Below are positions 1 to 32,332 of a stretch of 32,332 bases of DNA, one piece after another (position 1 is the stretch's first letter; the number at the start of each line of letters is the position of its first letter). The notes below the pieces were generated by a model. That model was not told the origin of the DNA, searched no databases, and saw only the letters and a list, made by a program, of their open reading frames with translations. The stretch covers positions 1-32,332 of the IMG/VR virus record IMGVR_UViG_3300024520_000318. The stretch is one strand, 5' to 3'. Position numbers and translations under genes: made by a program. The DNA comes from a virus.

Positions 1-7
1 ACAAAAC

Positions 8-201
8 GTCAAAATTTCGGCTTTTTTCCGGCGTCAAGGGAAATTTTTAGTTTTTTTGTGACAAATTGTCAGTATTTCCGGTGTTTTTGTCAAAATTTTA
101 GTACTTTTCGGAAGTCAATAAAAATAAAAATAAAAAATTTTTCACTTGACACGTTTTTTTAGCATTTTTTTCGCCGCGAGGTTTTCCCCGTCAAGGGAAA
201 T
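8..201. repeat. Short direct repeats in AT-rich DNA (iteron-like)
   Basis: GTCAAAATTT occurs at 8-17 and 89-98. CGTCAAGGGAAAT occurs at 32-44 and 189-201. A related GTCAGTATTTCCGG lies at 68-81, and an odd-centred palindrome TGACAAATTGTCA at 59-71. GTCA also occurs near 113 and 190. Repeated short words in an AT-rich stretch resemble iterons of an origin or operator clusters, but copies are few and spacing is irregular. Confidence 0.45.
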
Positions 202-217
202 CGTGTTTTTTAGCAAA

Positions 218-330
218 AAAAGATCCTTTTTTCTTTAAAAAGATCCTTTTTTGACGAAAAGATCCTTTTTTTAGGGGATCGCCGGGGGGATCTTTTGGGG
301 GGGATCTTTTTTTTAAAAAGGATCTTTTTT
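218..330. repeat. Array of GATC sites embedded in A-tract/T-tract mini-hairpins
   Basis: Seven GATC sites start at 222, 242, 261, 277, 289, 303 and 321, about one per 12-20 bases. Three direct copies of AAAAGATCCTTTTTT lie at 218-232, 238-252 and 257-271. An inverted version, AAAAAGGATCTTTTTT, lies at 315-330. Each copy can fold on itself, and direct copies can pair with the inverted one. The array could be an origin or packaging element, a site read by adenine methylation, or a multi-part terminator; nothing in the sequence decides between these. Confidence 0.6.
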
Positions 331-361
331 AGGGCGAACGGTGCAAATGAGGTATCACCAT

Positions 362-375
362 TGATAAGTTATCAC
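362..375. promoter_or_regulatory. Operator-like dyad sharing a core with the 4.7 and 5.2 kb promoters
   Basis: TGATAAGTTATCA (362-374) is a perfect odd-centred 13-bp palindrome. The 11-mer TAAGTTATCAC at 365-375 recurs on the opposite strand at 4764-4774 inside a promoter element, and ten of its bases recur at 5193-5202. The shared word suggests one regulator reads all three places; this is inference. Confidence 0.35.
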
Positions 376-580
376 CTTGCTTTTCGGGTGGTCGAAAGTG
401 AGGGACCAGACCCCGCCGCCGGAATTTTCGACATGACCCCGCAAAATTTTTTTCGCGATCGCCGGACCAGGCGGCTCGATTTTTTTTTTTCACCGGGGGG
501 ATCTTTTCCAGGTTGCAGAGTACCAGTTTAGGTATGCAAGCTAACTGTATTGTATCGAGTGCTTCACCGGGGCGAATGAT

Positions 581-754
581 CCACCCTGACCGGCAAAAAG
601 GTTAATGTACCACCTTAAGCAACCCATTTTTTTCACCGGCGCACCTACATTTTTCGCTAAAGACCCACTGACCACCTCTAAAACTCACCCTAGAGAGAGA
701 GAAGAAAAGAAAGATCTATATGTATAGAGTGGAGTATTCGAGCCGGTCAGGTGG
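581..754. repeat. Separated inverted repeat flanking a homopurine run
   Basis: CCACCCTGACCGGC (581-594) and GCCGGTCAGGTGG (742-754) are reverse complements apart from one extra C in the left arm. The roughly 150 bases between them hold an uninterrupted purine run at 692-714. The position, just before the terminase gene, would fit a packaging (cos or pac) element, but no cleavage site can be read from sequence alone. Confidence 0.35.
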
Positions 755-844
755 TCCACGACGCACGGATCTAACTCGATGGTCTACGCGCCCCGGTCCG
801 GTGTTGCCAGTAATGGGCTATACTAGGCCCAACCCCGTGAGAAA

Positions 845-2212
845 ATGACCCGAAACAAAACCGTACAGTTAGCCGAAGAGATCCGCCGTGACCCCCTACG
901 GTTCGAACGATACCGGGTAGGCACGGGCGCGCCGGCGTTTCATTCGGATACCGCCCGCGAAAAACTTTTAAGGGCGGGCAACCAATGGGGGAAGACCCGC
1001 GCCGGCGCGCGTGAAATGTTGTGGATTATGACGGGTCAACACCCCTGGCGGGAAGTGAAAAAAACCCCCGTTCGGGGTCGCGTGGTGACGTATTCCTGGG
1101 CGCAAAGCGTGGAAGTTCAGCGGCGAATAAATGAGATCCTGCCTAAATTTATGGTGGAGGGTTTCGATTTCAACGATCAACGGGGATTTGTGGGCGCTAA
1201 AATTAAGCTAAAAAAACAATACGGCGGTTCAATGGTGGAAGTCATGACCGCCGGCCAGGATAGCATAGCCCACGGGGCGGCGACGCTCGATTTCGTGTGG
1301 ATAGATGAACCCCCACCCCGGGCGCTTTACTCCGAATTACTAGCGCGTTTATTAGTGAAAAAAGGAACCCTTTTTATTACTATGACGCCGATCGGGCGCC
1401 CCGTTGATTGGTTAGTGGAAGAAATCGAAGAAGGCCGGCTAACCGATCACCGTTTTGATCTAACGCCGGAAAACTGCCCCCACCTGGACGCCGGCCAAAT
1501 CGCCGGAATTGCGGATAAATACCTACCCCACGAACGCCCCCAACGTATGAACGGTCAGTGGTACGGTGAAAGCCCCGATCGGTTTTTTGAGGCGTTCAGT
1601 CAAATAGCCGTCACCGATGAAACACCACGCGGTGAGGTAAAGATAGCGATCGGCATAGACCACGGCGAGGGTATAGGGAAAGAGGCGGCGATCCTCATGT
1701 TGTATATAGACGGGGACTACCCGAAAATTTGGGTAATAGATGAATACCGCAACACAAAAAGAACCGATCCGGACGAAGATGCTTACGGAATTTTGAAGAT
1801 GTTAAGGCGCCACGATATACGCCCACAAGAGGTTGATTTATGCGTTGGTGATATCAACACCGCCGGGAAGGGCGCGGGGGGTATCAAGGTGAACGACGCC
1901 CTATCGGACGCGATACGCCGCCAGACAAAAACCAAACACCCCCCGATCGTGATACGATCGGCGCGAAAAGGCCGGGGATCTGTAATGTACGGTAGCCGCT
2001 TGATAAATTACGCGCTTAGGCGGGGAGATCTGACCTTGCACCCCCGGTGCAAAACCCTAATACATAGCTTTCAACATTTTAAAGGGCATGAAGAGGATTT
2101 AAAGCACCCCCTGGATGCCGCGCGCTATGTAATCAGTGCTATTCTAGCGAATAAAAAAGGTTATTTCCGGCTTCGTTTCACCGGTGGGGAGATTACACAA
2201 CATGCAAGATGA
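845..2212 (+). CDS. terL: Terminase large subunit (DNA packaging ATPase and nuclease)
   Basis: The two-domain packaging motor translocates DNA into the procapsid through the portal and cuts it. The 455-residue length is usual. The ATPase domain has a Walker A-type loop AGNQWGKT (residues 44-51) and Walker B VWIDE (151-155), with an ITMTP coupling-like motif near 178. The RNase H-like nuclease domain shows three spaced acidic residues: D272 in IGIDHG, D336 in VGDIN and D424 in HPLDAARY. The ATG at 845 is preceded by only a weak ribosome binding site (GTGAG). The gene ends overlapping the portal start by 11 nt, so the two are translationally coupled. No small subunit is seen upstream. The call is firm; the headful or cos mechanism cannot be told. 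Confidence 0.95.
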   Translation: MTRNKTVQLAEEIRRDPLRFERYRVGTGAPAFHSDTAREKLLRAGNQWGKTRAGAREMLWIMTGQHPWREVKKTPVRGRVVTYSWAQSVEVQRRINEILPKFMVEGFDFNDQRGFVGAKIKLKKQYGGSMVEVMTAGQDSIAHGAATLDFVWIDEPPPRALYSELLARLLVKKGTLFITMTPIGRPVDWLVEEIEEGRLTDHRFDLTPENCPHLDAGQIAGIADKYLPHERPQRMNGQWYGESPDRFFEAFSQIAVTDETPRGEVKIAIGIDHGEGIGKEAAILMLYIDGDYPKIWVIDEYRNTKRTDPDEDAYGILKMLRRHDIRPQEVDLCVGDINTAGKGAGGIKVNDALSDAIRRQTKTKHPPIVIRSARKGRGSVMYGSRLINYALRRGDLTLHPRCKTLIHSFQHFKGHEEDLKHPLDAARYVISAILANKKGYFRLRFTGGEITQHAR

Positions 2213-3614
2213 AATTTACACGCCACCGCTACCCGACGATCGCTATGATTCGGAACGCGTGGAACACTCTAGACAACGTTACCGGCTCCTTTCCGGCGCC
2301 TGGAAACAAGATCTAGAACAAGTTTTAGCCCGTGAGATCGGATCCGTCCGGCTTCGGGCGTGGGGACCGGACCCGGACCTAACAAAAAACGTTTTTCGGA
2401 ACGTGGTATCCCAATTATCCGTTTTGTATGACTCGGAACCCGTGATCACCCACGAAGAACCCGGGGCGGCGGAAGACCTGCAAAAAATTATTTCAGGCGG
2501 CGGTTTATGGCAATTTGCCCCACGCTTGCAACAAATAACGGTGGGGCTTCGTGAGGGTCTTTACCGGTTGGCGGTGGTGGGCGGTGGTGACGAAGATCCC
2601 GTTTTATCGATCCGTATTGTCTCCCCTGACATGGTTTTAGCCACGCCTGACATAGACGAACCCGATCGACCCGTCGAAATCACCGAATTTCGGCTTCGTA
2701 TGATCGGGGATGATTACGAATGGACGCGGGACGTCCTATCTATAAAGGGGGATCCGTATTTTAGGGTTCTTTCCGGCGACGGTTCCGAAGACCTATCAGA
2801 AATGTTTTTAGGCGTCCGGGGCGGTTTAGTGGGGGATGACTACCCCTATTATTGCGAGGGTAAACCGTGTTTGCCGTATACGCTCTACCACGCGGAACGG
2901 AATAGCCACCTATTTTCGCCTTATTTCGGTTTTGAGCTAGTACAGGGTTCGCTAATAACGGCGGTTCTATGGACATTTTGGCGTAATTGCGTCAAGTCTG
3001 CAAGTTGGCCCCAACGTTACGCCGTGGGGGTACGCCCCGCCGGCGGGCTAGTCACGGATAACGCGCAAAATATGGCGTATATACCCACGGACCCGGCCAG
3101 CCTTTTAAATTTTGAACCGTCCAGCGATATCGCGCCGGTGTTGGGCCAATTCCAGCCCGGATCAGACCCGATCGCCCTGGGCGAGGCGATCCGGGCATAC
3201 GCGGCGGATCTATCTATGGATTTCGGTATCTCTGAAACGGATTTGGCACGCCTGGGCGGTTCCCCACGTTCCGGCTATGCGATTAGCCTAAGCCGGGAAG
3301 GGGTGCGAAACGCCCAACGCCGCGCGGAGCCTCAATTCCGCCGGGGTGACCTGGAAACCCTTTCTAAAATCGCGGCGTTTTGGAACCGCGCCACGGGTTC
3401 AACCCTTCCGGAAACCGGGTGGCAGATCAACTATCCCGGGGCGCCCCTATCTAGTGAAGAAAAAGTTCAGGCGGTGGAAGAGTGGAAAAGCCTATCAGAA
3501 TTGGGTGTAGCGTCCCCGGTGGATTTGTACATGATGATCCACAACGTAAGCCGCGACACCGCAACCCGTGAATTAGAGCGTATCGCATTAGAGCGATCAA
3601 GATTTAACAGTTAG
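2202..3614 (+). CDS. Portal protein
   Basis: Portals form the dodecameric ring at one capsid vertex through which terminase pumps DNA and onto which connectors attach. This 470-residue protein follows the terminase with an 11-nt overlap and precedes the scaffold, the classic portal position. Its length fits siphovirus portals. The middle contains a long region rich in aromatic and acidic residues, and the C-terminal third (after about residue 330) is helical and charged, as in portal crown/stem regions. I chose ATG 2202, preceded by GGGGAG at 2186-2191, over an in-frame GTG at 2184 that would extend six residues. Identification rests mainly on context, size and general resemblance rather than on a catalytic motif. 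Confidence 0.85.
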   Translation: MQDEIYTPPLPDDRYDSERVEHSRQRYRLLSGAWKQDLEQVLAREIGSVRLRAWGPDPDLTKNVFRNVVSQLSVLYDSEPVITHEEPGAAEDLQKIISGGGLWQFAPRLQQITVGLREGLYRLAVVGGGDEDPVLSIRIVSPDMVLATPDIDEPDRPVEITEFRLRMIGDDYEWTRDVLSIKGDPYFRVLSGDGSEDLSEMFLGVRGGLVGDDYPYYCEGKPCLPYTLYHAERNSHLFSPYFGFELVQGSLITAVLWTFWRNCVKSASWPQRYAVGVRPAGGLVTDNAQNMAYIPTDPASLLNFEPSSDIAPVLGQFQPGSDPIALGEAIRAYAADLSMDFGISETDLARLGGSPRSGYAISLSREGVRNAQRRAEPQFRRGDLETLSKIAAFWNRATGSTLPETGWQINYPGAPLSSEEKVQAVEEWKSLSELGVASPVDLYMMIHNVSRDTATRELERIALERSRFNS

Positions 3615-3623
3615 GAGTAAAAA

Positions 3624-4202
3624 ATGGCAGACGACACCCCGACAACCGAAACCCCCGACGCCCCCGACGCGGCGCCGGCCACCGAAAAACAGACGGTCCC
3701 ATATGAGCGATTCGCGCAAAAAGTGGCAGAAATAAAAGCCCTTGAAACGAAATTGGCCGAAGCCGCCCAGTCTTCCGACGTTGCGGCGGCGTGGGAAACC
3801 AAACACAACGAGCTAAACGCCACGTTTGAAAGTGAGCGCGCGGCGTGGAACCAAAAAAGCGCGCTGTATCAAGTGGGGATCAACGATCCCGACGTTTCCG
3901 AGTTAGCCCGGTGGCGTTTCGAAAAAAGCGGATCGGAAGATTTCGGGCAGTGGTTAGAAACGGACGCGAAAAACGATCCGATTTTAAAAACCCACCTAAC
4001 GAAGCCCGAAGCGGCGCCCACGGCGGCACCCACGCCGGAAGCCACGCCGGCACCTAGCCCAAACACGGGCGCCAGATCAGCACCACCGCCCCGGGGTGAG
4101 TTTTCCCCGGAAGCGGTGCAGAATATGAGTATTGAAGAGATAAAAGCCAACTATGGAAAAATAGCGGGCGCGTGGGGCTATACGCCCCGGAAATTCAACT
4201 AA
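3624..4202 (+). CDS. Capsid scaffolding protein (probable)
   Basis: Scaffolding proteins guide capsid assembly and leave the procapsid. This 192-residue protein starts at an ATG after a good ribosome binding site (AGGAG, seven bases upstream). It has an acidic, Thr/Ala/Pro-rich N terminus and a helical segment at about 26-75 likely to be a coiled coil. After a mixed middle comes a Pro/Ala-rich linker (about 128-155) and a short C-terminal segment rich in basic and aromatic residues, the part that usually contacts the shell. Low complexity, high charge and position after the portal all fit a scaffold. No protease domain is visible. The stop overlaps the end of a convergent minus-strand gene by four bases, and the capsid gene is 1.1 kb downstream instead of adjacent. 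Confidence 0.75.
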   Translation: MADDTPTTETPDAPDAAPATEKQTVPYERFAQKVAEIKALETKLAEAAQSSDVAAAWETKHNELNATFESERAAWNQKSALYQVGINDPDVSELARWRFEKSGSEDFGQWLETDAKNDPILKTHLTKPEAAPTAAPTPEATPAPSPNTGARSAPPPRGEFSPEAVQNMSIEEIKANYGKIAGAWGYTPRKFN

Positions 4203-4495
4203 CGCCAACCCGGAAGATCTACGGGTTTTAAAAGGTTTTTAACCTCTAAAAACCGATCCCCTTCGAATATTAGGCGGGTCAAGTCCACCCATATTTCCTC
4301 AATTTCCGCATAATTTAAAGGCGTAGACTCTTTCTTTTTGTTTTGGTCTGAAAATTTTAGACTTTCCGCAATGCGCACGTTTCTACAATCCCTTATTATT
4401 AGATCTTTGGGTTCTTCCGACGAATTAGATTGAAATTGAATTCCAATACAATCACATTCCCATTTAACAAACCTTGATTTTATGGGGTTTTTCAT
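4199..4495 (-). CDS. Hypothetical protein of the antisense cassette, 98 residues
   Basis: I do not recognise this protein. It is the second gene of the left unit of the minus-strand cassette. Its ATG shares one base with the stop of the upstream 74-residue gene (TAATG), so the two are coupled; the frame continues upstream but a start there would lie inside that gene. The N-terminal part carries three cysteines, two as CDC near residue 15 and one near 38 (RDCRN). A Lys/Glu-rich middle follows, then an amphipathic helix around IEEIWVDLTRLIF. No signal peptide or membrane segment is seen. Base composition is more AT-rich than the flanking late genes, which fits a separately acquired moron. The gene ends four bases inside the scaffold gene with no terminator visible. 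Confidence 0.7.
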   Translation of the reverse strand: MKNPIKSRFVKWECDCIGIQFQSNSSEEPKDLIIRDCRNVRIAESLKFSDQNKKKESTPLNYAEIEEIWVDLTRLIFEGDRFLEVKNLLKPVDLPGWR

Positions 4496-4719
4496 TAGCG
4501 CTCCCCGGGGAGCGCGGAGTATGAGCGCCACGCTTCCGTGCTTTCTATCATAGCGCCGGCCAACTGACGGCAAGCGGAATCGATACGATCCCCGATTTCC
4601 GCGCGGGCTTCCGGCGCGGCTTTTTGTAGTTCCGCCTTTAAAGAAAAAACAAGTTCGAACGCCTTTTTTTCTTCGTTGTGGGCTTTTTCGTATTTTTCGT
4701 TTAGTTTTGCGAGGGTCAT
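4495..4719 (-). CDS. Hypothetical small helical protein of the antisense cassette, 74 residues
   Basis: Almost the whole protein is predicted helix by eye: charged heptad-like runs of Lys, Glu, Ala and Leu from residue 4 to about 68, suggesting a coiled coil or small helical bundle. It is the first gene after the promoter element at 4717-4782. The start is clear: AAGGAC followed by a spacer containing six A residues before ATG. The second gene of the unit begins at its stop codon. Function is unknown. Small all-helical proteins made from their own promoter inside a structural operon are often host-takeover or anti-defence factors, but nothing here proves that. Confidence 0.7.
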   Translation of the reverse strand: MTLAKLNEKYEKAHNEEKKAFELVFSLKAELQKAAPEARAEIGDRIDSACRQLAGAMIESTEAWRSYSALPGER

Positions 4720-4782
4720 TTTTTTAGTCCTTAGTGGCTGGGTACATCTACTTATAATCAGTAGTGATAACTTAATCCACCT
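4717..4782 (-). promoter_or_regulatory. Promoter/leader element, copy 1 of a 66-bp repeat
   Basis: Read on the minus strand, this element holds GGATTAAGTTATCA, a TATAAG -10-like box with a poor -35, and an AAGGAC ribosome binding site before the ATG. A twin at 5145-5210 differs at only two bases. The core on the plus strand is ATCAGTAGTGAT, an ATCA-N4-TGAT dyad lying immediately upstream of and partly across the -10, where a repressor would block transcription. The element serves the 74- and 98-residue genes. Confidence 0.7.
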
Positions 4783-4788
4783 CTAAAT

Positions 4789-4812
4789 AAAAAAAACCGC
4801 CCTTTCGGGCGG
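4789..4812 (-). terminator. Rho-independent terminator after the 103-residue gene
   Basis: On the minus strand CCGCCC-GAAA-GGGCGG (4812 to 4797) forms a six-base-pair stem with a GAAA tetraloop and is followed by eight T residues. It lies 23 bases after the stop of the gene at 4836-5147 and just upstream of copy 1 of the promoter element, so the two units of the cassette are transcribed separately. Confidence 0.9.
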
Positions 4813-4835
4813 CGTGGTTTGGGTTGCGGTGGGGT

Positions 4836-5147
4836 TTACATTCGAACTTCAAGGCCGGTTTGGGCTTTAATTATCTCTTTCAAACTTCCCGCGTAGACAT
4901 TGGAAACCTCAAAAACAGTTTCGGTATTTTTTCCCGCGCATAGTTGGCGGACGCTTGGCACCTTTGAAAAAGTCATAGAATAGGTGTCATTTTCGTTTAG
5001 AGTGATTTTTAGGTGGTTGGCCTTTTTGGGGTTTGTTCCAATTCTAAACGCTAACGCGTCAGGATAGGCTATAAGGTTTTTAGCTCCGATCATTTTTAAA
5101 GTGAACCCTAATTGTTTTGCGATAGTGTTTGCGGTTTCGTTTTTCAT
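4836..5147 (-). CDS. Conserved-type small phage protein, 103 residues, function unknown
   Basis: The sequence resembles a widespread family of about 100-residue phage and plasmid proteins of unknown role, with GAKN near residue 21, an F-x-IG strand, NHLKITL, then D-Y-x-x-x-F and a C-terminal TGL. This recognition is from memory and not confirmed. I chose ATG 5147, preceded by AAGGAC and an A-run, rather than a longer frame running to 5288 that would cross the promoter. It is the only gene of the right unit of the cassette, with its own promoter copy (5145-5210) and terminator (4789-4812). No membrane segment or enzyme motif is visible. A stand-alone promoter-gene-terminator unit is the standard form of a moron. 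Confidence 0.75.
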   Translation of the reverse strand: MKNETANTIAKQLGFTLKMIGAKNLIAYPDALAFRIGTNPKKANHLKITLNENDTYSMTFSKVPSVRQLCAGKNTETVFEVSNVYAGSLKEIIKAQTGLEVRM

Positions 5148-5210
5148 TTTTTTAGTCCTTAGTGGCTGGGTACATCTACTTATAATCACTACTGATAACT
5201 TAATCCACCT
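5145..5210 (-). promoter_or_regulatory. Promoter/leader element, copy 2 of the 66-bp repeat
   Basis: This element is identical to 4717-4782 at 64 of 66 positions. The differences are G4761 to C5189 and G4764 to C5192, so the dyad core reads ATCACTACTGAT, exactly the reverse complement of the copy 1 core. It carries the same -10-like TATAAG and AAGGAC ribosome binding site on the minus strand, and drives the 103-residue gene. Confidence 0.7.
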
Positions 5211-5232
5211 TTTTCGCTTTTTTATTTTTTCG

Positions 5233-5241
5233 TGATATGAT
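5233..5241 (+). promoter_or_regulatory. Candidate extended -10 promoter for the major capsid gene
   Basis: TGATATGAT matches an extended -10 (TG-N-TATGAT) about 90 bases before the capsid start; the -35 region (TTCGCT) is poor. The capsid gene lies beyond an antisense cassette, so a promoter of its own would make sense, but readthrough from upstream cannot be excluded. Confidence 0.35.
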
Positions 5242-5307
5242 CCTAAATGCCCGCCGGGTCGCGTCGTTAAAAGCGTTTTTGGGTACATCGAAAATTTTAA
5301 CTTTTAA

Positions 5308-5323
5308 CGCCGAAAATTCGGCG
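5308..5323 (+). other. Hairpin in the capsid mRNA leader
   Basis: CGCCGAA-AA-TTCGGCG is a perfect inverted repeat ending one base into the G-run (5323-5327) that serves as ribosome binding site for ATG 5333. It could protect the mRNA 5' end or tune translation of the capsid gene. It has no T-run and is not a terminator. Confidence 0.45.
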
Positions 5324-5332
5324 GGGGTATCT

Positions 5333-6247
5333 ATGCCTATTACTAATGCAGGTCTGATTCCAGATCTCCGACTAGCAACCGCACTCGATGCGGCCCTCAG
5401 AGTGATCCTTCACGACGAAATGAGCCTAAGAACAACCGGATCTATTTTGAACCTTGGTTCAATCAATGGCACCGGCGCCTCTGATAGTACGATCCGCTAC
5501 GCGGGCCTTGACGGTTTGGACCCTTTCGCCCCCGCCGGCGAGGCGGCAAACGTCGCGGAAACCGTATTCGTCACTAACTCCGCTCAAGTAGCCGTTGGAC
5601 GTTGCGCCCTTCGGCGTGATATTTCCGATCTCGCGGTCATGACCGGCCTATCTTCCGGGGATGTTGACCCTATGCGGCTCGCTCAAAGTATGGTTGGGGG
5701 CTATGAGCAATTTTTTAATATTTTAGCGGCTGCGGCTCTAAACACACTACCGACACTTGTCGGGGCTGCGGGAGTCGATTGTTCCGTAGACGATTTTTAT
5801 GACGCTATTTTTGCGCTTGAAATCGCCAGTGTTCCGGGCCCGTATACGTCCCTCCTTTCACCTACCCAATTCGCAAACTTTCAAGAGTCTTTACGGGCTG
5901 AAGGTGGCGCGGCTCAATGGATGCCCGCCACGGCTTCAATGTTGCAAATCAAGGGGCAGGGCTACATGGGCCAATTCCTGGGCGTTGATATCTACAAGTC
6001 CGATAAAGTACTTGTCGACGGCGGCGGGGACGCTCACGGCGGAATGTGGGGCTTAGGTTGCATGGGCGCAAAATACGGAACGGTGGTTAATCCCCTGGGT
6101 GGTTTTGTTACCTCGCCCGGTTCTGAAATTGTGGTTGAATTTGAGCGCGTGGCGGCTTCCGCAACTACTCAAATTGTTGGACACGGTTATTTAGGTCTAT
6201 CCGTATTAGAAGCCGCGCGCGGTGTCCAACTACGAACAGACGGATAA
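5333..6247 (+). CDS. Major capsid protein (HK97 fold, probable)
   Basis: The shell subunit: 304 residues, in the usual size range, downstream of portal and scaffold. I chose ATG 5333 because GGGGG stands five bases upstream; the frame stays open to 5237 but that part overlaps regulatory sequence. The protein starts with a helical segment rich in Leu and Ala, followed by an extended Gly/Asn-rich loop. It then alternates helix and strand with many Gly and Ala. The GYMGQFLGVDIYKSDKV stretch near residue 215 and the closing strands with GSEIVVEFERV are typical of the HK97 A-domain and P-domain end region in phage capsids. Length, composition and neighbours support the call; no sequence-level family match could be run. 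A structured RNA region follows the stop. Confidence 0.82.
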   Translation: MPITNAGLIPDLRLATALDAALRVILHDEMSLRTTGSILNLGSINGTGASDSTIRYAGLDGLDPFAPAGEAANVAETVFVTNSAQVAVGRCALRRDISDLAVMTGLSSGDVDPMRLAQSMVGGYEQFFNILAAAALNTLPTLVGAAGVDCSVDDFYDAIFALEIASVPGPYTSLLSPTQFANFQESLRAEGGAAQWMPATASMLQIKGQGYMGQFLGVDIYKSDKVLVDGGGDAHGGMWGLGCMGAKYGTVVNPLGGFVTSPGSEIVVEFERVAASATTQIVGHGYLGLSVLEAARGVQLRTDG

Positions 6248-6258
6248 TATCCCCTTTT

Positions 6259-6336
6259 AGACACCCCCCATTTCTCCCGTTTCGTCGGGGTTATGGGGGG
6301 ATTTTTTGGGGGGTGTCTTCCCCCTGCAACCCCGAC
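6259..6336 (+). terminator. Post-capsid hairpins: terminator with competing alternative folds
   Basis: CCCCCCAT (6264-6271) pairs with ATGGGGGG (6293-6300) and is followed by A and six T residues, a terminator-like hairpin with an inner CCCG/CGGG stem. The same left arm, extended to AGACACCCCCC (6259-6269), instead pairs 11 of 11 with GGGGGGTGTCT (6308-6318). GTCGGGGTT (6284-6292) also pairs 9 of 9 with AACCCCGAC (6328-6336). The folds exclude one another, as in attenuators. A partial terminator after the capsid gene would raise capsid mRNA relative to downstream genes. Confidence 0.65.
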
Positions 6337-6351
6337 AAATAGGATCAGAAA

Positions 6352-7020
6352 ATGGCAAAAACATTTGAGGGCCGGAGTATCTCCTCGCCTACCGAAAACA
6401 ACAAACTTTTCTCCCCCACTACCCCGCAATTTCTATACATGCATCACCCCAATACATGGGATCTAGTGGAAACCGCTGATGGTTATGAGGTTCTGCCCAT
6501 ATTGACTAAATTTCAATTAGTCGCCGGGTTGAATGGTGTCCGGCTCCGCCCAGGCGGGGGCGTAGACTCCACCGCCGCCCGCGCGTCTTTTATGGATCAA
6601 GGGTGGGTGTTCATCGATAATAAAGCGGTAGACGGTGGCTACCTTAGGCAATTTGACGGGATGTCCGGGCCTATCTATGCGGACAAATGGAGTAGCCCCC
6701 GTGTAATAGGAAATAGCGCGCGTGGACGCGTTGTTTGGGATACCGATCAAGTTGGTTATAACGATTTCCGGCGGTCATTACTCGAAAACGGCACGATAGA
6801 AGCGCCGGACCCTTCGGCGCTTGATTGGAAAATTGAGCTACTCGAAAAGCGGATTGACCGAAAAACTAAACTAAGTCACATTCCGCGCGTGCAAAAAGAA
6901 GTCAAAAAAGCGGCGGATAAAAAAGCCGCGCTAGTAGAGGCGAAAACCACCAAAAAAACGACGGTAAAGAAAAAGCGCGCCCCGCGCAAAAAGCCCGCGC
7001 CGGCGGTGGTGAAACCGTGA
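6352..7020 (+). CDS. Virion-associated protein with Lys/Ala-rich tail, function unknown
   Basis: A 222-residue protein directly after the capsid gene and its terminator-like hairpins. The ATG is preceded by AGGATC nine bases upstream. The first 150 residues look globular, with many aromatic residues and a GGGVDSTAARASFMDQGW segment. From about residue 155 it becomes helical, and residues 185-222 are a low-complexity tail of Lys, Ala, Pro and Thr resembling histone-like tails, likely to bind DNA or be disordered. Its position suggests a head accessory or connector role. The stop is shared with the GTG of the next small gene. Confidence 0.65.
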   Translation: MAKTFEGRSISSPTENNKLFSPTTPQFLYMHHPNTWDLVETADGYEVLPILTKFQLVAGLNGVRLRPGGGVDSTAARASFMDQGWVFIDNKAVDGGYLRQFDGMSGPIYADKWSSPRVIGNSARGRVVWDTDQVGYNDFRRSLLENGTIEAPDPSALDWKIELLEKRIDRKTKLSHIPRVQKEVKKAADKKAALVEAKTTKKTTVKKKRAPRKKPAPAVVKP

Positions 7021-7175
7021 GCGACGAAAAAAATACACGCGCGGCGATCGATCGGGTCGCTAGTCGCATACGAAACGAAGCCCAAAAACAAGGCCGGACG
7101 ATCACCCATGAAACCGCGCGAGGCAAAGCGCGGGAAATTGCGGTAAACTATCGACGTAAACAACAACAACAATAA
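7017..7175 (+). CDS. Small basic hypothetical protein, 52 residues
   Basis: A short frame opens at GTG 7017, overlapping the previous stop by four bases (GTGA), and ends at TAA 7173-7175. It encodes 52 residues, highly charged and helical (ETARGKAREIAVNYRR), ending in four Gln from a CAA repeat. Coupling by the four-base overlap and the lack of any gap support it as a real gene; no function is recognised. The preceding gene also ends in a basic tail, so one alternative is that this is only a by-product of similar codon use. Confidence 0.55.
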   Translation: MSDEKNTRAAIDRVASRIRNEAQKQGRTITHETARGKAREIAVNYRRKQQQQ

Positions 7176-7202
7176 CGGCGCCCCGGCGCTATAGGAGATC
7201 CT

Positions 7203-7430
7203 ATGTTATTCAGGCAACGTTTCAGAGGTGCTATTTCATTTGTGGGGATAGGCATTAAACAAGCCGCACGAACACCCGACACCCAAACCCCAACGATCAC
7301 AAGTGGGATCGGTGCCCCCACCGCTTCCGTCTTCCCTGGTTCGGTCTACATGAGACAAGACGGAGCCAACGCCGACGAAATGATCTATTGTCGTATCGGT
7401 GGCGCGTGGGTAGCGATTAGCGGAACATAA
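7203..7430 (+). CDS. Small virion-like protein, 75 residues
   Basis: The ATG follows a good ribosome binding site (AGGAG, seven bases upstream). The first third is basic and hydrophobic. The rest, from about residue 35, is a beta-rich segment of the form GAPTASVFPGSVYMRQDG...IGGAWVAISG, which resembles the short repeat seen in many phage tail-fibre and head-fibre proteins (GS-x-Y-x-R-x-DG ... W-x). A role as a decoration or head-fibre component is likely from context. A strong terminator follows, so it ends a transcript. Confidence 0.6.
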   Translation: MLFRQRFRGAISFVGIGIKQAARTPDTQTPTITSGIGAPTASVFPGSVYMRQDGANADEMIYCRIGGAWVAISGT

Positions 7431-7437
7431 AACACCC

Positions 7438-7457
7438 GCCCCTTCGGGGGCTTTTTT
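7438..7457 (+). terminator. Rho-independent terminator with UUCG tetraloop
   Basis: GCCCC-TTCG-GGGGC (7438-7451) gives a five-base-pair GC stem closed by a C(UUCG)G tetraloop, followed by six T. It lies seven bases after the stop of the 75-residue gene and 15 bases before the next start. Genes downstream then need readthrough or another promoter; none is clear in the short gap. Confidence 0.88.
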
Positions 7458-7472
7458 AAAAGGAAACCCCCG

Positions 7473-7862
7473 ATGGCCTTACTAAGCCCCGAAGAACGCC
7501 AAACACTAACCCCTGACGAAAAACGCGCGCTTCGTAAAGAGCGCCGCGCGAAACGCCGGGAAGAACGCGGCCCTTTTTTGGGCATTAAGTGGGAAAAACT
7601 TGAACCCCTCGCGGAAGAGTTGATCCTGGAAATTGCGGGGGATTTGCTCCCCGGTGAAGAGAAAATGGAAGAAGTGATCGACGAATTAGCCGAAAAAGCC
7701 GACGAATTTTTAGAATGGCGAGGTTTGCCCGTGGTGGTATCCCTAGCCCTGGAAACAATTGACGGCGTGTTTTTGCGGGCGATCGCGCGGGGTACAATGC
7801 GGCCTATGGTTCAGAGGGTCTATGAAAAACTCAAAAATTCTGGCAAATTGGGAGGTAAATAA
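7473..7862 (+). CDS. Hypothetical charged helical protein, 129 residues
   Basis: Not recognised. The N terminus (about 8-35) is very rich in Arg, Lys and Glu, as in a nucleic-acid-binding or coiled segment. The middle is acidic and helical (EEKMEEVIDELAEKADEF). Near residue 85-105 a moderately hydrophobic stretch (LPVVVSLALETIDGVFL) might associate with membrane but is too short and mixed to call a transmembrane helix. It starts at ATG 7473 just after the terminator, and its last codons contain the ribosome binding site of the next gene. A holin partner of the enzyme that follows is possible; evidence is thin. Confidence 0.6.
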   Translation: MALLSPEERQTLTPDEKRALRKERRAKRREERGPFLGIKWEKLEPLAEELILEIAGDLLPGEEKMEEVIDELAEKADEFLEWRGLPVVVSLALETIDGVFLRAIARGTMRPMVQRVYEKLKNSGKLGGK

Positions 7863-7863
7863 C

Positions 7864-8469
7864 GTGCGCCCGTCTGTATTAGAACAAATCGAAAAATTGG
7901 GGTTTTCCGTGTTTGACGGTGGACCCTATGATCTAAATTTGTTTGGGATCCGCGCCAAAAACCGCACCGCCGGGGAGTTTGACGACCTGATCGGGTGCGC
8001 CTACCTGGACGGCAAAACATGGCGGGTTCAATATTGGCCGGCAACCACGGACCCCGGCACCCTAAGCGGAACGCTCGCCACAAAAAACCCAAAGGGCGCG
8101 GCGATACTCGCGCCGGGGCAATACTCCGGAGCCTACGAAATAGGCCCGCACGGGTCCACGAAATACGCCGCCCTGGTTCAACGGGGGGAGCCGGTGGCGG
8201 TTTTTCGTGACAACACCGGGGATACGCGGCTCGATTTCGACCCGGCAACCCTAGAAACGGGATATTTTGGGATCAACATCCACGCGTCAAGTATGGACCC
8301 CTACGGCGACGAAAAAGAAACCGCCCGCGTTTCGAATTGGTCCGAAGGGTGCAACGTGCACGCCACCAGCGCGGGATTTCGTAGCATGATGGAACTATGC
8401 CATAAACAGATCGAAAACCACCCGACGTGGACGAAATTCACTTACACCCTTTTAGATCAATGGTGGTGA
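7864..8469 (+). CDS. Probable peptidoglycan-acting enzyme, YkuD-like Cys motif (endolysin or virion lysin)
   Basis: A 201-residue protein starting at GTG 7864; GGGAGG at 7850-7855 stands eight bases upstream, so the in-frame extension to 7759 is rejected. The C-terminal half contains GINIHAS (His140) and, after a variable loop, SNWSEGCNVH (Ser160, Cys163). This His...S-x-GC arrangement is that of L,D-transpeptidase-fold (YkuD) catalytic domains, where the Cys is the nucleophile. The stretch DDLIGCAYLDG ... ATTDPG ... APGQYSGAYEIG ... VFRD matches my memory of a phage protein family often listed as a lysis or peptidoglycan-associated protein. It could degrade host wall at lysis or open it at infection. 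The position between capsid and connector genes is odd for an endolysin and favours a virion role slightly. Confidence 0.6.
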   Translation: MRPSVLEQIEKLGFSVFDGGPYDLNLFGIRAKNRTAGEFDDLIGCAYLDGKTWRVQYWPATTDPGTLSGTLATKNPKGAAILAPGQYSGAYEIGPHGSTKYAALVQRGEPVAVFRDNTGDTRLDFDPATLETGYFGINIHASSMDPYGDEKETARVSNWSEGCNVHATSAGFRSMMELCHKQIENHPTWTKFTYTLLDQWW

Positions 8470-8472
8470 TAT

Positions 8473-9243
8473 ATGACAACGACTAGCTTCGCCTATTCGC
8501 CCCCGTCGGGTCTTCCCCGTATGATTTTACGGGGCGAAAATCAAACCCTCGATATTTCGTGGTTTGTCGAAAATAGCCTAATAACGACGATCACCAGCGG
8601 GACGTTTACGCTAAAACAGGGCGCGACGGTCCTTTTAGACGCGGTGCCCGTTACTACGTTAGGCGCCGGCGGTGTATCGGCTACCTATGATCTAACTTCC
8701 GCCCAGGTTCCGGATACGCTTAGTTTTTCGGACACGATGCTAGAAATCTGGACCCTCACGGGGACGGTTTTTGGAACGCCGGCGACGGTTACAACCCGGC
8801 GATCGGGTCATCTAGTCCGGACGATTTTATACCCCCTGATTAAAGACGGGGATCTAGTTAGCCGCCACCGCCGGATCGAAGATATCCGCCCGCCGGGGAT
8901 AAACAATTTCTCTTCATATCGTGATCTCGCGTGGGAAGTTTTAAACCGGGATCTACTAAAAAAAGGGCGCCGGCCTGAATTGATTTTAGATAGTTACGCG
9001 CTAGTGGATATGCACGTTTATAAGTCGTTAGAATTGATTTTTAGGGACGCGATCACGTTTGTTGGGGATGGTCGATATAACGAACTAGCCAACATGTATG
9101 CCGACGCCTACCGGGAAGAGTTCGAAAACGTGCAATTCAGATACGATCGAAACGAAAACGAAGCGATCGAAGATGACGAACGCGAAGCCGCCAGCCCCTC
9201 GATTTGGCTTAGTACGCCGGGGACCGGTGGAACGTGGGGATAA
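8473..9243 (+). CDS. Head-tail connector/adaptor protein (probable)
   Basis: A 256-residue protein, three bases after the enzyme gene. The first 125 residues look like a beta-rich domain (alternating Thr, Val, Gly strands). Residues 130-235 are helical and acidic (DLVSRHRRIEDIRPP ... YADAYREEFENVQ), resembling the helical bundle of gp6-like connectors that sit under the portal. The N-terminal domain could be an immunoglobulin-like or sheath-like decoration. It is coupled to the next gene by a one-base TAATG overlap. The call rests on position between capsid and tail genes and on the helical part. Confidence 0.55.
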   Translation: MTTTSFAYSPPSGLPRMILRGENQTLDISWFVENSLITTITSGTFTLKQGATVLLDAVPVTTLGAGGVSATYDLTSAQVPDTLSFSDTMLEIWTLTGTVFGTPATVTTRRSGHLVRTILYPLIKDGDLVSRHRRIEDIRPPGINNFSSYRDLAWEVLNRDLLKKGRRPELILDSYALVDMHVYKSLELIFRDAITFVGDGRYNELANMYADAYREEFENVQFRYDRNENEAIEDDEREAASPSIWLSTPGTGGTWG

Positions 9244-9683
9244 TGCGAGAAATCATAGAGGCGGCGGTAACCGCGATCGATACGATCCCCGACTTGGTGT
9301 TGTCACCGGCGGCGGTGAACGCACTAAACACGCCTAACACCGTGGCGGAGCGGGTTTATTCGGTGACAATGCAAACCGAAAATTCCGATAAATTCCGCGA
9401 TAGGCAGCCCGCCGGGCATATGCGCTATGAACACGCCCTAACAGTTAGCGTGTTGTGTCGAATTTTCCCAAACGACCAAATGAGCGCCTATAAAGACGCG
9501 ATCGACGTGGAAGAGTTGATCATTCAAAAACTGTTAGTACAGGCAGATTTCCCCGCGTTCCGCGTCCTATACGATCGCACCCGCCGAAATTTCCCCCGCC
9601 CTTCCGTGGGCGGCACCGCCGGCGGGGAATACGTTTTGTTGGAAATCGAGTTTTCGATAGAACAAAGCACCCCCCTACCATGA
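9243..9683 (+). CDS. Tail completion/terminator-type protein (probable)
   Basis: A 146-residue protein whose ATG (9243) shares one base with the preceding TAA; GGGGA stands just before it. The N-terminal helix REIIEAAVTAIDTIPDL, a middle with alternating strands (HALTVSVLCRIFP), a helix EELIIQKLL and a final strand EYVLLEIEFSIEQ match the alpha-beta layout of phage tail terminator or minor tail proteins. Order (connector, this gene, HK97 gp10-like, tail tube) is as in many siphoviruses. Overlaps the next gene by four bases. Confidence 0.6.
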   Translation: MREIIEAAVTAIDTIPDLVLSPAAVNALNTPNTVAERVYSVTMQTENSDKFRDRQPAGHMRYEHALTVSVLCRIFPNDQMSAYKDAIDVEELIIQKLLVQADFPAFRVLYDRTRRNFPRPSVGGTAGGEYVLLEIEFSIEQSTPLP

Positions 9684-10141
9684 CCACCAAAAACCCCTTT
9701 ATAGCCAACCTGGACGAAATAGAGCGCACGCTGGACGCCCTATCAAGACAAGACGCTACCCGCGTAGCAGAATGGACGTTTAATTCGTCCGCCTGGAAAG
9801 TTATTAAAGAGATAAAAAAACCTGAAAGTTTAGGCGGTTGGCCGGTAGACACCGGGGAGAGTCGCAAACGTTGGGGGTTTAGACGCGCAAAAATCGGGGG
9901 TGGAAAAGTCGTTTTTGATATTTTTAACGACGCCCCCGCGCTTCGGGGTCGATTGAAAGGCCACGCCTATGCCGGTTGGGTATATGCAAAGGGTGGGCGC
10001 CCGCCCAGTTTAGGGCGCCCGGGTTCGCCCTTGATAGCCCAGGGTATAGTAGATCGTGCTATACTTTCCACGCTAGCGACTATAGAAAAAAATTATCGTC
10101 GCCGGCTTACGGATTACCTCGCGAAAAGGGCTAAAAAATGA
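9680..10141 (+). CDS. HK97 gp10-like head-tail/tail completion protein
   Basis: A 153-residue basic protein starting with a four-base ATGA overlap. The WPVDTGESRKRWGF segment at residues 54-67 matches the P-V-D-T-G-x-x-R-x-S/W signature of the HK97 gp10 and phage minor tail families. It is followed by a strand region, AYAGWVYAKGG, and a C-terminal helix rich in Arg and Lys. These proteins help close or terminate the tail at the head interface. Family assignment by motif is fairly sure; exact role is from context. Four-base overlap with the next gene. Confidence 0.75.
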   Translation: MTTKNPFIANLDEIERTLDALSRQDATRVAEWTFNSSAWKVIKEIKKPESLGGWPVDTGESRKRWGFRRAKIGGGKVVFDIFNDAPALRGRLKGHAYAGWVYAKGGRPPSLGRPGSPLIAQGIVDRAILSTLATIEKNYRRRLTDYLAKRAKK

Positions 10142-10323
10142 CCGTTGATCAAGCCAAAAAGGCGCTAAAAAAGATCAAGTTCACGCCGGGGGAGGCGTTC
10201 CGCCGGCGAAGTCCAGAGGATCAGAAAACGATCCGTTCCGCCGTTTTAGTTTTGGCCCGTGCGGGCTTAGTTTACACGCCCGAAGAGGGCAAACCAACCG
10301 AAAAACCAGTTTTAGAGGGGTAA
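10138..10323 (+). CDS. Small basic hypothetical protein, 61 residues
   Basis: It starts at an ATG overlapping the previous stop by four bases (ATGA) and lies three bases before the tail tube gene. A Lys-rich helix (DQAKKALKKIKF) is followed by a second helix with PEDQKTIRSAVLVLARAGLV and an acidic, Pro-rich end. The second half looks like a winged-helix or helix-turn-helix fragment, but too little is present to call DNA binding. Its tight fit in the tail operon supports it as real. Confidence 0.65.
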   Translation: MTVDQAKKALKKIKFTPGEAFRRRSPEDQKTIRSAVLVLARAGLVYTPEEGKPTEKPVLEG

Positions 10324-10326
10324 ATC

Positions 10327-10827
10327 ATGGCCGAGTCGTTGATCGTTAAAACAAAAAGAGACGGGACGCTAACTTTTAGCGATCTAGCCGCCGCTAACTC
10401 TTACACCGTCTCATTTGAAGCGGGGGATCTAAACCTGACGATCCCCGGCGCCACGGTGAACAATTTTCTAGATAGGGGCCGTTTCCCGGCGGGAAACCCC
10501 GCGATCCGCTACGGTGACGATCAACCGCTTACGGGGACGTTTACCGCGTACCTTCGGGATATTTCCGACGCGGTAGATGTTACGCTAACCGAAATTTTGC
10601 TGCAATCCGGCGCGGTTGCGTCGGGGTGGACTAGCACAATGGGCGCAAATGGTGAGGTTTTCGCGCTAAAATTAACCTGGACGATCGCCGGCGTTATACA
10701 TGGGGACGCGTCCGATCATGTCTTAGAGCTTGATCATTGTTATGTCACCGGCTCGCTAGGTGAGGGGGATCCGGACACCGTGACGATCAATTTTACCAGT
10801 TATACAAGCTATCCCGTCGTTACATAG
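10327..10827 (+). CDS. Major tail tube protein
   Basis: A 166-residue, strongly beta-rich protein with many Thr, Gly, Asp and few Lys. The run DGTLTFSDLAAANSYTVSFEAGDLNLT at the N terminus, QPLTGTFTAYLRD in the middle, and the closing strands GDPDTVTINFTSY fit siphovirus tail tube subunits, which stack as hexameric rings around the tape measure. Size, composition and its place between completion protein and tape measure support the call. No other gene in the region fits better. Ten bases separate it from the next gene, with GGATC before the next start. Confidence 0.75.
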   Translation: MAESLIVKTKRDGTLTFSDLAAANSYTVSFEAGDLNLTIPGATVNNFLDRGRFPAGNPAIRYGDDQPLTGTFTAYLRDISDAVDVTLTEILLQSGAVASGWTSTMGANGEVFALKLTWTIAGVIHGDASDHVLELDHCYVTGSLGEGDPDTVTINFTSYTSYPVVT

Positions 10828-10836
10828 GATCTAACA

Positions 10837-11289
10837 ATGAAAATCGACAACGTAAGAGTTCCAATTCTAGATCGATCGGCGGGGGATTTTTCCGGTGCGG
10901 CGAATTTTGCAGCGGCGGCGGCGGACCCTACCGCGCAAACCGCCGCGCTTGATTGTCAATGGGGCCAATTTATTGATATCACGGTGGAAATTACCAACGT
11001 GGGCACGGGTCCCATGACTAAAATTTTCTTAGTGGGGCGCGTTTCTTCGGCAGCAAACCCGGATATAACCGCCCCGGCGGAATGGTCCGCATTGAACACC
11101 GAAGCGGTAGACACCGCCACGGGAATTAGTACTATAGTAGCCTATCAAGCTGAAATATCCGCGCATAGCGTCGGGGAGTACACGATAAGTTTCCCGAAAA
11201 TCGGGCGCTATTTCGGCGCGGTGGTTTGGGTTGACGCCGCCCCGGGAACACGCGGGACGGTCTACGCCTATAGACGGGGTGAGCGTTGA
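10837..11289 (+). CDS. Virion protein, beta-rich, function unknown
   Basis: A 150-residue protein with Ala-rich N terminus and alternating strand segments (FIDITVEITNVGTGPMTKIFLVGRV; AEISAHSVGEYTISFPKIGRYFGAVVWV). The fold looks like a jelly roll or Ig-like sandwich, as in minor capsid-decoration or tail-decoration proteins. GPMTKIFLVGRV and PKIGRYFGAVVWVD resemble segments of small phage capsid-associated proteins that I cannot name. Located right after the tail tube, and overlapped by the next small gene. Confidence 0.6.
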   Translation: MKIDNVRVPILDRSAGDFSGAANFAAAAADPTAQTAALDCQWGQFIDITVEITNVGTGPMTKIFLVGRVSSAANPDITAPAEWSALNTEAVDTATGISTIVAYQAEISAHSVGEYTISFPKIGRYFGAVVWVDAAPGTRGTVYAYRRGER

Positions 11290-11510
11290 TCTTTTTAGCG
11301 CCGCTTGTCGAGATAAACGGGCAATTCGACCCGGCCACGAATTTAGACGGTAACCTTGTGGCATTGACGGCGCCGGGTATGCGCGCGCCGGTATGCGATC
11401 GGGAACTTTTACGGTTCGTGGTGGTGGCTCCGGAGGGTTTCCCGGCTCCCGATGATTGGGAAGAAATGACCAAAGAGCAAATAAACGATCTCTACCCGGG
11501 AACTTTTTAG
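11286..11510 (+). CDS. Small acidic hypothetical protein, 74 residues, TTG start
   Basis: The likely start is TTG 11286, overlapping the previous stop by four bases (TTGA), with GGGGTGA just upstream. The product has a hydrophobic start, a mixed middle with two prolines and Gly-Met, and an acidic C-terminal segment (PDDWEEMTKEQINDLYPGTF) resembling the short helix-Y-P ending found in small phage proteins. Function is unknown. No ATG exists near the start, so rare-codon initiation would keep its level low. Confidence 0.55.
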   Translation: MIFLAPLVEINGQFDPATNLDGNLVALTAPGMRAPVCDRELLRFVVVAPEGFPAPDDWEEMTKEQINDLYPGTF

Positions 11511-11519
11511 GGGGGAATT

Positions 11520-12569
11520 ATGGCGGTTAAATGGTCCTGGGCGTGGGGCGCAGAAACCGCCGCGACGCTAGAAACGGATGCGGGGTGGGATTTTTCGTCT
11601 ACGTCGGCGAGCAATGTAACATCGTACCCGACGGGTGGACTACCTGCCGGAGTGCCTGAGTTTACCTATGCGGGCAGCCCAACGCGATACACTATCGCAT
11701 TAAGGAGCGCCACCACGGCCCGATCACCGCTAAATATTGGCGCCCCTCAAGGTTGGCTATCCAGCCACTTTTACTTAGCCGACGCTAGCGGCTTTTCAAA
11801 TTACGAAATTTTCCATGTCTACGCCACCACGAACGGGCGGTCAGTCTATGTCTTGGCTCACGGACCGGACACGCTGAAATTGTACGTGGACAACACATTC
11901 AAAGAGCAAACTGTAGCCACTTTTCCCCCTCTAACGTGGCATAACATAGCTTTAAAGTACGATATGAGCGGGGCTACTTGGAGCGGGCAGCTATATATGA
12001 ACGGTGTAGCCGTCACGGCTGCGCACACTGACGCGGGGACCAGCCAGACTTCCTGCTACTTCAGGCTATCCGGTCTTCGTAATACGTCATTAGTTACCGG
12101 CGGTTTTTGGGCGGGGCTAGTCCATTACGATTCGCTAGCCGACGCCGGCGAATTGAGCCGCTACGTCACCCGCGCCAATCCCACCGCCGACATATCTAGC
12201 ACTTTCGGCGCGTGGGTTCCGGCGGTAAATCAGAGCGCGGAGCTAGTTAGCCCGCTGGATACGGCTACGACGGTAGACGCCGCCGCACCGATACCCACGG
12301 ATTTTCTCACGATCAACGTGAACAACCTATCTACACAACTAGGCATTTCGCCTAACATCACCGGAGTATCTGTTCACGGGTACGCGTCCGGAACCGGATC
12401 TAGCGTTGTCGCGGGCGTTTCGTCATCGTCGGGCGTTTCGTTTGTGGACGGCGCGGCGGTGGTTACCGGGTCGGGTTCTTATTGTACGGCGTCTAGCGGG
12501 GTCGACCCTAACACCGGGGCTGCGTGGCTAGTGAGCGCGGTTCCTTATCTACGCTTTAAAATTTCGTGA
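11520..12569 (+). CDS. LamG/concanavalin-like virion protein (tail fibre or decoration)
   Basis: A 349-residue protein with GGGGGG just before the ATG. Residues about 55-205 form a LamG-like beta sandwich: GWLSSHFYLAD, IFHVYATTNGRSVYVLA, TLKLYVDN, LTWHNIALKYD and GQLYMNGV give the typical strand order including the W-H-x-I-A-L-x-Y edge strand. Such domains bind glycans or proteins. The rest is Ala/Thr/Val/Ser-rich and strand-forming, with a low-complexity SGTGSSVVAGVSSSSGVSF segment. Its place between tail tube and the large fibre gene suggests an adhesin or receptor-binding accessory. No signal peptide. Confidence 0.7.
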   Translation: MAVKWSWAWGAETAATLETDAGWDFSSTSASNVTSYPTGGLPAGVPEFTYAGSPTRYTIALRSATTARSPLNIGAPQGWLSSHFYLADASGFSNYEIFHVYATTNGRSVYVLAHGPDTLKLYVDNTFKEQTVATFPPLTWHNIALKYDMSGATWSGQLYMNGVAVTAAHTDAGTSQTSCYFRLSGLRNTSLVTGGFWAGLVHYDSLADAGELSRYVTRANPTADISSTFGAWVPAVNQSAELVSPLDTATTVDAAAPIPTDFLTINVNNLSTQLGISPNITGVSVHGYASGTGSSVVAGVSSSSGVSFVDGAAVVTGSGSYCTASSGVDPNTGAAWLVSAVPYLRFKIS

Positions 12570-12577
12570 GGTAAAAA

Positions 12578-14173
12578 ATGCAGGGTTGCGGCTTTCAAGG
12601 GGGATGCACGGGCGGCGGTGGCGGTGGCGGTGGCACGGGCACGGTTACAAGCGTAGGCACGGGAACAGGTCTAACCGGCGGGCCTATCACGGCGGCGGGC
12701 ACGATCAACCTCGCGAACACCGCCGTAACGCCTGGCGCGTATACAAGCGCCGACATTACTGTCGACGCTCAAGGGCGTATTACAGCAGCGGCGAGCGGTG
12801 CGGGGGCGGTGTCTCTTTACACCGCCGACGATACGATCGGCGCGGGTCGGATCGCGACCCTAACCGATACACTAGAATTTTCGGGCGGTCGGGTGCTATA
12901 CAACGGCGCCGCCGAAACCTCGACTCTAAACAGTACGAGCGTCGTCGAGGTTCGACAGGCTAGCGATCTACCCGCCACCCTGGCGGTAAATACGACGTAC
13001 TACATACGGGGCGCGATCACGTTTAGCACCCCGATCACGGTCACTAATGCCGGGTGCGCTATCGTCGGCGGCGATCGAAATAAGGATAAATTGATATGGA
13101 ACGGCGCCGCCGGAACCACGGCGATCACCGTTACCGATGTAGATTTCGAGCTTGCTAACCTCTGTTTTTCATCGAATAACACCGGATCGGTAATTTTAGA
13201 AGCGGATAATTTTAACGCCCCCGACTATAACGCCGGGCGTTCCAAGGTTTTTTCGATTTTCGATTGCCAGTTTCGGGGGTGTTACGATATCGCGTCGTTT
13301 TCGGGGTTCGATCTTATCGACATTTCAAACACGCTGTTTTGGTATATCCAAGCACCGAATTTCGGCCTGAAATTTCTAAACACCTCGAAAACCGAAATTA
13401 GCTCGTGTGAGTTTATCCGTTGGTTTGACGAAAGCACCATACCCGCCCCGGCGGGTTTCGCAACGTGCCCGATGATAGAACTATCGGCCAACGCGGGCGG
13501 CCCTGGTTTCGGGGCGGTTAATATCAACGGCTCATTATTCCACCCGCAACTAACACAAGACGGGATCAAAATTAACGCCGGATCGACTACGGGTTTTGGC
13601 ACGATCGCCGCTAATACATTCGTTGACGCCAACCTGGGACCGGGTTTAAAGTTTTTTCCGGACCCCGCCGCCGGGGGCTACTCAAACGCGGAGTGTCTAA
13701 AATACGACATAAGCGTAAATCAGGGGCTACCGAATTCTAACGCGTACATGCTAGTAACGTTCGTGGGCAACGGTACAAACACCGCGCTGACGTCGGGGGT
13801 TCCCGCCGTGATGAACGCCGGGGGCGGCGCCGCCGCGACTCACTCACAACGTATGACCGCCACCGCTGACGGCGTGGTAACCTACAACGGGACGAAAGAG
13901 ATCAACGTCTCCCTAGTCGCCACGGTGAATTTCGATAAACAGGGCGGCGGTAACGATGACTACAATTTTTATTTCTATCAGAACACCGGCGCGGGGTTCG
14001 TTCAACTGACGGATTCAGTTTCCGCGATCCGCACCGGGGGAAATAATTTCGTACTCCCCATGAGCTATTTTACCCCCCTATCAAACGGCGATCAGTTAGC
14101 GATCTACATCGAAAACACCGGATCGAACGACGATATGAGGGTTACCGATCTGCAATGGTTCATTAAGGAATAG
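12578..14173 (+). CDS. Tail fibre or spike protein (beta-helix with C-terminal jelly roll)
   Basis: A 531-residue protein. It begins with a Cys/Gly-rich tail containing an eight-Gly run (GCGFQGGCTG then poly-Gly). The TGTVTSVGTGTGLTGGPITAAGTINL repeat follows, a well-known trimeric fibre-shaft motif, then TPGAYTSADITVDAQGRIT, also typical of phage fibres. The middle (about 115-400) has regular strand-turn periodicity with VTNAGCAIVGGDRN, ISNTLFWY, ISSCEFIRW and VNINGSLFHP, as in right-handed beta-helix adhesins. The C-terminal 125 residues look like a TNF-like jelly-roll trimerisation head. It likely binds the host surface. No catalytic residues of a depolymerase could be assigned by eye. Confidence 0.75.
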   Translation: MQGCGFQGGCTGGGGGGGGTGTVTSVGTGTGLTGGPITAAGTINLANTAVTPGAYTSADITVDAQGRITAAASGAGAVSLYTADDTIGAGRIATLTDTLEFSGGRVLYNGAAETSTLNSTSVVEVRQASDLPATLAVNTTYYIRGAITFSTPITVTNAGCAIVGGDRNKDKLIWNGAAGTTAITVTDVDFELANLCFSSNNTGSVILEADNFNAPDYNAGRSKVFSIFDCQFRGCYDIASFSGFDLIDISNTLFWYIQAPNFGLKFLNTSKTEISSCEFIRWFDESTIPAPAGFATCPMIELSANAGGPGFGAVNINGSLFHPQLTQDGIKINAGSTTGFGTIAANTFVDANLGPGLKFFPDPAAGGYSNAECLKYDISVNQGLPNSNAYMLVTFVGNGTNTALTSGVPAVMNAGGGAAATHSQRMTATADGVVTYNGTKEINVSLVATVNFDKQGGGNDDYNFYFYQNTGAGFVQLTDSVSAIRTGGNNFVLPMSYFTPLSNGDQLAIYIENTGSNDDMRVTDLQWFIKE

Positions 14174-14182
14174 GGGGGTTTT

Positions 14183-14455
14183 ATGGCGTTAAACGTCGCC
14201 GCTTTGTTCGCGAGCGTGGTCCATAGCGCCCCCCTTCCGCCCGTGGTGGCGTCGGGTTTGTGGGCGAGCGTGGTCCATAGCGCCCCCCTTCCGCCCGTGG
14301 TGGCGTCGGGTTTGTGGGCGAGCGTGGTACACGATACAGCAACACCGCCAACCCCGGGCGGTGGCAACCCGCCGCCGTTTCAAGGTGGCACGTTTCAAGA
14401 CGGCTTTTTTCAAGGCGTCCAAAATTTTCAACCAACAACATTAGGATCAAAATGA
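14183..14455 (+). CDS. Small Pro-rich protein with exact 18-residue tandem repeat
   Basis: A 90-residue protein with two complete copies of an 18-residue unit (ASVVHSAPLPPVVASGLW) and a third cut short at ASVVH. The C-terminal part has GGGNPPPF then FQGGTFQDGFFQ, an aromatic/Gln motif also seen in small phage virion proteins. The start is ATG 14183, five bases after GGGGGG. The repeats are Pro/Val rich and probably extended. It lies between the fibre and the tail chaperone and ends in a four-base overlap (ATGA) with the latter. Function is unknown. Confidence 0.65.
   Translation: MALNVAALFASVVHSAPLPPVVASGLWASVVHSAPLPPVVASGLWASVVHDTATPPTPGGGNPPPFQGGTFQDGFFQGVQNFQPTTLGSK
14210..14328 (+). repeat. 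Perfect 54-bp tandem duplication with partial third copy
   Basis: Copy one (14210-14263) and copy two (14264-14317) are identical over all 54 bases, followed by 11 further matching bases (14318-14328). The period is a multiple of three, so the reading frame is kept. Absence of even synonymous differences points to a very recent duplication or to ongoing slippage. Confidence 0.95.
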
Positions 14456-14931
14456 AACCCCGAAAAAATCCCCGACAAATCCCCGATAAACCCCACTATT
14501 TGGAGATCGATATTTGTGGCCGGCCCACAAATTGGCGCGTGCCGTCATCCCCTAAAACCTCGCGGATAATTGCGTTTCTTCAATCTTCCGGGGTAATGGA
14601 CGCCGCCGCGCGTGCCGAAACGGGCGAGGATATCGTTAAAAACCTGGGTGCAGATCTTCCGGCGCTTTTTTCGTGTCAGGGCGCTATGTTGGGGTTTTGC
14701 TGGTTCGACCCGGGGCAAGATCTGGAAACCCCGGAACCCCGCCCCCGCGCGGATCTATTCGCCTACGGGGAAAGTATTTTTGAAGAGTTACATGAGGAGG
14801 GGTGGACTAACGCCCACGTCCAAAAAGCGTTCGTACAACTAACAGAGCGGGTGGTAGCGTCGTTCATAGGGCAAAAAGAGGTTTCGGCGCGTGTCGATTT
14901 TTTGGAACAACCGCCGGTCATACGGAGTTAA
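14452..14931 (+). CDS. Tail assembly chaperone, short form (lambda G-like)
   Basis: A 159-residue protein starting at ATG 14452 in a four-base overlap with the previous gene; AGGATC stands upstream, so the longer frame from 14314 is rejected. It lies directly before the tape measure, like lambda gpG, which binds the tape measure and recruits tail tube subunits during tail assembly. The N terminus is basic, followed by a mixed alpha-beta domain (HYLEIDICGRPTNWRV) and helical segments (EELHEEGWTNAHVQKAFVQL). Near its end the frame contains a T TTT TTG heptamer at 14898-14904 by which some ribosomes would change frame. In the zero frame translation stops at 14929-14931. Confidence 0.8.
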   Translation: MKPRKNPRQIPDKPHYLEIDICGRPTNWRVPSSPKTSRIIAFLQSSGVMDAAARAETGEDIVKNLGADLPALFSCQGAMLGFCWFDPGQDLETPEPRPRADLFAYGESIFEELHEEGWTNAHVQKAFVQLTERVVASFIGQKEVSARVDFLEQPPVIRS

Positions 14932-15239
14932 TAGCCCTGGACATCGGCGTTAATTTTTTGGGTGACCCGTGGGGGTTTGAAGAACTCACCCGCGCCCAAA
15001 AATTAGATATGCTGGCATATTGGCATATACAGAAAAAACCAAGCGAAGCGCGGTGGTTGCTATCGTCGCCGGCGACTATGCGCGATCTATACGATATACT
15101 ACTGACGCACCACGGAAAGGCGCCCCGAAGCCTTTTTAGCGGTGGGAAAAAATCAACCATAGATCCCCAGGTAAAAAAAGCCTGGGCTAATACCACCGGA
15201 TCGGACGCTGGCGCGGTCGATTGGTGGGCGGCGGGGTAA
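14452..15239 (+). CDS. Tail assembly chaperone, frameshift product (GT-like), -1 at 14904
   Basis: Reading the zero frame from 14452 to 14904 and then re-reading base 14904 in the -1 frame joins the chaperone to an open frame that runs to TAA 15237-15239. It gives about 151 + 111 = 262 residues. The -1 frame is open without a stop from the slip site, has no ATG or good ribosome binding site, and its protein (GDPWGFEELTRAQKLDML...) looks coding well upstream of the only start candidate, TTG 14958. Its stop lies two bases before the tape measure ATG. This is the arrangement of lambda G/GT and most siphoviruses, where a fixed ratio of G to GT sets tail assembly. Stop-free reading and site phase are seen directly; the function is from the family. 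Confidence 0.82.
14898..14904 (+). promoter_or_regulatory. -1 ribosomal frameshift site T TTT TTG
   Basis: The heptamer lies in the right phase: zero-frame codons are GAT TTT TTG GAA, giving X XXY YYZ = T TTT TTG. A possible stimulatory stem, CGCCG (14912-14916) with CGGCG (14945-14949), starts seven bases downstream, the usual spacing. The stem is short and the loop long, so it is uncertain. Confidence 0.82.
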
Positions 15240-15241
15240 AA

Positions 15242-17329
15242 ATGGCAGACGATCGCACGGTTTACAAGTTCGAAGGGGACGCGTCGGGCCTAATTCGCGC
15301 GAGTAAAGCCGCCAAAACTAGCATAAAATCCCTGGGCACAACGTCTAAAAAGACGGATACTCAGCTAAAAAATATGCGGGTTCAATCTACGCTTTTAAGC
15401 CGGAGCCTTTTAAAGTTAAACGCCGCGTTTATGGCCGGCGCGAAATCTTCGGGGATGTTTGCCGCCGCAACGCTAGCCGCCGGCGCCGCTATGGGTCGCT
15501 TTTTCCAAAATATGGCGGACGCTCAAAACGAACTATCCGATCTAAGTTCACGAACGGGCGTATCCACTAAAAGTTTAGCGGGGCTTAGGCTAGCCGCGAA
15601 GGGTTCCGGACAAGATTTTAAAGCGGTTTCTAGCGCGTTAAAACCGCTCGCCCTACGGCTAGGTCAGGCAAATTTAGGGATGAAAACCGCGATTTTAGGG
15701 TTTAAAGCCGTCGGGGTTACCTCGTTACGGGCGGCGGACGGTGGCCTAAAAAGCGCGGACGCGGTCCTTTTAGAAATGACCGAAACGCTATCCGGTATGG
15801 AAAACCCCACGGAACGAGCGGTGGCGGCGTCGTTGGCGCTAGGGAGCGCGGGAACCAAATTGGTTCAGGCGTTGGGGGGTGAGAGTTTAAAGGAGTTTTC
15901 TGACGCGGCGGAAAAATTCGGGATGGACACCGGGCCGGCGGCGGCGCGGGCGGCGGACGAATGGCAACGGTCAATGGCAAACCTGGATTTGGTTATGCGT
16001 CCGTTCACCACCGATGTAATGGTTTGGGCTACCCGCCAAGTCAATAATTTTTCGTTGGCGTGGGTTTATTTGTCGACCCTTTTAGAGGAGTTGAGCAAAA
16101 ACATACTTCCCAATATGGGCAGCGCGCTCCTTTTAGCGTTCGTGGATTTGAACATTAAAGCCGTGGGCTATGCGGATAGCATTTTACAAACGTTTATGGG
16201 CGCCGCCGAAGGGTACGCAAAACTCATTGAACTAATCACCGGAAACACGGCGATTTCAGATAAGGTGTCCGAATATTCCCTCAAAATGAAAGACGCTGCC
16301 GACGGGATCAAAAAGTATTGGGACGGGGTAAAGGAAGACATAGGGACGAATTCAGAACTAGGTAAATCATTCGAAAAAGCCACGGAAAAGGCACAAGAGT
16401 TTTGGGATTGGCAGAACAAAATTTTAGAGCAAAGGGCGGGGGGAGGCTTGCCCACGCCGGACGGCGCCAGCGGCGGCGGGTGGGAAGATATAGATCTTTC
16501 CGCTTCCGGCGGTGCGGGCATTGTTGAACACGGCGACGGGTTAGGTATAGATCTTTCCGCTTCCGGCGGGAAATTAATAGAGATCCACGATCAAGCGTTG
16601 GAAAAATTAGGCGAAACATCCGAAATATTAGACGGAATCACGGGCCAAATGACCGATCTAACCGATCCCACCGGCCTATTTAGAGACATTTTAGGCGAAA
16701 TTTCGGGAACGATGGAAGCGATCGCGGAAGCCGATTTTTCTACGTTAGAGGGTACACTAGGTGCGGTTTCCGCCGGGTTTAAATCGCTCGGTAACATCAT
16801 GAAAGGCGTTATTGATCAGCAAATACGCGCGAATGATGAACTAACGGAAAAACAGAAAAAGAACCTGAAAATACTTTTTGCCATACAAAAAGCCAGTGCG
16901 ATTACTTCGATCGTAATCGACACCGCCAGCGCAATAGTGCGGGCGCTTGCGGAATTAGGCCCGGTGGCTGGGGGTATCGCGTCCGGATTTATCGCCGCCA
17001 CGGGGATCGCCCAGGCTGCCACCGTTGCAAGCCAAAAACCACCCTTTCATATCGGGGGGATTATCCCCGCCGCCCCTGGGCGTCAGGGCGTCCAAATCAA
17101 CGCGCTACCCGGGGAGGCGGTGTTAAACCGGGACGCCACGGCGGGGTTAGGTGCGGAAGGGGTGGCGGGGCTAAACAGCGGAAGAGGGGGTTCAAGCCCC
17201 GTTATGGTCGAAATGGTCTATAAGCACCGCGTGTTTGATGTTTTCGTGTCAGATAATATTTCGAAGGGCGGCCCATTGTCGGACGCGATAAATTCAGGGC
17301 GGCGAGTAGGCCACCGGTCAAGGGGTTAA
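15242..17329 (+). CDS. Tape measure protein
   Basis: A 695-residue, mostly helical protein that fills the tail tube and sets its length. The start is ATG 15242, two bases after the chaperone fusion stop, with GCGGGG upstream, rather than an in-frame GTG at 15221. The N-terminal half has long Ala/Lys/Leu helices with a hydrophobic patch near 65-85 (SGMFAAATLAAGAAMGRFF). A Gly/Ser-rich segment around 405-445 carries a duplicated IDLSASGG unit. The C-terminal part has a long hydrophobic region (SAIVRALAELGPVAGGIASGFIAATGIAQAATVAS, split by Gly) and the F-H-x-GG-I ... PGEAVLNRDAT motif found at the end of many tape measures. The short length for a siphovirus suggests a tail of roughly 100 nm, by the usual 1.5 angstrom per residue rule. 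Confidence 0.92.
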   Translation: MADDRTVYKFEGDASGLIRASKAAKTSIKSLGTTSKKTDTQLKNMRVQSTLLSRSLLKLNAAFMAGAKSSGMFAAATLAAGAAMGRFFQNMADAQNELSDLSSRTGVSTKSLAGLRLAAKGSGQDFKAVSSALKPLALRLGQANLGMKTAILGFKAVGVTSLRAADGGLKSADAVLLEMTETLSGMENPTERAVAASLALGSAGTKLVQALGGESLKEFSDAAEKFGMDTGPAAARAADEWQRSMANLDLVMRPFTTDVMVWATRQVNNFSLAWVYLSTLLEELSKNILPNMGSALLLAFVDLNIKAVGYADSILQTFMGAAEGYAKLIELITGNTAISDKVSEYSLKMKDAADGIKKYWDGVKEDIGTNSELGKSFEKATEKAQEFWDWQNKILEQRAGGGLPTPDGASGGGWEDIDLSASGGAGIVEHGDGLGIDLSASGGKLIEIHDQALEKLGETSEILDGITGQMTDLTDPTGLFRDILGEISGTMEAIAEADFSTLEGTLGAVSAGFKSLGNIMKGVIDQQIRANDELTEKQKKNLKILFAIQKASAITSIVIDTASAIVRALAELGPVAGGIASGFIAATGIAQAATVASQKPPFHIGGIIPAAPGRQGVQINALPGEAVLNRDATAGLGAEGVAGLNSGRGGSSPVMVEMVYKHRVFDVFVSDNISKGGPLSDAINSGRRVGHRSRG
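16489..16569 (+). repeat. Two 24-bp direct repeats inside the tape measure gene
   Basis: The same 24 bases, beginning TATAGATCTTTCCGCTTCC, occur at 16489-16512 and 16546-16569. They encode IDLSASGG twice, 19 residues apart. The repeat lies in a Gly/Ser-rich linker, where insertion or deletion by recombination would keep the frame and change protein length slightly. Confidence 0.9.
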
Positions 17330-17332
17330 AAA

Positions 17333-20300
17333 ATGTCTGATAGATCTAGAAGTCTTTACCGTGGTTTGTTGGTTCCCGATGGTGATTTGTCCGCGTTGTG
17401 GGACGCTGAAACGACCATAGATGAAGCCGGCAACCGCGCGGGGGTTCCCGATACCCCGTCACAAACGGAAGCCGTCCTAGAGGCGTCAGGGCACCAAATA
17501 GACACCGGCGATAATAGAAGCCTCGAAATCCTAACCCTTCGGGGCGGTTTCCCCGGTGAAGACGGCGCGGCGTTTGGGTGGAAACAAACCGCCGGCGCCG
17601 CCCAGGATTACCGTGGGTGGGATATTCCCCTATCTGTAGCCCAATTAGAGGTGGTAGACTACGACGTAAACGATGAACACAACCTACATTTACACCTGAT
17701 CAGTAAAACAAACACGGACGGAAGCGATCATTTGTTCTGTTTTTCTGATTTCGAATCCGGCGGAAATTTACGGGTACAGGTAAACCGCCGGGATTCGGGG
17801 GGGTGGTTGGGGGGTTTGTGGCCTAAAACAATAGCCACGACAACCCAGCCCTATGGGGGGCTTTATTGTTACCCTACGGGGCTTGTTTTGCCGTCTGGTA
17901 GGTTGCTTGTTTTTTATCTCACTTACAATACGGAAGACGCGGTTTTAGCGGGCGCGTTTTTTGCTAACGTTCGAATGAGCTATAGCGACGACAACGCGTC
18001 GTCATGGGTGCAGGGGTCTATTTTTTGTTTGGATTCCGAAATCGGAATTTCGCCCCCCATAACGCCTAGCGGGGATCTATTAAGTCCCCACAAAATGCGG
18101 GTAGCCTATAAAGACGGGCAAATTTTACTTTTAATATGGTTTAGACAGGGCGCAAATGTAGGGACCGATAGGAGTGGAATAGTGCAGTATGCTAGTGACG
18201 ATCTAGGCACTTCCTTTGTTCGAGTATCTAGTAGTTACGACACCGGCGCGGACGTTTCTTTTCCTGACATTACCGCCGCCGGGGATAATTTTGTAGTCGG
18301 GTGGATAAACGAGGCGGGCGGCGAGGTTCGAATAGCCACGATCGGATCCGCCTATGAAACATTAAATTGGGCGGCTCCACAACCCACCTGGGCGACGGCT
18401 AGCAATTCAAGGGCGTCAACATCTTCCCCGGATTGGCAAGGCATAGAGGCGGACGCGGAACTGGCTTTAACTACCGATGAAGACGGAACGGTGTATTTGT
18501 ACGCGTTTAGTTATCCTTATTCGGCCGGCGGTGTATTAGATCTATCGTCGGGGACGGTATACCGGAGCGCATCGGGGGGATTGGTAGACAGTTTTTCAGG
18601 TTTAGGACACGGATTCGGAAGCGGTACGGCGCAACAAGCGTTCAACATAGGAACCTTTTTTAAGCCCATGACTAACGACGCGGGGGCGCCCTATATTAAA
18701 CCGTTAGATCTAACCGCCGCACCGCACCGGGGGCGGATCGCGGTAGCCCATAGAGCGATCGGGGGGGATGGTCAACAAAGCGAACCTATACAAATAGGCG
18801 CCGGGGGTACTTTATATGTTTACTATATGGGCGGGTACACTCAAGTTTGTTTGCCGTCATTAGGAACCTATAGCCGGCAACCGTTCCGAAGTTGCTACGG
18901 ATCTACATGGTTCCCATATACCATCCCGGGGGATGCTAGTGGGGGCATATGGACGGAAATAGCCGCCGGCGTGCCTACATTATCCGCCATTGTCAGCCCC
19001 GGAAGGTATCGCCTACAAACACCGCCGGGGGTGTCCTATTATTTTGAGGATAATCTAAACCCTTCCGGGGTGGGTTTTTTACCGTCTCAAGTGGATTTCT
19101 ATGTAGGCCTATTGGGGATGTTTACCTATGAAGTGAATTCAGCCCCGTCTACTCAAAATGTCACGGTTTTAGTTGCGGAAGGGGGCGGGGGCGGCGTAGA
19201 AATTTCTATGGTGATCACGGATACCGGGATAGCTATTTTTGACGGTATATCGGGGGCGCCGCTTGCTACTATTTCTCCCCCGTTCGGGGCATTAAACACA
19301 AAAATACAAGTTTTATGGGCTATCCGTGGGACGGGGGATCCGCCGGCGGCGGGGGATTTTTCTTTATGGTTTCGTTTGTGGGATGCTAACGAAGATCGCA
19401 CCTGGACACACGGAACCACAATAAACACCCTAACATTCGGGGCTTCACCGGCGGATAGCCGGATCAGGTGGGGGGATACGGAGCTAGTGAACCCTTCGGA
19501 TCAATTTTGGGACGAATTCCAATACGCCTACGGGTCCGTAGATGACTTCGAAGGCCGGCGCTTTAATAATGTAGGGCTGCAATTATCTAACGGACAACAA
19601 AACCCCGGCGATCTATTCGGGCGCCCCTACGCCCCGACGCCCCTCTATGTTGACTCAAACGTGCGGGTTGCTTCGGTGGATGGACCTACGTTTGAGGCGG
19701 ATAATTGGGCGGTTAACGTCCGACATTTACAGGGCGGCGAAAACGTGATCCCTTCGGTTAGCCCTTCACCGGCGAAGCTATGGCGGAGCCAAACCGCCCC
19801 CGCCGGCGCGTCTATCGCGTTCCAACGCAACCCCGATACACAAGACGCCTGGGCTGCCAACGATTTCTACGCGATCCATTTTGAAAACGTGAATTTTAAA
19901 CGGGCGGCGCTAGAATATAGGATCGGCGGGGCGTGGGTTCCGGTGACGACTATCCAACTATTCCGCGAATTTAATTTCTCTAGAAACGGGCACACGATAC
20001 GCCCCCTGGGCGGCGATTCGGGTGGATTTTACGCCTATTACAACGAATTCAAGGGGCTAAAATTCGAATTTAACCCGGACGGGCAGAGTTCCGAGGTTGC
20101 CACGATAGCCCGAAATTCTGAAGGGGTGGCGTATACCGGCACGAACGCGAAACCGGCCACAATTTTTATAGACCCGGAAACGTTCGACCACACCACCGCC
20201 CCGGCTTCGGGCGTTGCTCATATTTGGTTTCGAAATATTACCGTTTTGGTCCCCCGGTCTGAAACGCCGTTTGAGGGTATCCGCTTGAACCTATGCCCCA

Positions 20301-20842
20301 CGGGTACACTACCCCCCGAAGCGTACTATGAGGCGGGGCAAATCATCCCCGGACCCGTTGCGGTGTTTGGTTGGGATTATTCCCGCGAGCGAAACATAAC
20401 AAAAACCCCCAACGTTGAAATAAACACCCTACGCGACGGAACCCGGCACGCCTACAAGGCGGGCGAACCCCGCCGGCGGGTCCGTTTTTCCTGGGCGGAA
20501 GGGGTGGATATCACCCAACTACGGACGGAATGGGGCGGCGGGGCTGATCCGGATTATGTGAAAATCGCCGCTACTGGCACCCCCGCCGCCCTACGGTCCG
20601 ACGGGGAGCTTTTAATGTGGGGGCTTTTAGACCGGATCGACGGTCCCGGGCTTCCGGTGGTGTACATTCCGAAGATCGATTTTTCCCAAAATGGGGATCC
20701 AAGTTACGACCCTCGCCAATACGCGCGCGGGGCTATCTACGGGCGGACTATGACGCCGGTGACGATGGAAACCGTGCTAGGTTCTGAAGAGGTTGACGAG
20801 GTTTATCGGCTAAATTCCGTCACCATTGAAGAGGAGTTATGA
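17333..20842 (+). CDS. Very large tail-tip protein with sialidase-type Asp boxes
   Basis: A 1169-residue protein, ATG three bases after the tape measure stop, with GGGG upstream. After an N-terminal tail-attachment region (about 1-100) the segment 105-450 has strand-turn repeats typical of a beta-propeller. Two sequences match the Asp-box S-x-D-x-G-x-T/S-W/F: SDDNASSW (218-225) and SDDLGTSF (288-295), 70 residues apart. Asp boxes mark sialidases and related glycan-binding propellers. Residues 540-720 look like a LamG or jelly-roll insert (YYFEDNLNPSG ... VDFYVGLLGMFTYEV), and the last 300 residues have baseplate-like strands (NVEINTLRDGTRHAY...). It probably forms or decorates the tail tip and may bind or cleave surface glycans; catalytic Arg triad and Tyr/Glu nucleophile were not located by eye, so enzyme activity is open. 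Next gene overlaps by four bases. Confidence 0.7.
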   Translation: MSDRSRSLYRGLLVPDGDLSALWDAETTIDEAGNRAGVPDTPSQTEAVLEASGHQIDTGDNRSLEILTLRGGFPGEDGAAFGWKQTAGAAQDYRGWDIPLSVAQLEVVDYDVNDEHNLHLHLISKTNTDGSDHLFCFSDFESGGNLRVQVNRRDSGGWLGGLWPKTIATTTQPYGGLYCYPTGLVLPSGRLLVFYLTYNTEDAVLAGAFFANVRMSYSDDNASSWVQGSIFCLDSEIGISPPITPSGDLLSPHKMRVAYKDGQILLLIWFRQGANVGTDRSGIVQYASDDLGTSFVRVSSSYDTGADVSFPDITAAGDNFVVGWINEAGGEVRIATIGSAYETLNWAAPQPTWATASNSRASTSSPDWQGIEADAELALTTDEDGTVYLYAFSYPYSAGGVLDLSSGTVYRSASGGLVDSFSGLGHGFGSGTAQQAFNIGTFFKPMTNDAGAPYIKPLDLTAAPHRGRIAVAHRAIGGDGQQSEPIQIGAGGTLYVYYMGGYTQVCLPSLGTYSRQPFRSCYGSTWFPYTIPGDASGGIWTEIAAGVPTLSAIVSPGRYRLQTPPGVSYYFEDNLNPSGVGFLPSQVDFYVGLLGMFTYEVNSAPSTQNVTVLVAEGGGGGVEISMVITDTGIAIFDGISGAPLATISPPFGALNTKIQVLWAIRGTGDPPAAGDFSLWFRLWDANEDRTWTHGTTINTLTFGASPADSRIRWGDTELVNPSDQFWDEFQYAYGSVDDFEGRRFNNVGLQLSNGQQNPGDLFGRPYAPTPLYVDSNVRVASVDGPTFEADNWAVNVRHLQGGENVIPSVSPSPAKLWRSQTAPAGASIAFQRNPDTQDAWAANDFYAIHFENVNFKRAALEYRIGGAWVPVTTIQLFREFNFSRNGHTIRPLGGDSGGFYAYYNEFKGLKFEFNPDGQSSEVATIARNSEGVAYTGTNAKPATIFIDPETFDHTTAPASGVAHIWFRNITVLVPRSETPFEGIRLNLCPTGTLPPEAYYEAGQIIPGPVAVFGWDYSRERNITKTPNVEINTLRDGTRHAYKAGEPRRRVRFSWAEGVDITQLRTEWGGGADPDYVKIAATGTPAALRSDGELLMWGLLDRIDGPGLPVVYIPKIDFSQNGDPSYDPRQYARGAIYGRTMTPVTMETVLGSEEVDEVYRLNSVTIEEEL

Positions 20843-22449
20843 GCTATCAACGCCCGTTAAGGTGGCTTGAAATGATCGACGATCTAACGTCGGTTGAATT
20901 CCTGCTATCGATCCGTTTTGCGGGGCGGGATTTCTATTTCTCAACCCGCCCGCGCGTGTTGCTAGATGAACGCGGGGAGCCTATCCAATACGACGGGGGG
21001 CTAGAGGCGAATTGGACGGACGCCCTTAACCTTTTCAACGAAAGCCCGACGCTTTTAGCGGTCCCCCTCGCGCTATTTTTCCCGGCGGATATCGCGGAAT
21101 TGATCGCCGCCGGTCACGGTTTATGGAGGGGCACCGGGGAGTTATCCCTATGGATCGAAGGGCGCCCCTATGAAGACCGGGTAATTTTGATAGACGGCTC
21201 TATGGTTGATCCGAGTTACGGCGCCGCCGGGGAGCCGGTTAAATTTTCCCTTGAAGCGAACGGATTTCAAGATACCGGAATAACGCATACCCCCACCCAA
21301 AAAGTTACGCGCGAAACCTGGACCAGCCCGGACGATAGCGCCCTTAATCTGTATTACCCGATCGTTTTCGGCACCCCCGGCGTCTATAAAGAACCGGACG
21401 GAACCGCCGCCACCACCTACGGATCGCCGGCGGTGGTTGTTAAAGGCGGATTTGCTCCTATTGCGGTCATAGCCGGGCATGAAGTCCAGGCGTCAACGGT
21501 GACGGCTACAAACGTATCTGTAGATCCGATCGTATCGGGGGTGTTGCCCGTATTAAAAACCGTGGATCTTTTAGGCCAACCGGTTTCAGTTATAGGGATA
21601 GCCACCCTCAATTATAACGCCGGTGATGAAATATGGATAACGTGGGATCAACCGTCCGGGGGCGGTCTATGGAATGAACGCCGGACAACCGCACGAACGG
21701 GCGCCGGGGAGCTAATACAATTTTTTCTTCGGCTTTCAACCCTAAAATTTGACGCCGGGATATGGCGGGCGGCTCAAATATCCCTGGATCAAGCGTTCAA
21801 TTTTTCGGGCTACATAAACGAGGCGGTACAGCCGTGGAAATACATAGAGCAAAACTTTTTGCCCTTGCTCCCTATTAGCGTTTTTTCCACCGCTTCCGGG
21901 GTTGCGTGCGTCGTTTGGCGTAAAGACGCGCAAAAATCCGACGCCATAGGGACGATCACCACCGGCGGGGGCGTTTTCCGCGTTGGTCCAGTGCAATACG
22001 AAAAGCAAAACATAGCGAATGATATCCGTTTAAGTTTCGCGCTAAACGCGGAAGAGGGGCACCCGATCCGCACCGTGGGCGTTATAGGGGACCGGGAACC
22101 AGACCCGGCGACGGAGCGGGATCTATTTTCAACCGAATACTCGCGCGCGTCTTTTTTTCGGTACGGTCCCGCCGCCGCGTCAATTAAAACGGACGTCATC
22201 TATGAAACCGCCACGGCGATCAACGTCCTACAATGGAAACACCGGGTCCAGGCGCTCCCCTATCGCGTGGTAAAATATAACGTACCGATCCGTTTGGGCT
22301 TTTTGCGCCGTGGGGATCTTGTGTTGGTTACCGATCCTGAAATTTATTTGGCCGACTATCTAGGGTTTGTTCGGAATATTGATTGGAAAGACGGAAAACC
22401 CACCCTTTCTATTGTTCTGGTAGATGACCCGCCCCGGGAAGACCGTTAA
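20839..22449 (+). CDS. Tail hub/tip protein (probable)
   Basis: A 536-residue protein with a four-base overlap (ATGA) with the previous gene. It starts with strands such as FLLSIRFAGRDFYFSTRP and DALNLFNESPTLLAVPLAL, then SLWIEGRPYEDRVILIDGSM, a layout that resembles hub proteins with domains similar to the phage T4 gp27 / lambda-type tail hubs. A long Val/Thr/Gly-rich middle follows, then a region with QPWKYIEQNFLPLLPISVFST and helical segments. The C-terminal 110 residues have YNVPIRLGFLRRGDLVLVTDPEIYLADYLGFVRNIDW, a beta-barrel-like segment seen at the end of hub proteins. It closes the tail-tip gene set with the large protein upstream. Assigned on place and general fold pattern. Confidence 0.6.
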   Translation: MSYQRPLRWLEMIDDLTSVEFLLSIRFAGRDFYFSTRPRVLLDERGEPIQYDGGLEANWTDALNLFNESPTLLAVPLALFFPADIAELIAAGHGLWRGTGELSLWIEGRPYEDRVILIDGSMVDPSYGAAGEPVKFSLEANGFQDTGITHTPTQKVTRETWTSPDDSALNLYYPIVFGTPGVYKEPDGTAATTYGSPAVVVKGGFAPIAVIAGHEVQASTVTATNVSVDPIVSGVLPVLKTVDLLGQPVSVIGIATLNYNAGDEIWITWDQPSGGGLWNERRTTARTGAGELIQFFLRLSTLKFDAGIWRAAQISLDQAFNFSGYINEAVQPWKYIEQNFLPLLPISVFSTASGVACVVWRKDAQKSDAIGTITTGGGVFRVGPVQYEKQNIANDIRLSFALNAEEGHPIRTVGVIGDREPDPATERDLFSTEYSRASFFRYGPAAASIKTDVIYETATAINVLQWKHRVQALPYRVVKYNVPIRLGFLRRGDLVLVTDPEIYLADYLGFVRNIDWKDGKPTLSIVLVDDPPREDR

Positions 22450-22466
22450 AATGAGGCGGGGGTCCA

Positions 22467-22895
22467 ATGTCCGAAGAAATAAACCAAAAATTGCGGGAAG
22501 ATAGAAAGCGTATAATTGTGTTGGAAGGCGAAGTTTCCACCTTAAAAGTCGACGTGGGGAAAATTTCCGTGACCCTTGACCAATCCGAAAAGCGCGCAAG
22601 TGATCGCCACGAAGCCACAAAAACCGCTCAAATTGAAATCAAAGAGCTATTGAAACGCCGTATCGAGGTTGACGAAGAACGCGAAAAAGACGCGCGCGAA
22701 TATCGACAAGAGCGGGAAAAACAGGAAAGGGAGGCGCAACTAACGCGTCAAAAATGGGCGCAAAGTCTCCTAAACCCCCAAACGCTGATCATTATTTTAG
22801 CGGTGGTTTTATCCTTATTCGGTATTCAGGCGGCGGATCTTTGGGGTCTAGCGTCCCCGGCGCCCACCACGGCCCAACCGCCCCAAAACCCATAA
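22467..22895 (+). CDS. Coiled-coil protein with C-terminal membrane helix; holin candidate (XhlA-like layout)
   Basis: A 142-residue protein. Residues 1-100 are a long charged helix, probably a coiled coil (many Glu, Lys, Arg in heptad spacing). Then LIIILAVVLSLFGIQAADL (about 107-125) forms one transmembrane segment, and a Pro/Ala tail ends the protein. This layout matches the XhlA/haemolysin-type phage membrane proteins that work with holins and an endolysin. It follows the tail module, the usual lysis-cassette place, with GGCGGGGG nine bases before ATG. No second membrane gene is seen, and the enzyme candidate lies far away at 7864, so the role stays open. Its last 48 bases are overlapped on the opposite strand by the resolvase gene. 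Confidence 0.65.
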   Translation: MSEEINQKLREDRKRIIVLEGEVSTLKVDVGKISVTLDQSEKRASDRHEATKTAQIEIKELLKRRIEVDEEREKDAREYRQEREKQEREAQLTRQKWAQSLLNPQTLIIILAVVLSLFGIQAADLWGLASPAPTTAQPPQNP

Positions 22896-23288
22896 ACCAA
22901 GCCCGATCGCGTCGATCGTGTTGTGGTTTTTTATGGACACCACCGCCAGAATTTCCTCTTTCGTTAGCTCGTTAAAAATTCGGTTTCCGTGGATGTTTTT
23001 GGGTACTTGCCCCTTCCATTCCGCCGGTGAAACCCCCCGCGCTTGCACCGCTAGCGCCTTGATCTTGCTCACCACCGCGAGTAAATCCCCCACGTCTTTG
23101 TGTTGTTTCCGTTTCGTCGGATACAAAACCGGCGATTCAATCACTAGACGCACCGCCCCCACGCGGTCAACCACGCGGAAAACTTCGGGGTTTTTTAAGT
23201 CGTCGGCGAATAAAAGACGCCCGCCGCCCCACAACGCGATCGCGCTTTTATGCACGCCGGGATCTATGGTGACTAAGTCTATTTCCAC
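22848..23288 (-). CDS. RuvC-like Holliday junction resolvase
   Basis: A 146-residue protein with an RNase H-like fold, expected to cut four-way junctions made during replication and recombination, and so resolve branched DNA before packaging. Acidic residues: TIDPGVHKS near the N terminus (Asp), VIESP (Glu) in the middle, and NHNTIDAIGLGLW near the C terminus (Asp), the order seen in RuvC-type resolvases. GTG 23288 with AGAGG nine bases upstream is the likely start; a longer in-frame ATG at 23336 lies inside the upstream gene. It is the last gene of the leftward replication operon and overlaps the preceding methyltransferase stop by ten bases. The end overlaps the convergent holin candidate. 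The catalytic site is inferred from motif spacing. Confidence 0.8.
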   Translation of the reverse strand: MEIDLVTIDPGVHKSAIALWGGGRLLFADDLKNPEVFRVVDRVGAVRLVIESPVLYPTKRKQHKDVGDLLAVVSKIKALAVQARGVSPAEWKGQVPKNIHGNRIFNELTKEEILAVVSIKNHNTIDAIGLGLWVLGRLGRGGRRGR

Positions 23289-23824
23289 GAAACAACCTCT
23301 AATTCTGTGGGTCCATTGTGGAGCGCATCCCACCAAAAAAAGCCGTATGCTGAAGAGTCTGTTTTTCCGCCGGTGAAGCTAGGACGTTCAGACAAAACGA
23401 AAACCTTCCGGCACGGGTTAGCTTTCCAAAACCCCGCGCGGCGTTTGCTTTCTAAAAATCCCAACCGCAGCAAAAAACAAACGTGTTGATCGGTGCATTT
23501 TAGCGCGTGTTCTACATGAGCCTGGGCGTTGAAATAGGGGGGGTTTCCAACTATCCAATCCGGGGCGTTAGGGGGTAATACGCCCAGAAAATTGCACACG
23601 GCGGAACCCACCATTTTTAAGGCCGGCGCCGCCGGGTTTAAATCGATCGCTACAACCTGATCACTTTTACGGACCAACGCGCAAACGAACGCTCCGCCAC
23701 CGGCGGACGGCTCTAAAACTAGATCGTTTGGTTGTATCGGTAGCAAATCCACTAGAAACGACGCGAGTTCAAACGGCGTATAATACGCGTCTAAAAGGAT
23801 CGGCGGTTTGTTCAACGTTCCCAC
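23279..23824 (-). CDS. DNA adenine N6-methyltransferase, gamma-class order
   Basis: A 181-residue SAM-dependent methyltransferase. The N-terminal YYTPFELASFLVDLLP is the motif X region, followed by motif I LEPSAGGGAFV (SAM binding) and motif IV NPPYFN (catalytic, amino-methylation). Motif order X-I-IV is that of TaqI-like gamma-class enzymes. The small size and lack of a clear target domain suggest a solitary phage methylase that protects the genome. The start is GTG 23824, with GGGGGG about nine bases upstream; an ATG at 23875 would overlap polymerase by 64 bases and adds an Arg-rich tail. The target sequence cannot be read from the protein. GATC is very frequent in this window, but NPPY enzymes need not be Dam-like. 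Confidence 0.85.
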   Translation of the reverse strand: MGTLNKPPILLDAYYTPFELASFLVDLLPIQPNDLVLEPSAGGGAFVCALVRKSDQVVAIDLNPAAPALKMVGSAVCNFLGVLPPNAPDWIVGNPPYFNAQAHVEHALKCTDQHVCFLLRLGFLESKRRAGFWKANPCRKVFVLSERPSFTGGKTDSSAYGFFWWDALHNGPTELEVVSWK

Positions 23825-25551
23825 GGTAGCAACCCCCCGCCGGCGTCGTAAACCGGCCCTGCTTTTTTGCTCCAAACACGCGATAAATACGCGGAAGCGC
23901 CGATCTTAACATCGGGGATCCATTCGGTCATAGTGTCGATCATGACCCGGCTTAGTTCCTGGGCGGCTCCGGCGGCTTTTTCTTCGGGCGCCTCGATTAT
24001 TATTTCGTCGTGTAAAAACGCGACGGGGCGCGAGCCGTATAGGGGGCTTTTTTTGTCGGTGTAGCAAGCGCGCGACACGTTGAAAAGCGCGTGGAGCGCG
24101 CCATCGGCGGTCAACCCTTGAAACAGCGTGTTAGCGGCCTGGGTGTAGGTGCACCCGCCGCGCACCCGCCCGGATTTAAATTGGGTAATTTCGCACGGTC
24201 CCCACGTTGTTTTGTTTGAGATATGCGCAAAGTATTTTGCCATTTCCGGCCACGTTTTCAGCCACGCCGCGCGGATCTCTTTGGCGTCATCGTTGGAAAC
24301 CTCTAAACCATACCCCCGCGCGTAATCCCGAAACACGCCGGCGCTTAGCCCGCCGGGGAACCCGTAATTCGCGACCTTGCTAAACTGCCGGTACGCTGGC
24401 GGGTCTTCCGGGTTCAACCGCGCGGCAACCTCTAGATGCAGATCGCGCCCCTCGTTTACGGCGTCGGCTATCGCGGATGTCTTGAACATCCAAAGGTGGA
24501 TCTGGCCTAATGCAACTAACTCGATTTGATCGTAGTCGCATAGAGCGTAAACGAAGCCCGGGCGGGGTTCGAAAACCTCGCGGAAACCACCACCGCGCGG
24601 GGGGTTTTGCATGTTTGGTTTCCGGCAAGATGTCCGCCCCGTCTTAACCAAAACGTTGTATTGAGGGTGAACCGTCGCCCCGCCCTGTAAAATTGGGGCG
24701 TAGGTGGTGGCTAGTTTATCCGCAAAACGACTATCGGCGTAGGCGACTAGCGCCGGGTTGCCTGAATTTTTGAGGGTTTCCCCGTCGGTTTTGGTGGCGC
24801 CTTTATCGGTCCTGGGCGGGGTTCCGTCGTAGGCGCCTAGCACGATTTCCCGAAGTTTTTTAACGTTGCGGGTTCCGTTATCCCGCAAAATGCCTAGCCC
24901 CCGCGCCAATTCCCGGCCTTTTTCAACATCCACCGCCACCGCCGCCAACCAATCCGCCGCGCGTTGGGGGTTGATCCGCATCCCGTAGATACTGATCAGG
25001 TGAAGCGCCCAGGCGGCGCAATTTCGGGCGGCGGTCCTTTCTATCGGGTAGTTTTGTTTCTTAAACACCGCGCGGGTGTAAACGACGTCGTTTAGCGCGT
25101 ATTCCCGGGCGTCCGTAGGCCAGTCCCCCGGATCTATTCCGTCCAATTCGGCGTAACGAAGCCGCCAAATATCCTCACCTTGTTTGCCCGACATATCCGT
25201 TTTAAGGTATTTTTTGACCAACGCGGCAAGCGAAAACCGCCGCCGGTCAAGATCCCCCGCTTCAATAGCGATCAATTTTTCCGTCGTCATAGTGTCCGCG
25301 ATCCGCCCGTCGGCGTATGCCTGGAAAATTTCGGGGATTAATTCGGGGAATTCCGCCGCCAAACACCCGAAATCGTAGGCGGGATTATGCCCAATGATTA
25401 GATCCTGACTTCTAAATAGGTCCACGAACGCCGGCAAGCCCCGCCGGCCTAACAAAATGGGCCGGGTATCATCTACCGCGTAGCAAACCGACACCACGCG
25501 CGGCGCCAACCGGCGCCCTATTTTATACGTTTCTAAGTCAAAAAAGAGCAC
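23812..25551 (-). CDS. polA-like: DNA polymerase, family A, with 3'-5' exonuclease
   Basis: A 579-residue replicative polymerase. Exonuclease: FDLET (Exo I, D and E at the N terminus), HNPAYDF (Exo II) and YALNDVVYT (Exo III). Polymerase: TGRTSCRKPNMQN, motif A CDYDQIELV, motif B (O-helix) RQFSKVANYG, and motif C FLHDEIII. Motif B aligns R, K and Tyr with E. coli R754, K758 and F762, so the 762-equivalent is Tyr, as in T7 and many virulent aquatic phages. Motif A has Val where most have Arg after IEL, and the usual LIYG after motif B is FPGG. I chose GTG 25551, with GGGGGG upstream, because the longer frame to 25755 runs through the ssDNA-binding gene and has an Arg-rich, uncharacteristic start. 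No 5'-nuclease domain is present. Confidence 0.93.
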   Translation of the reverse strand: MLFFDLETYKIGRRLAPRVVSVCYAVDDTRPILLGRRGLPAFVDLFRSQDLIIGHNPAYDFGCLAAEFPELIPEIFQAYADGRIADTMTTEKLIAIEAGDLDRRRFSLAALVKKYLKTDMSGKQGEDIWRLRYAELDGIDPGDWPTDAREYALNDVVYTRAVFKKQNYPIERTAARNCAAWALHLISIYGMRINPQRAADWLAAVAVDVEKGRELARGLGILRDNGTRNVKKLREIVLGAYDGTPPRTDKGATKTDGETLKNSGNPALVAYADSRFADKLATTYAPILQGGATVHPQYNVLVKTGRTSCRKPNMQNPPRGGGFREVFEPRPGFVYALCDYDQIELVALGQIHLWMFKTSAIADAVNEGRDLHLEVAARLNPEDPPAYRQFSKVANYGFPGGLSAGVFRDYARGYGLEVSNDDAKEIRAAWLKTWPEMAKYFAHISNKTTWGPCEITQFKSGRVRGGCTYTQAANTLFQGLTADGALHALFNVSRACYTDKKSPLYGSRPVAFLHDEIIIEAPEEKAAGAAQELSRVMIDTMTEWIPDVKIGASAYLSRVWSKKAGPVYDAGGGLLPWER

Positions 25552-25601
25552 CTGACCCCCCAAAGACCGGGGCGGGGGCGACCCACCCCGGCGGAAAAAA
25601 G

Positions 25602-26150
25602 TTATTCGGTTGCGGCGTACCCGATTTTCGTGAAATCGTGCCCTTGATTCGTTTTGATCGTCGTTGCGGTGATCTTTAATTGCGCACCTTTTAGGGGCTG
25701 TTCCGTCCATTCGGAAACGTCGAACGCTTCGGAAGTTTCGCCCAGGTGAAAACACGCTTTTTCAGTGAATTCAATCCATTTAGCGGCGGAAATTTCCGCC
25801 GCTTGGGCGGGGGTGATTTTACCGGCGGCACACAAAAACGCTTTCATGTATTGATCCCACTTGCTCCACGCTAATTTGATGCAAATAGTAGCGGTTTCGC
25901 CGGCTTGCGTTGATGAAACTTGTTCACCGCGTCCGTTCGTCCACGTCCCTTTATCAACCAAAACCTCTAAAACGTTAGTTTCAATGAAGATCATTTTTTG
26001 GCCGATCGTGTTCGGGTGGGTTGAATCAACTAGTTTTACGTCCGTAACTTCGGCGAGGTAATCCCCGTCAAAGTAGTATTTGGTTTCGTTGCGGGCTATT
26101 TCCGCGTCACCGATGGTAAGAAACGGGCTTTTTGATATGTCTAGGTTCAT
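25602..26150 (-). CDS. Probable phage ssDNA-binding protein
   Basis: A 182-residue, mildly acidic protein between the helicase and polymerase genes. The N-terminal strand region (YYFDGDYLAEVTDVKLVDS and GQKMIFIETNVLEVL), with Gly, Lys and aromatic residues, and the later PLKGAQLKITATTIKTNQGHDFTKIGY fit OB-fold-like phage ssDNA-binding or DUF669/DUF2815-type proteins that coat ssDNA at the fork. The ATG is preceded by AAAGGACAG and a run of A residues, the same leader type as in the antisense cassette. No acidic tail of the E. coli SSB kind is present. Function is inferred from place and general resemblance. Confidence 0.6.
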   Translation of the reverse strand: MNLDISKSPFLTIGDAEIARNETKYYFDGDYLAEVTDVKLVDSTHPNTIGQKMIFIETNVLEVLVDKGTWTNGRGEQVSSTQAGETATICIKLAWSKWDQYMKAFLCAAGKITPAQAAEISAAKWIEFTEKACFHLGETSEAFDVSEWTEQPLKGAQLKITATTIKTNQGHDFTKIGYAATE

Positions 26151-26154
26151 TTTT

Positions 26155-27825
26155 TTACTGTCCTTTTCTGGTTTTGGGGCTATCCCCGGTGGTTAAAAAC
26201 GTGGCTACGTTAAGTTTTTGAGGCGTCCCCTGGGTTTGTTCGATGTATTCCGCGTGGGTTTTGGCGCGCTTCACCGCGTCCCCGAAATCGAAAAATTCCC
26301 ACCACGCCGCGTCCCCCGTGAATCCCGCGCGGTGGTTTCTTCCGATCAGTTGTTCCCACGTTGCGCCGTTTGCGGGGGGTTCTATCACGAAACACCGGCT
26401 AAACGCCTGGAGGTTTCGCCCCTTCCCGTGGACCGCTATAGAAGCCGCGCGGGTTTTGTCGGGGGTGGGTGGTAGCGATCCGGCGCCGTGGGTTTCTAAT
26501 CCCACGCTGGCGAGGGCTAACTCTACAGCGCGGGACGAATACCAAACGATCGCCGGATCGGTCAGATCATATATCCAATCGATCACAAATTGTATTTTTT
26601 CGGTGCAAATCCAGACCGGGGACGGTTGCGGGTTCGCGCGGTGTTTTATTTCGTCCCATAGACGCACCGCGCGGCGTAGTTCATCGTTCCCGCCGCCCTT
26701 CCGGCTCCAATCCATTACCAGTTTAGGGCTATCCCGCCCTTCCCTGGGCGAATACCTCAAAATTTTACTGACACGGCGGTTTAAATCCCGGCGCACTTCT
26801 AACCATTCGAGATCTTCACCGCCCGGTCCCCAGTCCCACCGGTAAAAAAATCCGGTGGATAGGTTTTTAAATGCGCGGCTTTTCGTGGAAGCGTCGGCGA
26901 GGGGTTCACCGTCGGGGGTTTCCCATTTGTCGCGTAGGGTCTTTAAAGCCCGTGACACCGCGTCAGAGTGGGGCGGGCGGTGTTTTATGAGGTAAAGGGA
27001 GGCGTCGCACGAACCCCGCCGGGTGGACACCACGCCGGGGGTTGTGGTGAGCCGCTCCCGAAACGCGCGGCGGATCGTTTCACGGTTGGCCGGCGTTAAT
27101 TTGTGTTGGCTGGACCACCGGACCAAATAGGCCAAACGGTTTAGATCGCTCTGGTTTGGCTCCCCGTCCGGGTCGATACACGCCGCCCACCGCTCTAATT
27201 CGTAACGGTTTAGGGGGATCGGGGTCCGTTCCCGTAGAGCTAACTCTAAAAGGTGGGCGTAATCGAGTAGACTTTTAGACGTTATGGTCCCCGATAGGGC
27301 TACAAAACTGCACCGGTTGTTATGGAAGTAGCGCAAAAATCGACGCGTGCGGGCGGCGGTTTTATGTCTCAAATAATGGGCTTCGTCGGCGATGATTAGA
27401 TCGGGTTTGATCCGATCTAAAATGTCCGTTTGAGTGGATAAAATCCCATATGAAAGCACCCGGGGCGGGGTAAAGCGGAAAAATTCCGCCCAGGTTTCCG
27501 CCTCGTTTTCCATTTGTTGGACCAATGCGGGTGGGACTATTATCAACGGGTTTTTCGCGTTGGCGGCGCCGGCGGCGAGCAACGCAACCAACGTTTTTCC
27601 TGAACCAACGTTCATTGAACAAAACGCACCGCCGAAAAGGCTAATCGTTTCCAGCGCCGCGCCCTGGATAGGCCGAAGAACCCCGCCGGTGGATAACTCG
27701 CGCGTCCATTTTTCGGCAAGTTCCGGCGAGCCGCTCGAAACCACGCGGGGAAGAGCTAGTATCCGTTCCAAATCCGACGGAATAGCGCGCCGGGGAAGGT
27801 TGGCTAAATGTTGATCAAGGTCCAT
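26155..27825 (-). CDS. SF2 DEAH-type helicase (replication)
   Basis: A 556-residue protein with an SF2 motor. Motifs: a Q-like LRPIQ at about 50-54, Walker A NVGSGKT (72-78), motif Ia IVPP, Walker B DEAH (147-150), motif III ALSGT (176-180) and motif VI QLIGRNHRAGF near residue 500. The separation between the two RecA-like halves is filled by an Arg/Trp-rich insert (about 230-400). The arrangement is close to the SNF2/Rad54-like phage helicases that unwind or remodel branched DNA. It starts 11 bases inside the upstream methylase gene and ends four bases before the ssDNA-binding protein gene, so it belongs to the same operon. Its partner roles (origin melting, fork reversal) cannot be told from sequence. 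Confidence 0.88.
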   Translation of the reverse strand: MDLDQHLANLPRRAIPSDLERILALPRVVSSGSPELAEKWTRELSTGGVLRPIQGAALETISLFGGAFCSMNVGSGKTLVALLAAGAANAKNPLIIVPPALVQQMENEAETWAEFFRFTPPRVLSYGILSTQTDILDRIKPDLIIADEAHYLRHKTAARTRRFLRYFHNNRCSFVALSGTITSKSLLDYAHLLELALRERTPIPLNRYELERWAACIDPDGEPNQSDLNRLAYLVRWSSQHKLTPANRETIRRAFRERLTTTPGVVSTRRGSCDASLYLIKHRPPHSDAVSRALKTLRDKWETPDGEPLADASTKSRAFKNLSTGFFYRWDWGPGGEDLEWLEVRRDLNRRVSKILRYSPREGRDSPKLVMDWSRKGGGNDELRRAVRLWDEIKHRANPQPSPVWICTEKIQFVIDWIYDLTDPAIVWYSSRAVELALASVGLETHGAGSLPPTPDKTRAASIAVHGKGRNLQAFSRCFVIEPPANGATWEQLIGRNHRAGFTGDAAWWEFFDFGDAVKRAKTHAEYIEQTQGTPQKLNVATFLTTGDSPKTRKGQ

Positions 27826-28429
27826 TTAAAACCGCCCCCCATTGCCTCGCCATAGCGCGGGCAATTCCTTCGTATGTTTTGCTCCTTTCTTTCCAACGTT
27901 CCGGGCTTGGGCCGAGCCTATTTTGTCCGGAATCCGTTTGATTACTCCATCGGTTTTTTCCGTTCACTATTCGCGGCGGGGCGTATTTAGTCCCTACCAA
28001 AACCGGAAGGTTTTTTAGCCAAAGGCCCGTTTTTTTGCTCGCGTCGTCCCCGAAATCGTACGGTTGTATGTATTGATCGGCTTTTCGTATGCGGGTGGAT
28101 ATACAACCCACGGGATTTTCGATCGCTATGTAGGGGACCGGCGCCGACATTAACCGCCGCACGAATTTAAGGGCTTTTTCTGTTTTTTCCGCCCGTCCAG
28201 GTACTCGTTTATTCCAATGAAGGCCGGAACTACATAAATAAGTGCAGGGCGGGTGGGCGATCATGAGATCCCAACCGTCTGCCATTACCTCTAAAATATC
28301 ACCCTTGATATGGTAGGGGCTTCCGATATCGCTCCCCTGTAAATCGCAGGAATACGCGGAAAAGCCTAGTTTCCTGAATTCGGACATAACGGCGCCCGAC
28401 GATTCGCAGCCGATTAAAACCCGCCTCAT
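27815..28429 (-). CDS. Cytosine DNA methyltransferase-like protein (phage type)
   Basis: A 204-residue protein. The start MRRVLIGCESSGAVMSEFRKLG gives the SAM-binding glycine-rich motif I, HPPCTYLCSSG holds the PPC of motif IV (catalytic Cys), and IENPVGCIST holds ENP in the place of the ENV motif of C5-cytosine methyltransferases. The later QPYDFGD ... KKTGLWLKNLP is typical of the common short phage dcm-like family. It lacks a large target recognition region, so its site is unknown, and some family members have not been shown to methylate. The start is ATG 28429, one base inside the upstream stop (TAATG) with GAGGGGG before it; a longer ATG at 28480 is rejected. It partners the adenine methyltransferase in possible self-protection. 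Confidence 0.82.
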   Translation of the reverse strand: MRRVLIGCESSGAVMSEFRKLGFSAYSCDLQGSDIGSPYHIKGDILEVMADGWDLMIAHPPCTYLCSSGLHWNKRVPGRAEKTEKALKFVRRLMSAPVPYIAIENPVGCISTRIRKADQYIQPYDFGDDASKKTGLWLKNLPVLVGTKYAPPRIVNGKNRWSNQTDSGQNRLGPSPERWKERSKTYEGIARAMARQWGAVLNGP

Positions 28430-28623
28430 TAGATCCCCCTCATATTTAGCCAACGCAACCCCGCGCGGGTGATTTTCCACCCCTCGCGGCGGTTACCCTC
28501 TACGAAGCCCTTTTTTTGTAGCCGCTCCAATGATGACCGGGGCAAGCGCGCGCGGCGCCCGCTTTGCAAATTTTGCATAATCGTCGTTTGGATCGGCGTT
28601 AGTTTTTTCCGCTTCCACGTCAT
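28429..28623 (-). CDS. Small winged-helix-like DNA-binding protein, 64 residues
   Basis: A short, very basic protein with a pattern of winged helix-turn-helix domains: PIQTTIMQNLQSG, then RSSLERLQKKGFVEGNRREGWKITRAGLRWL, where the helix and the wing (GW-K-I-T-x-A-G) match the MarR/PadR-like end segment. It starts with a four-base ATGA overlap and its stop shares one base with the methylase start. A role in regulating the operon or in DNA binding at the fork is likely but unproven. Confidence 0.7.
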   Translation of the reverse strand: MTWKRKKLTPIQTTIMQNLQSGRRARLPRSSLERLQKKGFVEGNRREGWKITRAGLRWLNMRGI

Positions 28624-28916
28624 TTACGCGCCCGCATTTTGCCGATCTTTTCGATAGACGCCGCCGCGTCGGGTAGCGCCGCAAGCCCGCGAGTCAACAC
28701 CACCGCCCGATCTAACATATCGACCAAAAACGCGTGACCCGTGGCGGCGTGTATATCGTCCGGTGGGACGACTCGAAATTCCCCGGCTAACCGTTCGAAT
28801 TCCCGCGCGAGGGCGTTTATATCGAGCGTATCCGGGTAGCCGTCACCCCGGCAACCCTTCCCGATACGCGCAAAAACGCGCTCTAACGTAATGTTTTGGT
28901 GTCGTGTATAGGTCAT
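28620..28916 (-). CDS. Hypothetical protein, 98 residues
   Basis: Not recognised. Residues 28-45 (DTLDINALAREFERLAGEF) and 58-90 (ATGHAFLVDMLDRAVVLTRGLAALPDAAASI) look helical and amphipathic; the N terminus is basic with a Cys and several Gly. The C terminus ends in KMRARK. It overlaps the membrane peptide upstream by four bases and the winged-helix gene downstream by four bases, so it is part of the leftward operon. A helper for a DNA-binding complex is possible; nothing supports a catalytic role. Confidence 0.6.
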   Translation of the reverse strand: MTYTRHQNITLERVFARIGKGCRGDGYPDTLDINALAREFERLAGEFRVVPPDDIHAATGHAFLVDMLDRAVVLTRGLAALPDAAASIEKIGKMRARK

Positions 28917-29017
28917 AGCGCCGCCTGGATGCGTCCGTGGACCACGAAAAAAAGATAAACATAGACCATGATCGCCACACTAATCCCATAGAACCAAACC
29001 TTTGCACGGTTCGACAT
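28913..29017 (-). CDS. Hidden 34-residue single-pass membrane peptide
   Basis: The frame opens at ATG 29017 with AGGGGG about nine bases upstream and ends at TGA 28915-28913, in a four-base ATGA overlap with the next gene. Residues about 7-27 (VWFYGISVAIMVYVYLFFVV) form one clear transmembrane helix with a short basic N terminus and a C-terminal HGRIQAAL. It is too short for most gene finders. Coupling to its neighbour and the strong ribosome binding site support it. Small membrane peptides in early operons are often inhibitors of host functions or superinfection-exclusion factors; that is inference. Confidence 0.6.
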   Translation of the reverse strand: MSNRAKVWFYGISVAIMVYVYLFFVVHGRIQAAL

Positions 29018-29030
29018 AATGACCCCCTAG

Positions 29031-29046
29031 CCCCGCCGAAGCGGGG
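29031..29046 (-). other. GC-rich intergenic hairpin
   Basis: CCCCGC-CGAA-GCGGGG (plus strand) gives a perfect six-base-pair stem with a tetraloop, lying between the nuclease gene stop and the membrane-peptide ribosome binding site. On the minus strand no T-run follows, so it is an RNA-processing, pausing or protective hairpin rather than a clear terminator. Confidence 0.5.
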
Positions 29047-29054
29047 GGAAAATT

Positions 29055-30116
29055 TTAGCGTCTACCGTAAACGATTAAAGCGCCGGCCTTTTCAAAAAGG
29101 GGCAACACCCGGGACGCGAGGGGGTCCAGCGCGCTCATTGTAATCAACCCTACCGGGGGATCTTGATGCCACGCGGCGGCGATAACGCCCGTGAGCAATT
29201 TCGGGCCTTTTCCGTGGTCAAGATCTAGAATATAGAACGGTTTTTGTTCCCGGGCTTCAAGGGCTGCAATATACGGGGCTAGAAAAACGCTCAGGTGGAA
29301 AGCGTGGGCGGGCGTGCGGGAAAAATGCGCGTCAACCATAACAACCAAACGGTTACCAATCGCCGGGGCGCCCTTCGTGAGGTTTTTGATCCTAGTTTCC
29401 TCTTCCGTCGCGGGCGCTTTTTTGCCCGCCTGGATTTTATAGGCGGCAATTTGTGGCGCGTAGTCCGGCGGATGTCCATTGGTTTTATGGTCAAAGACGG
29501 GGGCTTTTTTGCCGGTCTTTTTCTCATATGCCGCCCGATCGGCTTCGGCGCCGGTTAGGGGTTCCGGTTCTTCGGTGTAGCCGTTAGCGTCGGGGGATGT
29601 GAACCAGCAACCGTCAAGCGTCAAGCCGGAAAACTCAACTAAGCGGTTCCAACGAAGGGTAGTTATTTTCTTCGGGGCGATTTCGCCGGCAAACCACGCG
29701 CGGATCGTATCTTCCGCGATCCCGCCGTCGGCGGCTTCCACCTTTTTAGCGAGTTCCGACGCGAGGGCTTTAAGGGTGTCCACGGTGCAACCATTCGATC
29801 GTTGCGCCTGAAATTCTGGCGCGGCGGGGGCGGGCGTGGGCGTGGGCGCTTTTTCTACGATAGCTGCCACCGTTTGCCCGGATATCTCTACGCCGGCGGC
29901 TTTCAAAACGTCCGGCCAGCTGGTTTCCGCGACCCCCTGACGGATCAAAAAGTCCTTAACGGTTTGGGCGGGGACCGCACCGCCAAAAAGATCAACCATT
30001 TCCGCTAATTTTTTGGAGGTTTCGGCTTCCAGGGTGGCAGTCTGATCCTCTTCCGGCGCAACGTCCGGGGGTAAAATGCCGAAGATGTCTTGTATTTTTT
30101 TGGTTTTATTGTCCAT
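29055..30116 (-). other. Internal start giving the C-terminal 353 residues of the nuclease fusion
   Basis: In-frame ATG at 30116-30114 (Met261) is preceded by AGGA at 30130-30127 and a spacer ending in six A residues. This is the same leader design used at real starts at 26150, 4719 and 5147 (GGAC...AAAAAAATG). It would free the C-terminal part as a separate protein in the same frame. Sequence cannot tell whether ribosomes use it; the two halves (nuclease, then unrecognised domain) divide at that point. Confidence 0.5.
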
Positions 30117-30896
30117 TTTTTTGATTTCCTTTTTCGGTGCGGTGGCTTCCGCGCTCATATTGTTATCATGACTGGCAATATTATCAAGGGCTTTATTTGT
30201 CGCCGCCCGGTTTTGCGGGGAAAAGGGGCATTTCGGGGCGTGATAACATCCCCCATAGTCGCCGCACGCGGAAGGGTTTCCGGCGCACGATCCCCCGTCG
30301 GGGTCGGCTTTTTTCGGTGCCATTTCTTCCGCTATTTCCCCCATGTTTTCCCAATTTTTCTCAATAGTCGCCCAGGGCAATTTGCAGCCCACCACCATAG
30401 ACACCGGAAGCCCCCGCGTACGGTAATAGAGCAATTCCGCGTCTACCGTGGGGGGTTTTTCTTCGTGGTATGCGGCATATGCATAGGTGAGCAATTGGAC
30501 GTCGGTGTCAAGTTCCGCCCGGGTTTTCGCCCATTTGAAATCAGAGGTGGTTTTATGGTCCCCGACGTATGCCCGATCGGTCCCTAACATATCGATCCGA
30601 CATAAAATTTTTGAGTTTTCGGATAGTGGAAGGGTGATCGATTTTTCAATTTCAAGGCCGGCGGGGTCTGGTAGGTTGTGAAGACCGCACGCGGCGATCC
30701 GCCCCGCTTTCGTGTCGGGGGGTTGTATGCCGTCGGTTTGATATTTTTCTAATATATTGTGCACGTCCGTCCCTAATTTTGCCGACGGTTTAGAGGGGCT
30801 TTTATCCTGTAAGGGTCCGTATTCGTACCACCACGATCGCGCGCACCGTTTATATTTTCGGATTTGTGTAATTGATACTCGGATCTGCTCTTTCAT
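29055..30896 (-). CDS. PD-(D/E)XK nuclease (Cas4/RecB-like) with long C-terminal extension
   Basis: A 613-residue protein. Residues 1-225 are a RecB/Cas4-type nuclease: a Cys at 18 (KRC), LGTDVHNILEKYQ (41-53), the catalytic CRIDML (D102) and VGDHKT (D113, K115), then QLLTYAYA (134-141). Four C-terminal cysteines (204, 211, 217, 223), three of which with Cys18 could ligate a [4Fe-4S] cluster as in AddB and Cas4. These enzymes trim DNA ends during recombination or replication. The extension 261-613 has an Ala/Pro linker (about 350-365), a helical zinc-free region and a C-terminal alpha-beta domain (NRLVVMVDAHFS ... PFYILDLDHGKG ... GLITMSALDPLASRVLP) that I do not recognise. A strong internal start at residue 261 suggests a second product. 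Begins 47 bases inside the helicase gene. Confidence 0.82.
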   Translation of the reverse strand: MKEQIRVSITQIRKYKRCARSWWYEYGPLQDKSPSKPSAKLGTDVHNILEKYQTDGIQPPDTKAGRIAACGLHNLPDPAGLEIEKSITLPLSENSKILCRIDMLGTDRAYVGDHKTTSDFKWAKTRAELDTDVQLLTYAYAAYHEEKPPTVDAELLYYRTRGLPVSMVVGCKLPWATIEKNWENMGEIAEEMAPKKADPDGGSCAGNPSACGDYGGCYHAPKCPFSPQNRAATNKALDNIASHDNNMSAEATAPKKEIKKMDNKTKKIQDIFGILPPDVAPEEDQTATLEAETSKKLAEMVDLFGGAVPAQTVKDFLIRQGVAETSWPDVLKAAGVEISGQTVAAIVEKAPTPTPAPAAPEFQAQRSNGCTVDTLKALASELAKKVEAADGGIAEDTIRAWFAGEIAPKKITTLRWNRLVEFSGLTLDGCWFTSPDANGYTEEPEPLTGAEADRAAYEKKTGKKAPVFDHKTNGHPPDYAPQIAAYKIQAGKKAPATEEETRIKNLTKGAPAIGNRLVVMVDAHFSRTPAHAFHLSVFLAPYIAALEAREQKPFYILDLDHGKGPKLLTGVIAAAWHQDPPVGLITMSALDPLASRVLPLFEKAGALIVYGRR

Positions 30897-32332
30897 TTGT
30901 CTCTTCGGGGGTGTTGGGGTTTAAAAGGTTTTCGAATTTTTCGACGTCGCCGATCTGCAATGCCTCGCCGCGTCTTATCACATCCGACAATTCTAACCGA
31001 TAGCAACGGAGCCGGGAAGCCCCGAAATACCGTCGCACCTGGGCACCGCCGGCGAGGGTTTTTAGGGCGTTGGCTAGCGTCCCCTCGCGTGGTGGTTGAT
31101 CCCCCATTAGTAGCCCCCATTGGCCCCGAAGAGCGGGGACGTTCACAAAAATATATTTCCCCGCAACCTCTACCCCGGCGATCTCCTTTTCGCGGTCTAT
31201 GTAGTGGGCGAGCGCGGCGAGGGTTGCGCCTTGAATTCCGCTGTTACCCATTAGATCCCGGTGCCAATCGGCGATCTCGCCCTGGACCAAAAAGCGCGCC
31301 CCGGTGGCTACGTTTCTGGTTTGCGCCAAAAATTTCGCGTGTTGGGCTATTGCGCCGGGGCGTCCGTATTCGTCCAACACCCAACCGGCGGTGAAATCCC
31401 GCCCCCCCATGTATCCCAGGAAATCGCGTGGGGCGGTGTTGTGTTTCACATGTAGGATCCGCTCCGCGATGGCTAGCAAGTCATCCCGGCCTAAATTTTC
31501 AGTCAGTTTGAGCGCGTCCCCGTTGTTTGCGGCGATGATCAAGCGTGGACACCCCCGAAGGGTTGCCGATGGTAGATTTTTTCGACGTAGTTGGCGGGTG
31601 CTTTCACCGATTAGGGTGCGAAAACCGCCCGAAAAACCGTCGCCGCCGTCGAAACTTTGGAACATTTCATCCACCAAAACCACGGGGTTTCGCGTCAGGG
31701 CGTCGTTAAATTTGCCCGTCGCATCGGCGTAGGACGTGGCGCCGGAACCCCAAAGGGACGCGATGCCCGAGGCAAACAATCCTTTACCAGACGATGGTGG
31801 TCCCTCTATGTATAGGGCGCACGTTGGATGATCCAAACGGGCGGAAGTGGCTATCCAATCCAACATTTTTTCGTGATAGGCGCCGGAAAACTCTTTAAGC
31901 CACGCCGCGACGTCTTTATTTTCACGCGCGGGGATATCCACGGGGATACAACACCCGTCTATCAACGTCCCCCCGTTTATTTCGGAATGAAAAACGCTTT
32001 TTTTCCGGCCCATTTCCACGATTACATCCACCGCTTGCCGCCCGTAGTCGGCTAGATATTCGCTGATCCCCCTGGGTTTGCGTTGGGGGTTTCGGGTTTC
32101 CATCCCGGGAATTTTGCACCATTGCTCCAGGGCTTGACATACCGCCGGGGACGTCACCGGCGGGCGGTAGGTCTGCCCTTCGGTGTCTTGAATATAGTAG
32201 CTGGAACCGTGGTAGACGATCGGGGGTTGATCGCTCTGGACCCGTTGGGAAATTTCGGCGCGTGCGTTTCGTTTCGCGCGGTCAATATCGACCAAATAAC
32301 AACACCGATCCCATAGATCCTCTAAGGTAATT
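30850..32332 (-). CDS. SF3-type helicase (D5-like), 5' end beyond window edge
   Basis: The C-terminal 493 residues are visible; the frame is open to the window edge and the residues upstream of TTG 32295 (LEDLWDRCCYLVDIDR) look coding, so the gene is cut, not started there. Walker A GPPSSGKG (about 177-184 from the visible edge), Walker B VVLVDEM, and an IIAANN sensor segment match superfamily 3 replicative helicases, often fused to a primase that here would lie outside the window. It likely opens the fork for the polymerase of this operon. Its stop overlaps the nuclease gene by 47 bases. The region between residues about 60 and 160 holds the domain before the motor, resembling D5_N. Confidence 0.82.
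   Translation of the reverse strand, partial: ITLEDLWDRCCYLVDIDRAKRNARAEISQRVQSDQPPIVYHGSSYYIQDTEGQTYRPPVTSPAVCQALEQWCKIPGMETRNPQRKPRGISEYLADYGRQAVDVIVEMGRKKSVFHSEINGGTLIDGCCIPVDIPARENKDVAAWLKEFSGAYHEKMLDWIATSARLDHPTCALYIEGPPSSGKGLFASGIASLWGSGATSYADATGKFNDALTRNPVVLVDEMFQSFDGGDGFSGGFRTLIGESTRQLRRKNLPSATLRGCPRLIIAANNGDALKLTENLGRDDLLAIAERILHVKHNTAPRDFLGYMGGRDFTAGWVLDEYGRPGAIAQHAKFLAQTRNVATGARFLVQGEIADWHRDLMGNSGIQGATLAALAHYIDREKEIAGVEVAGKYIFVNVPALRGQWGLLMGDQPPREGTLANALKTLAGGAQVRRYFGASRLRCYRLELSDVIRRGEALQIGDVEKFENLLNPNTPEETNERADPSINYTNPKI

Follow-up and report, generated by a model that had tools for sequence, protein, structure and literature searches.

In lambda-type operators, a 17-bp site overlaps the −35 and −10 hexamers and carries TATCAC-like half-sites, one half being nearer to the consensus than the other. 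Minute hairpin-loop inversions of plastid DNA are also known. In yeast, inversion of the spacer between inverted repeats through template switching is documented, and every such inversion seen had arms longer than 9 bp (PMC8604942). Among repeated phage elements, the PeSLs of T4-type phages are described as joining a terminator-type stem-loop to an early promoter and recurring between small accessory genes (PMC4503421). The SAS/ESAS of cluster K mycobacteriophages are short repeats directly upstream of the start codons of many small genes, and about half of the SAS have an added imperfect inverted repeat whose spacer varies (PMC3203893). The locus described here is one of a few related promoter cassettes that have been duplicated and bear an operator-like site, the centre of which occurs in both orientations, and is a variant of these known repeated phage regulatory cassettes.

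The window, which is the whole IMG/VR record of 32,332 bp, contains a 67-nt direct repeat with two mismatches (4716 to 4782 and 5144 to 5210), and a search of the whole record found no third place for the repeat. A preliminary description had reported that the segments 4717 to 4782 and 5145 to 5210 match at 64 of 66 positions and that their core is exactly inverted, and both statements were borne out by a repeat search and a base-by-base comparison of the copies. The mismatches, 4761 (G) versus 5189 (C) and 4764 (G) versus 5192 (C), convert ATCAGTAGTGAT to its own exact reverse complement; the 12-bp operator core of copy 1 (4757 to 4768, minus strand; coding strand ATCA-CTAC-TGAT) is the exact reverse complement of that of copy 2 (5185 to 5196, minus strand; coding strand ATCA-GTAG-TGAT). 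The outer ATCA/TGAT forms a dyad and reads the same after inversion, so the true change is confined to the inner four bases (GTAG/CTAC on the plus strand). ATCANNNNTGAT occurs four times in the window, versus 0.12 occurrences expected.

Both copies end exactly at the start codons of minus-strand ORFs and include a ribosome binding site (RBS), in agreement with the earlier proposal that they are promoter-leader units of two separate genes. The predicted parts of copy 1 (4717 to 4782, minus strand) are a −35 hexamer TGGATT (4779 to 4774), a 17-bp spacer, a −10 hexamer TATAAG (4756 to 4751), a leader, the RBS AAGGAC (4732 to 4727), and the ATG (4719 to 4717); in copy 2 (5145 to 5210, minus strand), the −35 TGGATT (5207 to 5202), the spacer, the −10 TATAAG (5184 to 5179), the leader, the RBS (5160 to 5155), and the ATG (5147 to 5145) follow in the same order. 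Behind copy 2 lies a 103-aa gene (4836 to 5147, minus strand) of PHROG family phrog_9437 (unknown function), and an intrinsic-terminator-like hairpin (4796 to 4813, minus strand) lies between this gene and copy 1. Behind copy 1 are a 74-aa gene with no family (4495 to 4719, minus strand) and a 98-aa gene (4199 to 4495, minus strand) that overlaps its end; from these overlapping coordinates, the two are probably on one transcript.

The stretch holding the 74-aa and 103-aa genes has the scaffold-position gene on one side and, on the other, the probable major capsid protein gene (5321 to 6247, plus strand), which is divergent from the cassettes. The two small genes are opposed to the late genes and run the same way as the replication block (PolA, helicase, exonuclease, and primase). 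The capsid gene, which served to find relatives, was identified by its position after terL and the portal-position and scaffold-position genes and has matches in relatives only, with none in PHROG or Pfam. Its own leader (5225 to 5325), just downstream of a TATxAT-like −10, contains the pattern CGG(G/C/T)TC(G/A)C..CGTTAA..G.G, which is conserved across seven genomes with capsid identities as low as 57%, and has no Rfam match. Elsewhere in the window, AAAAGATCCTTTTTT blocks (GATC inside A/T tracts) are repeated in the noncoding left end (200 to 330), and two DNA methyltransferase-like proteins are encoded (27815 to 28480, phrog_757; 23279 to 23875, phrog_799).

Relatives were found with capsid, portal, and cassette-gene searches. 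Those bearing the unit were a near-identical record, L003, and four more distant IMG/VR contigs with ten further copies (four in L004, one in L005, one in L012, and four in L021). With L003 counted as the same population as the window, the 12 copies come from five distinct genomes. Each of the ten further copies precedes a small gene, either in the corresponding slot ahead of the capsid gene or in an adjoining cassette, and the more distant capsid relatives L006, L007, and L011 have no minus-strand genes in that slot and no unit. Wider searches gave no DNA match among 50,697 phage records and no capsid match, either by tblastn in phages or in GTDB genomes. A broad scan for AAGTTATCANNNNTGATTA plus AGGA returned, beyond the known members, matches that look like chance. 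Scans of viral and bacterial contigs for the S-T-A-S core gave no additional relatives, and the few GTAC matches among them were in sequences without detectable homology to the capsid, terL, portal, or cassette proteins of this phage.

The element, also designated by its sequence AGTTATCANNNNTGMTTA, comprises a putative sigma-70-like promoter with the dyad AGTTATCA-NNNN-TG(A/C)T in its 17-bp spacer, a leader, and an RBS. All 12 copies align gap-free around AGTTATCA-NNNN-TG, with invariant flanks and four variable central bases, and the suggestion that the dyad is a conserved operator-like site was upheld. An alternative dyad axis can be drawn (for example, CAGTAGTTATCACCACTG in copies b and d of L004), so the exact half-sites are uncertain. 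The predicted L012 promoter is near-consensus (TTTACA-17-TATAAT, 11 of 12 positions matching), and copies b and d of L004 have an exact TTGACA as the −35.

In L004 and L021, the upstream terminator also belongs to the element. The same 23-bp terminator stands before each of the three internal L021 cassettes, which indicates that the terminator is multiplied in one block with the promoter, leader, and RBS; these terminator-promoter blocks are identical in L021 and near-identical in L004. At 1107 to 2420 of L021 and 4105 to 4940 of L004, terminator-promoter-RBS blocks of ∼100 bp precede different small genes, some of them paralogous (the MTNEQKKQ... family). Repetition of unit and terminator as blocks is also what cassette shuffling would produce, and the elements might then be mere recombination or duplication boundaries with repeated leaders and RBSs, the dyad not being bound by protein. 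This is improbable, because L005, L012, and copy a of L021 have the AGTTATCA dyad in common with the other copies although their leaders have diverged, and because a related dyad occurs upstream of terL without a cassette.

The TATCAC-like dyad overlapping the −35 and −10 hexamers, with one half nearer to the consensus than the other, appears to resemble lambda-type operators but has a 4-bp centre, in contrast to the 17-bp lambda operator, and no CI/Cro homologue was found. As with the PeSLs, promoter and stem-loop cassettes multiply and shuffle as blocks, here in L004 and L021, and in the window a terminator lies between the two units. The window phage is not T4-type, its 32-kb record having unrelated structural genes as well as PolA and a tape-measure tail gene, and it further differs in the operator-like dyad within its promoter spacer. 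SAS/ESAS are likewise short repeated elements at the start codons of small genes, but ESAS use 17-bp inverted repeats and a 13-bp GGGATAGGAGCCC adjoining the start codon, whereas the window leaders read ..CACTAAGGACTAAAAAAATG and the dyad is short, with a 4-bp centre, in the spacer of a predicted sigma-70 promoter.

Taken together, these features make it reasonably probable that each of the two elements is a copy of a regulatory unit that can be duplicated (a sigma-70-type promoter with an operator in its spacer, a leader, and an RBS), is bound by a dimeric protein, and has a centre orientable either way. Each unit would drive one small gene or gene pair from the minus strand, the early-type one, within the late gene block. 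A dimeric DNA-binding protein would bind the outer AGTTATCA....TG(A/C)T half-sites, and it would probably be a repressor because the site lies inside the 17-bp promoter spacer, where occupancy of the dyad may block RNA polymerase. The 4-bp centre would not be fixed and could read GTNG or, in the opposite orientation, the complement CNAC. Copy 2 would keep the ancestral orientation and copy 1 the reversed one, through one spacer-inversion event or two G-to-C changes; with the half-sites kept, affinity or contact may shift slightly. Against the reading as regulatory units, both window copies fell below threshold in a simple sigma-70 scan, their −35 TGGATT and −10 TATAAG being weak, no regulator was found, and only five distinct genomes carry the element. 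MerR-type promoters have a 19- to 20-bp spacer, and MerR-type activation was set aside on the basis of the 17-bp spacing. An RNA hairpin was rejected also, since the dyad lies upstream of the predicted transcript start and Rfam finds nothing.

A third operator-like site, GGTGATAACTTATCAATGGTGATAC (352 to 376, minus strand), lies upstream of terL. On the plus strand at 352 to 376, its dyad reads TTGATAAGTTATCA, which recurs upstream of terL in L012 (248 to 261) and L021 and is 450 to 500 bp from terL in the window and L012. That three genomes have a related dyad ahead of terL suggests that one shared regulator may have several sites. A 64-aa winged-helix-like protein (28429 to 28623, minus strand) is a candidate only for this regulator. 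It has weak matches to Mrr_N, MksE, and S19e and belongs confidently to no family; its predicted fold is H-H-E-E-H (pLDDT 77), and the best fold matches, to MarR-type repressors, are not significant (E ∼0.1). No homologue was found in the examined part of L007, a genome without the unit.

The preliminary description had raised the prospect of both core orientations in related phages, and both were found. On the coding strand, the core is CTAC in copy 1, GTAG in copy 2 and copy a of L021, GTGG in L005, GCTT in L012, CAAC in copy a of L004 and copy c of L021, CCAC in copies b to d of L004, and TCAC in copies b and d of L021. One orientation (GTAG/GTGG) is thus represented in the window, L005, and L021, and the other (CTAC/CCAC/CAAC-type) in the window, L004, and L021, with GTGG (L005) and CCAC (L004) forming a second exact complement pair; GCTT and the two TCAC copies are outside a strict G..G / C..C rule. 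Orientation normalization lifts the core information from 2.6 to 4.7 bits, with GTNG in five of seven distinct cores and a column-shuffle P value of ∼0.007 (∼0.01 without copy 1), but the distinct cores were treated as independent, which they are not, and the GTNG/CNAC orientation rule is suggestive only. Over 19 bp (AAGTTATCAGTAGTGATTA), copy 2 is identical to copy a of L021, the capsid-proximal promoter of that contig, so from sequence comparison GTAG is likely ancestral and the CTAC of copy 1 likely derived.

Because the record is metagenome derived and near-identical repeats 428 bp apart can misassemble, an assembly or consensus artifact at one of the units was considered. The identical sequence of L003 at both sites speaks against a one-off assembly error; L021 shares the ancestral state of copy 2, and the flanks of the units are unique genes. 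An artifact is therefore very unlikely. L003 and the window are identical over 15.5 kb except for two tight clusters, at 5482 to 5557 (15 substitutions, capsid gene) and 15598 to 15622 (5 substitutions, tape-measure gene), a pattern that points to patches acquired by recombination or to an assembly of mixed strains. The two assembled consensus records have the same core states, with no phase variation between them, but their near-identity places them in the same population, and the agreement says little about stability.

The element is real, and stepwise substitution and a one-step flip account for the reversal of its core at similar odds. The preliminary description favored physical inversion. 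The exact symmetry on which it drew was confirmed: a 66-bp stretch allows 19,305 double substitutions, of which 65 have the same result as inverting a segment somewhere within it and a single one (5e-5) amounts to the inversion of a 12-bp quasi-palindrome, and given that both changes fall in the variable 4-bp core, 1 in 54 double changes gives an exact reversal. Such symmetry is unlikely by chance. A one-step flip, in which a template-switch or hairpin event of the kind that inverts inverted-repeat spacers turned round the 4-bp loop within the ATCA/TGAT dyad of copy 1 after duplication, is a serious possibility. The remaining 62 bp are otherwise unchanged, both changes are G-to-C transversions, the GTGG of L005 is likewise the exact complement of the CCAC of L004, and template switching has been documented to invert the spacers of inverted repeats (PMC8604942). 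As in the yeast and plastid cases, the loop is replaced by its exact reverse complement with the arms untouched. However, the stem has 4 bp and ∼−1 kcal/mol, compared with arms of over 9 bp in yeast (PMC8604942), and here the site is a functional-looking operator. In sister cassettes elsewhere, ordinary substitutions account for the changes in this segment, and some cores depart from the orientation rule. Site-specific inversion is unlikely, as recombinase sites need more than 4 to 12 bp, and the gene products scanned, which were not every ORF, gave no recombinase-family match.

Two successive substitutions under operator selection, with a fully palindromic core (CTAG or GTAC) as the intermediate and an asymmetric centre then restored in reverse for a regulator that prefers GTNG/CNAC centres, are a somewhat stronger contender, still short of even probability. 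Where sister cassettes differ from one another, the substitutions lie within the stretch from −35 to −10 (2 of 2 between copies 1 and 2, 3 of 3 between copies a and b of L004, and 5 of 5 between copies b and c of L021, or 6 counting the base adjoining the −10 hexamer). In L004 and L021, this plain-substitution diversification is confined to the spacer and −10, and concentrated change there thus needs no inversion. Cores within the family also move by single steps (CAAC/CCAC and GTAG/GTGG). On the other hand, this route needs two independent transversions, and the palindromic intermediates, named beforehand as evidence that would count against inversion, were not found in related phages, with only five distinct genomes to draw on. 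Over the whole window, CTAG is over-represented (87 occurrences versus 43 expected), and avoidance of that intermediate was rejected as an explanation; GTAC, the other intermediate, is depleted (52 versus 92). It is doubtful that the centre is flipped repeatedly, such that one regulator would bind the same half-sites at several promoters while promoter strength would be set by a 4-bp orientation that a single template switch across very short arms can reverse.

With half-sites fixed and the operator centre varying, these 12 duplicated phage promoters from five genomes form a compact natural series. Copies 1 and 2 of the window, which differ by reversal of the centre only, provide a ready test of the effect of centre orientation on repressor binding, and also of whether 4-bp arms suffice for loop flipping by template switching.
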